Position numbers and translations under genes: made by a program
The notes under the pieces: model-generated
Database searches by the model: none
Told to the model about the DNA's origin: nothing
The model's input: only the letters and a program-made list of their open reading frames with translations
Shown here: one piece after another, positions 1 to 64,000 of the stretch
How positions within the stretch are numbered: the stretch's first letter is position 1
Layout: the number at the start of each line of letters is the position of its first letter
From: Terrimicrobium sacchariphilum
GTDB lineage: Bacteria; Verrucomicrobiota; Verrucomicrobiia; Chthoniobacterales; Terrimicrobiaceae
Length of the DNA: 64,000 nucleotides
Assembly: GCF_001613545.1 (NCBI RefSeq)
Contig: NZ_BDCO01000002.1
Span: forward strand, 124,001 to 188,000
Reading direction: 5' to 3'

Positions 1-601
1 TGCCGACCTTTGCGGCCAGCTCCAGGTCCCACTCGGCGGAGCCCGCCTTGAGCAACTGCGAGGTGCTCGCAATGGTCTGCTCGATCACGCGCTCGCCGCT
101 CAGCCAGTAGGTGAGCAGATCGGGCACAAACAAAAGCTGCGACGCCTCGCGGAGCACCGCAGGATACTGGCGCGCCTCCGCCGCGAGCTGGAAGATGGTG
201 TTGAAAAATAGGAGCTGAATGCCTGTGCGACCGTAGAGTTCCTCCTTCGGCACGGCTTTGGATACCTCCTCGATCAGCCCGTCGGTGCGGCTGTCGCGGT
301 ACATCCACGGCAGGCCGAGCAGGCGGCCTCGCTCATCGATGAGGCCGTAGTCCACGCCCCACGTATCGACTGCCACCGAGACGACCTTGTCGCCATGCGT
401 CTTCGCGGCGGCGGCGATCCCGTTTTTGATATTCGAGAAAAGCTCCGTGATATTCCAGTGCCAGCCCGTCGGGAGCTGGACGCCCTGGTTCGGGAAGCGG
501 TTCTGGTCTTCGAGCTGGAGCTTGCGGCCGTCGAAGTGACCCGCGACGACGCGTCCGCTGCCTGCTCCGAGGTCGACAGCGAGATAGGTCTGATGAGACA
601 T
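1..601 (-). CDS. rhaB: Rhamnulokinase, N-terminal part (cut by window edge)
   Basis: Phosphorylates L-rhamnulose to rhamnulose-1-phosphate in the cytoplasm, the second step of L-rhamnose breakdown. Only the first 200 residues are present; the C-terminal half lies to the left of the window. The protein opens with the FGGY-kinase phosphate-binding motif AVDLGAGSGR, and carries AVDTWGVDYGL near residue 75 and a WMYRDSRT segment near 105, all typical of rhamnulokinase within the FGGY family. The ATG at 601 directly precedes the first motif. It lies 18 bp downstream of the DeoR regulator gene on the same strand, and the aldolase for its product is divergent at 1466, so the substrate assignment is well supported. 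Other FGGY kinases (xylulokinase, glycerol kinase) are less likely in this context. Confidence 0.9.
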   Translation of the reverse strand, partial: MSHQTYLAVDLGAGSGRVVAGHFDGRKLQLEDQNRFPNQGVQLPTGWHWNITELFSNIKNGIAAAAKTHGDKVVSVAVDTWGVDYGLIDERGRLLGLPWMYRDSRTDGLIEEVSKAVPKEELYGRTGIQLLFFNTIFQLAAEARQYPAVLREASQLLFVPDLLTYWLSGERVIEQTIASTSQLLKAGSAEWDLELAAKVG

Positions 602-619
602 GGGGAGGAGAGAAATGGT

Positions 620-1378
620 CTACGCGAGCTCGATGCGAACCCCCTGGGCGGTCAGGGCCGACTCCAGCGCGGGCGACGGCTTTTCATTCGTGATCCACAC
701 GTCGACGGCGGAGTTTTGCGAATAGAAATAACTGGAGGCCACGCCCGACTTCGACGAATCCGCCAGCAGGTAGACGGACTCCGCACCCTCGACCACGCGA
801 TGCTTCAACCGGGCCTGCTCCTCGCTCGCCTCGCTCAGGCCGCGCTCGGGATCGATGCCGCGGCACGACACGAAGGCTGAGTCAATGCGGTACAGGTTGA
901 GCGTTTGCTCCGCCGCCCATCCCGTGCAGGAGAGAGAACTCGACATCAGGTTTCCGCCGAGGAGCACGACATGGACGGCAGGTTTGTCTGCCAGCAAATT
1001 GGCGATCTGCAGCGAATTCGTCACCACGGTGAGCGGGATGTCGGGCAGGGCCTCGGCCAGGTGTTGCACGGTGGTGCTGGGATCGAAGAAAATGGTCTGC
1101 CCCTCGCTGATCTTGGCGACGGCGGCGCGGGCGATCTGGATTTTCGCCCCGGAATTTTGCGCGGCGCGCTCGCGCACGGGGAATTCCCGGCGCTGTGTCT
1201 CCAACCGCACGGCTCCGCCATGGGAGCGCATCAGCATGCCCTCGGCCTCCAGCTTCTCAAAGTCGCGGCGCACGGTCTCCTCGGTCACGCCGAGAGTCTT
1301 GGCCACCTCCGTGGTCCGGACGCTCCCGTGCTTCTTCAGCAGGTCGAGCATTTGACGATGTCGTTCGAGGGCGAGCAT
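620..1378 (-). CDS. DeoR-family transcriptional regulator of rhamnose genes
   Basis: 252-residue cytoplasmic repressor of the DeoR/GlpR type. Residues 1-55 form a winged helix-turn-helix (recognition region TLGVTEETVRRDFEKLEAEG). Residues 75-250 form the sugar-phosphate isomerase-like effector domain that usually binds a phosphorylated sugar; the conserved FFDPSTTV and VVTNSLQIA segments are visible. Length is normal for the family. It starts at ATG 1378 and is followed after 18 bp by rhamnulokinase, with which it is probably cotranscribed, while RhaEW diverges on the other side of an 87-bp gap. Control of both units by rhamnulose-1-phosphate or a similar intermediate is inferred from position, not from an identified operator. 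Confidence 0.9.
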   Translation of the reverse strand: MLALERHRQMLDLLKKHGSVRTTEVAKTLGVTEETVRRDFEKLEAEGMLMRSHGGAVRLETQRREFPVRERAAQNSGAKIQIARAAVAKISEGQTIFFDPSTTVQHLAEALPDIPLTVVTNSLQIANLLADKPAVHVVLLGGNLMSSSLSCTGWAAEQTLNLYRIDSAFVSCRGIDPERGLSEASEEQARLKHRVVEGAESVYLLADSSKSGVASSYFYSQNSAVDVWITNEKPSPALESALTAQGVRIELA

Positions 1379-1465
1379 GTGGGAATCAGTTTGAATGATT
1401 TTTCTTGCCCAATCAATAAAAGAAATTCAGAAGCAAACACAGCTAAACCCACATTCCTCCACTTT
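1379..1465. promoter_or_regulatory. Divergent promoter region between deoR-rhaB and rhaEW
   Basis: 87-bp AT-rich gap between divergent genes, clearly poorer in GC than its surroundings (runs such as GATTTTTCTTG and AATAAAAGAAATTC). It must hold both promoters and probably the DeoR operator. No convincing -35/-10 pair, palindrome or strong Shine-Dalgarno site for the ATG at 1466 could be picked out by eye. Confidence 0.5.
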
Positions 1466-3655
1466 ATGAGCTACAAGTACGTCAATTACCTCTGGGATGA
1501 TGCCAAGGCGGCCTCCCTCGATTTCGTTTCCCTCCTCGTGTACCGCTCGAACCTCCTCGGCTCGGACCAGCGCATCACAAACACGGGTGGCGGAAACACC
1601 TCGTCGAAGATCGTCGAAAAAGACCCGCTCTCCGGTGAGGACGTGGAGGTTCTGTGGGTGAAAGGCTCCGGCGGCGACCTGCGCACGTCGAAGAAGGAGA
1701 ACTTTTCCTCGCTCTACCAGAGCAAGCTCATCGACCTTCAGAAGGTCTACGGTTCCCAGCCCGAGCGCGGTCTCAAGACCCAGGCCGAGGACGACATGGT
1801 GGGCATGTACCCGCATACGACTTTCAACCTGAACCCGCGCCCGTCGTCCATCGACACGCCGCTGCACAGCTTCCTGCCCGGCAAGCATGTCGACCACATG
1901 CACCCAAATGCCATCATCTCCATCGCGGCGAGCCGTCGCTGCGAGGAGCTGACGAAGGAAATCTTTGGCGGCGAAATGGCCTACGTGCCGTGGATGCGTC
2001 CCGGCTTCGAACTCGGCCTCGCCATGCAGGAGATCTCCCGCCAGCAGCCTGGCATCAAGGCCATCATGATGGGCCAGCACGGGTTCATCTCGTGGGATGA
2101 CGACGCCAAGGTTTGCTACACCCTCACGCTCGATCTCATCGAAAAGGCCGCCGCGTATATTGAATCCAAGTACGAGGCCAAGGGCGGCCATGCCGGAGCC
2201 TTCGGCGGCGCCAAGTACCAGTCCCTCGAGGAGGCGCAACGCCAGGCCGTGTTTGCCCAGATCCTTCCGTGGCTGCGCGGCCAGGTGAGCCAGCAGAAGC
2301 GCTTCGTCGGTACCGTGCAGGACGACGAGAAGATCCTCCGCTTCGTCAATTCCAACGACGCCCCGCGTCTCGCGGAGCTCGGCACCTCCTGCCCCGACCA
2401 TTTCCTGCGCACCAAGATCAAGCCTCTTTACGTCGACTGGAACCCGCAGTCCGAGGACGTGGCCGCGCTCAAGGCGAAGCTCGCCGCCGGTCTTGAGGCC
2501 TACCGCGCCGACTACGCGGAATATTACAACCGCTGCAAGCACGCCAACTCGCCCGCCATGCGCGACGCGAACCCGACCGTGGTGCTCATTCCCGGCCTCG
2601 GCATGGTTGCCTGGGGCAAGGACAAGAGCGAAAGCCGCGTCACCGCCGAGTTTTACAACTGCGCCGTCGAGGTCATGCGCGGCGCGGAGGCGATCGACGA
2701 ATACGTCTCGCTCCCGCAGCAGGAGGCTTTTGACATCGAGTACTGGCTCCTGGAGGAAGCCAAGCTCCAGCGCATGCCCGCCGAGAAGGAACTCGCCCGT
2801 CAGGTCCACGTCGTCATCGGCGCGGGCAGCGGCATCGGCAAGGAAGTGGCCCACCGGCTCGTAAAGGAAGGCGCGCACATCGTCTGCGTCGACCTCAACC
2901 TCGCCGCCGCGGAAGCCACCGCCAAGGAGATCACCGATAAATACGGCCTCGGCATCGGCGTGGCCGGCACGGGGATCAGCGGATGCGGACCGGCCATCGG
3001 GCTTTCCGCCAACATCACCGACCGCGCCAGCATTCGCGCCGCCCTCGACCAGGTGGCCATCGCCTACGGCGGATTTGATTCCATCGAGGTCACGGCGGGC
3101 ATCTTTGTCCCGAGCGACACGACCGGGCACATCCCGGACGATAAATGGGCGCTCACCTTTGGCATCAATGTCACCGGCAGCTACTTCGTCGCCGACGAGG
3201 CCTACAAGATCTGGAAGGAGCAGGGCCTCCGTGGCAACCTCGTCCTCACCACCAGCGCCAACGCCGTCGTCGCCAAGAAGGGCAGCGTCGCCTACGACAC
3301 CAGCAAGGCCGCCGCAAATCACCTCGTTCGCGAGCTCGCCATCGAGCTTTCGCCGCTCGTCCGCGTCAACGGTGTGGCCCCGGCCACCGTCGTGCAGGGC
3401 AGCGCGATGTTCCCGCGTGACCGCGTCATTGGCTCCCTTGCGAAGTACAACATCCCGTACGCCGACGATGAGGCGACCGAATCGCTCGTCAGCAAGCTCG
3501 CGCAATTCTACGCTGACCGCACTCTGACCAAGGCGCCGATCACTCCGGCCGACCAGGCGGAGGCGTATTTCCTCCTCGTCACGAACCGTCTCAGCAAGAC
3601 CACCGGACAGGTGATCACGGTGGACGGCGGACTGCACGAGGCGTTTCTCCGGTAG
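1466..3655 (+). CDS. rhaEW: Bifunctional rhamnulose-1-phosphate aldolase / lactaldehyde dehydrogenase
   Basis: 729-residue fusion catalysing two successive steps of L-rhamnose catabolism: cleavage of rhamnulose-1-phosphate to dihydroxyacetone phosphate and L-lactaldehyde, then NAD-dependent conversion of the lactaldehyde. Residues 1 to about 430 are a class II aldolase with a zinc-binding HVDHMH motif (141-146) and a further MMGQHG histidine. Residues from about 445 on are a short-chain dehydrogenase with the cofactor loop GAGSGIG near 450 and catalytic Tyr610/Lys614 in YDTSKAA. The frame is open further upstream to 905, but that part is antisense to deoR; the start MSYKYVNYLW matches where the family begins. 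Length fits the known aldolase-dehydrogenase fusions. It is divergent from deoR-rhaB and followed at once by a hairpin. Confidence 0.93.
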   Translation: MSYKYVNYLWDDAKAASLDFVSLLVYRSNLLGSDQRITNTGGGNTSSKIVEKDPLSGEDVEVLWVKGSGGDLRTSKKENFSSLYQSKLIDLQKVYGSQPERGLKTQAEDDMVGMYPHTTFNLNPRPSSIDTPLHSFLPGKHVDHMHPNAIISIAASRRCEELTKEIFGGEMAYVPWMRPGFELGLAMQEISRQQPGIKAIMMGQHGFISWDDDAKVCYTLTLDLIEKAAAYIESKYEAKGGHAGAFGGAKYQSLEEAQRQAVFAQILPWLRGQVSQQKRFVGTVQDDEKILRFVNSNDAPRLAELGTSCPDHFLRTKIKPLYVDWNPQSEDVAALKAKLAAGLEAYRADYAEYYNRCKHANSPAMRDANPTVVLIPGLGMVAWGKDKSESRVTAEFYNCAVEVMRGAEAIDEYVSLPQQEAFDIEYWLLEEAKLQRMPAEKELARQVHVVIGAGSGIGKEVAHRLVKEGAHIVCVDLNLAAAEATAKEITDKYGLGIGVAGTGISGCGPAIGLSANITDRASIRAALDQVAIAYGGFDSIEVTAGIFVPSDTTGHIPDDKWALTFGINVTGSYFVADEAYKIWKEQGLRGNLVLTTSANAVVAKKGSVAYDTSKAAANHLVRELAIELSPLVRVNGVAPATVVQGSAMFPRDRVIGSLAKYNIPYADDEATESLVSKLAQFYADRTLTKAPITPADQAEAYFLLVTNRLSKTTGQVITVDGGLHEAFLR

Positions 3656-3659
3656 TTCC

Positions 3660-3688
3660 CAGCCCGCCCGGTGTGTGGAGGCGGGCTG
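3660..3688 (+). terminator. Hairpin terminator after rhaEW
   Basis: Perfect 9-bp GC-rich inverted repeat (CAGCCCGCC with GGCGGGCTG) around an 11-nt loop, starting five bases after the rhaEW stop codon. No T-run follows, so it may stop transcription less efficiently or act as an mRNA 3'-end stabiliser. Confidence 0.6.
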
Positions 3689-3825
3689 ATCTTGGGGATC
3701 CCGCGGGGCGCTGGTGGAACTTTTCCATCGGTTTCCCCGCGGGAGACTACCTCGCTCGCGAGGAAGAAAATCACTCTTCGCAAAATCTCCTTGTGCAAAG
3801 GGCGGCACTTCGGTGAAGGTTGCCC

Positions 3826-5388
3826 ATGGAAGACCTGTCAGCCTTTTTTCCGGACGCGGATACGTTCTTTCCCCGGAATCTGCCCGTCGGCTTAACCTTC
3901 GACGATATTTCGCTCGCGACTCGCTACACCGAGATCCTGCCCCGCGACGCCAACCTTTCAGTTTCCCTCTCGCCCTCGCTGCATCTGCAGATTCCGATCC
4001 TGTCGTCGGACATGGATACCGTGACCGAGTCGCGCATGGCGATTCGCATGGCGCTCAACGGCGGCCTCGGCCTCATCCACTACAACATGACGGACGAGGC
4101 GCAGATCAAGGAGGTCGCCCGCGTGAAGAACCACATCCACGGTTTCATCCGCGAACCAATCAAGGTCATGGCCAACCAGACCATCGGCGAGGTGCTCGAC
4201 CGCATCACCCGCAAGGACTTCGGGTTCCGCACCTTCCCCGTCGTCGATGAGCAAAACCGCCTTCTCGGCCTGCTCTCCAGCAGCACGGTGAAGGAGCGCT
4301 ATCGCGAGCGTTCGGTCCTCGAGGCCATGACCCCGCGCAGCGAGGTTTACACGCTTCCGGTCAGCGCGATCAAAGACCACCCGATCGAGGTGGCGGACAA
4401 GTTTTTCTCCGAGCACATCGGCATTCACAAGCTGCTTATCGTCGACGATCAGGAGCGCCTGTGCGGCCTCTTCACCCTCAGCGACATCGAGCGCATCGAG
4501 GACGAGGCCACCCGCATCGTGAAGCCGGCCCGCGATGAGCGCTTCCGCCTCGTTTGTGGCGCGGCCATCGGCTCGCATCGCAAGGCCGACGGTTCTCTCG
4601 ACGCCGACCGCATCATCAATCACGTCGGTCGTCTCGTGGAGGAGGGTGTCGATGCCATTGCCGTTTCCACCGCGCATGGATTCTCCAAGGGCGTCGGCGA
4701 CACGGTGAAGCTCATTCGCGGCCAGTTCCAGGATCTCACCATCGTCGCGGGCAACGTCACCAGCGCCGACGGCGTCGAGTTTCTCGCCAAGGCCGGGGCG
4801 AACTGCATCAAGATTGGCCAGGGCCCCGGCTCCATCTGTACCACGCGCGTCGTCGCGGGCGTGGGCATCCCGCAAATGACCGCGCTTTACGTTGCCTCCC
4901 GCCAGGCGGCCAAGGAAGGCGTGACCATCCTCGCCGATGGCGGCATCACGAAATCCGGCGACATGGTCAAGGCGCTTACCCTCGCCGACGGCCTCATCTG
5001 CGGCGGCCTGCTCGCGGGTTGCGACGAGGCTCCCGGCCGCATCATGGAAATCAACGGCAAGCTGTATAAACAGTACCGCGGCATGGGTAGTCGCGAGGCC
5101 ATGAAGGACGGTTCCGCCGCCCGCTATGGCCATGACAAGAAGGATGCCGTGGCCAAGGCTGCTCCTGAGGGCATCGAGGCTCTCAAGGAAGCCGCCGGTC
5201 CGCTGGATGTCGTTCTGCGCGAACTCATTGGCGGTATCCAATCCGGCATGGGCTACCTCGGCGCCGCCGACCTCAAGACCCTGAAGGTCAACGCCCGGTA
5301 TATCCGCGTTAGCCCCGCCGGCCAGAAGGAAGCCGCTCCGCACGACGTCATCACCGTCAAGACGACGCCCAACAACAGCTCGGAGTAG
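3826..5388 (+). CDS. guaB: Inosine-5'-monophosphate dehydrogenase
   Basis: 520-residue cytoplasmic enzyme oxidising IMP to XMP with NAD, the first committed step of GMP synthesis. The barrel begins with [12 protein letters not shown] (about residue 24). A pair of CBS domains, probable nucleotide sensors, is inserted at about 105-225. The catalytic loop GPGSICTTR carries the nucleophile Cys338, GMGSREAM is the phosphate/flap segment, and the Arg-Tyr dyad is seen in ARYG. After the flap the usual EGRVPYKG is replaced by [11 protein letters not shown], a mild divergence. The ATG at 3826 is chosen over the TTG two codons earlier because GAAGG lies about 7 bases upstream. It is followed by a PurA homologue, so both exits from IMP sit together. 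Confidence 0.93.
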
Positions 5389-5395
5389 GCCGAAG

Positions 5396-5500
5396 GCGGA
5401 AGTTTGAAGTGGGAAGTCGGAAGGAATCGCTCCGATGCCGCCTGAGCGTGGCAAAACGGACCTTCCGACTTTCGGGTTCCGACTTCCGACTTTCGCAATC
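5396..5500. repeat. GTCGGAAG intergenic repeat with 11-bp inverted arms
   Basis: Between guaB and purA the motif GTCGGAAG and its complement recur. AAGTCGGAAGG at 5414-5424 is a perfect inverted repeat of CCTTCCGACTT at 5461-5471, and CCGACTTCCGACTTTCG follows at about 5479-5495 as a near-tandem copy. The arms could form a stem with a 36-nt loop. The pattern resembles low-complexity intergenic repeats (read through as KSEVG-like peptides) that I recall from verrucomicrobial genomes; that link is from memory and unverified. It may act as the guaB terminator. Confidence 0.55.
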
Positions 5501-5530
5501 CGTGATTAGCTGTAACATTCCCGCTCCTTC

Positions 5531-7078
5531 ATGGCCCTTACTCCGTTTTCCAGCCTGCTCATCGCCGATACCGGAATCTCCACCGGTGACGAAGGGAAAG
5601 GCCGCCTCATCCTCGAAATCATCGACGAACTCCGCGAATCGACCGGCAATCCGGACGCTGTCGCGGCGGTGATGAAAGTCAATGGCGGCTCCAACTCGGG
5701 ACACTCCGTCGCCGATGTGAAGCTCAACCTCATCCCCGGCGGCGTGGTCGACACCACCCTCCCACACCTGCTCATCGGCTGCGGCGTCGTGGCCGATCCG
5801 CGCAAGTTCCTCTGGGAGGCCGCCTATGCCGAGTTGCATGGCTACCCGACCCTGAGCCGCCTGCGCATCGACGAGCGTACCCTCGTTTCCGACCTCTCCC
5901 ACCGCCTGCTCGATCTGGCCTGGGAGGATTATCGCGTGCATGTCCTCAAGGAGGAGCCGCGTGGGTCCACCGGCCGCGGCATCACCCCGGCCTATACCGA
6001 CGAGATCGCCCAGTTTCAGATCACCTACGCCGACTTCCGTTCGGAAAAGGCGGTCTTCGCCCGCAAGGTGCGCGCCCGTGCGGATCGCGCCGTGCGTGTG
6101 ATTGAACATGTCTGCCAGCTCCGCCCGGAGCGCTGGCCGGAGCTTTTCGACACCCTTTCCAACGCCGAGACGCGCGCCAACAAGGAGACGATCGACGCGG
6201 GGATCTTCGCGGCGGAGGAGTTTGATTTCCGCAGCTTCAAGGGGCCGCAGCCTTTCACCCTCAATGTCGACCTGCTCGTCGACGCCTACTGGGAGGCGGG
6301 GCAAAAGCTCGTCGCCTGTGTGACTGACGTCCGCGAAATCGTCCTGCAAAGCGTCGAGGCGGGCCGCAGCATCATCGGCGAGTTCGGCCAGGCCTACTGG
6401 CTCGACAAGCGCCACGGCTTCCCGCCCAACGTCACGGCCTCGCACACCTTCACGCCCGAGTTTTTCCAATCGGCAGGTATTCCCGCCCAGCCTGTGCACA
6501 CCATTGGGTGCTGCAAGGCTTACGATACGAAGGTCGGCACCCATGTCTTCCTCACCGAGCTGACCGACGAGCACCCGCTCGGTCGTACTCTGCGCCGCAT
6601 TGAGTTTGGCTCGACCACGGGACGCCAGCGCATGGTCGGATGGTTCGATGCCGTGGAAAAGGGCGACGCCCTCCGCTACGGCGGCTACCAGGATCTCGCG
6701 CTCAACAAGCTCGACGCCCTCTCCTACGGCGGCGATTGGACGGAAGGCGAACTCGCCATCTGCGTCGCCTACGAGGCTCCGGACGGCACCCGCGTTTCGC
6801 ATGTCCCGCGCGACGATGCTTTCCGCCGTACGCTGAAGCCTGTCTACAAGATGCTCCCCGGCTGGAGCGAAGATCTCTCCGGCATCCGCCGTTACGCCGA
6901 TCTGCCCGCTGCCGCCCGCCGCTACGTCGCGGAGGTGATGGCCGCGATCGTGAATATCGCCTACGGCGAAAACCGCCCGTCGGTATTGCCCAATCTCCGT
7001 TATATTGGAGTCGGCCCGCTCCGCAGCCAGATCATCAAGGATGTCCCGACAACAGGGGAACTCCTGAGCTCGCTATAG
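5531..7078 (+). CDS. purA: Divergent adenylosuccinate synthetase (PurA family)
   Basis: Predicted to join IMP and aspartate with GTP to form adenylosuccinate, the first step from IMP to AMP. Family signatures are present but altered: GDEGKG (catalytic Asp kept) preceded by ST instead of [10 protein letters not shown] for GGHNAGHT (His kept); [14 protein letters not shown] for GTTGRGIGPAYEDK; GQAYWLD keeping the Gln of the EGAQG motif; [13 protein letters not shown] keeping both arginines of TTGRRRR; and NKLDAL for TKLDVL. At 515 residues it is about 80 longer than the usual 430. Retained catalytic residues argue for activity, though another substrate cannot be excluded. It follows IMP dehydrogenase by 142 bp on the same strand. 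Confidence 0.8.
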
Positions 7079-7086
7079 GGCGTATT

Positions 7087-7133
7087 CCCTAAGTGGCAAA
7101 GGGCTTGAGAGACGATCGAGCCCCGCTTAGCGT
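7087..7133 (+). terminator. Possible hairpin between purA and the histidine kinase
   Basis: The 64-bp gap contains nested inverted segments: CTAAG pairs with CTTAG on the outside, and GGGCT pairs with AGCCC inside. The stem is interrupted and there is no T-run, so this is only a weak terminator candidate. AAGG lies just three bases before the ATG of the kinase. Confidence 0.3.
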
Positions 7134-7142
7134 GCAAGGTTC

Positions 7143-9533
7143 ATGCCGGGCACGCGATTCACGTCATTCCGCGCACAAGGGCTTCGGGCTATCGCCACTT
7201 CGGCGGGGCTATTCGGAGTCCTCGGCGGCTTTTTGACCTTGCTTGGCTGGGCGCTCGATGTCCCATGGATGACGGACTGGCTGCGCAGCGGCATTAGCAT
7301 GTTTCCGAATGCCGCGATCTGCGGGATGCTTACGGGCACGGCTTTGATCGTCCTGGCTTGGAGTGGGCACAGCCGGATGCTCAGGAGCCTTTCGAGGCTG
7401 GCTGCACTGCTTTGTGCGCTCCTCAGCGGGCTGGTGCTTTACCAACACCTTGCCGACGTCAATCTGGGTATCGATACGGCTCTTATCTCCCGCTCGTGGG
7501 GGCAAAAAGCCAGCGCCGCCCCGATGCGGATGGGTATTCCGGCCAGCGTTTCGTATCTGATCCTGGGAATAGCTGTGTTCCTGGCATCATGGAATGGGCT
7601 CGCCCGACGCATTGCCTCCCTTCTCGCACTGGGTACAGTGGCTGTCGTCTCGCTCTCGCTCATGGGCTACTGGTTTGGCGCGGATCAGCTCTTCGGTATC
7701 GCGCACTATACCGCCATCGCCTTTCAGACAGGACTCATCATTTTTGTCCTGAGTGTGGCCATCATCGCCGTGATCCCCGAGTACGGTCTCGCCGAGATGC
7801 TCCTGCGAGAGGATGCGGGAGGAGTTGCTGCCCGCCGGCTGCTGCTCCCCATCGTCATCATCCCACCCGTGATCGGATGGCTGCAAATCATCGGCCGGCA
7901 GTATGAGATCTACGATGTGGCCTTTGGCACTGCGGTGCGCACGCTGTGTGAGACGGCCCTGTTCTTCCTGCTGCTCTGGTGGACAGTCAATACCATCAGC
8001 AGTCAGGCCTCTGTCGCCCGGCAGGCCCGATCCGCCCTGCGAGTGCTGGACGAGCGATTCACCCGCTTCATGGAGTCCGTGCCCGGCCTCGCCTGGATCA
8101 AGGATGCCGATGGCCGCTACGTCTTTGCCAACGAATCCGCCCTCAAGGCCTTCCGGTTATCCCGGACCGAACTCTATGGTCGCACGGATGCCGATGTATT
8201 TTCTCCCGAGACAGCGGCGACCTTCATGACCAATGACCGCCGGGCGATGTTATCGGGCGAGGGCATTCAGGTGATCGAGAAACTGGAGCACGGCGACGGT
8301 GAACATCATTCGCTCGTGGCGAAGTTTCCCATCGAGGAACCCGGCTCGCCCCGCCCATTCGTCGGTGGCATCGCCATCGACATTACCGATCGCATCCGGG
8401 CCGAGGAGGCGCTGAAGCTGGCCGACCGCCGCAAGGATGAATTCCTCGCCACCCTCGCGCATGAGCTGCGCAACCCCCTCGCGCCGATTCGCTACGCCGT
8501 GCAGCTCATCGCGCAACCCGGGGTGGATCGCTCCACGCTGCAATACGTCCATGGCGTCATCGACCGTCAGGTCGGCCACATGGTGCGCCTGCTCGAGGAT
8601 CTGCTCGACATGTCCCGCATCTCCTACGGGAAGCTGGAACTGCGCAAGGAGCGCGTCGAATTGTCCGTCATAGTAAACTCCGCCCTCGAGGCCAGCCGTC
8701 CTGTCATCCAGGCCGCCGGACATGAACTGATCGTTGAAATGCCGCCAGAGCGCGTCGTGCTCGAAGCGGACCCGGTGCGGCTCGCCCAGGTGTTTTCCAA
8801 CCTGCTCAACAACGCTTCGAAGTTTACCACGGCCCGGGGACGTATCGTCTTTTCCGTACGTTGTGAAGACGGCGCGGTTTCAGTCTCCGTATCCGACAAT
8901 GGCATCGGCCTTACTCAGGAGTCGCTGCACACGATTTTTGACATGTTCTCCCAGGTGCACCGCGGCGGTGTGCAGTCGGGCCTCGGCATCGGCCTCGCGC
9001 TCGTCAAGGGTCTGCTCGATCTCCACGGATCCACCATCGAGGCCGCGAGCGAAGGTCCGGGGCAGGGCAGCCGGTTTACAGTACGTATTCCCTTGCCCAA
9101 GACCCCGCTTGAGATTGCTTCGCCCGATGCGCTGCCCGTGGTGCATGTTTCCCAGACCTTGAAGATCCTCGTTATCGACGACGTGCGAGACATCGCAGAC
9201 AGCATCTCCAGCCTGTTGCGCAGCATGGGATACGATGCGCATACAGCCTACGGCGGCGATGAAGGACTCGCCGAGGCGGATGCGTTTCGTCCGGACGTCA
9301 TCCTCCTCGACATCGGTATGCCGGGGCGGGATGGTCACCAGGTCTGCCGGGAGATACGCAAGCAGACCTGGGGGGGATCGATTTACATCATAGCGATCAC
9401 CGGCTGGGGCCAGGAGTCCGACCGCCGCCTTTCCCGCGAAGCCGGGTTCGACGAACATCTCGTCAAACCCGTCGATGTCTCAAAACTCGTCGACCTTATC
9501 GAGCAAGCCCGCGGCTCGCGGGCCACAGGCTGA
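7143..9533 (+). CDS. Membrane-bound hybrid sensor histidine kinase (PAS-HisKA-HATPase-REC)
   Basis: 796-residue inner-membrane signalling kinase. Residues 15 to about 280 contain roughly eight hydrophobic segments. A PAS domain follows at about 295-415 (FMESVPGLAWIKDADGRYVF). The HisKA box HELRNPLAP carries the phospho-acceptor His440. The ATPase domain has N-box NNASKF, G1 DNGIGL and G2 GLGIGLALVKGL. The C-terminal receiver domain (about 675-790) carries the acidic pair IDDVRD and phospho-acceptor Asp723 in LLDIGMPG. The phosphorelay must continue to an unlinked HPt or response regulator because none is nearby. The signal is unknown. It ends 10 bp from the convergent pqiB-like gene. Confidence 0.92.
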   Translation: MPGTRFTSFRAQGLRAIATSAGLFGVLGGFLTLLGWALDVPWMTDWLRSGISMFPNAAICGMLTGTALIVLAWSGHSRMLRSLSRLAALLCALLSGLVLYQHLADVNLGIDTALISRSWGQKASAAPMRMGIPASVSYLILGIAVFLASWNGLARRIASLLALGTVAVVSLSLMGYWFGADQLFGIAHYTAIAFQTGLIIFVLSVAIIAVIPEYGLAEMLLREDAGGVAARRLLLPIVIIPPVIGWLQIIGRQYEIYDVAFGTAVRTLCETALFFLLLWWTVNTISSQASVARQARSALRVLDERFTRFMESVPGLAWIKDADGRYVFANESALKAFRLSRTELYGRTDADVFSPETAATFMTNDRRAMLSGEGIQVIEKLEHGDGEHHSLVAKFPIEEPGSPRPFVGGIAIDITDRIRAEEALKLADRRKDEFLATLAHELRNPLAPIRYAVQLIAQPGVDRSTLQYVHGVIDRQVGHMVRLLEDLLDMSRISYGKLELRKERVELSVIVNSALEASRPVIQAAGHELIVEMPPERVVLEADPVRLAQVFSNLLNNASKFTTARGRIVFSVRCEDGAVSVSVSDNGIGLTQESLHTIFDMFSQVHRGGVQSGLGIGLALVKGLLDLHGSTIEAASEGPGQGSRFTVRIPLPKTPLEIASPDALPVVHVSQTLKILVIDDVRDIADSISSLLRSMGYDAHTAYGGDEGLAEADAFRPDVILLDIGMPGRDGHQVCREIRKQTWGGSIYIIAITGWGQESDRRLSREAGFDEHLVKPVDVSKLVDLIEQARGSRATG

Positions 9534-9543
9534 AAACCGCGCT

Positions 9544-11784
9544 CTACTTCTGCCGGAGCGGCTTGCCGAGTTCAAAGACCTGGCCGGGCTTGGCCGGAGG
9601 GCCGGGCTTGTCGGGATTGCCGAAGGCGATACGGCCTGCGATGCCGGCCAGCGTTGGCGCGTCGACCTTCAGGCGGAGGAAGCCGATCTTGGCTTCAGGT
9701 TCGCTGGCGTTCCAGAAGACGGAGTTCTGGCGTACGAGGTCGCGGTACTTCGGATCGATCACGACGGTCAGGAGGACGCGATCGTTGTCGGGTGACAGGG
9801 TCTTGGTCGTGACATCGCCCACCTTCACATCGCGGTAGAGGACCTGTGCACCGAGGCCGACAGTCGTGGCCGGAGTGGATATCTTGATCGTGAAGCCGCT
9901 GGCCTCGGCCAGGGAGGGATCCGTGATCATGCGGCCGGAGAAGACATTCCCATAACCGCCGGAGCCGGGGATGCAGTCAATATACACTCCGCTGATGATG
10001 GTCTCGAGACCGGAGATGCCTTGCAGGGAGATCTGCGGCTCCACCAGGGAGAAGATCGATCCCTCGCGGCGCAGCTCCTCATATCCCGGCTGGATGCGGG
10101 CGATCACCTCGACACGGCCGCGGTCCGTGCGTACTTCATCGACCAAACCGACGCGCACGCCAAGGTAGCGGAGTTCCGTGCGGCCAGGCAGGATGCCCTG
10201 GGCGCTGGCGAAGCGGATGCGGATCGGAGCGGAGGTCGCACGGGCCGAGGCCTCGTCGGCGTAAAGCTGGTATCGCTGTCCGGCCTGGACGGGTGAACCC
10301 GATGTGCCGAAGTTGTCGAAGGTCACTCCGCCGTTGAGGAGTGAGGTAATACCCTCCACGTGAATGTTGATCACGCCTGGCCCGGCCATCGCGGAGGTGG
10401 CGGGGGTGCGCCAGAAACGAGAGGTGCTCATGAGCGCGGATTGAAACTCTGGCTTGATCGAGGCGATAAGTGCCGGCTCGCCATTCGAGGTGAGAGTCTT
10501 TTCCTTGATCGCGCCGGCCACGAGGCCGCGATAATACACCGGCGCGCCGGCTTCGATCGTGGGCAGATTGCTCGCCGTGAGCGTCACGAGCAGATCGTTC
10601 TGCCGGGCTGCGGGATTGCCCACCGTGATCCCGGCAAATGTCGTCGCGGGTTCACCCTCGCCAGCTTTGCACTCGATGTACGGACCCGTAATGATGGCGT
10701 CGAGTCCTATGACGCCGTCCAGGTTCACCGTCGGGCGCACGAGGGTGAACTGCGACTGCTTGGCCGCGAGGAAGTCGTAGGTTGGTTCCAGTCGGGCGGT
10801 GGCGACAGCCACCTCGGAGCCGGAGGGAATGGCGACCTTGGTGATGATCCCGACGGGTTGCCCGAGGTACATGATCCGCGTCTGGTCGGCGACGATGCCG
10901 CGCGAATCTTCAAACTCGATGTTGATCTTCTTTCCCGACGCGCGTGCCGTGGACTCGTCGGAAAGCAGCTCAAATTCCTTCCCGTCATCGACGGGCTGGC
11001 CAGTGATCCCGAAGTTATCAAAGGCGATACCTCCCTGGATGAGAGATTCCAGCCCGGCGATGCTGAGAGAGAGGCCGCCTGGGCCGGCCTTGAGCGAGGT
11101 TGCCGGGATCAGCCAAAACCGCGAAGCATCAGTGACCATCTGAGCGTGGTTTTCGTCGATCACGACCTGCACGTAGGGGCGACCATCCGTGTCGATGTCC
11201 TTCTCCACGACCCAGCCGACGGGTACGCCGAGGTGGTAGATTGGCGAACCATGGTCGACCATCGGGATGGAATCTGCGTGCAGCTTGATGAGGAGCGTCG
11301 GTGCGTCGAGCGGTGAGAGCGGGGCTTTGGCCAGGCCGGCAAAGCGCGTCTCATAATTGCCATTGCCGGGACGCTGCCGGGCGCGGATCGAGTTGCCCTG
11401 GATGATGGCCTCCAGGCCGGTGAGCTGCTGGAGGGAAACGACGGGCTTTTCGATCCAGTAGTCCGTATTTGACCGGGCGAGCGAGGTGGCAAAGGCTTTC
11501 AATCGCACGGAGACGATCACGCCGTTGAGCTTGGGATCGAGATGCACGGCAGTGACCTTGCCTGCATGGACGCCGCGAAAGACGAGAGGTGTTTTGCCCG
11601 CTTCGATGCCCGGGGCTTCCGGGAACGCGATATGAATCTCCGGCCCCTCTTCGCGCCAGTTGTTCCAAAACAACCACGCAGTCGCGGCGGCAGCGATGAT
11701 GGGGAACACCCAGGCCCAAGGGAACGTCCTGCGGGTGGCGACGATTTCTCCGGCGTCTTCTTTGTCGATGGGTGCTTTGCTCAT
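9544..11784 (-). CDS. pqiB: PqiB/LetB-like protein with six MCE domains
   Basis: 746-residue envelope protein predicted to form a tunnel carrying lipids between inner and outer membranes. One N-terminal membrane helix (about 22-42) anchors it; the rest is periplasmic. Six MCE repeats begin near residues 49, 163, 285, 398, 520 and 631, marked by recurring motifs such as VFRGVHAGKV, YHLGVPVGWV, YLGQPVGIITKV, YYRGLVAGAI, YLGVRVGLVDEV and LYRDVKVGDV. Each domain is followed by a GLE/GVI..I..G helix that could line the channel. E. coli PqiB has three MCE domains and LetB seven, so six is intermediate. The frame is open to 12315, but the ATG at 11784 overlaps the upstream stop in an ATGA, fixing the start. 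Confidence 0.9.
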   Translation of the reverse strand: MSKAPIDKEDAGEIVATRRTFPWAWVFPIIAAAATAWLFWNNWREEGPEIHIAFPEAPGIEAGKTPLVFRGVHAGKVTAVHLDPKLNGVIVSVRLKAFATSLARSNTDYWIEKPVVSLQQLTGLEAIIQGNSIRARQRPGNGNYETRFAGLAKAPLSPLDAPTLLIKLHADSIPMVDHGSPIYHLGVPVGWVVEKDIDTDGRPYVQVVIDENHAQMVTDASRFWLIPATSLKAGPGGLSLSIAGLESLIQGGIAFDNFGITGQPVDDGKEFELLSDESTARASGKKINIEFEDSRGIVADQTRIMYLGQPVGIITKVAIPSGSEVAVATARLEPTYDFLAAKQSQFTLVRPTVNLDGVIGLDAIITGPYIECKAGEGEPATTFAGITVGNPAARQNDLLVTLTASNLPTIEAGAPVYYRGLVAGAIKEKTLTSNGEPALIASIKPEFQSALMSTSRFWRTPATSAMAGPGVINIHVEGITSLLNGGVTFDNFGTSGSPVQAGQRYQLYADEASARATSAPIRIRFASAQGILPGRTELRYLGVRVGLVDEVRTDRGRVEVIARIQPGYEELRREGSIFSLVEPQISLQGISGLETIISGVYIDCIPGSGGYGNVFSGRMITDPSLAEASGFTIKISTPATTVGLGAQVLYRDVKVGDVTTKTLSPDNDRVLLTVVIDPKYRDLVRQNSVFWNASEPEAKIGFLRLKVDAPTLAGIAGRIAFGNPDKPGPPAKPGQVFELGKPLRQK

Positions 11785-12275
11785 GTGGTGCGGCGGTCTT
11801 TCCAGATCAGTGAAGGGTGATAAATCTCGGCCGCGAAGAGCGTGCATAGCAGCACGGCGGCGAAAAACAGTCCTCCCGGCTCGGCCTTGACGCTGGCGAG
11901 AATGCCGAGCTGGCCAACGGCGGTGAGCACGGAGAGGAGAAAAATGTCGATCATCGACCAGGATCCGACCTGGTGGAGGATGCGGTACATGGTAGTGCGC
12001 TGACGGCGCAGCTCGCTCGACCCATGCAGGAGCAATATCCAGCTCAACACGGCGAGCTTCAGGAACGGGACGACGATGCTGGCGAGAAATACGACTGCTG
12101 CCACGGGCATGAGGCCGGAGTCGTAAAGTTCCTCCACGCCTCCCATGATGGTCAGCGGCTCGACTTGCCCCGTGATCGTGATCGTCATCACAGGCAGGAT
12201 ATTGGCGGGGATGTAAAGGATGAGTCCGGCCACGACGAGAGAGCGAGCCATGCTCAGGCGCGTCTCGTCCGTCAT
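11781..12275 (-). CDS. pqiA: PqiA-like membrane protein, second half-unit
   Basis: 164-residue integral membrane protein with about four hydrophobic segments, matching one PqiA domain (IPANILPVMTI near residue 25 is the typical signature). It lacks the paired CxxC zinc-ribbon motifs present in the preceding gene. In E. coli PqiA is one protein with two such halves; here they are separate genes joined by a 4-bp ATGA overlap upstream and another downstream with the MCE protein, suggesting translational coupling and one inner-membrane complex that supplies lipids to the MCE tunnel. Confidence 0.88.
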   Translation of the reverse strand: MTDETRLSMARSLVVAGLILYIPANILPVMTITITGQVEPLTIMGGVEELYDSGLMPVAAVVFLASIVVPFLKLAVLSWILLLHGSSELRRQRTTMYRILHQVGSWSMIDIFLLSVLTAVGQLGILASVKAEPGGLFFAAVLLCTLFAAEIYHPSLIWKDRRTT

Positions 12276-12904
12276 GGTCTGCCCTCCAGTCTTCGCTCGG
12301 CGGAGTCTTCGTCAAAGACCCGGGACAGCCCGAGGGAGACCGCCGCCAGCAGGACGATCCAGCCGATGCCGACCTTCCACGCGACCGTGCCGATCATGTC
12401 GAGCTTCACCACGGCCACCACGCAGGCGATGGCAAAGACCGGAATGAGACTCCAGGACTCCATGAACCCCGCCACGTGCAGGGCAAAGCGCCCCGCCGGA
12501 AGCTTCCAGCCCAGGCAGCAGGCGGACACATAGGCGACCGAGGCAAAATACAAAGCGGGCGCCGCGATGGCGCAGAAAATCACGAGTACGGAGATCGGCC
12601 AGTACCCTTGATCGATCAGTTTCTGGCCTCCGGTGATGATGAGATTGGACTGGGTGTTGCCAGCCACGGCGAAGGTCATGATAGGGTACACATTGGCCAG
12701 CAATGCCATGCATACGCCGGTCATGCCGAGGGCGCAGGAGGCGTGGAAGGAATCGTCCGTGCGGTGGATCATCACAACCTCGCCGCAGCGCTTGCAGCGC
12801 AGCGACTCGCCGCGCTTGAGCACACGCTCCCGGATCGAGACTCCGCACGTCCGGCAGGAAAGCCATCCGGCCTCCTTGTCGGGACTCGTGGTGCGGGGTC
12901 TCAT
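12272..12904 (-). CDS. pqiA: PqiA-like membrane protein, first half-unit with zinc ribbon
   Basis: 210-residue inner-membrane protein. The N-terminus has two cysteine pairs, CRTCG (about 17-21) and CKRCG (about 37-41), a rubredoxin-like zinc site typical of PqiA. It is followed by four hydrophobic segments including ANVYPIMTFAV. It is the first of three tightly overlapping genes (PqiA-PqiA-MCE). The glycosidase stop lies only 31 bp upstream, so the four genes may share a transcript. The role in lipid transport or membrane stress is inferred from the PqiABC and LetAB systems; no PqiC-like lipoprotein is seen here. Confidence 0.88.
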   Translation of the reverse strand: MRPRTTSPDKEAGWLSCRTCGVSIRERVLKRGESLRCKRCGEVVMIHRTDDSFHASCALGMTGVCMALLANVYPIMTFAVAGNTQSNLIITGGQKLIDQGYWPISVLVIFCAIAAPALYFASVAYVSACCLGWKLPAGRFALHVAGFMESWSLIPVFAIACVVAVVKLDMIGTVAWKVGIGWIVLLAAVSLGLSRVFDEDSAERRLEGRP

Positions 12905-12935
12905 TTCACGGTGCTATCCTCCTTGCGGGGATGAG

Positions 12936-14330
12936 TCAGTTCTTCTTCGGTGGCTCCTTGTCGAAGCCGTGGCGGTGCTCGATTTTCGGGACGGATCCGA
13001 CCGTGCGGTGATCCTTGATCACGTCGGCAAACCAGTTCGCCGAGGGCTTGAGGATGCGGTCCTTCGTATCGGGGTCCATGTGCGAGAGGCCGAAGGTGGC
13101 GGTGTAACCCCAGTGCCACTCGTAGTTGTCGGCGAGCGACCAGGTGAAGTACCCACGCACGTCATAGCCGTCCTGGATGGCGCGGCCGATCTCGTGGAGG
13201 TGATTCTGGAGATACCAGATGCGCTTGGAGTCGTTCGACGTGGCGATGCCGTTCTCGGTGATCATCATCGGCTTGCCGTAGCGATCGCCTACGCGCTTGA
13301 TCTCGTCGTAGATGCCCTTTGGGTTGATGACCCAGCCCATCATGGTGAAGTGCTTGCCGCGCATGGATGGCCCGGCCAGCAGGGTGAGCGGTCCGGGAGC
13401 CTGCGAGTAGTAGTAGTTGATGCCGAGGATATCGCAGACATCATAGATGCGGTCGAGGTGATCCGTGTTACCATGGATCATCGTGTTGTAAATCAACCCG
13501 CCCGGGTCGAGCGGGGCGCGCTGCCACCACGGCAGGGCCTCGACGCTCACGATCTTGGCGGAGGGTTTGATCTCCTTCACGATCTTCGCCGCATCGCGGA
13601 ACATCGCTGTGCTCGCGTCGATCGCCTTCCAGTAGTGCCCGATGGCCAGGGTCATGGCCGGGGGCCACTGGCCCACGATGTAGGCCGTCGTGATCTGGCC
13701 GTTGGGCTCATTCTGCGGCGCGTAGTATTTCACATACGGCGACGTCGCCTTGACCATCTTCTCGACGTAAGCCTTCCAGCGTTCGCGGGCGAGAGGGTGC
13801 AGCCAGTTGGAGTTGCCGGGGTTCTTCTTGTCGTAGAGCCAGTCGGGGAAGGTGAAGTGCCACAGGCAAACGACTGGCTCGATGCCCATTTCCTTCAGCT
13901 TGCGGGCCATGCGGACGTAACCCTGGATGGCCTCCTCGTTATAGACCCCGGGCTGCGGCTCGACGCGGGCCCACTCGATGCTGAACCGATAGTGCGTCGG
14001 ACGGATCTTTTTCAGCGCCGCGAGATCCTTGTCGAAGTCGCTCCAGCTATACAGAGCATTGCCGCGCGGCGGGGCCTTGTGCTGACTCACCAGCACGTCC
14101 CAGTCGGTGGAGAAGTAATCCTTGTCACCCGGTTTTACTGCCGGGTCCTCATACTGGTAGCTCGCTGTTGAAATGCCCCAGGCAAACTTCTCCGCCATTT
14201 TCGGAGAGGGCCGGCCGGAGACCTTGGGAGTCGGATCAAATTTACCGAGAGGGTTGATCGGGTTGACGCAGCCGGACAGCAAGGTGGCGCAGGCAAGACC
14301 GACCGCGAGGGTGAGCCGTGTTGGATTCAT
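12936..14330 (-). CDS. Glycoside hydrolase family 1 lipoprotein (beta-glycosidase)
   Basis: 464-residue predicted lipoprotein. It starts with a hydrophobic signal ending in the lipobox LLSGC (lipidated Cys21), so it acts in the periplasm or on an outer-membrane leaflet rather than in the cytoplasm as many GH1 enzymes do. The GH1 barrel follows: FAWGISTASYQYE near residue 50, the acid/base Glu208 in PQNEPNG, and the nucleophile Glu359 in ITENGIA. Retaining hydrolysis of beta-linked glucosides, galactosides or related sugars is expected; exact specificity cannot be read off. The ATG at 14330 is chosen because it begins the signal peptide; upstream frame to 14447 has no signal. It is divergent from pntAA. 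Confidence 0.88.
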   Translation of the reverse strand: MNPTRLTLAVGLACATLLSGCVNPINPLGKFDPTPKVSGRPSPKMAEKFAWGISTASYQYEDPAVKPGDKDYFSTDWDVLVSQHKAPPRGNALYSWSDFDKDLAALKKIRPTHYRFSIEWARVEPQPGVYNEEAIQGYVRMARKLKEMGIEPVVCLWHFTFPDWLYDKKNPGNSNWLHPLARERWKAYVEKMVKATSPYVKYYAPQNEPNGQITTAYIVGQWPPAMTLAIGHYWKAIDASTAMFRDAAKIVKEIKPSAKIVSVEALPWWQRAPLDPGGLIYNTMIHGNTDHLDRIYDVCDILGINYYYSQAPGPLTLLAGPSMRGKHFTMMGWVINPKGIYDEIKRVGDRYGKPMMITENGIATSNDSKRIWYLQNHLHEIGRAIQDGYDVRGYFTWSLADNYEWHWGYTATFGLSHMDPDTKDRILKPSANWFADVIKDHRTVGSVPKIEHRHGFDKEPPKKN

Positions 14331-14595
14331 GGAGATTGGTTTGTATTCCCTAACGTTTCCGCTGGCGGTCGCGCTATCCACTTCGAGCAACACGACCGGA
14401 GGCTCCTTCATGCACGATGGACCCTCTCGGGGGCGGATTCTGTCCATGCGCCACCTGAGGCGTCAATCCGCAAAGCGCGTCCGGGCAGAGGGTTGAAACG
14501 AAACTAAACGAAAGGGGGAAAGCCAATCGGCGGATGCATTGCAGCAAGCGAGGGGTATACCCGGGAACCGATTCTTCTATGATGGACGGTCTGGA
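14331..14595. promoter_or_regulatory. Divergent intergenic region between GH1 gene and pntAA
   Basis: 265 bp separating the leftward glycosidase and the rightward transhydrogenase operon. It must contain both promoters. It includes an A-rich, GAAAC/AAACGAAA-containing stretch at about 14495-14522. No RNA gene, clear palindrome or confident promoter hexamers were recognised, and the ATG at 14596 has only a weak GGA upstream. Confidence 0.4.
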
Positions 14596-15720
14596 ATGAA
14601 GATTTCATCCCCCAAAGAATCTCACCCTGGGGAGACACGGGCTCCGCTCACGCCTGACAGCGTAGCCAAGCTCGTCAAACTCGGCGCCGAGGTATCGGTC
14701 GAGGCTGGCATAGGGCTGCCCGCAGGTTTCCCCGATGAGATGTATGCCAAGGCTGGCGCGACGATATCGACGGATCGCGCCTCGCTCCTGAGCTCCGCCG
14801 ATATCGTCCTGCGATTGCGCAAGCCGCCCATGGAGGAGATCGATCTTCTCAAGCCCGGCAGCCTGCACCTCAGCCTCCTCGACCCATTCAACGAGAAGGA
14901 GTTGCTGGCGAAGTTTGCCGCTCGCGGGGTCAGCGCGATCAGCATGGAGTTCGTTCCCCGCACCACCCGGGCGCAGAAAATGGATGTGCTTTCCTCGCAG
15001 GCGAATCTCGCCGGTTACGAGGCCGTCATCCTCGCTGCCCGCTACTCCAACAAGATTTTCCCCATGATGACCACTGCCGCCGGGACCATTCTCCCGGCGC
15101 GGGTCTTCATCATTGGCGTGGGCGTCGCCGGTCTCCAGGCCATCGCCACCGCCAAGCGCCTCGGCGCGAAGGTCACCGCCTACGACACCCGCCCCGTGGT
15201 GGAGGAGCAGGTGAAGTCGCTCGGCGCGCAGTTCCTCAAGGTCGATCTCGGCGAGACCGGCCAGACGAAGGACGGCTACGCCAAGGCGCTCACCGACGAG
15301 CAGATCCAGAAGCAGCGCGATACCATGACGAAGACCTGCTCCGAGTCGGATATCGTCATCACCGCCGCGCAGGTCTTTGGCCGTCGCGCTCCCATCCTCC
15401 TCACCAGTGCGATGGTTGCCGCCATGAAACCCGGCAGCGTCGTCGTCGACCTCGCGGTCGAGACCGGCGGCAATGTCGAGGGCATCGAATACGACCAGGT
15501 GACCACTCGTGATGGCGTGCTCCTCGTCGGGACGGCGAACCTCCCCGGTCGCGTTCCTTTTCACGCCAGTCAGGTCTACGCTGCCAACCTCGTCGGCTTG
15601 CTCGAGGAGTATTGGGACAAGAAGGAGAAGACCTTCACCCTCAACCTGGAGGACGAGATCATCCGCGGATGCCTCGTCACCCACGGCGGTCGCATCGTGA
15701 ACGAAAAACTCAGCTCATAG
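14596..15720 (+). CDS. pntAA: NAD(P) transhydrogenase subunit alpha, part 1 (NAD-binding dI domain)
   Basis: 374-residue soluble NAD(H)-binding subunit of proton-translocating transhydrogenase, related to alanine dehydrogenase. It binds NADH on the cytoplasmic side and passes hydride to NADP+ in PntB. It begins MKISSPKESHPGETRAPLTP, typical of this family. The Rossmann loop GVGVAGLQAIATAKRLGAKV lies near residue 175, and the conserved AARYSNKIFPMM and TANLPGRVP segments are present. Length matches split-alpha enzymes, in which the membrane part is a separate gene. The frame is open to 14539 but the ATG at 14596 gives the conserved N-terminus. PntAB follows after 2 bp. Confidence 0.94.
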   Translation: MKISSPKESHPGETRAPLTPDSVAKLVKLGAEVSVEAGIGLPAGFPDEMYAKAGATISTDRASLLSSADIVLRLRKPPMEEIDLLKPGSLHLSLLDPFNEKELLAKFAARGVSAISMEFVPRTTRAQKMDVLSSQANLAGYEAVILAARYSNKIFPMMTTAAGTILPARVFIIGVGVAGLQAIATAKRLGAKVTAYDTRPVVEEQVKSLGAQFLKVDLGETGQTKDGYAKALTDEQIQKQRDTMTKTCSESDIVITAAQVFGRRAPILLTSAMVAAMKPGSVVVDLAVETGGNVEGIEYDQVTTRDGVLLVGTANLPGRVPFHASQVYAANLVGLLEEYWDKKEKTFTLNLEDEIIRGCLVTHGGRIVNEKLSS

Positions 15721-15722
15721 CC

Positions 15723-16004
15723 ATGGATACCAACGTCCTGTTTATCTTCATCCTCTCGGTTTTCGTGGGCTTCGAGGTCATCTCGAAGGTTCCCTCGATG
15801 CTGCACACGCCGCTCATGTCCGGCACCAACGCCATTCACGGCATCATCCTCTTCGGCGGCATCCTCGTGCTGGCCGGGGCGGACAGCCTGCTCGTGCAGG
15901 TGCTCGGCTTTGTCGCCGTGGTCTTCGGCTCTGCCAACGTGTTTGGCGGTTTCATGGTCACGGATCGCATGCTCCAGATGTTTCGAAAGAAAAAATCCCA
16001 ATGA
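15723..16004 (+). CDS. pntAB: NAD(P) transhydrogenase subunit alpha, part 2 (membrane)
   Basis: 93-residue integral membrane subunit with three to four hydrophobic helices, forming the alpha-derived part of the proton channel. FVGFEVISKVPSMLHTPLMS, SGTNAIHGI and NVFGGFMVTDRML are hallmark segments of the family. The ATG at 15723 is two bases after the pntAA stop codon, and the last four bases (ATGA) overlap the start of pntB, so the three subunits are translationally linked. The split-alpha arrangement is common outside the enterobacteria. Confidence 0.94.
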   Translation: MDTNVLFIFILSVFVGFEVISKVPSMLHTPLMSGTNAIHGIILFGGILVLAGADSLLVQVLGFVAVVFGSANVFGGFMVTDRMLQMFRKKKSQ

Positions 16005-17410
16005 GTTCTCCCCTGGCTCTCGTCTTTATCGGCGCGTCCGTCCTCTTCATCCTCGGCATCAAGTTCCTGAGTTCGCCCAAGACGGCGCGGCTCGGCAACC
16101 TCGTGGCTGCTGGCGGAATGCTCGTCGCGCTCCTCGCTTTGCACAAGCCGGAGGGCGGCTCGGTCTGGCTCTCGGGGTGGAATACCAACTTCACCCTCAT
16201 CATCGTCGGCATCATCGTCGGCCTCGGCATCGGCGCGCTCGGCGCGTACTCGGTCAAGATGACCGCGATGCCCCAAATGGTCGCTCTGTTCAACGGCCTC
16301 GGCGGCGGCGCTGCGGCGCTGGTCGGTGGGCTGGAGTTCATGCACGGCACGCATGGTGGCCTCCCGGCCTTCATCGCGGGAGCGATGCTCTTTGCCACGC
16401 TCATCGGCTCGCTGTCCTTCTCCGGCAGCGCCATCGCCTACCTGAAGCTGGAGGGGAAATTTGAAAAGCCCTTCACTTTCCCGGGCCAGAATTTCGTGAA
16501 TGGACTGATCCTCCTCGCGATCCTGACCCTCTGCGGTTGGCTGACCTTCAACTCAACCGGCAGCATCGCCGTCGCGATCCTCGCGGTCGTGGCTGTGCTC
16601 GCCCTCATCTTTGGCGTTGCCATGGTGATGCCGATCGGTGGCGCGGACATGCCGGTCGTGATCTCGCTGCTGAACTCCTTCACCGGCCTCGCCGTGGCGG
16701 CGGATGGCTTTGCCATCAACAATCTCGCCATGATCGTGGCGGGTACGCTGGTGGGTTCCTCTGGCACGCTGCTCACCCTGCTCATGTGCAAGGCGATGAA
16801 TCGCCCGGTGACGAATGTCCTCTTCGGCGCGTTTGGGTCCGGCAGCTCCGCCAAGGGTGGAGGCGAAGGCGTCACCGGCACGATCAAGCCCATCCAGGCC
16901 GACGAGGCCGCCGTGCTTCTGGCCTACGCCCAGCGCGTGGTGGTCGTGCCCGGTTACGGCATGGCCGTGGCCCAGGCGCAGCATCAGGTGCGCGAGCTGA
17001 GCGACGAACTCGGCCAGCGCGGCGTGGAGGTGCAGTTTGCCATTCACCCCGTTGCGGGCCGCATGCCCGGCCACATGAACGTGCTGCTCGCTGAGGCCAA
17101 TGTGCCGTACGACCAACTCTGCGAAATGGAGGTGATCAATCCCTCCATGGATCGCGTCGACGTGTGTCTCGTCATCGGGGCCAACGACGTGGTGAACCCG
17201 GCAGCCCGCGAGGACAAATCGAGTCCCATCTACGGCATGCCGATCATCGACGCCGATCACTCTAAGACCGTGATCGTGATGAAGCGCTCCATGGCGGCGG
17301 GCTTCGCCGGTATCGAGAACCATCTCTTCTACCGCGACAACACCCGCATGCTCTTCGGCGACGCCAAAGCATCCCTCAACGAACTCGTCGCCGCCGTAAA
17401 GGCCAACTGA
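16001..17410 (+). CDS. pntB: NAD(P) transhydrogenase subunit beta
   Basis: 469-residue subunit completing the enzyme that uses the proton gradient to reduce NADP+ with NADH, supplying NADPH for biosynthesis. Residues 1 to about 270 hold multiple membrane helices, with the family segment MPQMVALFNGLGGGAAALVG at about 89-108. Residues 295-469 form the NADP-binding dIII domain with GYGMAVAQAQ, HPVAGRMPGHMNVLL and the GANDVVNPAA motif. It starts within a 4-bp ATGA overlap with pntAB. A strong hairpin follows 10 bp after the stop, ending the operon. Confidence 0.95.
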   Translation: MSSPLALVFIGASVLFILGIKFLSSPKTARLGNLVAAGGMLVALLALHKPEGGSVWLSGWNTNFTLIIVGIIVGLGIGALGAYSVKMTAMPQMVALFNGLGGGAAALVGGLEFMHGTHGGLPAFIAGAMLFATLIGSLSFSGSAIAYLKLEGKFEKPFTFPGQNFVNGLILLAILTLCGWLTFNSTGSIAVAILAVVAVLALIFGVAMVMPIGGADMPVVISLLNSFTGLAVAADGFAINNLAMIVAGTLVGSSGTLLTLLMCKAMNRPVTNVLFGAFGSGSSAKGGGEGVTGTIKPIQADEAAVLLAYAQRVVVVPGYGMAVAQAQHQVRELSDELGQRGVEVQFAIHPVAGRMPGHMNVLLAEANVPYDQLCEMEVINPSMDRVDVCLVIGANDVVNPAAREDKSSPIYGMPIIDADHSKTVIVMKRSMAAGFAGIENHLFYRDNTRMLFGDAKASLNELVAAVKAN

Positions 17411-17466
17411 CCCGGTTTTCACCATGAAAATCGAAAGGCGAACTTTCGATTTTCATGGTTGTCGGG
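17411..17466. terminator. Bidirectional terminator between convergent pntB and glmM
   Basis: Perfect 17-bp inverted repeat: 17421-17437 (ACCATGAAAATCGAAAG) pairs with 17443-17459 around the loop GCGAA. An outer CCCG/CGGG clamp (17411-17414 with 17463-17466) may extend it. The AT-rich arm lies between stop codons of two convergent operons (17410 and 17470), so it can serve both directions. Confidence 0.88.
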
Positions 17467-17469
17467 ACT

Positions 17470-18849
17470 CTACACCCCGATTGTGCTGGTGAGTTCCCCG
17501 GCGATGCGGTCGGCGTGGGAGTTGATCACGTCTTGTTCGCGGCCTTCGATGAGGAGGCGGATTTTCGGTTCCGTGCCGGAGTAGCGCAGCAGGACGCGGC
17601 CCTTGCCGTCGAGCGCCTTTTCGGCTTCGACCAGCAGGGTTTGCACGCCGGTCAGCTCCTCCAGCGGAGGCTTCACTCGCACCTTGAGGTTGCGCTGGGC
17701 CTGCGGGTATTTGCGGAGGACCTTCTTCAGTTCGCTCAGCGGCTTCCCGGTTTCGATCATGATGCGCAGCACCTGAAGCGCACTCACGATGCCGTCGCCC
17801 GTCGTGGCGAAATCGCGGAAGATCATGTGGCCGCTCTGCTCGCCGCCGACATTGTAGCTCTCGCGCATCATCTCCTCGATGACGTAACGGTCGCCCACTT
17901 TGGTGCGCAGGACGCGTCCGCCGTGAGCCTCGAGGGTTTCGTCGAGGCCGAAGTTGCTCATCACCGTGGCGACGAGCGTGTTGCCGATAAGGCGGCCGTG
18001 CTTGAGAAAATCCACCGCCGCGATGGCCATGATCTCGTCGCCGTCGACGAGCTCGCCATTTTCATCGCAGAGCAGCGCGCGGTCCGCGTCGCCGTCGTGG
18101 GTGATGCCCACATGCGCGCCGGATTCCTTCACGAGACGCTGAATCTCAGCAGGGTGCGTGCTGCCGCAGTTTTCGTTGATGTTCGTCCCGGTCGGCTCGT
18201 AGTGGGCGATGATCGAGTCCGCCCCGAGCTCTCGCAGAATCCAGGGCGTGCTCTTGTAGGCTGCGCCGTTGGCGCAATCGACCGCGATCTTGAGCGATTC
18301 CAGCGTGAGACCTGCGGGGAAGCTGCGTTTCGCAAACTCCACATACCGGCCCAGCGCGTCGTCGATGCGGCGGGCCTTGCCGATCTTGCCGGCGGTCGGG
18401 CGGATGTTCTCGATCTCGCCGCTGAAGACGAGCCGCTCGATCTGGGCCTCGACCTTGTCGTCGAGCTTGTACCCGTCGTGGCGGAAGAACTTGATGCCGT
18501 TGTCCTCGTACGGATTGTGCGAGGCGGAAAGCACGATGCCCGCGTCCGCGCGGAGTGACCGGGTGATATAGGCCACGCCGGGAGTCGGCAACGGCCCGAT
18601 CAGCATGACATCCACGCCGAGCGACGTGATGCCGGCGACCATGGCGTTTTCCAGCATGTAGCCGGAGAGCCGGGTGTCCTTGCCGATGACGATGGTGGGT
18701 TTGGTGCCGGGCCGCGCCTGATGGCGGGTCTGGCTGAAAATGTGGGCCGCCGCACGGCCCAGCTTGAGGGCGGTCTCGGCGGTTACGGGTTCGATATTCG
18801 CCACTCCGCGCACCCCGTCGGTGCCGAAGAGCTTGCGTTGATCACTCAT
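17470..18849 (-). CDS. glmM: Phosphoglucosamine mutase
   Basis: 459-residue cytoplasmic enzyme interconverting glucosamine-6-phosphate and glucosamine-1-phosphate, feeding UDP-GlcNAc into peptidoglycan and lipid A. It starts with KLFGTDGVRG (residues 6-15). The phosphorylated serine is Ser110 in SASHNPYEDNG, the metal loop is DGDADR, and the C-terminal phosphate-binding loop is RYSGTEPKIR. The sequence distinguishes it from phosphomannomutase. It lies 12 bp downstream of the small CdaR-like gene and close to cdaA, the same gene order (cdaA-cdaR-glmM) known in Firmicutes, where GlmM and CdaA interact. Confidence 0.95.
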   Translation of the reverse strand: MSDQRKLFGTDGVRGVANIEPVTAETALKLGRAAAHIFSQTRHQARPGTKPTIVIGKDTRLSGYMLENAMVAGITSLGVDVMLIGPLPTPGVAYITRSLRADAGIVLSASHNPYEDNGIKFFRHDGYKLDDKVEAQIERLVFSGEIENIRPTAGKIGKARRIDDALGRYVEFAKRSFPAGLTLESLKIAVDCANGAAYKSTPWILRELGADSIIAHYEPTGTNINENCGSTHPAEIQRLVKESGAHVGITHDGDADRALLCDENGELVDGDEIMAIAAVDFLKHGRLIGNTLVATVMSNFGLDETLEAHGGRVLRTKVGDRYVIEEMMRESYNVGGEQSGHMIFRDFATTGDGIVSALQVLRIMIETGKPLSELKKVLRKYPQAQRNLKVRVKPPLEELTGVQTLLVEAEKALDGKGRVLLRYSGTEPKIRLLIEGREQDVINSHADRIAGELTSTIGV

Positions 18850-18861
18850 GAATAAAAAAAA

Positions 18862-19020
18862 TTACCGCGAGCTGCGTGCGGATTGAGGGGCTTCCTCCCG
18901 CTCAGGACGCCAGGGGATTTTCTGGACGTTCTGCTGGATCAGATACCACAGAGCGGTCGCGAGCAGGACGCACGTGAGCTTGGGTTTCCAGTTTTTCAGG
19001 ATTACTTCTTTGATCGTCAT
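18862..19020 (-). CDS. Miniature CdaR/YbbR-like membrane anchor (52 residues)
   Basis: Short gene whose ATG at 19020 lies inside the 3' end of cdaA (119-bp overlap, other frame); it stops 12 bp before glmM. The translation begins MTIKEVILKNWKPKLTCVLL and continues into a hydrophobic stretch ATALWYLIQ, then a polar tail. This matches the N-terminal anchor of YbbR/CdaR proteins (an NWxLKLxSxxxAxxLW pattern), but none of the extracytoplasmic YbbR repeats follow. In Firmicutes CdaR sits exactly between cdaA and glmM and modulates the cyclase. Position, reading frame and motif all support a real but shrunken CdaR; a decayed remnant is the alternative. No Shine-Dalgarno site is visible, so coupling to cdaA translation would be needed. 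Confidence 0.62.
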   Translation of the reverse strand: MTIKEVILKNWKPKLTCVLLATALWYLIQQNVQKIPWRPEREEAPQSARSSR

Positions 19021-19777
19021 CGTGCAGGAGGAGCTGGCTAAGGCGGCGGCGGAACTTGTCCACGCTCAGGTTGCGCTCAAGCAGGCCGCTGTGACAAATG
19101 GAAACCTGACCGGTTTCCTCGGAAACGACAATCGCCACGGAGTCCGACTGCTCGCTCAGGCCGAGCGCGGCGCGGTGGCGGAGACCCAGGTTGCGGTCGA
19201 GATCCTCGCGCTGGGTGAGAGGGAAGATGCAGGCGGCGGCGACCACGCGGTCGTTGCGCACGACCATGCCGCCATCGTGCAGTACCGTCTTGGGCTGGAA
19301 AATGGTGAGGACGAGTTCTTTCGAGTAGTCGGCGTCGATCTGCACCCCCGTCTCGGTGAAGGGTTGCAGGCCGATTTCGCGCTCTACCGCCAGCAGCGCG
19401 CCGAAGCCCTTGCTGGACAGCTCGAAGACCGTGTCCGTGATGTCCTCGATGGTCTCGCGTTTCTCGAAGGCCGAGGTGAAAAACGGATGACTCCCGAGGT
19501 CGGTCAGCGCGCGCCGCAATTCCGGCTGGAAGATCACGACCAGCGCGATGGCCAGGAAGACGGACAGGCTGCGGATGATCCACCCGATGACCTCGAGGTT
19601 GAACACCTGCGAGATGAAGGTGAGCGTGAGGAAGATCAGCGCGAGACCGATGAGGATGCGCGCGCCGTGGGTGCCCCGTAGGTAGATGTAAATGTAGTAC
19701 AGGACAACGGCGAGGATGCCGATCTCCAGCGGAGTCCTCCAGTGCTGCCCGACAAAGGAGCCGATCGCCTCAAGCAT
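18902..19777 (-). CDS. cdaA: Diadenylate cyclase CdaA
   Basis: 291-residue membrane enzyme making cyclic di-AMP from two ATP. Three membrane helices occupy about residues 15-90. The DAC domain follows, with LHDGGMVV (the usual DGA motif reads DGG here) and the nucleotide-binding RHRAALGLSE, then IVVSEETGQVS. Cyclic di-AMP controls turgor, potassium transport and wall homeostasis. The ATG at 19777 overlaps folP by 8 bp, and its last 119 bases are shared with the small CdaR-like gene. The operon hisD-folP-cdaA-mini cdaR-glmM reads leftward without a gap above about 12 bp. Confidence 0.93.
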   Translation of the reverse strand: MLEAIGSFVGQHWRTPLEIGILAVVLYYIYIYLRGTHGARILIGLALIFLTLTFISQVFNLEVIGWIIRSLSVFLAIALVVIFQPELRRALTDLGSHPFFTSAFEKRETIEDITDTVFELSSKGFGALLAVEREIGLQPFTETGVQIDADYSKELVLTIFQPKTVLHDGGMVVRNDRVVAAACIFPLTQREDLDRNLGLRHRAALGLSEQSDSVAIVVSEETGQVSICHSGLLERNLSVDKFRRRLSQLLLHDDDQRSNPEKLETQAHVRPARDRSVVSDPAERPENPLAS

Positions 19778-20606
19778 GGAGTATCGCCTCCGTCATGCGC
19801 AGCGCCTCGCGGTGCGGCTTGGGTTCGTGGACGCGGAAGATATGCGCCCCAGCCTCGCGGCAAAAACTGGTGACGGCCACGGCGGGCCAGGCGCGATCCT
19901 CCATCGCTGCGGTGCCGGTGATGCGGCCAAGGAAGGACTTGCGCGACACTCCGATGAGCACCGGGCGGTCGAGCTCGGCCAGCCGACCGGTTTCACGCAG
20001 CAACGCGAGATTGTGCTTCTGCGTTTTGCCGAAGCCAATTCCTGGGTCGATCGCCAGCCTTTCCGCCGCCATGCCGTAGCTTAGGGCGAGGGAAATGCGC
20101 TGTCTAAGAAATTCCCGCACCTCCGCCACAACATCTTCATAGTGCGGAGCCACTTGCATGGTGCGGGGTTCCCCCTGCATGTGCATGAGGACGATCCCGG
20201 CTCCGCTGCGGGCGGCGACTTCCGCCATGGCCGGGTCTCCGGTGAGTCCGGTCACGTCGTTGATGATGTCGGCTCCGGCTTTCACCGCTTCGTCGGCGAC
20301 GAGGGCCTTGGAGGTGTCGATGGAAATCAGCACATCGCTCTCGGCGCGGATGGCGCGAATGACCGGACAGACGCGGCGGAGTTCCTCCTCGACGGAAACG
20401 GATTCCGAGCCGGGGCGGGTGGATTCCCCGCCCACGTCGATGATGTCCGCGCCGTCGGCGATCAGCTCTCGGGCGTGATCCAGGGCCGCCGCCGCGTCGA
20501 AGTAGCTCCCTCCGTCCGAGAACGAATCCGGCGTGACATTGAGCACGCCCATGATGAGTCCATGGCGGGAGAGGTCGGCAACGCCGCGGCGGTGCTGCCA
20601 GATCAT
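19770..20606 (-). CDS. folP: Dihydropteroate synthase
   Basis: 278-residue cytoplasmic enzyme joining 6-hydroxymethyl-dihydropterin pyrophosphate to p-aminobenzoate in folate synthesis, the sulfonamide target. Signatures are GVLNVTPDSFSDGG (about 20-33), GADIIDVGGESTRPG (about 54-68), DPGIGFGKT and GVSRKSFLG. Length is normal. Its ATG overlaps the hisD stop by 4 bp (ATGA) and its end overlaps cdaA by 8 bp, so these functionally unrelated genes appear translationally coupled. Confidence 0.95.
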   Translation of the reverse strand: MIWQHRRGVADLSRHGLIMGVLNVTPDSFSDGGSYFDAAAALDHARELIADGADIIDVGGESTRPGSESVSVEEELRRVCPVIRAIRAESDVLISIDTSKALVADEAVKAGADIINDVTGLTGDPAMAEVAARSGAGIVLMHMQGEPRTMQVAPHYEDVVAEVREFLRQRISLALSYGMAAERLAIDPGIGFGKTQKHNLALLRETGRLAELDRPVLIGVSRKSFLGRITGTAAMEDRAWPAVAVTSFCREAGAHIFRVHEPKPHREALRMTEAILHA

Positions 20607-21913
20607 TTCTTCTTGGCGGCCTTCTTCGTCTTTTGCACGCGGATCGAGGCGGAACGCCCATGGGCATCGAGTCCTTCGATCTTGCTGAACGTCTCGATGA
20701 TCGGCACCGAGGCCTTGAGCGAAGGCTCGTCAAACATCACCACGCTCGTGCGGCGCTGGAACTGGTCGGCGGTCAGGCCGGCGAAGGACTTGCCTGCGCC
20801 GCCGGTCGGCAGTTCGTGGCTCGGTCCCGCGAGGAAATCACCGCCCACCACGGGCGAGATGCCGCCCATGAAGATCGCGCCAGAGGAGTTCAATTGCAGG
20901 GCGATTTCGCCCGGGCGCTTCGTTGCGATGGAAACGTGCTCGGAGGCAAACTCATTGGCGAGGCGGATGGATTCGTCGAGGTCCTTTGTCTGGATGAGCG
21001 TCGTGTGGGCGAGGGCCTCGGCCAGCTGCTTCGGGCGCTGGGAGAGTTTCACCTGCGCATCGACGGCCTTGCCGACTTTCTCAATCAGTTCGGCGTCGTC
21101 CGTGAGCAGCACGGCGATACTGCCGTGGCCGTGCTCGGACTGCGCCAGCAAATCGGCGGCGATCCACTCGGGATTTGCCCACTTGTCCGCGATCACGAGC
21201 ACCTCGCTCGGTCCGGGCAGCAGGTCGATGGCGGCCACGCCGAAAACCTGGCGCTTCGCCTCGACGACCCAGGAGTTGCCGGGGCCGAAGATCTTCTGCA
21301 CCGGGCGGATCGTCTTCGTCCCATAGGCCAGCGCCGCCACGGCTTGGGCTCCGCCCACGCGGTAAATCTCATGCGTGCCGCACGCGGCCAGCGCCGCCAG
21401 CAGGGCGGGATGCACCTTGCCCTCCTTGTCGGCGGGGGTCACGGCCACGATCTCGGGCACGCCAGCCGCCTCGGCCAGCGCGCAGGTCATGATCGCGCTG
21501 GAGACGAGCGGCGCAGTGCCGCCCGGGATGTAAATGCCTACGCGCGGGAAGGGGTCGAAACGCTCTCCAACCACGGCGCCCTGCTTGTTCTTGGTGAACC
21601 AGCTTTTGCGCAGGCTCTTCTTGGCAAAGGTGCGGACATTGGTGCGGGCGGCCTTGATGGCGTCGCGCGTTTCCTTGTCGATGCTTGCCTGCGCGGCCAC
21701 GATCTCGGCTGGGGTGACGTAAAGCTGCCCGACCTCGAGCTTGGGGCCGCCGAATTTCTCGGTGTACCGGATGAGGGCTGCGTCGCCCTCCGTCGCCACG
21801 GCGGCCACGACCTCCTCGACAGTGGCGCGGACGGCGGGATCGGGGATCGCACGGCGGTTGAGCCGTTGGAGTGCTTGAGCGTAGCCCCGGTCTTTCGGAC
21901 GGAAAATCTTCAT
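20603..21913 (-). CDS. hisD: Histidinol dehydrogenase
   Basis: 436-residue zinc enzyme catalysing the last two steps of histidine synthesis, L-histidinol to L-histidine with 2 NAD+. Conserved features include YIPGGTAPLVSSAIMTCALAEAAG split over about 130-155, AYGTKTIRPVQKIFGPGNSWV, and SEHGHGS with metal/catalytic histidines. The C-terminus carries a lysine-rich tail (KKAAKKK). A GTG at 21922 could add three residues; the ATG at 21913 gives the standard N-terminus MKIFRPKDRG. It is first in a five-gene leftward operon; no other his genes are in the window. Confidence 0.94.
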   Translation of the reverse strand: MKIFRPKDRGYAQALQRLNRRAIPDPAVRATVEEVVAAVATEGDAALIRYTEKFGGPKLEVGQLYVTPAEIVAAQASIDKETRDAIKAARTNVRTFAKKSLRKSWFTKNKQGAVVGERFDPFPRVGIYIPGGTAPLVSSAIMTCALAEAAGVPEIVAVTPADKEGKVHPALLAALAACGTHEIYRVGGAQAVAALAYGTKTIRPVQKIFGPGNSWVVEAKRQVFGVAAIDLLPGPSEVLVIADKWANPEWIAADLLAQSEHGHGSIAVLLTDDAELIEKVGKAVDAQVKLSQRPKQLAEALAHTTLIQTKDLDESIRLANEFASEHVSIATKRPGEIALQLNSSGAIFMGGISPVVGGDFLAGPSHELPTGGAGKSFAGLTADQFQRRTSVVMFDEPSLKASVPIIETFSKIEGLDAHGRSASIRVQKTKKAAKKK

Positions 21914-21979
21914 CGCAAACACATACGAAACGCCCCGGCCTTCGCCAAGGATGCGTTGCAGCTTTGCGCGGGAAGGGAG

Positions 21980-22723
21980 CTATTTGTTGAGTTTGACCTC
22001 CGGCTTGAGGAGCTCCGGGGCGACGTCGCCGATGAACTTCTTAAGCATGTCGAGCGTCTCCTCCTGGTTCTTCGCCCCTGGGACGAAGCCGTCGAGCACG
22101 TTGGCATTCACGATCACATAAGCCCAACGGTGGTTCACATTGTGAAAGACGCGGTCGAGGTCGGAACGCAGGATACGCTGCCAGTGATATGGGGTGGTCG
22201 AGTTCTTGCCGACGAACCAGTACAGGAAAAGCCCGGTGAGTTCTTTGCGCACGCCGGGCTGAACCTCGACCGGGCGTGAGATCACGAGCTTCATCACTGG
22301 CAGCACGCGACCATCGTCGAGCTTCACATCGATGACCTCGGCACTCTTTTTCGTCCATCCCTGGCCCGGCAGGCAGACCTCGGGGCGGTGAATGCTTCGC
22401 TTCTCGCCACCGGAAAGCACGATCTGGCAGTTTACTTCCTCGCCCTTGAAATTCTTGTAGTTCATTCGGGCAAACTGGGTGTCCGGCGGCAGGATGGCCT
22501 TTTCCACCGGCGTGATCTCCATCGATTTACCGACGAAGCTGCCGACTGTTTCTGGCAGCTGCATGATCACGCCGCCCTCGCTCGGGACGTTAATGTTGGG
22601 AGTATTCAGGCAGACGGCGATCACAATGCCGACGAGTGCCAGCACCACGGCGGCGCGAATACCCATGGCGATCGACCCCTTCACGGGATCGGTTTCGAGA
22701 AAGGAAGAGCTGCTAGTATTCAT
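21980..22723 (-). CDS. epsI: Exosortase-associated EpsI family protein
   Basis: 247-residue EpsI-type protein (DUF3485 family) that accompanies exosortases in EPS loci. One N-terminal membrane helix (about 20-42, AAVVLALVGIVIAV) is followed by a periplasmic domain with CQIVLSGGEKRSIHRPEVCLPG, shown here in part only for its CxxxxG-HRPExC signature, and a C-terminal YVIVNANV segment. The family's exact job is unknown; in many exosortases it is fused to the C-terminus, here it is a separate gene. The ATG at 22723 overlaps the exosortase stop by 11 bp; an upstream ATG at 22756 would add 11 residues inside the exosortase frame. Confidence 0.85.
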   Translation of the reverse strand: MNTSSSSFLETDPVKGSIAMGIRAAVVLALVGIVIAVCLNTPNINVPSEGGVIMQLPETVGSFVGKSMEITPVEKAILPPDTQFARMNYKNFKGEEVNCQIVLSGGEKRSIHRPEVCLPGQGWTKKSAEVIDVKLDDGRVLPVMKLVISRPVEVQPGVRKELTGLFLYWFVGKNSTTPYHWQRILRSDLDRVFHNVNHRWAYVIVNANVLDGFVPGAKNQEETLDMLKKFIGDVAPELLKPEVKLNK

Positions 22724-23801
22724 CCTGGCGGGGTTTGCGCGGGGCAGGCGCTTCATTTTTCGGAGTGGTCGGCGACGGCGGGGTATGCTTCAAGCCCGCA
22801 ATCAGGCGATTCTTCAAGGCGACGAAATCCTGATTGAGCAACCAGCTCACGCCGAAAAGTCCGCCGAGGCCGACCGCAAAGACAATATAACCTGCAAGCT
22901 CGTGGAAGAATGACGGCTTCTCATTCGTGCCAATTGCAACCTCTGCACCCATGGCCAGCGTGCCAATCGTCAACATAAGGATGCGAATGAGATTTGCGAG
23001 GACGGCCAGGGGAATCGACGAAAGGAAGAGAAACCCCTGACGAACGAGTCCTTTTTGGGTGAGATGGGCGAAAAGCGCGGATACCATCATCAGGGCAAAG
23101 AGGGATCGAATACCGCTGCAAGCAGCTGCCACATCCACCGAGAATCGAGCTCCGATCGGGATGCCCGAGACCGGATCGGACGCGGAAAGGATGGAGCTTC
23201 CGCTCTTGACCGCTCCAATGCCGAGGAGATTCAACGCATGCACGCTGGCCTCGGACATCACGAGTCTCAGGGGCAGCGCCACCCAGTTGTCGAGAAAGGG
23301 CAGGGGATAAATGAAAACGAGAAATGCCCAGGCAAAGGCCAGCGTCCACATCCACTGGAGTCCGAAAAACCACAGGATCAGACCGGCGATGATGATCTGG
23401 AAGCTGATATAGCCCAGATAGACATTGTCCGCCTTGAACCCCACCCAATAGACCAGCAGACTCAGGATCACGACTGCCAGTCCCACCCATGAGCCGCGGA
23501 TCGGTAACGCCGCCAGCTTCTGCCGCTGGACGTATACGAGAAAGCCGAAGGCAAAGGGAACCAGATAACAGTGCTGCCAGTCCTTCTGCCCGTCCGCGCT
23601 GGTGGTCGAATCCCAGATCCATTTCGCGAATTGCAGGATGTCGATGCGGGAGGAGCCGTAACCGGACGCAAAATTGACCCAGGCGAAAAGCACATACAGT
23701 ACCGCGAGCGAGGTGAGAACCGCGATAGCGACTGGTACGTAGGGTTTGTAGCGGGAGAGAGTCACACGGGAGAGCGTTTGGCCCGCTGGCGCAGGCCGCA
23801 T
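22713..23801 (-). CDS. Exosortase (transmembrane cysteine protease/transpeptidase)
   Basis: 362-residue polytopic inner-membrane enzyme of the exosortase/archaeosortase family, which recognises C-terminal sorting signals such as PEP-CTERM and processes the protein during export to the surface. About eight hydrophobic helices are visible. The catalytic triad can be assigned: Cys228 in AAACSGIRS, Arg273 in NLIRI, His300 in FFHELAGY. EpsI follows with an 11-bp overlap. It lies 60 bp downstream of a glycosyltransferase operon, the usual pairing of exosortase with EPS genes. No PEP-CTERM protein is encoded in the window, so its substrates must be elsewhere. The polar C-terminus (PTTPKNEAPAPRK) is probably cytoplasmic. 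Confidence 0.92.
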   Translation of the reverse strand: MRPAPAGQTLSRVTLSRYKPYVPVAIAVLTSLAVLYVLFAWVNFASGYGSSRIDILQFAKWIWDSTTSADGQKDWQHCYLVPFAFGFLVYVQRQKLAALPIRGSWVGLAVVILSLLVYWVGFKADNVYLGYISFQIIIAGLILWFFGLQWMWTLAFAWAFLVFIYPLPFLDNWVALPLRLVMSEASVHALNLLGIGAVKSGSSILSASDPVSGIPIGARFSVDVAAACSGIRSLFALMMVSALFAHLTQKGLVRQGFLFLSSIPLAVLANLIRILMLTIGTLAMGAEVAIGTNEKPSFFHELAGYIVFAVGLGGLFGVSWLLNQDFVALKNRLIAGLKHTPPSPTTPKNEAPAPRKPRQDEY

Positions 23802-23861
23802 AGACTTCGTTCAGACGGCGAGGGATTTCAAATCAAATCTGCCATCCGATTTGCCATCTAT

Positions 23862-24929
23862 TCAACTGGTTGTTTTGTCGCTGATCTCAGACAATGCCGA
23901 CAGCACCTCCGACTCGCTCACGCTCGCGAGGCAGACGTAGGAGGGCATCTGGCAGCGGTCGATGCAGGGATGGTAGGGACATGTATCCTTCCACACGACC
24001 TGATTGCGGTCTCCAAAAGGAGCGAACCAGGCCGGATTGCCAGAGCCGAAGATCGTGACGACTGGCTTGCCGAGGGCGGCAGCGAGATGGCCGGAGTATG
24101 AGTCGTTGGCGAGCAGGTAGTCGATACCGGAAAGCAAATCCGCCAGCTCCCGGTGAGATGTCGTCTCGACCATGACCTGGCTGGAGGCTTGAGGCATGGG
24201 AATCGTCGTGTCCGGCCCTTGAATGATGAGAACCGGAAGGTCGCGGGTTGCGAAAAACTCCTGGAGGATCGCCACATAACGCTTTACCGGCCAGCGCTTC
24301 GTCGGCAGGCGGCCGCCCGCGTGAAGCGCCCATACGGGTTTTCCGGCTGCCTTTGCCTCCCTGATGAGTTTTTGCGCGTCTCCGGGCAATTCCGACGATT
24401 TCCATGGGAACCATGGCGTGCGCAATGGCAGGGAAAAGCCGAGTCGCTTGGCGAGTTGCACCCAGTTTTCCAGATGGCGGCTCTCCGGATCGCGAAAAAC
24501 ATTTTCCGTGAGCAGGGGATCACCAATGAAAAGAGCCGCAAATTCAATGACCCACCCCGCCCAAAGCCTCCGCAATCGCCATCCGAGATGGGTCGCGTAG
24601 TAATTTACCTTGCTCACCGGAAACCCGATCCGACGTCGGGCTCGTGTCAGGCGAGCAGCGATATGCACGCGCGTATCGCTCCATGCGCTGACCGTCGCGT
24701 CTGGTTCCCAGGCGCGAAGCTGGGTGCGGCATTGCCGCCAGCGGGCTTTCCAGCCTTCCGCCGCTTCAAAGATCTGTAAATCTGGCAGGAACGTGCGCAG
24801 CATCCCCGCCGTGGAGGGGGTGACGTAAGCGGCGACCTCGTATCTTTCCGCCGCCTCTCGCAGGAACGGGATCGCAAGCACCGCGTCGCCGAGGTGGTGG
24901 AGTTCCAGTACGAGGAGTCGTGGTCTCAT
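23862..24929 (-). CDS. Glycosyltransferase family 9 (heptosyltransferase-like)
   Basis: 355-residue cytoplasmic GT-B glycosyltransferase resembling ADP-heptose:LPS heptosyltransferases. It opens MRPRLLVLELHHLGDAVLAI, the family N-terminus, and contains WALHAGGRLPTKRWP and a SHRELADLLSGIDYLLANDSYSGHLAAALG segment (donor site, about 255-290) followed by VTIFGSGNP. Donor and acceptor are unknown; transfer of a sugar to a growing repeat unit is inferred. The frame is open to 25175, but the ATG at 24929 overlaps the upstream GT2 stop in ATGA and matches the family start. Unusually it has four cysteines clustered near residues 320-340 (CPYHPCIDRCQMPSYVC). Confidence 0.88.
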   Translation of the reverse strand: MRPRLLVLELHHLGDAVLAIPFLREAAERYEVAAYVTPSTAGMLRTFLPDLQIFEAAEGWKARWRQCRTQLRAWEPDATVSAWSDTRVHIAARLTRARRRIGFPVSKVNYYATHLGWRLRRLWAGWVIEFAALFIGDPLLTENVFRDPESRHLENWVQLAKRLGFSLPLRTPWFPWKSSELPGDAQKLIREAKAAGKPVWALHAGGRLPTKRWPVKRYVAILQEFFATRDLPVLIIQGPDTTIPMPQASSQVMVETTSHRELADLLSGIDYLLANDSYSGHLAAALGKPVVTIFGSGNPAWFAPFGDRNQVVWKDTCPYHPCIDRCQMPSYVCLASVSESEVLSALSEISDKTTS

Positions 24930-25702
24930 TTTCGCAGCCTGCCGATCAGGGCAAACACCCGGCGTTTTAAAGTATAGTACCTCGCCCCGGCAACGCGCAT
25001 CCAGAGCGCATCCCAGGCCGGGCGGCCATGTATCCCGTAGCGGGCCTGCATCCCGACAGCCTCCGCCCAGGCGAGAGCGAGGGCGCGGGAGGTCTTGGCA
25101 TCCGCGTGCAACCGACAGCTCGCCAGAGGCTCTGCGAAATAATGCCAGACTGTATCCCCGCAGGTACGGAGCCAATACTCGTGATCCATGCAGTATTGCA
25201 GCGATGTATCGAAGCCACCGTGCCTTTCATAAACCCGCCGCCGCCAAAATACTGCGGGCTGGAGGAGGAAATTTCCCCGACGAAGGCGTTCGATCGAGAA
25301 TGCCCCGGCTCGCTTGAGCCGCTTCCATCCCGAGTCGGACTCAAGAAAATATCCATCGCCGTAGACGAAGTCGGCAGCAGGATTCGCGGCGAAAATCTCG
25401 GCGATTCGACTCAATACGCCGGGTTCCAGAAAGTCGTCGGCGCAGAGATAGCCGAGGATGTCTCCCGTGACGCGCTGGAGTCCCTTGTTGATCGCGTCGG
25501 ACTGGCCCCGGTCGGGTTCAGAGATCCATCGTGCGTCAGGTCGGGATCTCAGGATGGAAAGCGTCTCATCCATGCTGCCTCCGTCGATGACCCAGTGCTC
25601 CGTTTCAATATCCTGGGAAACGACGGAATCCAGGCACTCGGCGAGATAGCGGCCCTGGTTGAGCGAAGGAGTAACGATGGAAAACCGCATGCCCCGCGTC
25701 AC
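24926..25702 (-). CDS. Glycosyltransferase family 2
   Basis: 258-residue GT-A glycosyltransferase, cytoplasmic or membrane-peripheral. The nucleotide-sugar fold begins MRFSIVTPSLNQGRYLAECL, and WVIDGGSMDETLSIL and LCADDFLEPG (DxD-like metal site near residue 87) are visible. The C-terminal third includes YCMDHEYWLRTCG, an acceptor/catalytic region common in this family. The start is either the GTG at 25702, whose GTGA overlaps the preceding stop, or the ATG at 25690 four codons later. It is part of the tightly overlapped operon running from 29427 to 23862. Specificity unknown. Confidence 0.88.
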   Translation of the reverse strand: MTRGMRFSIVTPSLNQGRYLAECLDSVVSQDIETEHWVIDGGSMDETLSILRSRPDARWISEPDRGQSDAINKGLQRVTGDILGYLCADDFLEPGVLSRIAEIFAANPAADFVYGDGYFLESDSGWKRLKRAGAFSIERLRRGNFLLQPAVFWRRRVYERHGGFDTSLQYCMDHEYWLRTCGDTVWHYFAEPLASCRLHADAKTSRALALAWAEAVGMQARYGIHGRPAWDALWMRVAGARYYTLKRRVFALIGRLRK

Positions 25703-27624
25703 GCTGTGGGAGCCGGTTTCGTGGCCCCCACGCCGAGCTCCTCGAAGAGACTCTCGTATTCGTCCACGACGTGATTCCAGTCAAAAGTCGCCTTGGCCCG
25801 CGCCATCGCTTTTCGGCCCAGTTCCGCACAATGCTCGGGATGATCGGCCAGGTAGGTGATCTTGGTGGCGAGTGCCTCCTCGGCATTATCCGCATCGAAG
25901 GGCTCTGCGGCGTCACCTACGACCTCCCGGGTCGCCAGGCAGTCATTGTAGAGAATGGCCGACCCCATACCCATCTGGTCCAGCAGAACGAGGCGCGTGG
26001 CCTCGATCGAGGCGGGCATGACAAAGAAAAGAGCGTTCTGGCTCAACTCCAGATAGCTGTCGCCGTACCGTGCGCCGGTAAAGATCACGCGATCAGTGGC
26101 GAGGCTCTTGAGATACTCCAGATGACTCTGCTCATAGTTGGCTCCGCCGCAGATGACGAGAGGGATATCTACGCTGGTCCTGGCATAAGCGCGGAGCAGC
26201 AGGTCGGCTTCATTCTCCGGCGTGAGTCGGGAGACAAAGAGGAGATACCTCCGAGGTTCGAGCTTCCAATGCTCCAGCTCTCCACATTTCACCGGCTGGT
26301 CGCGAATGATGCAGCCGTAGCTCAGGTAGAGCGGACGCGTCTTGTACTCGCGCTCGTAGCGGTAAACGATCTCGTGGTTGTCCGCGATGATGGCGTCTGC
26401 CAGCATCGTCGCCCAGCGCTCGCTCATGCGCAGCCACATGCGGGCAAAGGATCCCCACTTCTGGCGGCGAAAGTCCGCGCCATCGACATTGATGATCACC
26501 GTCATCCCTGCCGCCCGGAGGATGCCGCCGATGATGGCATTTCCCACGCCGCAGAGATAAATAATGTCGTAACGGTGGAAGATCGCGTGGATCGCCGAGA
26601 TGAAAGTATGCGCGATCGTGTCCAGCGTCTTCGTCGGGATGGTCGGCAGCGTGATTGTCACCATCCCGCGGTAAATTTTCGTCGGTGCCTGGAAACGCGG
26701 GAAACGGTTATACACTGTGACGGCATGGCCTTTTTCCGCCAGCCTCGCCCCGAGTTGCTCAACCACGACCTCAAACCCGGAGTACCGCGCCGGCACGCCA
26801 CGCGAGCCGAGAAAGGCCACCGAGGGCAACCCCTTGCGGGGCTTGCCACTCCAGCGTTCGGGAAGGCCAAAGACCTTGTCGCGTGCCGTAAAATAGAGGA
26901 ACAGGCTGTTGTACTTGAAATACCGGGCCCACAGCCGGCGTGGCTCCTGCACGAGGCGGTAAAGCCACGTCAGCCCTTTCTTCTGCATCCACTCGGGGGC
27001 GAAGGCCCGCCCTCCGCCGAGTAGCTCAAAAGCATCCCCGATTCCAAAGAAAACGCCCCGGCTATGACGGTGGAGATTCTGCACGATCCAGCGCTCCTGA
27101 CGCTCGCCTCCGAGGGCCACCCAGATGAAATCTGCACCGCTTTCCCGGATGCGTCGGGCGAACTCCTGCTCGTCATGCTCCGTCCATTGCCGAAACGGCG
27201 GCGAAAGCACGTCGGCGACGTCGATATCGGGTTGGATCTCCTTCGCCGCTGCCACCAGGCGCTCGAGGCATTGTGGCGTTCCGCCGAAGAAGAAGTGCTT
27301 CCACGGAGCAGGCGTATTTGCCAGCACATGGCGCATGAAATACGGGCCGTAGACGCGATCCTGGAGCTTGGCCCCGGCCGCGTTCAGGCTCCAGACCAGC
27401 GGAAAGCCATCCGGCACGATGAGGTCAAACCTCTGCATCACCCGGTGAAACCGCACGTCATTGCGCGCCAGGGAAACAAGATGCGTGTTGCAGGCCGATA
27501 CCGCCGCTGGCCGCTCGCCGCGAGCCAGCTCGATCACCCGGCGCAGCCCTGTCTCGTAGTTGGCGCAGTGCACGCGCGTGCTCAGGATCGTGCGACTGTC
27601 CAGCGGCGTTTCCTGCTCAACCAT
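25699..27624 (-). CDS. Fused WecG/TagA/CpsF (GT26) - GT4 glycosyltransferase
   Basis: 641-residue fusion of two glycosyltransferases. Residues 1 to about 255 are GT26: the motifs DGFPLVWSL, VALGGERQERWI and the C-terminal FAPEWMQKKGLTWLYRLVQE are diagnostic. Enzymes of this family add N-acetylmannosamine-type or related sugars to a lipid-linked first sugar. Residues about 270-641 are GT-B: FLGSRGVPARYSGFEVVVEQ is the DUF1972 start seen in rhamnosyltransferase-like GT4 enzymes, followed by FVSRLTPENEADLLL and a donor-binding GMGSAILYND region. The fusion could add two consecutive sugars. It overlaps the upstream GT2 by 8 bp and the downstream GT2 by 4 bp, and is one continuous frame with no sign of an artefact. 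Confidence 0.9.
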   Translation of the reverse strand: MVEQETPLDSRTILSTRVHCANYETGLRRVIELARGERPAAVSACNTHLVSLARNDVRFHRVMQRFDLIVPDGFPLVWSLNAAGAKLQDRVYGPYFMRHVLANTPAPWKHFFFGGTPQCLERLVAAAKEIQPDIDVADVLSPPFRQWTEHDEQEFARRIRESGADFIWVALGGERQERWIVQNLHRHSRGVFFGIGDAFELLGGGRAFAPEWMQKKGLTWLYRLVQEPRRLWARYFKYNSLFLYFTARDKVFGLPERWSGKPRKGLPSVAFLGSRGVPARYSGFEVVVEQLGARLAEKGHAVTVYNRFPRFQAPTKIYRGMVTITLPTIPTKTLDTIAHTFISAIHAIFHRYDIIYLCGVGNAIIGGILRAAGMTVIINVDGADFRRQKWGSFARMWLRMSERWATMLADAIIADNHEIVYRYEREYKTRPLYLSYGCIIRDQPVKCGELEHWKLEPRRYLLFVSRLTPENEADLLLRAYARTSVDIPLVICGGANYEQSHLEYLKSLATDRVIFTGARYGDSYLELSQNALFFVMPASIEATRLVLLDQMGMGSAILYNDCLATREVVGDAAEPFDADNAEEALATKITYLADHPEHCAELGRKAMARAKATFDWNHVVDEYESLFEELGVGATKPAPTA

Positions 27625-28558
27625 GGCGGTTGCCTATCTCCCGGCGCAGCCTTTGTCCGATCGATCCCCCGGCTGGTTGGCCCTGCACGATGCCGCCCAG
27701 CAGGCAACGCGTCGCGTCGGCGATCTGTGTCCATCCCCAGCCGTAGGTACGGAAAAACCGACGATAGTTGCCCGGGAGATAACTGCGCATGTGCCGACTG
27801 TGGGATGAGTGAAATGAGAGATAGCTGAGATTTTGCAGAAGAGAACAAAACTTCACATACCCTCCTCGCCTTGCTGCCTCTGTATCGTCTGAGGGAATCG
27901 GTAAATGCGGCACTGCCGTGCGACAGGTGAAGGCGAGTCCTCCCTCGCTGGCGAGTCGCATGGAATACTCCAGATCCTCGCCAAGCAGCCAGAAATCCGA
28001 CCTATGGCCCCCCGTCCGCTCGTAAGCCCGACGCGTCACCAGCAGACAGGCACCTGTCGCCCAGCAGGCGGGATGCGGGGCATCACCGATCAATAGTCGG
28101 GCCTCGGCGGGCGTGGCAGCTTTTCGGATCATCCGGCGGAGATCGGGTTCCTCTGGTTCCGGAAACGCCCAGAGTGCTCCCTCTGTATCGGAGAGGAGCG
28201 GAGCGATCGCCGCTGCTCCTTTGATGTCTCGCAAGAGGATCTCCAGGCAATCCGATGCCGGCACCACGTCGTCATCGAGATACCAAAGCGCTGAAACCTC
28301 ATTGCCAAAATGCTCAATCGCCTTGGCAGCCGCATTGCTCCAGCCCGCGCCGGGACCAGGGTTCGAGGGATCTTCCCGTACGACAATCTCCAACCCCCTC
28401 GCCTCGTTCGCCAGTTTTGCCACCGAACCATCCGGCGAATGATCCGAGATCACGCATCCTAGCAACGGTATCGTCGAGCGCCCGAGGCAATCCAGTAGAC
28501 GCCTCAACTCCGGCAGGCGCCGGTAGGTCACCACCACCGCCACCACACCCTGTGTCAT
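27617..28558 (-). CDS. Glycosyltransferase family 2 (rhamnosyl-type GT)
   Basis: 313-residue GT-A enzyme resembling rhamnosyl- and galactofuranosyltransferases. It starts MTQGVVAVVVTYRRLPELRR; the metal site is YLDDDVVP (DDD near residue 95), followed by ACWATGACLLVTRRAYERTGG and DFWLLGEDLEYSMRLASEGG (catalytic GED/E region near 205). An ATG three codons earlier exists, but the one at 28558 forms an ATGA overlap with the stop of the RmlD-like gene, so it is preferred. With dTDP-rhamnose reductase-like and UDP-galactopyranose mutase genes present, rhamnose or galactofuranose donors are plausible. Confidence 0.87.
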   Translation of the reverse strand: MTQGVVAVVVTYRRLPELRRLLDCLGRSTIPLLGCVISDHSPDGSVAKLANEARGLEIVVREDPSNPGPGAGWSNAAAKAIEHFGNEVSALWYLDDDVVPASDCLEILLRDIKGAAAIAPLLSDTEGALWAFPEPEEPDLRRMIRKAATPAEARLLIGDAPHPACWATGACLLVTRRAYERTGGHRSDFWLLGEDLEYSMRLASEGGLAFTCRTAVPHLPIPSDDTEAARRGGYVKFCSLLQNLSYLSFHSSHSRHMRSYLPGNYRRFFRTYGWGWTQIADATRCLLGGIVQGQPAGGSIGQRLRREIGNRHG

Positions 28559-29427
28559 CGCGCCCATTTCCAGTTCCGTAACGTCCAGTCCAGCGCCTCG
28601 TGAATCGGGCGTAGCGGCAGCCCCAGGGAAGCCAGCTTGGCACTGCTCAACTGGCAGCTGGCCCGGCGCACATGGGCGGAATCCGACAAAAACTCTGCCT
28701 CATCATGGAAGAAAACAAAGTCCTTCTGCGTCAGCCCCGCCCGTCGCAACGCCTCGGCCACCTCGCTCGTGCGAATGGCACCGGGGTTCGTCACGTTGTA
28801 CGTCCCGCCCGGCAGCCCGCGCAGCAGTGTCTCGACGCTCACCGAGGCAAATTCCTGGAGCTGCGAGATCGTATTGGTCACCTCCAGCAGCCGCTCATAG
28901 CGCATGATCTTCGTCAGGTAATTGCGCGGATGGTCAAACTCATCAAATGGAATGCGCAGCCGCCAGATCAGGCAGTTCGAGTAGTCGCGCAGCATGATCT
29001 CCGCCATCGCCTTCGTCCTGCTGTACCAGCTCGCCTCCGGATAGCCGAAGGGAAAATTTGGCGCATCCTCCTCGGTAAAAGGCGCGCCATCCGGGCGGGT
29101 TCCCTGAAAAATACACCCCGACGAGACATGCCCCCACGGGATGTTACGTTCACCCAACACCTCAGCCAGGATGCCAGGCACCACGGTATTCTCCGTCAGG
29201 CAGCGCATCTTCTCCCGTTCCGTCGAGTCGATATTCGGCCGTCCGGTGTATCCGATGGCATTGATGACAAATCGAGGCTTCACCTTCGCCACGATCGCCG
29301 CGATCTGGTCGCGATTCGCCGCATCCAACTCCTGCCGCGAAGGCGCAACCACCTCCAGCCCACGCTCATTCAGAGCCCGGGCAAACGCCGCACCGACATA
29401 ACCGGAACCACCCAGCAGGAGGATCAT
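28555..29427 (-). CDS. NAD(P)-dependent sugar reductase/epimerase, RmlD-like
   Basis: 290-residue extended short-chain dehydrogenase. The NAD(P) loop is LLLGGSGYVGAAFARAL near the N-terminus and the active-site signature is WYSRTKAMAE (Tyr/Lys pair). Overall layout resembles dTDP-4-dehydrorhamnose reductase (RmlD) and related NDP-sugar reductases, but the substrate is not certain, and rmlA, rmlB and rmlC are not in the window. The frame continues to 29463, but the ATG at 29427 (MILLLGGSGYVG) gives the expected start at the Rossmann strand. It heads the five-gene, overlapping glycosyltransferase operon reading to 23862. Confidence 0.8.
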   Translation of the reverse strand: MILLLGGSGYVGAAFARALNERGLEVVAPSRQELDAANRDQIAAIVAKVKPRFVINAIGYTGRPNIDSTEREKMRCLTENTVVPGILAEVLGERNIPWGHVSSGCIFQGTRPDGAPFTEEDAPNFPFGYPEASWYSRTKAMAEIMLRDYSNCLIWRLRIPFDEFDHPRNYLTKIMRYERLLEVTNTISQLQEFASVSVETLLRGLPGGTYNVTNPGAIRTSEVAEALRRAGLTQKDFVFFHDEAEFLSDSAHVRRASCQLSSAKLASLGLPLRPIHEALDWTLRNWKWAR

Positions 29428-29493
29428 TGCGTGGAGACTAGTGGGACGAACGAAAAAGGCCAATCTCTTGAGGTTTGGGGTATATTTTCGGAG

Positions 29494-30357
29494 CTATTGG
29501 GCTTTATCGCTGGCGATAGCTATCCCGACGCGTCCGTCATCTGCTAGGGGAGCAAGTCCCAGAGAGCTGATGTTTAAAAAGATAGAGCGAATTTCTTCCC
29601 ATACCATATTTATGTCGTCGAGAATAACCAAGCCTCCAGGCTTCAGTAGTGGCTTCACGTTGTGAATCTCCTTCACGAGGTAGTCCGCTTGATGGTTGCC
29701 ATCCATCAGGACAAAATCACATTTGGATGTAAAAAGTTTTGTTAAGTTTTGAATGGCATTTGATGAGGCCGCTTCAAGCTGAAAGTGTGTGGTTGGATCA
29801 TAGTTTCCAAACACAAATCCATCATTGCTAATACTTTTTTCTCCGGAGTACGCGGCTAATGGGAGAACTTTATTGCTCAAATCGCATGCCTGAAGGAGTT
29901 GCAGTACGTAATTTTGTGGATTCTTTATGCCTCGATGGGTCAAGTTTGGATCGATCGCGATAACCAAAGAGTCCGGGTGGATTTGGACGGCTGATGCTGT
30001 GATATGAGCCAATGAAACGCCTACGAAATTTCCTATATGTAAGCCAAGTAGGGGAAGGTTGTTGTTGAGGGTCTGGCGCAAGACTGTGCTAATGAATTTA
30101 AGGGACGTTTCAGAAATGCTTCCCTCTATAATCTGATCTTTCGGCAGGCCAAGGTCAGCGAGGAATTGCGTCGTAGCATGCCAGTCATCTCCACGGATAT
30201 GATTGGAATTTTGCGCATTTATGATGCTCTCATCATTGATTCTTTGATACCTTTCGGTGTGAAGAGATCGAGCACGGTCTATCCATCGTTTACTCCTTTG
30301 AATACGGAGCCATTGTAAGAGACCGTGAGGGCACAAGTTTACGATAAGATCTTTCAT
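29494..30357 (-). CDS. Class I SAM-dependent methyltransferase
   Basis: 287-residue predicted methyltransferase of the Methyltransf_24/cephalosporin-hydroxylase-like group found in EPS loci. The SAM-binding region starts at LLGLHIGNFVGVSLAHI (about 102-118), with VIAIDPNL as the acidic loop, CDFVLMDGNHQADYLVKEI and KPGGLVILDDINMV as later motifs. It probably methylates a sugar or a terminal residue of the polymer; the acceptor is unknown. The gene is strikingly AT-rich next to its neighbours, with many A/T third positions, suggesting recent transfer. It is separated from the next operon by 66 bp. Confidence 0.78.
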   Translation of the reverse strand: MKDLIVNLCPHGLLQWLRIQRSKRWIDRARSLHTERYQRINDESIINAQNSNHIRGDDWHATTQFLADLGLPKDQIIEGSISETSLKFISTVLRQTLNNNLPLLGLHIGNFVGVSLAHITASAVQIHPDSLVIAIDPNLTHRGIKNPQNYVLQLLQACDLSNKVLPLAAYSGEKSISNDGFVFGNYDPTTHFQLEAASSNAIQNLTKLFTSKCDFVLMDGNHQADYLVKEIHNVKPLLKPGGLVILDDINMVWEEIRSIFLNISSLGLAPLADDGRVGIAIASDKAQ

Positions 30358-30874
30358 GATGTGAAGGAGATGATTGGCTGACGAAATGGGGAATTCAAGG
30401 ATCTAGGAATTGACATGCCTTTAATTGCCGATCTTGGGTGCTTTTTTGATGAACTCTATGGCTTCGCCGAGATGTGGAAATCAATGCTCGTTAAGGCATT
30501 GGTATGCATGATAAGGTGCAAGCTTGTAGCGAATGAGTTCTGTGTCAATCCGGGGCTAGCAAGTTGCAGGGAAAATTTGGGAGCTCCCATCCTCGATGGT
30601 CGGGCGATGGTTGGTCGCCGTGAGAGTTATCTGGAAATACTTCGCTCGCCCAGTGGCCCCTTTTCACACCCATTTCTTCAATATGGCCTTGGGCGTATGG
30701 CTCGGCATTTGCAATCTGGCCAATTTGCTGGGGTCCGGCCCGTAGGGAAATGCTGCAGCTCACGCGTGCTTCCGGCGACATTGCTGGGACCGATCAGTTG
30801 GGGCATACGATGTGTTCTTGCAATTTCTCAGGACCATTGGAAGGGTGGGTTAGGATCATGCATGGGCCCCTGCT
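30358..30874. other. 517-bp gap with possible degraded gene on minus strand
   Basis: No intact gene is convincing. One minus-strand frame, interrupted by at least three stops, reads as protein-like segments, including FPYGPDPSKLARLQ (about 30740-30705) and a terminal piece LGEAIEFIKKAPKIGN followed by a stop at about 30421. That looks like the decayed C-terminus of an EPS-locus protein. A plus-strand open frame of 164 codons (30415-30909) overlaps it but has no motif, atypical composition and runs into the next gene. No RNA gene seen. Confidence 0.3.
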
Positions 30875-31561
30875 ATGAAGGTATTTTGCTGTTACACCCC
30901 GGCGCATAATGTGCTTTTCGAAAAATACTTCAGGCCTTCCATTCCTCACGGCTTGACCTTGGAGGCTATCCAGATCGATATCTCGGGAGCGGGGGATTTT
31001 TTGAGCAAGGAGTTCCTTCGTTGTATTCGCAAAAAGATCCTGCTGATTCAGGAATCGATAGAAGCCAATAGAGAATCCATCATCATATGGTCGGACGTTG
31101 ATATTGCCTTTTTCGCGTCGCCGGAGCGCGATCTCGAAGAAGTATTTCAAGAGAGATCGGAACTGCAGGTGCTTTTTCAACGGGAGGGTCGGAGGATACC
31201 CGACGTCAATACGGGCTTCATGGCATTGAGGTGTACGGAGGATCTTGCGAGGTACTTCGAGAAGATCAGCCACCGGTTGGAAAAACATGGGGAACTCAAT
31301 GAGCAGGCAGTAATCAACCAGAACCTGCATGAGGGCCTCAAGTGGGATTATCTACCTTGGACATATTACGCGAGAACACAGGGATGGCCTCCACCGCGTG
31401 ACTTGGTGATCTATCACGCGAACTACACGAAGGGTCGGGATGGAGTCGGACAGAAGATTCGCCAACTTGACGAAATTCAGCGGATCCAAAAGAACGGCTG
31501 GCCTGCCTACTTTTGGGCCTACGTCAGACATGGCCTTGCCAAGGCGCTTCGGAGAAACTGA
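30875..31561 (+). CDS. Nucleotide-diphospho-sugar transferase-like protein
   Basis: 228-residue protein resembling the GT77-like nucleotide-diphospho-sugar transferase domain. The core IIIWSDVDIAFFASP contains the DxD metal/nucleotide-sugar site (about residues 73-76) and is followed by PDVNTGFMALRCTEDLARYF, matching the DxNxGFM pattern of that family. It has no signal peptide. Cytoplasmic transfer of a sugar to the repeat unit is inferred. It is a lone plus-strand gene within a minus-strand cluster, next to a possible pseudogene, which suggests insertion as a separate cassette. No Shine-Dalgarno site precedes the ATG. Confidence 0.68.
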   Translation: MKVFCCYTPAHNVLFEKYFRPSIPHGLTLEAIQIDISGAGDFLSKEFLRCIRKKILLIQESIEANRESIIIWSDVDIAFFASPERDLEEVFQERSELQVLFQREGRRIPDVNTGFMALRCTEDLARYFEKISHRLEKHGELNEQAVINQNLHEGLKWDYLPWTYYARTQGWPPPRDLVIYHANYTKGRDGVGQKIRQLDEIQRIQKNGWPAYFWAYVRHGLAKALRRN

Positions 31562-31648
31562 ATTTCGTCCTAAATGGGTGCTGATGCGAGCCGGTATATT
31601 TCTTTCGAACTAAAAAACGATTGATCCCCCGCGATCAGATTTGGTCGC

Positions 31649-32329
31649 CTAGAACTGGGTGATAAGGTAACTTGCTGTGCCGATTTTCACCGGAAAACAT
31701 CTCGCGCTGCGGCGTTCGGGCTTCCCATCGGAATGGACGAGGAGATCCAATGTTTCGATCTCGTTTGCCGATGCGAATACCGACAGGTAGTGCTCAATCT
31801 GCCGACCGCGATTTGTTTGATCCGAAAACAGGGAAAAATACATCGTTGATGTGATTTCCGGGAGAGATGTTTGCAGGATTTTGCAGGCGGCGCGATTGGC
31901 AAAAAGGATGGCTCCATCAATGTCCGACACCAGAAGCGGAACGGGGATGTGATCGAAGATTTTCAGGAGATTTACGAACTGGTTCTCCCAGTATTCTTTA
32001 AAGGAACTGATAGCCACCGCCATTCCCGAGCCGATGGCGTAGGTAATCAATCGCAGTGCGATTACCGGTTCTTTCTCGGGCGTTTGCCCTGAGAGAGGGG
32101 ATGTCAGGCTCCAAATAATGGGAATAAGGAAAATAGTAGCCCATATCGCGACCTCTTTCCTGGAGAGTACCAACGAGAGGACCGCTACTACGATCAGAGT
32201 GAGTGAGGGGGTGACCCGCATCTCGTGGGTGACGATTTCCGCTGTGAGGACAGCGACCTCCAGAAGAAGCGGCAAGGCGATTCGGAGACGGAGGGGAATG
32301 GGGGTTTTCTGCCTAAAGGGGGAGCTCAT
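31649..32329 (-). CDS. Membrane-anchored PAS protein without output domain
   Basis: 226-residue protein. Residues about 12-110 hold four hydrophobic segments (LRIALPLLLEVAVLTAEIV, LTLIVVAVLSLVLS, VAIWATIFLIPIIWSL, VIALRLITYAIGSGMAVAI). A PAS fold follows at about 118-226 (FDHIPVPLLVSDIDGAILFA, then NRAACKIL). No kinase, cyclase or other effector follows and the frame stops cleanly. It may sense a signal and act by protein contact, or be a truncated sensor kinase. Its ATG lies within the last 17 bp of the upstream GT4 gene, so it is translated with EPS genes, arguing for a role in EPS control. Confidence 0.75.
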   Translation of the reverse strand: MSSPFRQKTPIPLRLRIALPLLLEVAVLTAEIVTHEMRVTPSLTLIVVAVLSLVLSRKEVAIWATIFLIPIIWSLTSPLSGQTPEKEPVIALRLITYAIGSGMAVAISSFKEYWENQFVNLLKIFDHIPVPLLVSDIDGAILFANRAACKILQTSLPEITSTMYFSLFSDQTNRGRQIEHYLSVFASANEIETLDLLVHSDGKPERRSARCFPVKIGTASYLITQF

Positions 32330-33512
32330 TGCCTACCTTATGATACAGGTTGCGTAACTTTAGCACCCATTCCTCCCGATTGTAACGAGATTTTAACTTG
32401 TTGTATCCTTCCAGCCCCATTTGGGAGGCGCGGTCTGGGTTCCGGAGCATCTCATCCATCTGGGAAGCCAGGGCTTCGGGGGAAAATGGTTGGGCCAGCA
32501 GCCCATTGACGCCGTGATCAATGATCTCTGGGAGAGCTCCAATCCTGTTGGCGATTACAGCCCGCCCCTTGGACCAGGCTTCGAGAACAACCATTCCAAA
32601 TGGCTCTTCCCAAATGGAGGGCACCACGCTCGCTCGGCTTTCCCTCCAGAGAGCTGTCTGTTCATTTCGATCGATAAAGCCTCGGAATTCGACATTTTTT
32701 GCATCGAGTTTTTGTGCCAACCTCTCCAAGGCAGCTCTTTCCGGTCCATCACCAGCAATGATGAGGCGCTGCTTTCCTCGAGTCTTGAGCAGACTCCAGG
32801 CTTCAATCAACTGTGCAACACCTTTTTCCGAGGAAAGCCTTCCTAAAAAAAGGATGGATTCACTGGAGCCAGGGGGTAGGGGCGATTCTCCGGCTTCATA
32901 AAAATGAGGAATGACCTCGATCTTTTCGCGCGGGATACCCCAGGAGGCATGAATGTCTTTTTGGCGCTGGCTGATACTGATCCAGGCGGCGGTCTTTTCA
33001 AACAACCCGAAGGCACGCATTTCGAGAATGACAGCGCTCATCAAACCGCTGTTGAGTCGACTATTTCTCCAGCATGCGGTCTGCACGGCGGGAAGGAAAT
33101 TGCCCCCGGCGCATCGCATACAAGGCTCTCCGTGGTTGAGGAAAAAGCCGTTCGCGCAAAAAAGGCGGTAGTTGTGCAGGTAGTGAACCACCGGTATGTT
33201 TGCACGGAAAGCCTCTCGATATACCAGCGGAGACATGGTGGGAATGACGTTGTGAATCTGCCAGACATTGAATCGGCCGATCTTCTGGTACCTGCGGAGA
33301 CGGCGCACGATTTCCAGATTTGCAAACGTGTCCGCGAGCATGGCGATCCTATTGCCGCCGCGCCTGGCGATCCAGCTCTCCGTGGATGTCAGAAAATACT
33401 CGACGTCGTGAATACTCTGCATCGCATCGCCGATACGATAGACAGACCCCTCTTCACCGCCGTACTGCATATAGCGGTTGAAGATCTGGAGAATTTTTAG
33501 ACGCCTAGCCAT
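32313..33512 (-). CDS. Glycosyltransferase family 4
   Basis: 399-residue GT-B glycosyltransferase. The N-terminal domain begins LKILQIFNRYMQYGGEE and contains VVHYLHNYRLFCANGFFL. The donor-binding domain has ILFLGRLSSEKGVAQLIEAW, IIAGDGPERAALERLA and the signature EEPFGMVVLEAWSKGRAVIA (the EX7E retaining motif, about 300-320). It probably adds a hexose to the EPS repeat unit; donor unknown. A cysteine cluster (PCMRCAG plus two more) near 130-150 is seen in some family members. It is followed by the PAS gene with a 17-bp overlap and lies 15 bp from the next GT4 upstream. Confidence 0.9.
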   Translation of the reverse strand: MARRLKILQIFNRYMQYGGEEGSVYRIGDAMQSIHDVEYFLTSTESWIARRGGNRIAMLADTFANLEIVRRLRRYQKIGRFNVWQIHNVIPTMSPLVYREAFRANIPVVHYLHNYRLFCANGFFLNHGEPCMRCAGGNFLPAVQTACWRNSRLNSGLMSAVILEMRAFGLFEKTAAWISISQRQKDIHASWGIPREKIEVIPHFYEAGESPLPPGSSESILFLGRLSSEKGVAQLIEAWSLLKTRGKQRLIIAGDGPERAALERLAQKLDAKNVEFRGFIDRNEQTALWRESRASVVPSIWEEPFGMVVLEAWSKGRAVIANRIGALPEIIDHGVNGLLAQPFSPEALASQMDEMLRNPDRASQMGLEGYNKLKSRYNREEWVLKLRNLYHKVGNELPL

Positions 33513-33527
33513 TTCCAGACAGTTTCC

Positions 33528-34667
33528 TCATGTTTCGAGTTGTGGAGGCTTTTTAAGGAAAAGCAAATGCTCGATCCACTTTCTCGTTTGTTTTCCAAGA
33601 CTTTCTACGTCGAATTCCTTTGCAAGTTGCAGGGATTCCCTGCGGAACCGGTCGTGGTTCGTTTCCTTCAAAACTTCGAGTAGCCTGGCGCTGAAGGTCT
33701 TGGTGTCATAAGGGTCTATGACATAGCCGTTTTTTCCCTCCTGGACGAGTGTTTCCGATGCACCTGCGAACTTGCTAATCACGAGCGGCAGGCCACTAGC
33801 TGCCGCTTCATGAACGACGACGCCATAGGTATCAAGTCTTGAGGCAAGGACAAATGCGTCAGCCGCTCTATATTCCAGAACTACCTCTGGAGGCTGCAAG
33901 AATTCCTTGAAGATGAGATAATTCTCGATCCGCAAGGTGCGAGCAATCTCCGAAACATGTTCCTTGTCGCCAGAACCAAGTAATACAAGCTCGACATCCG
34001 GGTTGACCTTGACTACCTCCGCGAAAGCGGCAAGGAGAAGATCGACCCCTTTGCAAGGAATGAGGCAGCCTACCTGTAGCAACCTCCTCTTTGAAGGACG
34101 ACATTTTCGGGGCGTGGTCTCCTCGATTGCAAAGGGCAATATCGAGATCGCATGGGGAGCAAGGAGTGTCTCTTTAGACAGCTGCTGTCCATAATTCCGC
34201 GCATCGGGTGTGCGGGCGATTACACCATCCGCCAAGCTGAGAATGCTTTTTTGGATGAACCTGTGCACTGAAGAAAACTCCTGTTGCTTAACTGGGCCGA
34301 CATCCGTACTCAATATGCAAAGTCGGTTATGTGCTTTTGCCCATGCCATTCCGCTGAATACAGCATAGGGTGAGAACTCATGAATAACCACGACCTGTGG
34401 GTTTATCTGGTTAAGCAGTTTCCACATCTCCCAACTGGGCCAAGGCGTACCAAAAATCCGGTGTCTGGGCGGACAGTGATGGAGAATGGTCTTTTTGGGC
34501 TTTAGGTAATCAGTCTTCCAAGGGTGGAGGCTATCTGTGTGCAGCTCGGCGCAAATGAGATGCGTTTCACCCAGATCTTGCCAGGCAGTAGTCATGCCAT
34601 CAAGGCCGCTGATCCAGTAAGGGGCTGGAGCCCGTAATATGTAGACAATATTTGTCTTGTTCATCAT
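33528..34667 (-). CDS. Glycosyltransferase family 4
   Basis: 379-residue GT-B enzyme. LLQVGCLIPCKGVDLLLAAF and ELVLLGSGDKEHVSEIA lie in the donor domain, followed by SRLDTYGVVVHEAAASGLPL, where the EX7E motif of retaining GT4 enzymes is expected; the first Glu is replaced (RLDTYGVVVHE), which may mark a subfamily or weaken activity. Start is one of two adjacent ATG codons at 34667/34664. It lies between two other GT4 genes on the same strand with gaps of 15 and 63 bp. Substrate unknown. Confidence 0.87.
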   Translation of the reverse strand: MMNKTNIVYILRAPAPYWISGLDGMTTAWQDLGETHLICAELHTDSLHPWKTDYLKPKKTILHHCPPRHRIFGTPWPSWEMWKLLNQINPQVVVIHEFSPYAVFSGMAWAKAHNRLCILSTDVGPVKQQEFSSVHRFIQKSILSLADGVIARTPDARNYGQQLSKETLLAPHAISILPFAIEETTPRKCRPSKRRLLQVGCLIPCKGVDLLLAAFAEVVKVNPDVELVLLGSGDKEHVSEIARTLRIENYLIFKEFLQPPEVVLEYRAADAFVLASRLDTYGVVVHEAAASGLPLVISKFAGASETLVQEGKNGYVIDPYDTKTFSARLLEVLKETNHDRFRRESLQLAKEFDVESLGKQTRKWIEHLLFLKKPPQLET

Positions 34668-34730
34668 TGCTGCATCGAACGTCGGCTTTGTTGATAAATG
34701 GGGCTCATGGCGCTAGAGCCAGGATGGAGG

Positions 34731-36014
34731 TCAGGAGGGGTCACTGGCTGCGGCTAACTCACGATAGCATGAAGATATTCGCTTCGCTTTTGCCGTCCAG
34801 GACAGAGCTTCTCGCCGTTTTATCGCGCCAATAGATAGCTTGGTGAGTAAATCGGAATCTCGTTGTGCGAGCTTGGTGATCGCGTCAGCAAATCCATGGG
34901 CGCTGGTTTGCGGATCTACGACCGGTATCTTAATTCCACAGGTATCATCGACCGCCACAGCCATACCGCTGCTATTATGGCAGACAACGGGTAGGCCGAA
35001 TGAGATTGCTTCGAGTATCACAGCGGTGGAGGCCTCTTTTAGGCTGGTATGCACCAAAACATCACACGAATTAACGACTTCCAGCGCATCTTTTCTGGGC
35101 AATGATCCATGCCAGCGAATGGTGCCGCGAGATGCGAGAGGCCTGGCTAGAGCATGCCAGAGTGATCGGAATGGTCCATCGCCAAGAATGTCTAGCTCCC
35201 ATTTGACCTCGTTCGTCAAAAGAGCCAGAGCGTCGAAAAGAATCGGAAGTGCCTTACGCGCTTGAAAAAGTCCGCTCCATACCATTCGTAGAGGCCGCTG
35301 GCTTCTTTCGCGGACTCTAGTTGGAAACGAGAGATCAGTTCCTGTTTCCAGAAGGAGCTCTGGTGGTCTATGCGTCCATCTAGTCACCATTCGGTAATCT
35401 TCGGGACTTCCAACAAATGTCTTCATTGTTCTTGATGCAGCTAATCGGCATTTCCTGGAAGTTCGCTGCTGCAAATAATTCAGGAAATCACGACTTAGTG
35501 GCCGATAAAATGACTTGAAGCCAAAAAGCTTGTAATAGGGCCAGGGAATATTGACGCTTCCGCTGATTGGACCCCAGACATGAGGTATTCCTAAATTGAA
35601 AAGCTTGCCTGGGGTTCTATAGCTGAGATACGTAAATTCATGGCTTACATCAAATGGTTCTCGCAGATGGGCTTTTTTCGCATGGCTAAAAACATCCCGC
35701 TGCCAGATTTGATAGCTTGTATAGTAAAGCATCCAAAACAGAGGGAATCGGTGTATATACTCAAAAATTCTCGCCGACTTTGTTGGAGCAACATATTCAA
35801 AGGCTAGATTTTCGGGCTTTCTTGAGTTGGAGTAGTACAGTTCGATCTCACGGGCTGACTGACGAGAGGCGGTTAGGTCGCCGTGTAGCACAGTGACCGA
35901 GATGTCTGGATCGAGTCGGCTAATAATATTCCATCCGACGCTGCTCTCTGACCCGCGAAATGGAGAACAGGCGAAGGCTGATATAACAACGCGCGGAGAT
36001 CTTTTGGTGTTCAC
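34731..36014 (-). CDS. Glycosyltransferase family 4
   Basis: 427-residue GT-B glycosyltransferase. N-terminus VVISAFACSPFRGSESSVGW is typical of a GT4 branch. The donor domain shows MVWSGLFQARKALPILFDAL, LDILGDGPFRSLWHALA and LVHTSLKEASTAVILEAISF (EX7E-like, about 325-345). Starts with GTG at 36014. DNA is AT-richer than the flanking 25-30 kb operon. It is 17 bp downstream of the fucosyltransferase, probably in one transcript; sugar specificity unknown. Confidence 0.86.
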   Translation of the reverse strand: MNTKRSPRVVISAFACSPFRGSESSVGWNIISRLDPDISVTVLHGDLTASRQSAREIELYYSNSRKPENLAFEYVAPTKSARIFEYIHRFPLFWMLYYTSYQIWQRDVFSHAKKAHLREPFDVSHEFTYLSYRTPGKLFNLGIPHVWGPISGSVNIPWPYYKLFGFKSFYRPLSRDFLNYLQQRTSRKCRLAASRTMKTFVGSPEDYRMVTRWTHRPPELLLETGTDLSFPTRVRERSQRPLRMVWSGLFQARKALPILFDALALLTNEVKWELDILGDGPFRSLWHALARPLASRGTIRWHGSLPRKDALEVVNSCDVLVHTSLKEASTAVILEAISFGLPVVCHNSSGMAVAVDDTCGIKIPVVDPQTSAHGFADAITKLAQRDSDLLTKLSIGAIKRREALSWTAKAKRISSCYRELAAASDPS

Positions 36015-36031
36015 TGCGAAAATTTCGTGAC

Positions 36032-36928
36032 TTAGTTATCAATAGGAATCCATGAAGGCAAACGGAGATCGCGATAATCGCTGTCGGCTGATCCCCACCA
36101 GTTGCGTGGACATAGTATGTGGCGGTGAGGGGAGTCGCCTAGAGCTCCTCCCCACCAGGAAAATGAGCTGTTTGCGATTATGCCGCCTTTGCATGCAGCC
36201 ATGAGTTGAATTTCCTCGATATCATTATCTGGTGAAGAGCATGAAACGTATGAGGCATTGCCCAAGAATCCGAGATTCTCCCGGCACCACCCCTGGTCGT
36301 CTGAAAATACGTGCCATCTGACGGGTCCCATCAAGGACTCAAGGGTTTTGGCCGCGACTTCGTAGTAATGCATCCGCAGTCCTCCACCGCTGAAGTTGAG
36401 ATAGTCGCCGCGGCGCACGTGGATAAATGCAGACTGAGTTGAATGAATGCGCGAGAGCCACTCTTGTGCATCCTGTGACATTGTAAAGGACGGCCGAAAG
36501 TACTCCTTGAGCAGGGCACTGTTCTTCAGAAAGTGATCACAGGTCTGCCAGTAGCCGGAAAGAAGAATTGAAAACTTATTGGATGGGGGCAAAGCAATCG
36601 ACGGGTCGATCACCGATCGTTTGGATTCACTGCGAAGCTCCAGCTTTAGTGATTTGAGAAATGGATGTGCAAATGGAGCTATCCATGAGCTATTGACAGT
36701 TGCAAGGCCGATGGCAAACCGCTTTGTTCCCCGTGCATACTCGTTGAGATGCGGGATATTAAGTCGATCGAGTCGATATTTGCGCTTAACCGCATGGCGC
36801 TGAAAGTAGTCAAACCACGAGGTGTCCAGTTCAAGCTGGGCGTCGAGAACGGATGAAACATGCAACCCGCATGCGTATTGGAAAAGCTGATTTCCAAGGC
36901 CGGAAGTGATCCGAGAAATGACCTTCAT
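36032..36928 (-). CDS. Alpha-1,2-fucosyltransferase-like protein (GT11)
   Basis: 298-residue GT11 enzyme predicted to move fucose from GDP-fucose onto galactose or another sugar of the repeat unit. Family landmarks are SGLGNQLFQYACGLHVS at about 9-25, FIHVRRGDYLNF (the HxRRxD donor-binding motif, near 168) and NSSFSWWGGALG near 255. Length is as expected. No gmd/fcl genes for GDP-fucose synthesis are in the window, so the donor must be made elsewhere. It begins at ATG 36928 and diverges from the uncharacterised gene at 37018 across an 89-bp AT-rich gap. Confidence 0.9.
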   Translation of the reverse strand: MKVISRITSGLGNQLFQYACGLHVSSVLDAQLELDTSWFDYFQRHAVKRKYRLDRLNIPHLNEYARGTKRFAIGLATVNSSWIAPFAHPFLKSLKLELRSESKRSVIDPSIALPPSNKFSILLSGYWQTCDHFLKNSALLKEYFRPSFTMSQDAQEWLSRIHSTQSAFIHVRRGDYLNFSGGGLRMHYYEVAAKTLESLMGPVRWHVFSDDQGWCRENLGFLGNASYVSCSSPDNDIEEIQLMAACKGGIIANSSFSWWGGALGDSPHRHILCPRNWWGSADSDYRDLRLPSWIPIDN

Positions 36929-37017
36929 AAATTTGTGAGAAAAGTTGTTACCGATATCAGGTGGCTGGCTGGAGTTCGAATTGCGCTTTTCTCCCTTGGC
37001 CGATTGGGTACCATCGT

Positions 37018-38028
37018 ATGATGGGAATGCCTATCTGCCATATTGCCTGTCTCGACGCAGTGGATTTTTGCGTGCTCACAAACATGGCGGCAATGTGCCG
37101 TCGATTAGGATTTCAGGTGACATGGTCGAAAACCGTCGAGCCATGCAGTCTGCTCGTGGTAATGCGGGGAGAGCGATTCTCACAGAATGATATCGGATGT
37201 CTCCCGGAGGGGACGCCGGCAGTGGTTTTCGGCTACGTAGGCAAGTCGTGCGAAGAAATTCTCCACTCGCTCCGAGATAGAGCTGGCAAGATTCTCTTCC
37301 TGCCGACAAGTCAAAAACTTGTGCCACAGGACATTGCCGGAATCAACGTTCATGTCGCACCGCCTCCGGTGTATCCTGAGTTGTGGAAAAAAGAATTGAA
37401 GGCAGGGAAGTATCCCTACACCTATCTTGGGAATCGCAAGAACCTGGGGGATGATCCATGGCAGAAAAGGCTGGAGGGCTGGATAAAAGGCGGCGACGTG
37501 GAAGTGTGGGGGCGATGGTGGAACGGGCATTGCCCTGTGGTAAAGCAGCATGGACCCGTGACTATTTTCACGGTCCCGGAAATATATCGTAGCACGATTT
37601 ACTCATTAGGGCTCATGTACCCCTTTCAGCGAGACACGGGGATGTTCTCCGGTCGATACTGGCTGGCGCCTCTCTGTGGAGCGCATGTCCTTGTCGAGTG
37701 CGAAAACTATTGTGAGGCGCCGGGTATCGTCCTGTATCAGGGCGATGTGCTTCCTGATGCACTCGATGATCTCGACGCTCGCCGAGCTCTGCAGGGGGAA
37801 GCAGTGTCTTTTTGGCGACAGAAGACCGCGGCTCTGGAACGTGTCATTCAAGATTGGCTGAAGAATCTGGATGGGAAGCTTGATCTCTCTAGGCGGCCGC
37901 GACGCGCAGTGGGTCTCAAAGGTGACTTGGTGACAATGGGACTGAAAGCATCCTCGATTATTGAATCTATAGCCCTCTCGCGAGGTAAGGATCTTTCTCC
38001 GCTTACAAAGCTTGGCTTTTGGAAATAG
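37018..38028 (+). CDS. Uncharacterised protein of EPS locus, glycosyltransferase-like context
   Basis: 336-residue protein that I do not recognise. It has no signal peptide or membrane helix. The N-terminus is rich in cysteine (three Cys in ICHIACLDAVDFC plus another soon after). Middle segments include KGGDVEVWGRWWNGHCPVVK (about 165-185) and TVPEIYRSTIYSLGLMYPF, and a region ending APLCGAHVLVECENY (about 225-245) that is loosely reminiscent of the donor-domain end of CgeB-like GT-B enzymes. This is too weak for assignment. The frame is open to 36961; the ATG at 37018 (or the adjacent 37021) is the first outside the divergent promoter. It sits alone on the plus strand and converges with a GT2 gene (16-bp gap). 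Confidence 0.6.
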   Translation: MMGMPICHIACLDAVDFCVLTNMAAMCRRLGFQVTWSKTVEPCSLLVVMRGERFSQNDIGCLPEGTPAVVFGYVGKSCEEILHSLRDRAGKILFLPTSQKLVPQDIAGINVHVAPPPVYPELWKKELKAGKYPYTYLGNRKNLGDDPWQKRLEGWIKGGDVEVWGRWWNGHCPVVKQHGPVTIFTVPEIYRSTIYSLGLMYPFQRDTGMFSGRYWLAPLCGAHVLVECENYCEAPGIVLYQGDVLPDALDDLDARRALQGEAVSFWRQKTAALERVIQDWLKNLDGKLDLSRRPRRAVGLKGDLVTMGLKASSIIESIALSRGKDLSPLTKLGFWK

Positions 38029-38044
38029 ATTCAAGCTGGCGTGC

Positions 38045-38848
38045 TTACTTTCCCAAGAGAACCTTGATATAGGGTGAGAACAGGTAAAGGATCCAAAACG
38101 GGCCTGCATTCCGGCGCGTGTAGCAAAGCCACTCTATAAAAGGAAGGCCTTTAGGACTGCAGAGTTTTTTAAGTCTGGTCCATCGATCCAGCTTAACATC
38201 CTGCCAGGTTCCTTCCTTGTTATTCTGGCTGCATGTGCCGACAAACTCTGCGGTTTCAATTAATTGGAACCCTTTCCTGCGGGCTGTATATCCGTAGTCA
38301 AAGTCTCCCATGCCATGGGTATAGGCAGGGTGAAAACCACCGATGGCATTGAAAACTTCTCTTGGAACGAGCGCACAGTTTGCGTTCATCGTACGGCACA
38401 GGTTGCCGTTCTTGTGGTCGCAATCAACTCCGCCGTAGGTCCACTCACCCGTTACTGGATCACAGACCGCGCCGAGAGCGATGGTTGGCGGTCGTCTATC
38501 TGCACAGATGGCTAAAAGAGCAGAAACCGCCTCTGGAAATAGTGTGGTGTCGTCGTTGAGTAGAAGATAGTAGTCTGGATCGGATTTTGCAGCCTCTTTC
38601 CAGGCGACGCGCATTCCTCCGCACCAAAAGAGGCTGCCATCTCCGGAAATGATCCTTGCCTCCGGAAATATCTCCTGAACTGCGGTTGAGGTTCCATCTG
38701 TGGAGCCATCATCGACAAGAAAAACCGATATCGTCCCCTGAGGGAGCTCCTGCCGCGACAGGGCTAGCAGGCATGCAGAGGTTTTGGCTCTGCGATTGTG
38801 ACAGGTCAGGACTGCAGCGATGCGGGGGCTTTGTGGGAGAACGTTCAT
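38045..38848 (-). CDS. Glycosyltransferase family 2
   Basis: 267-residue GT-A enzyme. It starts in the nucleotide-binding fold (RIAAVLTCHNRRAKTSACLL). VFLVDDGSTDGTS, GDGSLFWCGGMRVAWK and YYLLLNDDTTLFPEAV (metal-binding NDD near residue 102) identify a WsaE/rhamnosyl-like GT2. MGDFDYGYTARRKG near 215 supplies the acidic catalytic region. The C-terminal hydrophobic stretch GPFWILYLFSPYIKVLLG may associate with the membrane. The ATG at 38848 overlaps the upstream GT4 stop by 4 bp (ATGA); the longer frame to 38947 is rejected for this reason. Confidence 0.9.
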   Translation of the reverse strand: MNVLPQSPRIAAVLTCHNRRAKTSACLLALSRQELPQGTISVFLVDDGSTDGTSTAVQEIFPEARIISGDGSLFWCGGMRVAWKEAAKSDPDYYLLLNDDTTLFPEAVSALLAICADRRPPTIALGAVCDPVTGEWTYGGVDCDHKNGNLCRTMNANCALVPREVFNAIGGFHPAYTHGMGDFDYGYTARRKGFQLIETAEFVGTCSQNNKEGTWQDVKLDRWTRLKKLCSPKGLPFIEWLCYTRRNAGPFWILYLFSPYIKVLLGK

Positions 38849-40050
38849 GAAGCGAAAAGGTCGGTGCGAGCGAGAACACGGGTGTAGGCCTCCAGGTAGC
38901 GAGAGGTCATTCTCGAGCTGGTAAATTCGCGATTGGCGAAATGCCACGCATGCTCCGCACGCTTTTTGACTTCCTCGGGTGATGATAAAATCTGCTGAAT
39001 GGAGCTGACTACAGCTGCCGGATTACGCATATCGCACAAGAAGCCGGCTTTGCCGTTATCGAGAGTAAAGGGGACCCCACCACTCTTCGAGCCTCCGAGG
39101 ATGGAAAGCCCGAGCGCCATGGACTCACATAAAGCCATCGGATGCGCTTCTTCCAGAGACGGATGAAGGAGGAGGTGAGTTTCTCCAGTCAGATCTGAGA
39201 ACAGCCGATCTTGGGAGACTTTTCCGATGAATTCCAGGCCATCGAGAGATCCTTGGGAAGATGCCCAGGCCTGGGCTCTTTCACCGGGTCCAAAATCCAC
39301 CCCATATAGCCGTAAACGGATGTCGGGATGACGTTCTTTCAAGATCTGAAAGGCTTCGATGGCAGTCTGCGCATTTTTGCGCAGACCAAATCCCTCGAGG
39401 ACGCAGGCCATTGTGAAGGGAGATTTGATCTCCGGACCGTCGAGGCGACACCTGCCGCGGGAAAATAGACTTTCGTTCACTCCATTTGGTATTGTGACGA
39501 GGTCTGCCCCCGAGCTGCAGACGTAGCGTAGGTGATCTTCCACGTAGGGTGATACAGCAGTGAGGAATTTTGCATTCCTGACTACATTCAGTCCGAGCAT
39601 GCTCCGCATGGTCCAGTAGAGAATAGCTTTGGTGCGCAAATAGTACCGGCAAACCACAAGTGGTGAATCGTGAGCGGTGATCAGAGATGGCTTGCCGCTT
39701 TCCTGCGCAGCTGCTGCAAACTCGTAGGTCCAATGGGCGTGAACCAGCTCGCAGTTTGAATCTCGCATGGCTTGCGCCAGATGCCGGCGCTCCTTCTGAA
39801 AGAAGTCATAGGCATCTCCCCGCTTCCGGCGAGGGAGTATGTGGAGTTTGATTCGATCGGTCTCGATCAGTATGGGAGAGGCGACCTCCGTGCTCAGGGA
39901 AAATAGCGACAGGGTATGACCGAGATCATGGAGTTCTCTGGCGAGGACGCCGATCAATGGAAAGCTATAGAGAGCAGGAAGGGAGCGATTTGCCGGAAGT
40001 AATTCACGGATTGGTCCGATAGCAATGGGACCAGCGATGCCAATATGCAT
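38845..40050 (-). CDS. Glycosyltransferase family 4
   Basis: 401-residue GT-B glycosyltransferase. LVHAHWTYEFAAAAQESGKP and ITAHDSPLVV belong to the acceptor domain; MACVLEGFGLRKNAQTAIEAF, IRLRLYGVDFGPGERAQAW and HPSLEEAHPMALCESMALGL (EX7E motif region, about 325-345) to the donor domain. It is translationally coupled to the downstream GT2. The 127-bp gap upstream separates it from the divergent GT4 at 40178. Donor and linkage unknown. Confidence 0.89.
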   Translation of the reverse strand: MHIGIAGPIAIGPIRELLPANRSLPALYSFPLIGVLARELHDLGHTLSLFSLSTEVASPILIETDRIKLHILPRRKRGDAYDFFQKERRHLAQAMRDSNCELVHAHWTYEFAAAAQESGKPSLITAHDSPLVVCRYYLRTKAILYWTMRSMLGLNVVRNAKFLTAVSPYVEDHLRYVCSSGADLVTIPNGVNESLFSRGRCRLDGPEIKSPFTMACVLEGFGLRKNAQTAIEAFQILKERHPDIRLRLYGVDFGPGERAQAWASSQGSLDGLEFIGKVSQDRLFSDLTGETHLLLHPSLEEAHPMALCESMALGLSILGGSKSGGVPFTLDNGKAGFLCDMRNPAAVVSSIQQILSSPEEVKKRAEHAWHFANREFTSSRMTSRYLEAYTRVLARTDLFAS

Positions 40051-40177
40051 TTATTAAATGAATCAGGGTTTGCCCGACCTGGTATGTGATCGGCGGATTT
40101 TAGGCTCTGACAAATCTGAGAAGATGAGCTAAAGGAGAGGGTCTTTTGCCACTAAACAGCGCGCAAACGAAAACAGA

Positions 40178-41188
40178 ATGAAAATACTGATTGATCACCA
40201 CCAACCGTTTCTTTTGGCCCATGGAGGCTTCCGTGTGCAGATCGAGCAGACAGCGCGCGCGCTCGGGGAGTTGGGATGCGAGGTGGAGTATCTTCGATGG
40301 TGGGATGCGAATCAAAAAGCGGACCTTATTCATTTTTTCGGCCGGCCTCCGTCAGGAATGGCCTATTTTGCTCATCAGAAGGCAATACCTTTGGTGATTT
40401 CGGATCTCCTGACGGCTCAAGGATCCCGGGGAATCTGGCAAATTCGTTCGCAGTGCATGGCGCGGTCGGTGATCGAGAAAGTCATGCCCGCTTCCTTGCT
40501 TGATCGAATGAGCTGGCGGGTCTACCGAGAGGCGGACGCCGTGGTGGCATTGACCAACTGGGAGGCTCGACTGTTTTGCCAACTTTACGGCACGCCAAAG
40601 ACGCGTCTTCACGTCGTGCCAAATGGAGTTGATGAGGCATTCTTTATGCGTGAGGAAACCTCTGAATCCGTCGATTCATCCGGAGAGTATCTTTTATGCA
40701 CGGCAACGATCACGGAGCGAAAGCGCGTTTTGGAGCTCGCCGAAGCGGCGAATCTGGCAGGCCTGCGTCTCCTGATTTGCGGCAAGCCATATTCCTTCAC
40801 TGATCGTTATTTTCAGCGTTTCCTGAACGAGGTGGGGACCCCGCGCTCGGTTGTCCAGTACGTGGGGGAGGTGGTCGACCGTGGAGAAATGGCTGCTCTC
40901 GTCCGAGCGGCGCGGGGTTTTGTCCTGTTGAGCACGATGGAAAGCCAGAGCCTGGCTGCGCTGGAGGCGGCTGCCAGTGGAGTGCCCTTGTTGCTATCCG
41001 ATCTGCCATGGGCTCGGGAAACGTTCGGAGATCACGCGCAATATTGTGGTTCGAGGTCGACATCTCGAGAGCTTGCCGGGCACTTGACCAAGTTCTGGCA
41101 TTCACCGGTGATCAAGCCAATACGTCCTTCCACGTGGAAGGAGGTGGCTTCCAGGCTCATCGATGTGTACCGCTCCGTTTTGCCGTGA
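40178..41188 (+). CDS. Glycosyltransferase family 4
   Basis: 336-residue GT-B enzyme, somewhat short. It begins MKILIDHHQPFLLAHGGFRV; the central DAVVALTNWEARLFCQLYG and LHVVPNGVDEAFF are standard GT4 pieces, and the donor domain includes LLICGKPYSFTDRYFQRFL and LLSTMESQSLAALEAAASGV (EX7E motif: Glu-Ser-Gln...Leu-Glu). It lies on the plus strand, divergent from the gene at 40050 and convergent with the GT4 at 41157, overlapping its 3' end by 32 bp. The odd orientation within the cluster suggests rearrangement or import. Confidence 0.88.
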   Translation: MKILIDHHQPFLLAHGGFRVQIEQTARALGELGCEVEYLRWWDANQKADLIHFFGRPPSGMAYFAHQKAIPLVISDLLTAQGSRGIWQIRSQCMARSVIEKVMPASLLDRMSWRVYREADAVVALTNWEARLFCQLYGTPKTRLHVVPNGVDEAFFMREETSESVDSSGEYLLCTATITERKRVLELAEAANLAGLRLLICGKPYSFTDRYFQRFLNEVGTPRSVVQYVGEVVDRGEMAALVRAARGFVLLSTMESQSLAALEAAASGVPLLLSDLPWARETFGDHAQYCGSRSTSRELAGHLTKFWHSPVIKPIRPSTWKEVASRLIDVYRSVLP

Positions 41189-42308
41189 GATTTTCGTATA
41201 AATCCAGATGTTGCTTCGCGACAATCCGCGGAGCATGAGTCTTTTCAGCGTGATGGCGAGAGTTCCGAGCCAGTTTTGCGCGGAGTTGAGGGTCTTCCAA
41301 AAGTGTCGACAGGGCTTGTCTCATGGAGCCGGCATCTTTGGGATTGCATAAAAGGCCGTTTTCTCGGTCCTGGATGAGTTCCTTCGAACCAGAGCAATCG
41401 CTGGTGATGACGGGAATCCCGGCAGCGCTCGCTTCCAATACAGCCATTGGGCAGTTTTCTTCCAGCGAGGGGAGGACTACGATTGCCGCCTTGGTAAGTT
41501 CACTTTCGATGGTATCCCGTGTGGCAGCTCCTCGATAAATCAGATTTGAATGGGAGTGGAGGCACTCATGGAAGCTCTGGACATAGGCATCGTCTTGCGG
41601 GGCGACTCCGAAGAAATGAACTTCAAATGGAAATCTGGCGAATAGTGGTTTGATCGCATTGATCCAGGCGACCTGGTTTTTTCGCTCCTGGATATTGGCG
41701 ATGAATAAAATGCGGAGCGGGCTTGTTGGCGCCGGATTGATGCTGAAGAATCTCGACTCCACCGCATTGGGAATCACCGGAAGTTCACCGCTACGGGCGG
41801 ACAAATGCCTTTTGGTGTAATGGCTCAGGCAGGTGACGGCATCAAATCTCGAGATGCAGATGCGCTCCAGCAGTTCTTGAACGCGCCAATAGGAGCGCGG
41901 CATTAGCGGAGTGATCTTGTTAATCAGACGGATATTGCCATGAATAGTCAATACACGTGGCGCCCGGGCGGGAAAAGCTCCTGCCACGGCACACCAACGT
42001 TCTGTCCCTTGCGCGTGAATGATGTCTGGTTCGAGAGCCTTGAGCGCCCTTCTGACTTTCAGTGAGCAGCCTAGATAGGCGCTTCTTAACCAGCCCTGAG
42101 ACGAGACATAGATGGGGTGATATTGAATTCTGGAACCGATCATGCATGTACGGAAAGATCGATTTCGTACGCATGACAGGACATCCACGTTGACCTCAGG
42201 AAGTGAATCGAAACCCTCCAGCAAGGCGGCGACGGCGCTGCCAAATTGAGGGGTCTCGCTTTTCTGGCCAAATTCGCGATTGTCTACTGTTAGGAGGGCG
42301 ATGCGCAT
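41157..42308 (-). CDS. Glycosyltransferase family 4
   Basis: 383-residue GT-B glycosyltransferase. Acceptor-side DIIHAQGTERWCAVAGAF and VLTIHGNIRLINKI are followed by LPVIPNAVESRFF, then LRILFIANIQERKNQVAWI and VVLPSLEENCPMAVLEASAA (EX7E, about 285-305) in the donor domain. It starts at ATG 42308, 6 bp after the Wzy-like gene, so the two are probably cotranscribed. The last 32 bp are antisense to the end of the GT4 at 40178. Confidence 0.9.
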   Translation of the reverse strand: MRIALLTVDNREFGQKSETPQFGSAVAALLEGFDSLPEVNVDVLSCVRNRSFRTCMIGSRIQYHPIYVSSQGWLRSAYLGCSLKVRRALKALEPDIIHAQGTERWCAVAGAFPARAPRVLTIHGNIRLINKITPLMPRSYWRVQELLERICISRFDAVTCLSHYTKRHLSARSGELPVIPNAVESRFFSINPAPTSPLRILFIANIQERKNQVAWINAIKPLFARFPFEVHFFGVAPQDDAYVQSFHECLHSHSNLIYRGAATRDTIESELTKAAIVVLPSLEENCPMAVLEASAAGIPVITSDCSGSKELIQDRENGLLCNPKDAGSMRQALSTLLEDPQLRAKLARNSRHHAEKTHAPRIVAKQHLDLYENLTAKRSGTHR

Positions 42309-42314
42309 GATGCG

Positions 42315-43868
42315 CTATGACGGGATTGCTCCGGTGCTTTCCAGCTTCGCGTCTTTGCGAGCCTGGGAGCGATCCTGAAGGTAATTCTCGATCGCGCTGA
42401 GCGTGCCGGTGGCGTAAATCATCGCGATCAATGTTGGCGGGTAATCTCCAAAGATTACGATGTAGCCAAAAGGCAGATACACCAAAGGCATGGCTGTATA
42501 GATCGCCCAGGCTGCAGCAGGCGTGCCTGTCGCCTTGCGCACGAGCCGGATACTTTGCACAAAAAGGGCGAGCATCCAGACCAGCATGAGCGCGAAGCCG
42601 ACGATGCCGACAAACCGTATGGCAGAGAGTGGGCCGCTATGAAATGAACCCTGCAGCATGTGAAGCTCGTAGGATTTTGCGCCGACCATCTCTGTGCCCG
42701 ACATGAGACGCTGCATGATCAGACGGAGGACATCCTGCCGAAACCCGAATCCATCACCCAGCACCTTGTTGTTGATGACCTCGGGAGTGTTCCAGGCATC
42801 CTTCCACATGTCGACGCGCCACTCAGTGGTCTCGTCGGCGTTGGCCTTTGCTGCTTCATCCAGCCCGATGGGGAGGAAGGATACTGCTCGCTGGAGGCCG
42901 TACGGCAGTTGGACCCCTGCCGCATGGAGTCCCACGAGTCCGACCAGGCTGATAGTGCCGATAGTCACGAGGATAATGAGTTCGGACCATCTTTTCCGTA
43001 GGATTGTGCCGACAGACATGAGTCCTACCAACTGAAAGATGGCGCTTCGAAAGCCGGAGAGCGCGATGGAAACAATCGCAACGCAAAGGCCGATGAATCC
43101 AAGAAAATTGAAGGGATTGAGCAGCGTGATCGGACGAAAGTATGCACACAAAAGCAAGATCAGCGGGTAGGTGACCATGCCGTATGCGGTGAGGCGGGAG
43201 TTTTCAGACGAGGTATCCGCAGCGATGAGATCCGAGACGTCGACGCCCGAATAGATCGGATAAATGACACGACCTAACACGGGAAAGTGCTGAGTGATAA
43301 CGTTGATCCCAGCGTGGATCAGGTAGGGAATGGCGATGACCAAAGGAGCCCACCTCACAAAGCGACTCGAGGGAAACACATTGCGGAGGACAAAGTAGCC
43401 CATCATCGCAATGACAACGGTGACATAAGCCCTACCTCCGACGATCTCGGTCTCGAAGATGCGAACGCCCGCTGGATTTCGCACCCAGACGGTTACGAGG
43501 TACGCAAAATTGATCAGCAGCAGATAATCGCTCCATTCCCAGCGAGGATTGAACCGTACCCGCTTCAACGCGATGTAGGGGATCATCAGCCCGAATGTTG
43601 CGAGAGTCCCGAGTTCGGCAAAACTAAAGGGCAGCGGCAGGACGGAGGCAGAACCCGAAAGCCCCATCGTGGCAAAGATCAACATCCAGTAGTTGCGGCC
43701 GAGCGTCAGCGCGATCGTGAGACCGACGAGGACGACAAAACCCATGGCGAGGTACAGTTCATTGCCGCGGGCAACGAAAACGCCTGCAAATAATGCTCCG
43801 AAGAGGCCCAGGGCAATGACGACGAAGGCGACAAGAGCGTTTTGATTGATTGGTGCGTTGGGCGACAT
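42315..43868 (-). CDS. Wzy/O-antigen ligase-like membrane protein
   Basis: 517-residue polytopic membrane protein with about twelve hydrophobic segments and a large loop near 330-400 (VDMWKDAWNTPEVINNKVLG onward), the layout of Wzy polymerases and O-antigen ligases. A conserved-looking arginine in ALSGFRSAIFQLVG, the usual Wzy_C region, is visible near 270-285. It would join repeat units or ligate polymer on the periplasmic face of the inner membrane. Sequence conservation in these families is low, so polymerase versus ligase cannot be separated. It sits between a HAD-like gene and a GT4 with gaps of 18 and 6 bp. A second candidate lies at 54551. Confidence 0.82.
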   Translation of the reverse strand: MSPNAPINQNALVAFVVIALGLFGALFAGVFVARGNELYLAMGFVVLVGLTIALTLGRNYWMLIFATMGLSGSASVLPLPFSFAELGTLATFGLMIPYIALKRVRFNPRWEWSDYLLLINFAYLVTVWVRNPAGVRIFETEIVGGRAYVTVVIAMMGYFVLRNVFPSSRFVRWAPLVIAIPYLIHAGINVITQHFPVLGRVIYPIYSGVDVSDLIAADTSSENSRLTAYGMVTYPLILLLCAYFRPITLLNPFNFLGFIGLCVAIVSIALSGFRSAIFQLVGLMSVGTILRKRWSELIILVTIGTISLVGLVGLHAAGVQLPYGLQRAVSFLPIGLDEAAKANADETTEWRVDMWKDAWNTPEVINNKVLGDGFGFRQDVLRLIMQRLMSGTEMVGAKSYELHMLQGSFHSGPLSAIRFVGIVGFALMLVWMLALFVQSIRLVRKATGTPAAAWAIYTAMPLVYLPFGYIVIFGDYPPTLIAMIYATGTLSAIENYLQDRSQARKDAKLESTGAIPS

Positions 43869-43886
43869 GGCGCGTGAAAATGAGAT

Positions 43887-45800
43887 CTATCGGTGAAAGC
43901 GTAGGGTTTTCAAACGCCGAAGCAGGCGCAAACGTCGGAAAGTTGCGAAAAGGAAGTATTTTCCCGGCCCATTCGCGACGCGGAGTCCGCTGGGCCAGTA
44001 CTCCCGTACGATACGCGTGCCGAGGCCGGCTGCAAGGATGTCTGAGACACGGATCGCCGGGAGAAAGGGGTCGGCCGTCGCGCGATTTTGCTCCGACTGG
44101 CATGGCCAGGAGGAGAGACAGCGCACGTGTGCCGGGTTGGGTCGACGAATAAAGTTCAGCAGCAGATCCACGGCATCCTCCTTCCCGATCAGGACGTTCT
44201 CTGTCTCCAGCCGCCTTGCACTGGCGACGATGGCGTCTTGCAGGGTTTTTACCCCCCAGTCCATCTGGGGGCGCCAGGACTCTGCCGGGCGGAGGACGGG
44301 ATGCACAGAGCCATCCGCTTCCGAGTGGAATCCTGTCACTCCGGCGTGGTCGGCCGAGAATATCAGTTCCAGCAGTGACACCGCCTCGCGCCAGATTTCC
44401 GCATTTTCTTGGCGATGGTCGAAAAGCAGGCCGGTGGCGTCGCCCGAGCGAACGGCGGAGTTGAGGCTGAACAGCCCCAGGTAATACCCCTTGAATGAGG
44501 CATCTCCGTCCCGATCGGCGAGGATCGCCTGCAGAGACGCTTGCAGGTTACCCCCCCAGCCAATGTCCACGATGGCAGGGCACGGACCGAGTGCGAACTG
44601 GGCAAAGTATCTCTGGATCAGGTCGCGCTCCGCCTGGGCCTGCTGCAGGATCGCCTCGGCGATCTCGGGTCGGGTCAGAAATGCCCAGACAAGATCCTGC
44701 CTGGAGCCCACGAACGAGTCCTCCCTCAGGTCATGGGGCTGCAAAAAGGCAGAAAACTCCGTGGCGAGCCTGTCGCGCAGGTGCAGTCTATCGAGCACAT
44801 CGATCGCCCTCAAGGTCTCGGGTTCCGCAAATAACCACTGCTTGATCCGGTCATCGATCGCGCGTACTCCCGCCAGATGGAATGCCTGCCGGGAAGCCGC
44901 CACATAGTGGCACCGGATGCCTCCATGGCGCGCCGCGAGGCTCTGGGAGAGCCGGTGAAGGATCTGCCCATCACGTGCCAGGAAGCAGAGATCGGTGACA
45001 CCCTCGCGCTCCGCCGCCCGGAGGATTTCCGTATATAGCCAATACACGATGGGACCCGCGATCTCGGCGCCAAAATCCCAGACATTGCGGAGATGGGCGC
45101 TCTGGTCCGCTGGCCGGTCGCTGCGTCTGGCGAGTGCGAGGGCGCCATTGGCGCGGTACTGCGATTCTTCCCGGCTCCTGATTAGGATCACATGTTGGGA
45201 TGGAGGTTCCAACAGGATGCTCCTGATGCCGAGCGCGGCAGGAGAATGGCCATCGCTGTGGGGGTTGTCGCCGACATGGGTCCAGTCCGAGTAGTGTGCC
45301 CCGCAATCATCCTTCACACGTTGAAAAAGCGTTCCTTGATGTTTCGATGCGCCGGTTTCGCACGACATCCACAGTCGATCGCCCACCTGCCAGAGTCCGC
45401 ACTTTGCCAGCAACTGCTTTACAAAGTCGCCGGGCAGATACATATCGGAAAGGAACCCTCCGAACGTATTATCGGCGCGGGCTGCTTTTAGCAGGGAGGC
45501 GCCTGGAGGATGAGGACGCACATAGTCCAGCTCCAGCGCAAGCTCTTCGCTCAATATGGCAGCCATCACCTCGGCGTCGATATGCAGGAGGGCTTGCAGC
45601 TCCGAGTAGATCTCATCGAGGCGCGGGTCTCGCTCGTGCCGGAGCCTTTCGCCGGCCAGTTTCTCCGCCTCGACACGGGCTTTGGCCAGGCCGCGCACGG
45701 GATATCCGTGCGCGAGGCGCTGCTCGAGCACATCGAAAATGTGCCTGGGAGCAGCGACGGCGCGAGTAATGACCGTATCGAAGATGTCAAAAGTCGTCAT
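43887..45800 (-). CDS. HAD-superfamily protein of EPS clusters (COG5610-like)
   Basis: 637-residue protein. The N-terminus TTFDIFDTVITR carries the HAD motif I (Asp5 and Asp8 of DxxD-like DIFDT), with FLSDMYLPGDFV and THVGDNPHSD as motifs II and IV, so residues 1-220 form a HAD fold. The second half has a further DLCFLARDGQILHRL motif typical of COG5610 proteins and ends in an arginine-rich tail. Members occur in capsule and EPS loci, often fused to glycosyltransferases, but their reaction is not established. The ATG at 45800 overlaps the flippase stop (ATGA); the 10-codon longer frame is disfavoured. Confidence 0.78.
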   Translation of the reverse strand: MTTFDIFDTVITRAVAAPRHIFDVLEQRLAHGYPVRGLAKARVEAEKLAGERLRHERDPRLDEIYSELQALLHIDAEVMAAILSEELALELDYVRPHPPGASLLKAARADNTFGGFLSDMYLPGDFVKQLLAKCGLWQVGDRLWMSCETGASKHQGTLFQRVKDDCGAHYSDWTHVGDNPHSDGHSPAALGIRSILLEPPSQHVILIRSREESQYRANGALALARRSDRPADQSAHLRNVWDFGAEIAGPIVYWLYTEILRAAEREGVTDLCFLARDGQILHRLSQSLAARHGGIRCHYVAASRQAFHLAGVRAIDDRIKQWLFAEPETLRAIDVLDRLHLRDRLATEFSAFLQPHDLREDSFVGSRQDLVWAFLTRPEIAEAILQQAQAERDLIQRYFAQFALGPCPAIVDIGWGGNLQASLQAILADRDGDASFKGYYLGLFSLNSAVRSGDATGLLFDHRQENAEIWREAVSLLELIFSADHAGVTGFHSEADGSVHPVLRPAESWRPQMDWGVKTLQDAIVASARRLETENVLIGKEDAVDLLLNFIRRPNPAHVRCLSSWPCQSEQNRATADPFLPAIRVSDILAAGLGTRIVREYWPSGLRVANGPGKYFLFATFRRLRLLRRLKTLRFHR

Positions 45801-47143
45801 GCGACCTGGGGCGAGCCTTCCGCCTTCCAATAAGCGCCGAGCGCTCGCTTCATCAGCCAGGGAGCCGCGATGAGCACGGCGAGGCTCGGGAGGAATAGTG
45901 CCAGGGCAGCGCCTTCCGCTCCCCAGGTTTTGGCAAAGACCAGTTGCAGGCCGATGATCGCAAGCGTGGACACGATGGTGGCGACGACGAAGCCGTCAGT
46001 CTTATGCGCATGCATGAAATGCGCCATCATCAGCAACGCGGTTTGTACGAGTGTCGTTGCCGCGAGAGTCACCTGGAGCGTCATGCTGCCAAAGCGATTG
46101 CCGAAATACGGAAAGAAAATCTGTAAGGTCCCGATGAGCAGGAGGTAGGCGGTCAGGCCCGCGCATGCGATCGCCGTCCCCCGGATGAATGATGATCGCC
46201 AAAGATGAAACGCGCCGTCGCGATCCCCTTGGGCGACGAGCTGCCCCAGTTTTCCCAGTCGCGTGTAGGTCCAGGAGGTGGAGATGGACGAGGCCGAGCG
46301 CACGATATTCCAGCTGATCGCAAACTGGCCCGCAGCGGCGGGGCCGCAGATTTTGAAGACGACCGGGATCGCGTAGCTCCAGTAGAAGAACGCGCAAAAC
46401 GCGTTGAGCAGCATTTTGGCTTGAAAGGGCCATACCTCTGTACGCCACTTCAATCCTCCGGCAGGTTCCGCCCGGAGAGTGGAGAGGAACACCTTGCGCC
46501 ACGATCTCCACAGGACAATGGTCGTGACGACAGGCCCGGCTAATGCGCCAAACCCACCTGCAGTCACTCCCGCGCCGGCGATGAGCCCGCCGGAGGTCAC
46601 GGCAAACATGGTGAGCGAGCCAACCCAGCGGGCACGCATCAGCTCCTTCACGCTTTGCATCCCCTCGATGAGCGACCCAAAGGGCACCAGGAAAAGCGAC
46701 AACGCCGTGCCGATGATCAGCATGATCCACGCGGGCTGCCAGGTGACGGTCGAGGTCGCGCTGAAAAACCAAAACCCGCCGCCTCCCACCAGGAGGACGA
46801 AGAGAAGAGTAACGACCGAATAAAACTTTGCCCCAAATTGCATGACCGCCGACAGCCGTCCCGCCTCCTCGGGAGCGATGACAAAAAGCCCGTTCTCCAC
46901 CGCCAGCGATCCCCGGTACCGATGGGCCACGAGTTGAAGGATGTTTTGCCCCATCCCGGATTCAAAGATGACCTGAAGAGCCGCCAGCGACCCGATCGTG
47001 TAGTAGTAACCCTGCTCCTTGGGCCCAAGGTAAAGGAGTACCAGGTACGCGGAAACGGGGCCGGTAAGGGTGCGAAATGCCACGCCGAATGCCGCCCAAG
47101 AGATTGCGGCATCCAACTGGAGCCAGTGGAACAGCCGTTTCAA
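45797..47143 (-). CDS. Oligosaccharide flippase (Wzx-like, MOP superfamily)
   Basis: 448-residue inner-membrane protein with about twelve hydrophobic helices, typical of Wzx/RfbX flippases that move lipid-linked repeat units across the inner membrane. AISWAAFGVAFRTLTGPVSA, LGPKEQGYYYTIGSL and FVLLVGGGGFWFF are characteristic stretches; KMLLNAFCAFFYWSYAIPVV starts the second half. No ATG is available near the N-terminus: the start is a TTG at 47143 in a TTGA overlap with the GT2 stop, which supports coupled translation. It is followed by the HAD-like gene in an ATGA overlap. Confidence 0.84.
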   Translation of the reverse strand: MKRLFHWLQLDAAISWAAFGVAFRTLTGPVSAYLVLLYLGPKEQGYYYTIGSLAALQVIFESGMGQNILQLVAHRYRGSLAVENGLFVIAPEEAGRLSAVMQFGAKFYSVVTLLFVLLVGGGGFWFFSATSTVTWQPAWIMLIIGTALSLFLVPFGSLIEGMQSVKELMRARWVGSLTMFAVTSGGLIAGAGVTAGGFGALAGPVVTTIVLWRSWRKVFLSTLRAEPAGGLKWRTEVWPFQAKMLLNAFCAFFYWSYAIPVVFKICGPAAAGQFAISWNIVRSASSISTSWTYTRLGKLGQLVAQGDRDGAFHLWRSSFIRGTAIACAGLTAYLLLIGTLQIFFPYFGNRFGSMTLQVTLAATTLVQTALLMMAHFMHAHKTDGFVVATIVSTLAIIGLQLVFAKTWGAEGAALALFLPSLAVLIAAPWLMKRALGAYWKAEGSPQVA

Positions 47144-48084
47144 CGTCGGAAAATGCGTTTAATGTAAGCCTTGGCCGTTCGCAACCAGAGCCGGGGGTCT
47201 TCTGCGATCTGGTGTTCTCGTTGCAATATCCCTAGTGTTGCGATTGCTTCGCGCATCGATGGAGCGAAAGTCAGCATGTCGATGACTTTGCCGCAGTAGG
47301 AATTCCGCATGCGATGTCGCCACTCTTTCAATTCGGCCTCGGAGAAGATTTGCGACGATAATGCTCGGGCATAAGCAATTTCAAAAAAGCGTATGTCCTT
47401 AACCCATGCATTAATCTTTGGATTAAAGATCGCATTTGCATCGTGAAGAACGTAGCTGGCAACATTACGTGACAGAAAGCCGACATTTGAAGTCAGGGAC
47501 ATCGTCAACCAAGCGAGCGAGTCTCCATGTGGAATCTCGGACTCGGAGAAAAAACCTGCAGTCTTGGCCTTCTCCGTTCTGGCGACAACAGTCATAAGAT
47601 AGGCAAAATCAAAGGAACTTTTTCCCAGAGAGAGGAAAAAGTCTTTTCCTTGCATGCGTTCGGGGATATTGCGATCAAGCTCATGGATCGTTCCGGAACG
47701 GACATCCTCCATCACGATGTTTGCATGGACGAATCCTATATCCGGGTTTGTTTCTAGAAATGTGCAGGCATCTTCTAGATATGCCGTGTCGGTCAGGTAA
47801 TCATCATCACTAAGAACGACGAAGTATTTGCCCTTGCAGTGGTTGAATACCGCTGTGTGGAGGTTTCCACATAAGCCAAGGTTTTCCCCATTTCTTACCC
47901 AGCGAACTCCACGGGTCTCGTAGGACTCTCGGAGATCATCTGTGTGATCCGTAGATGCGTTGTCGCAGACCAGAACCTCCCGATCTTCAATGCTCTGGGC
48001 GAGGGCCGATTCGATGGCCCTGGGAAGCAGATCACACCTGTTATAGGTGGGAATGATGATGGACAATAGAGGAGAACTACGCAT
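47140..48084 (-). CDS. Glycosyltransferase family 2
   Basis: 314-residue GT-A glycosyltransferase. It begins MRSSPLLSIIIPTYNRCDLL; VLVCDNASTDHTDDLRESY, NLGLCGNLHTAVFNHCKGKY and FVVLSDDDYLTD (DDD metal site near 96) are the donor-site landmarks. In O-antigen clusters such enzymes include abequosyltransferases, and because it is preceded by a CDP-dideoxyhexose pathway it is a good candidate for transferring that sugar (inference). The ATG at 48084 lies in an 8-bp overlap with the upstream reductase. Composition is AT-rich. Confidence 0.9.
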   Translation of the reverse strand: MRSSPLLSIIIPTYNRCDLLPRAIESALAQSIEDREVLVCDNASTDHTDDLRESYETRGVRWVRNGENLGLCGNLHTAVFNHCKGKYFVVLSDDDYLTDTAYLEDACTFLETNPDIGFVHANIVMEDVRSGTIHELDRNIPERMQGKDFFLSLGKSSFDFAYLMTVVARTEKAKTAGFFSESEIPHGDSLAWLTMSLTSNVGFLSRNVASYVLHDANAIFNPKINAWVKDIRFFEIAYARALSSQIFSEAELKEWRHRMRNSYCGKVIDMLTFAPSMREAIATLGILQREHQIAEDPRLWLRTAKAYIKRIFRR

Positions 48085-48952
48085 TGCAATCCTCGGAGGG
48101 CAGGACTCCAGTATCTTGAAGAACGTAACGCATAACTTCATTCTTACGGTACGGTACGGCTCCCACTAAGAGCTTGCCTGAAGCATTCCAGACTTTCCAC
48201 CAGTGCTCCGCGAACTCCCTCAATGTTTGAGGATTTCCCGAGCCGATATTCAGTAGGCTAGGGGGCATATAACGGATGGGATTATTGGCAATTTGTAGGA
48301 AACGTTCAGCAGCAGCTTCAACTGGCACAAAGTCGCGGACTTGTTCTCCTTTAGTCATCGGGAAATCCCTTCCGGACAAAGCGGCTTCTCGCAAAGTGGG
48401 CCAAAACTTCCCGGGGCCTTCCCCGAGTCCAAAGACATGTGCTGGTCGCAGAATTGCGACTTCAACCTTGTAATCGTGTCCAAAAGCAATTGCCGCCATG
48501 GTCGCGGCTGCTTTTGATGCCGCATACGGGCCAGTCGGTTCCAACGGGGCATCGATGGGTATATATTCGTAACGTTCCCCGCTCTTTCCATACTCGAAAC
48601 ATGATCCACAAATGATAAAGCGAGAGACACCCGCTGCAGCGGCGGATGCCCAGCAAAGCAGGGATTCAGTTACATTAACTCGGAAGCAGTCAACCCAGTT
48701 TGCTTGGGCTGCATCGACCCCGTGAGCGGCGAAGTGTACAAGAGTACGGGCCTCCCAGTTGGGTTGAATTTGGGGTTCTTTAAGAGAGGCTTCAAACCAC
48801 GAAGCCCTTTCGGTGCCTTCTGGAATTTTTGAACAGCTAGAGCGTTTCAGCGCATGGATGACATGCCCTTTCTTAAGGGCATGTCTAATGAAACAAGACC
48901 CCAGAAATCCAGTGCCCCCCGTGACGATCAATCGCTGTTGGAAATACTGCAT
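48077..48952 (-). CDS. NAD-dependent epimerase/reductase, probable CDP-dideoxyhexose synthase
   Basis: 291-residue extended short-chain dehydrogenase with LIVTGGTGFLGSCFI (about 8-22), ICGSCFEYGKSGERYEYIP and PYAASKAAATMAAIAFGHDY (catalytic Tyr/Lys). Directly downstream of rfbF-rfbG-rfbH it fits the RfbJ/RfbS role: NADPH reduction of CDP-3,6-dideoxy-4-keto-glucose to a CDP-3,6-dideoxyhexose such as abequose or paratose. Which epimer is formed cannot be told by eye. It is separated from rfbH by 11 bp and overlaps the next glycosyltransferase by 8 bp. The gene is AT-richer than rfbF-rfbG. Confidence 0.8.
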   Translation of the reverse strand: MQYFQQRLIVTGGTGFLGSCFIRHALKKGHVIHALKRSSCSKIPEGTERASWFEASLKEPQIQPNWEARTLVHFAAHGVDAAQANWVDCFRVNVTESLLCWASAAAAGVSRFIICGSCFEYGKSGERYEYIPIDAPLEPTGPYAASKAAATMAAIAFGHDYKVEVAILRPAHVFGLGEGPGKFWPTLREAALSGRDFPMTKGEQVRDFVPVEAAAERFLQIANNPIRYMPPSLLNIGSGNPQTLREFAEHWWKVWNASGKLLVGAVPYRKNEVMRYVLQDTGVLPSEDCNA

Positions 48953-48963
48953 CGGGTTGGCAG

Positions 48964-50517
48964 CTAAACTCGACTTTTGACGAAATCAGAGATCACCTTG
49001 ATTTCATAATCGAGTTGAGCGGAGGAAAGGCCGGGGTAGGTGCCGATAAACAGCGTTCGATTCATGATACGGTCTGAGCCAGCGAGGTCGCCGATTACCC
49101 GGAATGCCTGGGGGTTTTGCTCGCGGAGACGAACGAAGGCGGGTTGACGAACGAGGTTGCCGCCGAAGAGCATGCGGTTGCCGATTTTTTTCTCGTCGAG
49201 ATGACGGGCGAGATCGGTACGGGAAAACGGAGCATTCTCACGGACGGTCATCTTGAAGCCGAACCAGGAGCAATCGGTGCGGCTGCCGGATTTGTCCCAG
49301 GAGAAATGCGTCGGGGAGCTTCCTGCTGCGTTCCAGGCGGTCGCGTGGGTGGGCAATGCAAACTGGATGTGCTCCTCAAGGTCGGCCAGGCCGGCGCGAA
49401 GGTATTGCCAGTTGTTTTTGCGAGCTTCGACAAAGGCCGGGAGCCGCTTGAGCTGCACGCGGCCGATGGCGGCCTGGGGATCGAGCGGTTTGAGATTATA
49501 ACCGAGATGGGAATAGATGTACTTGTGATCGTAGCCCTCGGGGAGTTCCCCCAATTGCCATGAGAAGCGCTTATTGCAGGTATTGTCCTTCCCGGAGGGA
49601 CACCAGCAGTCGCGGCCCCAGTCGCGGAAGCTCTCCGCGTAGGTCTTGAGCGCCGGGCGCCGGATGATATTGACCGCTCCGCCCTCGCCCATCGTGAGAT
49701 GATGGGGCGGATAAAAGGACTGCGTGCTGATATCGCCCCATACGCCGGTAGGTGCGGTCAATACCAGCTCCTCGCTGCCGGGATATTGTTCATAACGGAT
49801 GAGGGAATGGCTGCCCTCCTCGGCGATCTTGAGGAGATGGTCGAGGCCGAGGCTGCGCGCGCGGGCCACCGGCATGGAGTACAGGCAGCCGAGGGCGTCG
49901 CAGTTGTCCTCAACGAGCCAGAGGTCGTGACGGTGGCAAAACTCGAGTACGACGCCGAGATCGAACGGGTTGCCGAGAGCGTGGGCCATCATGACGGCCT
50001 TGGTCTTCCCCGGTACAAAGGCTGCCTCGAGCTGGCTGCAGTCGGCATTGCCGGTGACTGGATTGGTGTCGATAAAGACGGGTATCGCGCCATTTTGCAC
50101 GATGGGTGCGACTGTCGTCGGGAATCCGGCGGCGACGGTGATGACTTCGTCGCCGGGGAGGATGCGCTTGTGGGGAGGGAGTTTGTGCGTGGTCAGCGCC
50201 GAGAAGGCGACGAGGTTTGCGGAGGAACCCGAGTTGACCAGGAGAGAGTACTTTGCTCCCAGCGTGCGCGCGAGTTCCTCCTCGAAAGCCGCGCCCTCGG
50301 AACCCAGCGTCAACCAGAAGTCGAGGGTGGAACTGACGGCGGCCTCGACTTCATCCTCGGTAAAGACGCGAGCAGCGTACGGGATGCCGCTTTGGCCAGG
50401 TACGAACTCCGGGCGCAGAGTGTCCTCCCCGGGGCGGTTGGCTTTGTGAGCGAGGAGGGAATACTCCCGGGTGAGGCGCAATATCGTGGCTTTGAGCTCT
50501 TCGGCAGAGGTGGGCAT
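48964..50517 (-). CDS. rfbH: CDP-4-dehydro-6-deoxyglucose 3-dehydratase with 40-residue insertion
   Basis: 517-residue PLP- and [2Fe-2S]-dependent enzyme (E1) that removes the C-3 hydroxyl in 3,6-dideoxyhexose synthesis. The PLP fold is aspartate-aminotransferase-like, and the usual Schiff-base lysine is replaced by histidine in SFYPPHHLTMGEGG (His272/273), diagnostic for this family. Cluster ligands are Cys304, Cys306 and Cys314 (CWC-x7-C) plus Cys206 in VEDNCDALG. In known E1 enzymes the first two ligands are 57 residues apart; here 97, because about 40 extra residues (about 214-258) are inserted before GDISTQSFYPP. Typical length is about 437. It needs a reductase partner (E3) not seen in the window. 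Confidence 0.92.
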   Translation of the reverse strand: MPTSAEELKATILRLTREYSLLAHKANRPGEDTLRPEFVPGQSGIPYAARVFTEDEVEAAVSSTLDFWLTLGSEGAAFEEELARTLGAKYSLLVNSGSSANLVAFSALTTHKLPPHKRILPGDEVITVAAGFPTTVAPIVQNGAIPVFIDTNPVTGNADCSQLEAAFVPGKTKAVMMAHALGNPFDLGVVLEFCHRHDLWLVEDNCDALGCLYSMPVARARSLGLDHLLKIAEEGSHSLIRYEQYPGSEELVLTAPTGVWGDISTQSFYPPHHLTMGEGGAVNIIRRPALKTYAESFRDWGRDCWCPSGKDNTCNKRFSWQLGELPEGYDHKYIYSHLGYNLKPLDPQAAIGRVQLKRLPAFVEARKNNWQYLRAGLADLEEHIQFALPTHATAWNAAGSSPTHFSWDKSGSRTDCSWFGFKMTVRENAPFSRTDLARHLDEKKIGNRMLFGGNLVRQPAFVRLREQNPQAFRVIGDLAGSDRIMNRTLFIGTYPGLSSAQLDYEIKVISDFVKSRV

Positions 50518-50526
50518 GGCGGGGCT

Positions 50527-51630
50527 TTAGAAGGAGGCCGTGGCTGTCTCGGCGTAATCCTGGATTTGAGAGATGGTCAGGCGCTGATAGTCCCCGGGTT
50601 CGCTTAGCGAGGAGGCATCGCGGTACCATTCAATGGTTTTGCGGACGGTGGTGGGAAAGTCCCACCGGGATTGCCAGTGCAGGATGTGGTGGGCCTTGTC
50701 GGTGGCGAGATTCAGGAGAGTGGCTTCGTGAACGGCATGTTGGTCGGATCGGTCCGACCACTCACCGGGCCAATGCCGCAGGATCTCCTGCACGAGGTCT
50801 GCCACGGTCTTGTTGGAGCTCAGCGGCGGTCCAAAGTTAAAGGCCGAGGCATATCGGGAAAAGGAGGCGTCATTTTTCGGCGTCTGGTACAGCCGGGCTC
50901 CGAGGGTGAGATAGCCGGAGAGAGGCTCCAGCACGTGTTGCCAGGGGCGGGTGGAGATTTTGTTCCGGACGGGAATGATCTCTCCGCGGGCCAGGGCGCG
51001 AATGGAATCGGGAACGATGCGGTCATCGGCCCAGTCGCCTCCGCCGATGACATTGCCAGCTCTCGCCGAGGCAAGTTTCACGGGATTCTCCACATGGGAG
51101 AAAAAGGAGCGCCGATAGGCGGCTATGACGATCTCGGCGGCTCCTTTGGACGCGCTATAGGGATCGTGGCCGCCGACAGGGTCTTCCTCGCGGTAGCTAT
51201 GGACCCATTCCTTGTTTTCATAGCACTTGTCTGTGGTGATGGAGACGACTGCGCAGTTCTTTTCCATCTGGCGGGCAGCGTCGAGTACGTGAGCGGTCCC
51301 CATGATGTTGGTGCTCAATGTCTCGACCGGCTCGCGATAGGAGAGGCGTACCAGGGGCTGGGCGGCGAGGTGAAAGATAAAATCGGGCTGGGAGGTCGCG
51401 ACGACCTGCGAGACGAAGTCGCGATCACGGATATCTCCCAGGCGATGCTCGATATCGGCATCGAGACGGAGCTGGTTGAAGAGAGAGGGTGATGTCGGAG
51501 GAGGCAGGGCTGCGCCGGTCACCTTCGCGCCGAGAGTCAGCAGCCATTGAGTGAGCCATGCGCCCTTGAACCCCGTATGACCAGTGACGAGGACTCGCTT
51601 CCCCTTGTAGATATCGAATGCGGTGTTCAC
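50527..51630 (-). CDS. rfbG: CDP-glucose 4,6-dehydratase
   Basis: 367-residue NAD-dependent short-chain dehydrogenase converting CDP-glucose to CDP-4-dehydro-6-deoxyglucose. Signatures are RVLVTGHTGFKGAWLTQWLL near residue 12, FHLAAQPLVRLSYREP, and DPYSASKGAAEIV with catalytic Tyr/Lys. VVSITTDKCYENKEWVHSYR is specific to this subfamily. Start is a GTG at 51630. It is between rfbF (13-bp gap) and rfbH (9-bp gap), the conserved order of dideoxyhexose clusters. Confidence 0.95.
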   Translation of the reverse strand: MNTAFDIYKGKRVLVTGHTGFKGAWLTQWLLTLGAKVTGAALPPPTSPSLFNQLRLDADIEHRLGDIRDRDFVSQVVATSQPDFIFHLAAQPLVRLSYREPVETLSTNIMGTAHVLDAARQMEKNCAVVSITTDKCYENKEWVHSYREEDPVGGHDPYSASKGAAEIVIAAYRRSFFSHVENPVKLASARAGNVIGGGDWADDRIVPDSIRALARGEIIPVRNKISTRPWQHVLEPLSGYLTLGARLYQTPKNDASFSRYASAFNFGPPLSSNKTVADLVQEILRHWPGEWSDRSDQHAVHEATLLNLATDKAHHILHWQSRWDFPTTVRKTIEWYRDASSLSEPGDYQRLTISQIQDYAETATASF

Positions 51631-51643
51631 AAAGCGTGACGAG

Positions 51644-52426
51644 TCACCAGACTTTCCAGGGGGCTTTGGCGGTTTCCCAAAGGTTGTTTAGTAGCGTGAA
51701 CTCCATAAAGGTGTCCATTGGCTGCCAGAATCCTTCGTGCCGATATGCATGAAGCTGCCCGTCGGTGGTCAATTTTTTCATCGGGGCCTGCTCCAGCATC
51801 ACGCTGGGGTCGTCGGGCAGGTAATCGAAGAGGCGGCGGCTGCACGCCATGTATCCGCCATTGATATAGCCACCTTCCGCCTGGGGTTTTTCGTTGAAAC
51901 CGGAGACGGTGGAGTCGCTGGTAATGCCGAGCTCTCCGAATCGTCCCGGCGGATGGACGGCCGTAAGAGTGCAGACCTTCCCGGCCCGGTGATGTGTTTC
52001 GATCAATCGCGGGATGTCGACGTTGCCGACGCCATCGCCATACGTCAGAAGGAATGTTTCGTCATTACCCAGATACCTTTCAATGAGACGGATGCGATAT
52101 GCCGTCATGGAATTTTCGCCCGTGTCGCAGAGGGTGACCTTCCAGTCCTCCTCCTCGTGACGATTGTGGAACTGTATCGAGGACTCTCTGCCCAGGCAGA
52201 GCGTGGTATCGCATGTGTGCCAGAGATAGTTGCGGAAGTAGTCCTTGATCATTTCGCCCTTATATCCCAGACAAAGGATGAACTCTTTATACCCGTAATG
52301 GGCATAGGTCTTCATGATGTGCCACAGGATCGGGCGATTACCGATGGGAACCATCGGCTTGGGACGGTATTCCGTTTCTTCCCGCAAGCGCGTGCCTTTT
52401 CCTCCGCAGAGAATCACTACTTTCAT
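51644..52426 (-). CDS. rfbF: Glucose-1-phosphate cytidylyltransferase
   Basis: 260-residue nucleotidyltransferase making CDP-glucose from CTP and glucose-1-phosphate, the first step of CDP-3,6-dideoxyhexose synthesis. It opens MKVVILCGGKGTRLREETEY with the GGxGTRL pyrophosphorylase motif and RPKPMVPIG; YGDGVGNVDIPRLIETHH supplies the metal site. Length matches RfbF (about 257). It starts the minus-strand rfbFGH unit, 144 bp downstream of the GbsR-like regulator. Confidence 0.95.
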   Translation of the reverse strand: MKVVILCGGKGTRLREETEYRPKPMVPIGNRPILWHIMKTYAHYGYKEFILCLGYKGEMIKDYFRNYLWHTCDTTLCLGRESSIQFHNRHEEEDWKVTLCDTGENSMTAYRIRLIERYLGNDETFLLTYGDGVGNVDIPRLIETHHRAGKVCTLTAVHPPGRFGELGITSDSTVSGFNEKPQAEGGYINGGYMACSRRLFDYLPDDPSVMLEQAPMKKLTTDGQLHAYRHEGFWQPMDTFMEFTLLNNLWETAKAPWKVW

Positions 52427-52459
52427 ATCGAGTCAGGGGTGCCAGGGTTTATGGGCATC

Positions 52460-52492
52460 GGCGGAGTAGCTGCCTGATGGCATGCTGCCGCC
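52460..52492 (-). promoter_or_regulatory. Hairpin in the rfbF leader
   Basis: In the 144-bp gap between the regulator and rfbF, GGCGG (52460-52464) pairs with CCGCC (52488-52492), and inner AGC-TGCC and GGCA-(T)-GCT segments extend the stem around a TGAT loop. No T-run follows on the minus strand. It could terminate the regulator transcript or act as an attenuator for the dideoxyhexose operon; the remaining bases of the gap show no clear promoter. Confidence 0.35.
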
Positions 52493-52570
52493 CTTGGTCG
52501 TTTCTCGAGGAAAAAACCAAATGGAAATGCCGAAGATGGGGTGTTTCTCCGCATGGGCGGAGGGGATGCT

Positions 52571-53074
52571 CTAGGTGCCTTGGAGCAGCCGTTGAACAAA
52601 GGGGAGGACGGAAGCGCCGCGTTTGTGCCACTGGGTGATCCTTTGCAGCCGGACCTGGGCCTCGGATTTTCGAGGTTCGGGCAATTGAGCAACCATATCT
52701 TCCATCTGAGCAAGGCGTTCATTGCCCGCAGTCAGTCGTGGGATCACCCGGCTTTGGAGGAAGCCCGCTATCAGGGGCTTGAGTTCCATGCGGGCTTGGT
52801 AGGTGTGAGTGCGGCTACGCTCCTCTTTGGTGCGCCGAATGGCTCCCAGATGCTCGAGTTGGCGCAAACCCTGGCTGGCTGTTCCTTTACTAACTCCGAG
52901 GCGTGCAACGATTTCCTCCATGGAAAGGGGGATCGGCGACCAGAAGAGCAGCCCATAGATGGTTCCCAGGGAGCGAGGATTTCCGAATAGGTCGGCCAGT
53001 TCCTCGAACAAAAAGATGAACTCGCGTTCAAGCGCGGCTTCGGACTGAGCTGGGGGAGTCGCAGGCGTGCTCAC
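52571..53074 (-). CDS. GbsR/MarR-family transcriptional regulator
   Basis: 167-residue winged helix-turn-helix protein of the GbsR type. LFGNPRSLGTIYGLLFWSP leads into the HTH LSMEEIVARLGVSKGTASQG and QLEHLGAIRR (about 50-85), followed by a helical C-terminal part likely for dimerisation. GTG start at 53074. It is cytoplasmic, on the same strand as and just upstream of the EPS sugar genes, and next to glf, so it is a likely regulator of the EPS locus; ligand unknown. Confidence 0.85.
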   Translation of the reverse strand: MSTPATPPAQSEAALEREFIFLFEELADLFGNPRSLGTIYGLLFWSPIPLSMEEIVARLGVSKGTASQGLRQLEHLGAIRRTKEERSRTHTYQARMELKPLIAGFLQSRVIPRLTAGNERLAQMEDMVAQLPEPRKSEAQVRLQRITQWHKRGASVLPFVQRLLQGT

Positions 53075-53166
53075 CAGAGGAAACTTACTCAGGCCCTTTG
53101 AAAATTCAATTCAAAATGAACTGTTTTTCTGAATCGGGTCGGAGAGCCAAAATGCGTTGCTCTTGG

Positions 53167-54411
53167 CTAGGAGATTTCGTCGTTGGGAAAGACTGGTGGT
53201 GTCGTGCCCGATCTGGCGGCGAGAAGGAAACGCTCGCTGAAATCCAAGGCTTCACCGATTACGGTCTCCATGTCCATATACCGGTAGGTTGCGAGACGGC
53301 CAAGGAAAGAGACATTGGTCAGGGCCTCCGCGAGCGAGCGGTATTTTGCGAGGAGGCGTTTATCGGCCGCCAGCCGTTTAGGATAGTACGGTGTGTCGAG
53401 AGGACCGGTTTCCTTGCTGAACTCGCGGAAAACAACAGTTCTCTCGTGACTTTCCCAAGGGGTGAAGTGTTTGTGCTCATGCATCCGGGTCCATGGGATG
53501 GCAGGGTCGGGGTAGTTGAGTACAGCTGCGCCCTGGTAGTCGCCCTCGGCATCGATTTTCTCAAACTCGATCGTCCGGTAGCCGAGCCGTCCCTCGCTGT
53601 ATTGGAAGAATGCATCGATGGGACCCGTGTAGAAATAATGGTCGTACTTTGGCGAGGCCAGTTCGGAGGGATCAAACCTCGTCTGGAGATGCACTTTAAT
53701 GGCGGGGTGATCGAGGATCCCCTGGACGATGTCGGAGTAGCCATTCTCGGGGATGCCCTGGTACTCTTTATCGTAGTAATTGTCGTCGTAATTGAACCGC
53801 ACCGGGAGACGTTTGAGGACGGCGGCGGGAAGCTCTCGGGGCTCGCAGCCCCATTGCTTTTTGGTATATCCGTAGAAGAAAGCCTCATACAGCTCCCGCC
53901 CAAGCATCTTGAGGGCCTGCTCCTCAAAGTTTGCCGGTTCCGAGATGGATGGATCTCCCAGTTTAGCGACAAACTCCCGAGCCTCGGTCGGGCTGAAGGT
54001 TTTCTGGAAGAACAGATTGATGGTAAGGAGGTTAATAGGGAGAGGGAAGACCCCATCCGAGGTAACCGCTTTTACACGGTTGATGAAAGGTCGCATCACG
54101 CCGAAGCGGTTGACATAATCCCATACCCGGCGGCTGTTGGTGTTGAAAATATGCGGGCCGTAGTGATGGACCATCACGCCAGAGGTCTCATCGCGCGATG
54201 TATGGCAGTTGCCAGCGATGTGATCGCGCGTGTCGATGACGTCGATAGTGCAAGGAAGCTCCTCGGCAAGTTGGCGGGCAGTGACTGCCCCGGAGAAGCC
54301 TGCGCCAATCACCAGGAATCTATGTGACCGAGGGGAGTTGTTCGAAAGCTCTTCGATGCGAGGCTGGTTCATAGATGAGAGATGTCCGAAAAGAGGAGCA
54401 GCATCCGTCAT
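53167..54411 (-). CDS. glf: UDP-galactopyranose mutase
   Basis: 414-residue FAD enzyme interconverting UDP-galactopyranose and UDP-galactofuranose, so the EPS likely contains galactofuranose. FLVIGAGFSGAVTARQLAEE is the FAD-binding loop (about 32-51); HHYGPHIFNTNSRRVWDYV, YGYTKKQWGCEPRELP and FNYDDNYYDKEYQGIPENGY are diagnostic active-site stretches. Family length is about 370-390; the N-terminus may begin instead at ATG 54372, which removes 13 residues. It is divergent from the plus-strand export genes across 139 bp. Confidence 0.94.
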   Translation of the reverse strand: MTDAAPLFGHLSSMNQPRIEELSNNSPRSHRFLVIGAGFSGAVTARQLAEELPCTIDVIDTRDHIAGNCHTSRDETSGVMVHHYGPHIFNTNSRRVWDYVNRFGVMRPFINRVKAVTSDGVFPLPINLLTINLFFQKTFSPTEAREFVAKLGDPSISEPANFEEQALKMLGRELYEAFFYGYTKKQWGCEPRELPAAVLKRLPVRFNYDDNYYDKEYQGIPENGYSDIVQGILDHPAIKVHLQTRFDPSELASPKYDHYFYTGPIDAFFQYSEGRLGYRTIEFEKIDAEGDYQGAAVLNYPDPAIPWTRMHEHKHFTPWESHERTVVFREFSKETGPLDTPYYPKRLAADKRLLAKYRSLAEALTNVSFLGRLATYRYMDMETVIGEALDFSERFLLAARSGTTPPVFPNDEIS

Positions 54412-54550
54412 TGGCGGCTAGGTAAAAATGGGCATGGTCAAAAAGCTGCCATATGCATGCGGCGCCGGTCGGGAGGATCTGGCGACTTGAGAGGCGCAAA
54501 CGACTTGGGGATTCCAACTGGAGCGATTTCTGCCTAACCGTGATGTTTCC
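54412..54550. promoter_or_regulatory. Divergent promoter region between glf and export operon
   Basis: 139 bp between leftward glf and rightward ligase/OMP/wzc/wza genes. A direct repeat CGACTTG occurs at 54483-54489 and 54501-54507, 18 bp start to start, about 45-65 bp before the ATG at 54551, which could be a regulator site. No Shine-Dalgarno site precedes that ATG. Promoter hexamers are not assigned. Confidence 0.4.
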
Positions 54551-56458
54551 ATGCGGGTGTTTGTTGCCATTTTGTGTGCGCTGGCCATTTGTGTCGGTCA
54601 GTATTTTACGGGGAGTGGCATGCGTCCCGTGCTGGCATTTCCAAGTTATGCGATCCTCGCGATTGCCGGCTTGCTGAGCCTGCCAAAGATTTGGAATCGA
54701 TCTTTTGTCCTGCCTCGGTGGGAGTGTTCTCTTTTCGCAGGGGGATTCATTCTTTGGCTGCTTTTGCGTCAGAGCGCTCCGGATGGGACGTGGATGGCTG
54801 GGGGATTTTTCCGACTCACATTGGCCTGCGCGGTGATGTATTTGATCGTTGGGGGATCGATGAATACTCCTGGAAGCCGAGTGATCTTCCTTTCGATCCT
54901 GATGGTGGATGGCGTCATCCAGGCCGCCATCGGATTTGCCCAGTTCGGAGGGCTGCTGGGAAGATGCCCTCAAGGATGGGTCTCCGAGTTTCATCGGATG
55001 TATCTGGATAGTCCTCTCGCTTTGCCCGGACAGATCATGCGGCGGGCGCACGGGCTATATCAGAACCCCAATCATCTCGCATGGTTTCTGAATGCAATCG
55101 GCCTGTTTGCGATTTCCCTTGCTTGCCTGGGGCGAGGCAGGGCGTGGCAAAAGGTGATCTTTGCATACGCTGGCATTGTTTGTCTGGTAGGCGGATTGCT
55201 TTGCCTAAGCCGCGGCGGGGTTATCGCCTTGATTGCGGGCTCGATATGTTTAGTCGGACTCGCCATCACGGCGCTGGTTGCCAGTGGAAGCGGGCGTCGG
55301 TGGGCTGTTTCTTCCCTACTGATAGCTGCCATCGTCATCCCGGCCACAATTGTGATCGTCTTTGCCAGTCAATCCGTAACCTTCCAGGCGAGGGCGACCC
55401 AACTGCTGTCCGATGACTACCGGTCGAGACTTTCGCTGACCTCGTTACGCCATTTGCAGGTATCTCCATTGTTCGGGACAGGAGCCGGGACTTACATCGA
55501 CTACAGTCGGTTATATCGCGATGGCTCCACCGAGCGGGATGATTACCAGGCTCATAACGATTGGTTGCAGATTTCCGGAGAGTACGGGTTTGTGGCGCTG
55601 TTTTTATTCCTGTTCGCTGTGGCGCTGCACATGCGCTCCGGTTGGATCGGATATCTCTCCGCTCTCCGGACACGTCTGGCGTTGGGGAGTTTACCACAGA
55701 GTAATTCATCTGCGGTTTTGATGGGGGCGCTATCTGGGGCCACGATGTTTGGAGTACACTCCCTGTTTGATTTCAACCTGCAGGTCGCTTCGAATGCACT
55801 ATTGGCGGCCGCAGTGGCTGGAATGTTGGCTGGGCAGCCTCAGTCTGGCGGGGAGGGGCGGCAGCCCACCTCTTCACGGATTGGCCGGTACCTCTACGGA
55901 GGCGCCCTTGGGGCTGTCTCACTCGGGTTGATTTTGTCTCTTTGGAGCTCGCGTAGTGAGGTGTGGACCTTGATCGCGGAAAATGGCGTGATCGATGGCA
56001 ATTTGGGCAGCGCAAGCTTGAGTGCGGAAAAAGCACTCTCCATCGGACCCAAAAACGCATGGACCCAGTTTGTTGCCGGAGGTGTGGCTTCCGCCAATGC
56101 CGAGAGTCTCAAAGGGGCGGGTCGACAAGAGGAGGTGGCGCTGTCTCGGGAGCGGTTTCTCGAGGCTGCACGGCTGGCTGAGACAGAGCGAGTGTTTCAT
56201 ACCTCGCTTGTGTACGTGGCTTTGGGCAGTGGAGATCTGGACTTGGCCGAAAAGGAGGCTGTCGATGTCATTCGCAGAGATCCCTTGCGGCCCGTCGGGT
56301 GGGAGCAGTTGGGCGTGATAGCCCAACAAAAAGGCGATATGCCTTCCGCCCTGCGTTATTACGGGATAGCATCGAGCTTGACCGGGACATCCCTCGACAG
56401 GGAAAAATTGAAGGAGCTTCAGGACCGGGTGCGGGCTCGGGCGCTGGAGGCGAGGTAA
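54551..56458 (+). CDS. O-antigen ligase/polymerase-like protein with TPR-like tail
   Basis: 635-residue membrane protein. About twelve hydrophobic helices occupy residues 1-470; the Wzy_C-type loop lies near 280-340, with LLSDDYRSRLSLTSLRHLQ and the conserved HNDWLQISGEYGFVALFLF (His near 336). Residues about 480-635 are a soluble helical tail with repeated alanine/leucine patterns (EKALSIGPKNAWTQFVAGGV, SGDLDLAEKEAVDVIRRDPL) resembling TPR repeats. It probably joins or releases EPS chains. It is the first gene of the plus-strand export operon; the beta-barrel gene follows 41 bp after the stop. Confidence 0.85.
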   Translation: MRVFVAILCALAICVGQYFTGSGMRPVLAFPSYAILAIAGLLSLPKIWNRSFVLPRWECSLFAGGFILWLLLRQSAPDGTWMAGGFFRLTLACAVMYLIVGGSMNTPGSRVIFLSILMVDGVIQAAIGFAQFGGLLGRCPQGWVSEFHRMYLDSPLALPGQIMRRAHGLYQNPNHLAWFLNAIGLFAISLACLGRGRAWQKVIFAYAGIVCLVGGLLCLSRGGVIALIAGSICLVGLAITALVASGSGRRWAVSSLLIAAIVIPATIVIVFASQSVTFQARATQLLSDDYRSRLSLTSLRHLQVSPLFGTGAGTYIDYSRLYRDGSTERDDYQAHNDWLQISGEYGFVALFLFLFAVALHMRSGWIGYLSALRTRLALGSLPQSNSSAVLMGALSGATMFGVHSLFDFNLQVASNALLAAAVAGMLAGQPQSGGEGRQPTSSRIGRYLYGGALGAVSLGLILSLWSSRSEVWTLIAENGVIDGNLGSASLSAEKALSIGPKNAWTQFVAGGVASANAESLKGAGRQEEVALSRERFLEAARLAETERVFHTSLVYVALGSGDLDLAEKEAVDVIRRDPLRPVGWEQLGVIAQQKGDMPSALRYYGIASSLTGTSLDREKLKELQDRVRARALEAR

Positions 56459-56499
56459 GAAATGTTTGCGTAACTGGAAAGTTGCGCTACAACGCCCGC

Positions 56500-57861
56500 A
56501 TGGTTTCAAAAAATGCTGCTCCCCGACTCGCAGCGCTGGCCGTGCTTGGGTATGCGCTCGGCTTTGTTGCGTCTCCTGCGCGTGCTCAGGTGAGTTTTTA
56601 CAGTGCTCCGCCACCGGCTGATTTTGGCGGTGGGCTGGGCAATCCTACGACTATCCCGACTTCCTTGAGCGAGGCGGAGGCTCCTGCGCCGGATGAGAAT
56701 GCGACTGGCTCCGCTGCTCCTTCCGGAGGTTCATCGGATGGGAAATCCTCTCTTGGGACCGGGCTTTTCTCCAAACTGCCGATTGATTTCACCTTTGCGG
56801 TCCGTGAAGGCTTCGATGACAACTTGTTCACTACGAAGAACAATACGGATAGCAGTTTCTACACAAACTGGGCTGCTGGAGCATATTACACATTTGGTAC
56901 GCCTCGCTTGCAGCTGCAGACGAGCCTGGGTGGCGGCATCACGTACTACTACACCCGCCCGGGTGACAAGGTCGACTTTAACGGGAACTACAGCCTGAGC
57001 GCGGTGTATCTTGCGACTCCTCGCCTCACGCTGTCGATCAACTCGACGACAGCTTATCTCTCCCAGCCCGACACCAATATCGTCGGTGGTACGAACCGTC
57101 AGGATGGCGACTACATGTATTCCAATACGGTGCTCACGGGCTCGTATCAGTGGAGCCAGAAATTCTCAACGGTCACCAGCTACAATTTCAATGTTATCTA
57201 CTACATGGATAGCAACTTGAACCAGAATCAGGGCCGCATTGAGCAGACAATCGGGCAATCGGCTCGCTGGTTGCTCCTGCCCAAGACCACGGTGGTGGCG
57301 GAGTATCGAGCCAATCCGGTGACCTACTTTGACGCGGATCTCAATGTTTTTAACAATTTCTTCCTCGTTGGTTTTGATCAGGTCTTCAACCCGCGTTTCA
57401 CGTGGTCTGCCCGTGGCGGTATGCAGGTTGGCTTTGACCAGAATCCTGATGATGGCGACTCGGTTTACGTTGGGCCTTACGGAGAGAGCACGCTGACTTA
57501 TCAGTTTGGTCGCTCTTCGTCGATTTCCTGGATGATGCGCTATGGCACGGAGGCCTCGGGCTTGAATAACGTGACTCAGCGCCAGACGTTCCGCACAGGT
57601 TTGAGTCTTGCCCATGCTTTCACTCGTCGCATCTCGATGACGTTGGGGGTCAATTATCAGGCGAACTACTACGACCAAAACAACGTGATCTCTTCCTACT
57701 ACGAAAATGTTTTCGACGTCGCGGTGGGGGCATCCTATCAGATCAATCGGCACTGGTCGCTCTCGACTGGATATCAGTTCACCGCTGACGTCGCGCCGCA
57801 GGCCGAGTACCGGGAATATACGCGCAATGTCGTATACATCGGGGCGAATCTGGCATTTTAG
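56500..57861 (+). CDS. Outer-membrane beta-barrel protein of the EPS export operon
   Basis: 453-residue protein. A signal peptide ends at ASPARAQ (about residue 30), followed by a Pro/Ser/Gly-rich linker to about residue 90. From IDFTFAVREGFDDNLFT (about 96) onward the chain alternates hydrophobic and polar residues with many aromatics (AAGAYYTFG, YNFNVIYYMDS, MTLGVNYQANYYDQ), and it ends in phenylalanine, the signal for barrel insertion. Residues 96-453 suit a barrel of roughly 16-18 strands. Located between the ligase and wzc, it is likely the outer-membrane pore for the polymer. The frame is open to 56299, but ATG 56500 starts the signal peptide. Confidence 0.84.
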   Translation: MVSKNAAPRLAALAVLGYALGFVASPARAQVSFYSAPPPADFGGGLGNPTTIPTSLSEAEAPAPDENATGSAAPSGGSSDGKSSLGTGLFSKLPIDFTFAVREGFDDNLFTTKNNTDSSFYTNWAAGAYYTFGTPRLQLQTSLGGGITYYYTRPGDKVDFNGNYSLSAVYLATPRLTLSINSTTAYLSQPDTNIVGGTNRQDGDYMYSNTVLTGSYQWSQKFSTVTSYNFNVIYYMDSNLNQNQGRIEQTIGQSARWLLLPKTTVVAEYRANPVTYFDADLNVFNNFFLVGFDQVFNPRFTWSARGGMQVGFDQNPDDGDSVYVGPYGESTLTYQFGRSSSISWMMRYGTEASGLNNVTQRQTFRTGLSLAHAFTRRISMTLGVNYQANYYDQNNVISSYYENVFDVAVGASYQINRHWSLSTGYQFTADVAPQAEYREYTRNVVYIGANLAF

Positions 57862-57924
57862 TTGCCTCGCCAATTGATTTTCCCCTGTCAGGCTGTAGCA
57901 TAGCCTTCACCCCTTTCTGCCCAA

Positions 57925-60081
57925 ATGAGTTTAGAGTCACCGGACAGCGGCGAAATCAAGCTGCATTTCCTTGATTATTGGAGAGTTATCCGTGTCCGGT
58001 TGCCTCTGATTATCCTCGTGTTGCTGCTGGTGGTTATCACCGCAGGCGTGGTCACCTATTTCATGCCGAAGCAGTATGCTTCGACTGTCACCATGCAGAT
58101 CCGGCAGAATGACAAGGTTCTGCAGGTGTTTGGCCAGGGCGGGGTGCAAGGGCTTGATCCTCGCTTTTTGGCGACGCAGTTCGAAATCATCCAGCGGAAA
58201 GAGATTCTGTATCCTGTGATCGACGCCTTGGGGCTTGATCGGAAGTGGGGCATGCCCAGTCGCGAGCAGGCTTATTTTCGGCTGGTTCGGATGATCAACA
58301 TCCAGGAAATCCGCAACACCGAGCTGATCCATATCACGGTGTTCAGCACGGATAACAAGGAGGCGATGGAGATCGCCAACCGCATTGCCGAGGAGTACCA
58401 GAAGCGGCGTCTTTCCGAGGAGAACGAGTTCCTTGGCAAGTCTCTCGCCCAGTTGCAGCAGGAGGTGGAGAAGCAGCAGGCCATCGTAACAAAGCTTCAG
58501 GAAACGATGACCAGGATTCGTCAGGAGACTGGCATTCAGGATTTGAATCCCGACACGGCAGATGGCGGTACCCAGGCGGAAAATTCCATCCTCTTGCAGG
58601 TGGAGCAGCAGGTCAGCCAAGAAAGTCTGCGCGTCGCTGCCCTCCGTGCAAAATACGATCAGGTTTCCAAGATGACGGATGAGCAGATCATGCGGTCTCT
58701 CACCACCTTGGAGATCGAGGATCCAACGATTACGCAATTGTATCCCCAGTTTCAGGAGGCGGCTTCGGAAGAAGCGCGCATGCTGAATGCGGGGTTGGGG
58801 GCTAATCACCCCAACGTGAAGGCGCTTCGAGCGAAGAAGGAGGTCATGCAGCGGCAACTTGCCGAGCAGACCGCTATTTTGCGCAAGACTCTCGAAACAA
58901 ATCTGGCGATTGCCGAGCAGGGCCTCAAGAGTCTTCAGGACAAGCTCGATAAAGTGCGTTCCGACTGGCAGACCTCCAAAACCAGTTCGATCGGGTACTA
59001 CGAGGCAAAAAACAACTGGCTCCAAGCCAGAAAGGTGCTCGAGGCAGCCCAGACTCGTCTGGCGACGGAAAAGATGGAGCAAACCATCCCTCAAAGCCCG
59101 ACAACGATCTGGGAATCTGCGGAGATCTCCCTCGTGCCAGCCAAGCCCAATGTCGTCCTGAACATGGTTCTGGGTGTCATCGTGGGCTTGGTGTTCGGCG
59201 TCGGTCTGGCCTTCTTCATCGAGTATCTCGACACCAGCGTGAAGACGATGGAGGACGTGGAGTCCTTCCTGAAGGTACCTGTGCTCGCGGTTATTCCCAA
59301 GGGGATCTCCCTGCTGGTCAATGAGGCCAAGGATAACGCAGATGCCGAGGCGTACCGAATCCTGCGCACGAATATCGAGTTTAACCGAAAGAATCCCGAC
59401 GCAAATACCATCACGATGATCAGCGGTGGGGCGGGAGAGGGCAAGAGCACGACCATGTCGAACCTCGCCAGCATTTTTGCCTCGGGTGGCTACAGTACGC
59501 TGATTGTCGACGCGGACTTGCGGCGCCCGTCGCAGCATCGCATTTTTGGCGTCGAGAACGAGGTCGGCCTGACCGACTTTCTCACCACGGATGTGCATCT
59601 CGAGGAGGTGGTCAACCAGACCAAGATCGACAATCTCTTCCTCATGACGAGTGGCCGCCTGCCCGCAGACGCGGTAGGTATCTTGAACTCGCAGCGTATG
59701 GTGGACCTCATCGAAGAGGTGAAGCATCGCTTTGATATCGTGTTTTTCGATTCGCCGCCCATCCTCGGTGTGAGTGATGCCTCGGTGCTTTCCAGCGCGG
59801 TGGATCTCACAATCATCGTCGTGCAGCACCGTCGCTTCCCGCGAGCGATGCTTCAACGTGTCAAACAGGCGGTTCTCAACGTCGGAGGAAATATCCTCGG
59901 AGTGGTGCTCAACAACGTCGATGTGCGGCACGACCAGCACTACCAGTACTACACGAGCTACTATAACTACTACTACCAGAAGCCCCAGCAGCAGAAGGCC
60001 GACAAGAAACCGGCCAAGAAGGCTCCGGTTTCTGCCGTGCAGCAACTCAATGGAGAGAAGGACCAGGAGGATACGTACTGA
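57925..60081 (+). CDS. wzc: Wzc-type polysaccharide co-polymerase / tyrosine autokinase
   Basis: 718-residue inner-membrane protein controlling EPS chain length and export. Wzz domain: helix at about 22-44, periplasmic part with long coiled coils (about 165-360), second helix near 410-432 (NVVLNMVLGVIVGLVFGVGL). The cytoplasmic BY-kinase domain has Walker A SGGAGEGKST (Lys507), Walker A' LIVDADLRRP and Walker B IVFFDSPP. A tyrosine cluster follows at 673-684 (eight Tyr in twelve residues), the autophosphorylation tail, then a Lys/Gln-rich end. The stop TGA shares its A with the start of the next gene (TGATG). Confidence 0.94.
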   Translation: MSLESPDSGEIKLHFLDYWRVIRVRLPLIILVLLLVVITAGVVTYFMPKQYASTVTMQIRQNDKVLQVFGQGGVQGLDPRFLATQFEIIQRKEILYPVIDALGLDRKWGMPSREQAYFRLVRMINIQEIRNTELIHITVFSTDNKEAMEIANRIAEEYQKRRLSEENEFLGKSLAQLQQEVEKQQAIVTKLQETMTRIRQETGIQDLNPDTADGGTQAENSILLQVEQQVSQESLRVAALRAKYDQVSKMTDEQIMRSLTTLEIEDPTITQLYPQFQEAASEEARMLNAGLGANHPNVKALRAKKEVMQRQLAEQTAILRKTLETNLAIAEQGLKSLQDKLDKVRSDWQTSKTSSIGYYEAKNNWLQARKVLEAAQTRLATEKMEQTIPQSPTTIWESAEISLVPAKPNVVLNMVLGVIVGLVFGVGLAFFIEYLDTSVKTMEDVESFLKVPVLAVIPKGISLLVNEAKDNADAEAYRILRTNIEFNRKNPDANTITMISGGAGEGKSTTMSNLASIFASGGYSTLIVDADLRRPSQHRIFGVENEVGLTDFLTTDVHLEEVVNQTKIDNLFLMTSGRLPADAVGILNSQRMVDLIEEVKHRFDIVFFDSPPILGVSDASVLSSAVDLTIIVVQHRRFPRAMLQRVKQAVLNVGGNILGVVLNNVDVRHDQHYQYYTSYYNYYYQKPQQQKADKKPAKKAPVSAVQQLNGEKDQEDTY

Positions 60082-60632
60082 TGAAGGCTTGGATTCTTTT
60101 GGCGATCGCCTTCGTGGCGGTCCAGGTCGGCTTCGCTCAGGATGTGGCTCTCCGCGAAGGTGATCAGGTCGAAATTCGTCTCGGCGGGGTGCCAGCGGAT
60201 GAGATATCCCAAGTCTCCGGGAGCTATCAGGTCGATGGAAAGGGTTACGTCAACATGCCCCATATCGGCTTGGTAAAGGCGGCAGGGTTGACGCAGAGCC
60301 AGTTGCAGGAATCCATCGAGGCGACGTACAAGAGCCAGCAGATTTACACGAATCCGACGATCACGGTGAATGTTCCGACGACGGCGCGCTTCGTGAATGT
60401 CGGCGGTGATGTGAAGGCTCCTCGCCGTGTGGAGTATACGCCGGATCTCACCGTGCTCGGTGCGATCAATGCCGCTGGTGGATTCACGGAGTACGCGGAC
60501 CAGACCAAGGTGCGGCTTCTACGAGGCGGCCAGGTCACAATCATTAACGTGAAGGAAGTGCGGCGCGATCCGACGAAGGATCTGAAGCTCCGCCCGGGCG
60601 ACACGATCGAGGTTCCTCAGAGCTTCTGGTGA
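60081..60632 (+). CDS. Short polysaccharide export protein (Wza-like, SLBB)
   Basis: 183-residue secreted protein. A signal peptide cleaves near VGFAQD (about 18-20) with no lipobox cysteine. A Poly_export domain follows (VALREGDQVEIRLGGVPADE to VNVPTTARFVNVGGDVKAP), then one SLBB domain (LTVLGAINAAGGFTEYADQT). E. coli Wza is about 360-380 residues with four domains and an outer-membrane helix; this protein lacks the last two. Such short forms are thought to be periplasmic and to work with a separate beta-barrel pore, which fits the barrel two genes upstream. Last gene of the plus-strand operon. Confidence 0.9.
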   Translation: MKAWILLAIAFVAVQVGFAQDVALREGDQVEIRLGGVPADEISQVSGSYQVDGKGYVNMPHIGLVKAAGLTQSQLQESIEATYKSQQIYTNPTITVNVPTTARFVNVGGDVKAPRRVEYTPDLTVLGAINAAGGFTEYADQTKVRLLRGGQVTIINVKEVRRDPTKDLKLRPGDTIEVPQSFW

Positions 60633-61125
60633 TAAAGTATCGGGGGCTGTCCTGATGAGGACTCCTTCCGGGCGAGAATAGCCTGTTTCTTGCTCCTGGA
60701 GCGCTATCGGGACAGTGGGAGTCCGTTCATTTCTGGCAGTCCTCGGGGTAAGCGGTGACTTTGCTCGTCATGTGCCAACGCAACCTCCTTGGCTTGTGGG
60801 TCCAGGTCGGCTTCTTGAAACCCATGACCTGCTCTGGTCTGATTGGGGCACCATAGAGGTGGCGCTTACATTGGCGGCATGAGTGGCCGAGAGGTGGGCT
60901 GGAGCGAGCATTGGCTATTGCCGCTTACTTGTTCCTCTCGGGCTCCATATGGAGCACCTCAAGCCCCACCTGGCCAAGAACGCTCGCAGAGACGTGCGGA
61001 TGCTGCTCGGTTTGCGATTTTGCACCGTGCATTTTCGCGACCGCGTACTTTTGCAGGTCAGCTTCCCTTTTCCAGGCATGGCTTGTGCCATGACCGGGGA
61101 ACTTTGGGAGGAAGCGTGACGAGTT
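60633..61125. other. 493-bp gap after export operon with short inverted repeats and broken reading frames
   Basis: No clear gene. Near 60645-60745 short complementary blocks occur: CTGTCC/GGACAG, GGACTCC (60659-60665)/GGAGTCC (60718-60724), and GAGGACT/AGTCCTC (60656-60662 and 60738-60744). These could be overlapping terminator-like structures after the Wza gene. On the minus strand, in the frame of the HAD gene, two open stretches separated by one TAA reach from 61125 to 60727, the second with an SCRQC pair and ending KVTAYPEDCQK. This may be a degraded gene or a 33-codon one (60727-60825). No match is recognised. Confidence 0.3.
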
Positions 61126-61908
61126 TTACTTCAGAGCCTCAAGGATGGCCGGAATCTCGGAGAGAGATTCGATCGTGTAGTCGGGAATGGCGCTATCGGG
61201 TTCCTCGCTGCCTTTGACTTTGATCCAGATCGATTTCACGCCGGCGTTGTTTGCTCCGGCGATGTCGCGTTCGAGCGAATTGCCGACCATCACAGCTTCC
61301 GAGGCCTGGACGCCAAGCTCCGAGAGCAGGCGGTGGAAGATTTCCGGCTTGGGTTTGCCGATTCCGTGCTCGCCGCTTACGGCGATGGCTTGGAAATGGT
61401 TGCCGAGTCCGCTGGCGGCGATTTTTTCGCGCTGCAGATCGGGAGCGCCATTGGTGAGCATGGCGAGTTTGTAGTTTGGAGTCAGGCGGGCGAGTGTTTC
61501 CCGGGCCTCCGGCATGAGGCGCTGGAGGAGGCGGCGTTCCTTTGCGAAGGTCTTCGCGAGATCGGCCGCGCCTTCCGGGTCTTCGATCAACTGCTCGCGC
61601 AAGGCGGCGTCAAATACCTGCTCCCGGTAGGTGTGTGCCCAATTGCGGAGGGCAGTGAGTTCCTCGCTGTCGCCCTCAAATTTTCCCCAGAGACACTCAA
61701 AGGCGCTGATGCCGATCGCCTTGCAATATGACTGGCAAGGGCCGGCAGCCCAGAGAGAACGCGCATGGCGCATGGCATCCCGTTGGAAGCTGGCAGCATC
61801 GGCTCCATGCCCGGTGGAGGCGGCGCGAGCAGTGGCGGCGAAGGCTTCAGAGGAGACGGCTTCATCCACTACGAGTGTGTCGTCGAGGTCGAAGAGAAGG
61901 GCTTTCAT
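61126..61908 (-). CDS. HAD-family hydrolase (phosphatase/dehalogenase-like)
   Basis: 260-residue cytoplasmic HAD hydrolase. Motif I is LLFDLDDTLV (nucleophile Asp7, acid/base Asp9, numbering from the ATG at 61908), motif II ML(T)NGAPD near 150 (AMLTNGAP), motif III the Lys of HGIGKPKPEIF, motif IV GNSLERDIAGANNAG. A helical cap lies at about 15-115. Members act on small phosphate esters such as phosphoglycolate, nucleotides or sugars. The longer frame to 62007 runs through a hairpin, so the ATG at 61908 is preferred. Confidence 0.9.
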   Translation of the reverse strand: MKALLFDLDDTLVVDEAVSSEAFAATARAASTGHGADAASFQRDAMRHARSLWAAGPCQSYCKAIGISAFECLWGKFEGDSEELTALRNWAHTYREQVFDAALREQLIEDPEGAADLAKTFAKERRLLQRLMPEARETLARLTPNYKLAMLTNGAPDLQREKIAASGLGNHFQAIAVSGEHGIGKPKPEIFHRLLSELGVQASEAVMVGNSLERDIAGANNAGVKSIWIKVKGSEEPDSAIPDYTIESLSEIPAILEALK

Positions 61909-61996
61909 GAGGTGCAGAGAAACGAGTTGAGATGGACGCTGAGGCCATGCATGGCGCTTGGCCGTGCCTTTCGTGGCCGAGAGTGACAAAAAGTGC

Positions 61997-62028
61997 AAGC
62001 CCGACAAGCGGCATTCCGCGCCGGGCTT
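61997..62028 (-). terminator. Terminator hairpin after small membrane gene
   Basis: AAGCCCG (61997-62003) pairs with CGGGCTT (62022-62028); an inner GCGG/CCGC pair shortens the loop. On the minus strand it is followed, after GCAC, by TTTTTG, and it lies 24 bp after the stop of the 83-residue gene. A second imperfect hairpin (AGCCGG with CCGGGCT) at 62035-62052 overlaps that stop. Confidence 0.65.
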
Positions 62029-62051
62029 TTATTGAAGCCGGAAGCGCCGGG

Positions 62052-62303
62052 CTATTTTTTGTCGAAGCGGAAAAGGAAGATCGCGATTTTGTGTGCCTTG
62101 GAAATGAGGGCGGAGGCCAGGATGAGGATGATCGCCGAGGCGAAGGCGCCTTGCACCAGAGTGAGGTTCAGCGGCTGTTTGGGGCTGGAGTAGATCGCAA
62201 TACCCAGTGTGGCCGTGGAGGTAATGAACGTCGCCAGATAGGTGGCAAGGAAGTAAAGGCCGAGGATGCGGATCAGGAGGACGGTCCAGTCGTGCTTGGT
62301 CAT
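62052..62303 (-). CDS. Small membrane protein, function unknown
   Basis: 83-residue protein from ATG 62303, with two hydrophobic helices: LLIRILGLYFLATYLATFI (about 10-28) and GAFASAIILILASALIS (about 54-70), and a basic/aromatic C-terminus ending FRFDKK. No known motif. The frame extends to 62450 but the upstream part overlaps the neighbouring gene. It follows the DUF885 gene by 19 bp and may be cotranscribed with it. A terminator hairpin closes the unit. Confidence 0.6.
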   Translation of the reverse strand: MTKHDWTVLLIRILGLYFLATYLATFITSTATLGIAIYSSPKQPLNLTLVQGAFASAIILILASALISKAHKIAIFLFRFDKK

Positions 62304-62322
62304 GTATATAAACGCAGGGGTG

Positions 62323-63963
62323 CTAGATGCCTTGATCGTGGACACGGCCGATCCACGACCATGGGATAGCGCCGTGGCTGAGAATCCAGTCGTTGAATTG
62401 CTTGAGTGTCCAGCCCTCGCCGCCAACGAAGCGGCGATAGAGTTTCTCAACCTCGATGCGGCCGAGGAGATAGCTCATGGGCACGGTGGGAGAGCTGGTG
62501 TACCAGTTCACGTCGCCAGCAGCGCGGGCACGGGTAAAGTGGACGCCGTCCATGAGCATCTTGCAGGCTGCGTCGTAGCTCAGGGAGCCATCGTGGAGGC
62601 CACAGTCGATCACGATACGGTGGGCGCGCCAGAGGGCGTCGTGGATCTGGAGTAGTCGCGCGACCGGAGTTTTCACCAGCTTGCGCTCGACGGCCATACT
62701 TTCGCACCACATCGTCCATCCTTCATAAAAGATGGAATGCGCCGACTGGCGGCGGATCTTGCTGGCGAGGCGGTTTTGGACGGCGAACTGAAGGTGATGG
62801 CCGGGATAGCCTTCATGGACGCTGGTAAGCTCCAGGCCGAAGTGTTGCTTGATCTCCGCTTGTTTGCGGGCGGGACTCTTCTCCAGCAGGCTCAGGTCGT
62901 TGACCCAGAAAATGCCCTGCTGCTTTTTGGAAAACGGCGGCGGCGCATTGTAGGCGGCGGTTGGGAAATGGTGACGCAGGAAGGCTGGCGTGGGGAGAAC
63001 TTTGAGTGTCTCGCCATGTGGGAGGCTGACAATGTCGAGCGAGCGGAGCTGGTCCTTCAGCGAACTGGTGACCTCCTTGTATTCCTCAAGAAGGGGGCGC
63101 TCCGGGAGCCAGCCGCGGGCTGCGGCCTCGATGGCTTCCTGGGCGCTGCGGCGTCCGTATTTGGCGGCCTCCTGCTCAAGAAGAAGCTCCATATGAGCGA
63201 CGAGCCGCTCGCCATTGGCGCGGGCCTCGGGCAGGGACAAATCCATGCCGAGGCGCTCGCGAATAAGGTACTCGAAATTTGCCCGCCCGATGGCGTAGCC
63301 CCGGGACTCGCCTTGTTTGCGACGACCGATGGTCGAGGCGTAATCGCCGAAGGCCTTGCATGCCGAAGAGATCAGGCGGCGGGTTCTGGCAGGGTTCTGG
63401 GACTGGAGGGCGAGCGTTTCCTCGATCTCGCCGAGGAAGCTCACAGCACCCTCGCAGGCCTTTTGGGCGAGCTGCGTCCAGAGCGGGACTGGTTTGTTGA
63501 GGCACCGGGCGCCAGCGTCGAGAAAATCGGGGATGGCGGCGAGGCGGGACTCGATGGCGGGAAGGATCGCGGCCACCTTGTCCGCGTAGCGAACCAGCAG
63601 GTCGAAAATGGCGTCCACGGCCGTGTCGCAATGCACCTGTGGGTTATTGCGCCAGCGCTCGAGGTCGCGGGACTCGAGGAGTTCCGTGCGCAGCATGGAT
63701 ACAAACGCCCGTCGATCGAGCCAGTCATCACCATGGAATGCGGCCTCGGGGAGAGCCTCGACAGCGTTGAGAGTTTTCTCCGCCAGCTTGATCTGGGCCT
63801 TGTGGGTCGCGACGTCGTTGGCTCCCAGTTGATCATTGAACTTTTCCAGCCCAAGGCGGCTGGCCGCGTGCGGAAACCGCTGATAGGTCTCGGCGAAGTA
63901 GGCTTCCGAGATGGCCCGGAAGTTTCGGACGTGCGCGATGTCGACGGCGTGAAGGAACTTCAT
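62323..63963 (-). CDS. DUF885-family protein (probable metallopeptidase)
   Basis: 546-residue, mostly helical protein of the DUF885 family. The putative zinc site is VHEGYPGHHLQF (His383, Glu384, His389/His390), with a later FYEGWTMWCE providing a possible further ligand, as in HExxxGH-like metallopeptidases. No clear signal peptide is visible in the first 25 residues, so a cytoplasmic location is likely although many family members are secreted. Length is standard. The peptide or ester substrate is unknown. Confidence 0.87.
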   Translation of the reverse strand: MKFLHAVDIAHVRNFRAISEAYFAETYQRFPHAASRLGLEKFNDQLGANDVATHKAQIKLAEKTLNAVEALPEAAFHGDDWLDRRAFVSMLRTELLESRDLERWRNNPQVHCDTAVDAIFDLLVRYADKVAAILPAIESRLAAIPDFLDAGARCLNKPVPLWTQLAQKACEGAVSFLGEIEETLALQSQNPARTRRLISSACKAFGDYASTIGRRKQGESRGYAIGRANFEYLIRERLGMDLSLPEARANGERLVAHMELLLEQEAAKYGRRSAQEAIEAAARGWLPERPLLEEYKEVTSSLKDQLRSLDIVSLPHGETLKVLPTPAFLRHHFPTAAYNAPPPFSKKQQGIFWVNDLSLLEKSPARKQAEIKQHFGLELTSVHEGYPGHHLQFAVQNRLASKIRRQSAHSIFYEGWTMWCESMAVERKLVKTPVARLLQIHDALWRAHRIVIDCGLHDGSLSYDAACKMLMDGVHFTRARAAGDVNWYTSSPTVPMSYLLGRIEVEKLYRRFVGGEGWTLKQFNDWILSHGAIPWSWIGRVHDQGI

Positions 63964-64000
63964 AGAAAGGATCAGGGCGCGGCTTTTTTCACGATGCGAC

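Follow-up and report, generated by a model that had tools for sequence, protein, structure and literature searches.

The minus-strand gene at positions 48964-50517 of the window (the whole stretch of 64,000 nucleotides from Terrimicrobium sacchariphilum that was analysed) encodes an RfbH-like CDP-4-keto-6-deoxyglucose 3-dehydrase of the E1 type that is standard apart from one loop extension, which is real, confined to a clade and modelled with confidence. It is probably an RfbH/E1-type enzyme in which the insert serves as a structural elaboration and the electrons come from a general carrier.

The gene product comprises 517 residues; frame 1 of the plus strand contains stops over the same interval, with shorter plus-strand ORFs nested inside it. 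The identification as RfbH, first made in a sequence-only reading, is borne out by the NCBIfam equivalog model NF011936, which scores 629.7 bits against a curated cut-off of 423, and Pfam places the protein in the DegT/DnrJ/EryC1 family. The nearest solved structures by sequence (phmmer) are those of Yersinia E1 (3bcx and 3bb8), and a fold comparison with the whole protein as query matched both (Z 49.0; rmsd of 1.9 across 411 residues for 3bcx and of 2.0 across 412 for 3bb8), the 50 rows listed consisting of E1, ColD and other aminotransferase-fold chains only. E1 (AscC/DdhC/RfbH), the CDP-6-deoxy-L-threo-D-glycero-4-hexulose-3-dehydrase of Yersinia pseudotuberculosis, shares with the present protein its fold, the four cysteines, the active-site histidine and a CDP-sugar operon. 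The latter, however, carries a hairpin insert of about 40 residues past the first ligand, a C-terminal segment of 31 residues instead of 10 (10 being the count in 44 sequences outside its clade) and the additional Cys211 and Cys416, and no E3 partner was found in its genome. ColD, the GDP-4-keto-6-deoxymannose 3-dehydratase (2gms, 3b8x), likewise has the same fold (Z 42.0-43.4), a histidine for the lysine and C-3 deoxygenation, but it lacks an iron-sulfur cluster and, in the excerpts of PMC8987622, its PMP is regenerated by glutamate without an E3 step. All four cluster cysteines that are missing in ColD are present here, together with the other marks of RfbH and E1: the NF011936 match, a histidine at the position of the PLP lysine and an operon with rfbF and rfbG.

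These two genes lie upstream on the same minus strand, rfbG (CDP-glucose 4,6-dehydratase; 50527-51630) with 482.5 bits to TIGR02622 (cut-off 278.45) and rfbF (glucose-1-phosphate cytidylyltransferase; 51644-52426) with 336.8 bits to TIGR02623 (cut-off 300.25). Downstream, again on the minus strand, follows an SDR-family NAD-dependent epimerase/reductase (48077-48952; PF01370, 119.9 bits), for which no NCBIfam model scored over its cut-off and the nearest solved chains are generic epimerase/dehydratases; its position makes it the probable next step of the pathway, a 4-ketoreductase. Further downstream are a family-2 glycosyltransferase and Wzx-like flippase, HAD-like and O-antigen-ligase-like proteins, the last three scoring under the cut-offs of those families. 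Inside the polysaccharide cluster lies a 647-residue protein (43887-45830, minus strand) that matches a HAD-hydrolase model only weakly (28.3 bits against a cut-off of 155) and has no Pfam match at 1e-3. At two other loci, L084 and L085, the plasmid-borne rfbH is followed by a transketolase-like gene pair, which suggests branched-chain sugar products, and their incomplete gene table contains no nearby E3-like gene.

Cysteines occur at residues 160, 194, 206, 211, 304, 306, 314 and 416. Four of them form the arrangement C206-x97-C304-x-C306-x7-C314, in agreement with the initial description of three intact ligands and a first one, Cys206, 97 residues away. By phmmer alignment to 3bcx, Cys206 (codon 49900-49902, minus strand) pairs with Cys193 of E1, the expected first ligand of the [2Fe-2S] cluster, and Cys304, Cys306 and Cys314 (49576-49608, minus strand), the remaining expected ligands, pair with residues 251, 253 and 261. 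His272 (codon 49702-49704, minus strand), which replaces the PLP lysine, pairs with His220 of E1; 3bb8 is the H220K mutant. The expected ligands are thus in place, and all four cysteines as well as His272 are invariant in the conservation alignment, which covers 65 of the 81 rows at hand. The gap between the first two ligands is 57 in Yersinia E1 and 97 here, so that the exact C-x57-C-x-C-x7-C pattern is absent.

The alignment with E1 also confirms that the insertion separates the first cluster ligand from the second. Insert 1 (residues 214-257; 49747-49878, minus strand) is about 40 residues longer than the corresponding part of E1, and the phmmer alignment with 3bcx is broken at 216-257; alignment within the clade gives the same picture. 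It had been placed just before the PLP-site histidine, and it does lie upstream of His272, but it ends 15 residues before it and belongs to a predicted beta-hairpin between Cys206 and His272. AlphaFold2, run on the 65-row alignment, models the protein with a mean pLDDT of 91.8 and the residue blocks from 211 to 260 at 94-98, with strands at 212-216, 241-244 and 251-256 and helices at 217-222 and 226-234. The insert would lie at the surface of the protein, and its high pLDDT could also stem from a conserved binding surface instead of from structure alone. A literature search of titles and abstract openings returned no report of this insert.

The distribution of the insert was followed in 81 rows, namely the query (L001) and the best 80 of at least 586 relatives found in a scan of genome contigs, a selection in which distant RfbH are therefore under-represented; the query's own genome contains a second, weaker locus (L002), which gave no hit and was excluded. 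In a tree built on 406 columns without the insert columns, 37 of the 81 rows group as one clade (support 100/98). A further search of 77 genomes, this one included, yielded matches in 17 and, from the 16 of these that are not the present genome, 17 additional loci, which were assigned to the clade by the insert-2 motif LP[TS]HA and not by tree; this motif occurs in 53 of 54 clade rows before duplicate removal and in none of the 44 other rows. L120 is identical in sequence to L032, and a single genome supplied both L119 and L121, which are fragments; this leaves 53 distinct clade rows, 51 of them measurable. The first gap measures 72-112 in 40 of these 51 and 58-65 in the other 11. Outside the clade it is 57 in 27 rows, 61 in 16 and 100 in a single one, the Elusimicrobium sequence L066. 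Only this last row of the 44 thus falls within the 72-112 range, and with 17 of 44 departing from 57, the gap number does not define the family. The textbook C-x57-C spacing is therefore no family rule: dozens of residues fit between the first two ligands while the ligands themselves are kept.

The insert had been described as absent from known family members, but it is frequent within the clade; it is common in RfbH, but inside this one clade only. The question whether it occurs in a verrucomicrobial clade is answered largely in the affirmative, although planctomycete and Cyanobium/Synechococcus rows and one MAG row labelled Oxalobacteraceae (L018) also belong to the clade, a mixture that suggests lateral transfer or mis-binning. 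Within the clade, insert 1 falls into length classes of 5-12, 19-30 and 38-59 residues; a helix of the LGLDHLLKIAE type is present in 17 of the 53 rows and a shorter NSPG type in another 17. An insert 1 of at least 24 residues requires at least four changes on the tree, one of them at L066, whose sister L082 is without insert. The tree is silent on gain versus loss, several branches within the clade are weak, and any direction of length change would be a matter of interpretation.

A better mark of the clade than insert 1, which varies within it, is by sequence comparison insert 2 in the C-terminal domain (residues 387-417; 49267-49359, minus strand; LPTHATxW...WDxxG). All 37 clade rows have 26-69 residues in this segment and all 44 others exactly 10, and a single change on the tree accounts for it. 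As a clade mark, insert 3 (near residues 460-473) was rejected, since it measures 13-14 residues within the clade and 7, 11, 12 or 18 outside. Positions 211 and 416 are each cysteine in 28 of the 37 clade rows and in none of the 44 others; both are present together in just 24 of the 37, and they were dropped as strictly co-varying new ligands. Position 412 is often cysteine in relatives and is serine in this protein.

Insert 1 looks like no artefact, considering its open frame, a GC content of 0.64 compared with 0.61 in the rest of the gene, and DNA that matches only itself genome-wide at E <= 0.01. The latter result also eliminates a dispersed repeat or mobile piece as its source; there is no periodicity in its DNA (p 0.776), and the five tandem repeats found in 42000-57000 all lie outside the gene. 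Could the insert nevertheless be neutral filler, kept as harmless at a permissive loop? Conservation is poor in the second half of insert 1, and L066, L008 and L106 carry repeat-like DNA at the site of insert 1, as does L010 in its insert 2 (periodicity p 0.002 each). The first half (YSMPxxxAxxLGLDHLLKIAE), however, is conserved and predicted to be folded. Across 16 long-insert rows (120 pairs), the insert core, that is the columns of residues 214-245, has a mean identity of 0.57 compared with 0.73 elsewhere. Its dN/dS is below 1 (0.02-0.60) in all 40 long-group pairs with a defined ratio, out of 44 of 120 with unsaturated dS outside the insert, and 38 of these pairs have a higher ratio in the core than elsewhere in the gene, values that are rough because the core spans about 32 codons and its dS often exceeds 1. 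Neutral filler is for these reasons an unlikely account, if one with some points in its favour. The substitution pattern points to purifying selection on the insert core that is looser than on the remaining gene, and together with the pLDDT and identity values it describes a maintained element that is more loosely held overall. The shorter insert type behaves similarly (identity 0.59 versus 0.72 elsewhere, 136 pairs), with one listed pair above a dN/dS of 1 (L012-L031, 1.13). Among five cyanobacterial rows (L021, L022, L029, L031 and L035, with pairs involving L023 left out), conservation is higher in the insert than elsewhere in the protein in 9 of 10 pairs, which hints at a real function there and makes the insert possibly important in Cyanobacteria.

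E3 supplies the electrons to Yersinia E1 according to excerpts of PMC8987622, and the sequence-only reading had proposed that the insert may alter the docking of this reductase or add a regulatory surface. The combination of Fer2, FAD_binding_6 and NAD_binding_1 that characterizes E3 in an E1/E3 two-component system was not found in this genome. FAD_binding_6 (PF00970) was not detected in the genome, which is 95.97% complete, so that an E3 gene could be missing from the assembly; in a control, 8 of 14 genomes were positive for this domain and 6 of 14 were also without it. Fer2 occurs in two ORFs only, one that reads as NuoG by eye and one of 266 residues that was taken for SdhB by size, and the E3-like protein P0002 had no match in this genome (G000). 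A scan for E3-like ORFs by a motif that we take to be typical of them returned none in 593 selected flanking ORFs of 80 loci or in the window. As a query for the wider sample we used a Sphingomonas protein adjoining rfbFGH (L086), presumably an E3 from its context and domain makeup. A single full-length E3-like match was obtained in one of 37 clade genomes, this genome counted (G016, the genome of L018), and in none of the 44 others; when weaker matches to the query at E <= 1e-5 are counted, 19 of 37 clade genomes and 22 of 44 others respond. Such matches include two-piece ones in one ORF in G005, G014, G016 and G026 of the clade set and in G055, G057 and G073 of the other set, and a one-piece partial match in G072 (residues 17-223 of a 356-residue ORF); four of the two-piece ORFs have 408-438 residues, which would fit NqrF. 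The lack of a full-length match is general in the sample and unlinked to the insert. A tie between insert and E3 loss was discarded, full-length matches being missing on both sides.

A changed docking of the reductase is accordingly not upheld: no E3 was found here, the full-length match is nearly absent with or without the insert, and the generality of this absence removes the partner that the idea requires. A variant, in which insert 1 offers a surface for the docking of, or regulation by, a substitute for E3, e.g. flavodoxin, would accord with an insert that is folded with high confidence, under purifying selection and close in sequence to the ligand Cys206, in a genome where E3 was not found and flavodoxin is present. 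But a full-length E3-like match is equally absent (0 of 44) where RfbH is without the insert. Clade genomes with a gap of 58 (rows L024, L025, L033, L034 and L036, i.e. G022, G023, G031, G032 and G034) have none either, four of the five showing weaker partial matches only, and the inserts of the clade vary in length between 5 and 59 residues. While docking of another carrier on the insert is possible, an E3-replacing surface is distinctly unlikely as the explanation of insert 1.

A general carrier is the most likely source of electrons for the deoxygenation, considering that E3 was found neither here nor in the majority of the RfbH genomes sampled, whether or not they have the insert. SpnQ, whose substrate is a TDP sugar of an antibiotic pathway, offers a precedent. 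This spinosyn 3-dehydrase is likewise an E1-like [2Fe-2S]/PMP enzyme and, as described in excerpts of PMC8987622, works with general ferredoxin or flavodoxin pairs in place of E3. The genome encodes a flavodoxin of 150 residues (PF00258, 113.7 bits), a CPR-type reductase of 397 residues (FAD_binding_1 and NAD_binding_1) and a 57-residue ORF with two Fer4 matches, all three candidate electron carriers only; the presence of the first two, the best candidates, makes an SpnQ-like electron supply plausible by analogy. An RfbH of the preferred kind, a structurally elaborated E1-type enzyme fed by a general carrier, would use PMP and a [2Fe-2S] cluster on Cys206/304/306/314 to remove the C-3 oxygen of CDP-4-keto-6-deoxyglucose, and its product would be a 3,6-dideoxy sugar for a surface polysaccharide. 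The insert of about 40 residues is then predicted to be a lineage-specific folded extension of the beta-hairpin after the Cys206 loop that leaves ligands and active-site histidine in place, a structural elaboration that would contribute no new catalytic element.

Loss of the E1 chemistry, with the protein acting either like ColD, as a dehydratase that needs no reductase, or as an aminotransferase, could be read from the missing E3 and from the aminotransferase activity that SpnQ displays without reductase in excerpts of PMC8987622. Yet the four cluster cysteines, unneeded for either role, are invariant in 65 rows and His272 stands in place of the aminotransferase lysine, making such a loss very improbable. 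We give equally little credence to the clade as a remodelled, E3-independent E1 branch in which inserts 1 and 2 and cysteines at 211, 412 and 416 near the cluster form a redox-input surface for flavodoxin or a general carrier.

That most of the RfbH genomes examined lack a recognisable E3 is a more interesting lead than the insert. With 80 of 81 genomes without a single full-length E3-like match, a figure that is an indication and not a census as many of the genomes are draft MAGs, the Yersinia/Salmonella E1/E3 model may fit a minority. Excerpts of PMC7851689 describe that no product was obtained from recombinant E1/E3 of two species, with cluster damage suspected.

The loops of some relatives carry repeat-like DNA. 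Beyond the four significant cases, periodicity is weak in L037 (p 0.01) and in insert 2 of L105 (p 0.015); it was rejected as a general source of inserts, most rows showing none and insert 1 of L006 and of L010 not being significant. The L066 insert, at the same site and of similar length, was modelled from 64 of 81 rows with pLDDT blocks of 38-53 (residues 215-246 below 50); this insert, which is independent of that of the clade, is predicted to be disordered, and its low pLDDT may partly stem from the absence of homologous insert rows. It is rich in CCAATCCT-like repeats, and in-frame CCAATCCT-, CAATCAA- and GAACCAA-like units lie within the RfbH loops at L066:4598-4738, L006:4637-4807, L008:4619-4789 and L010:4631-4771.
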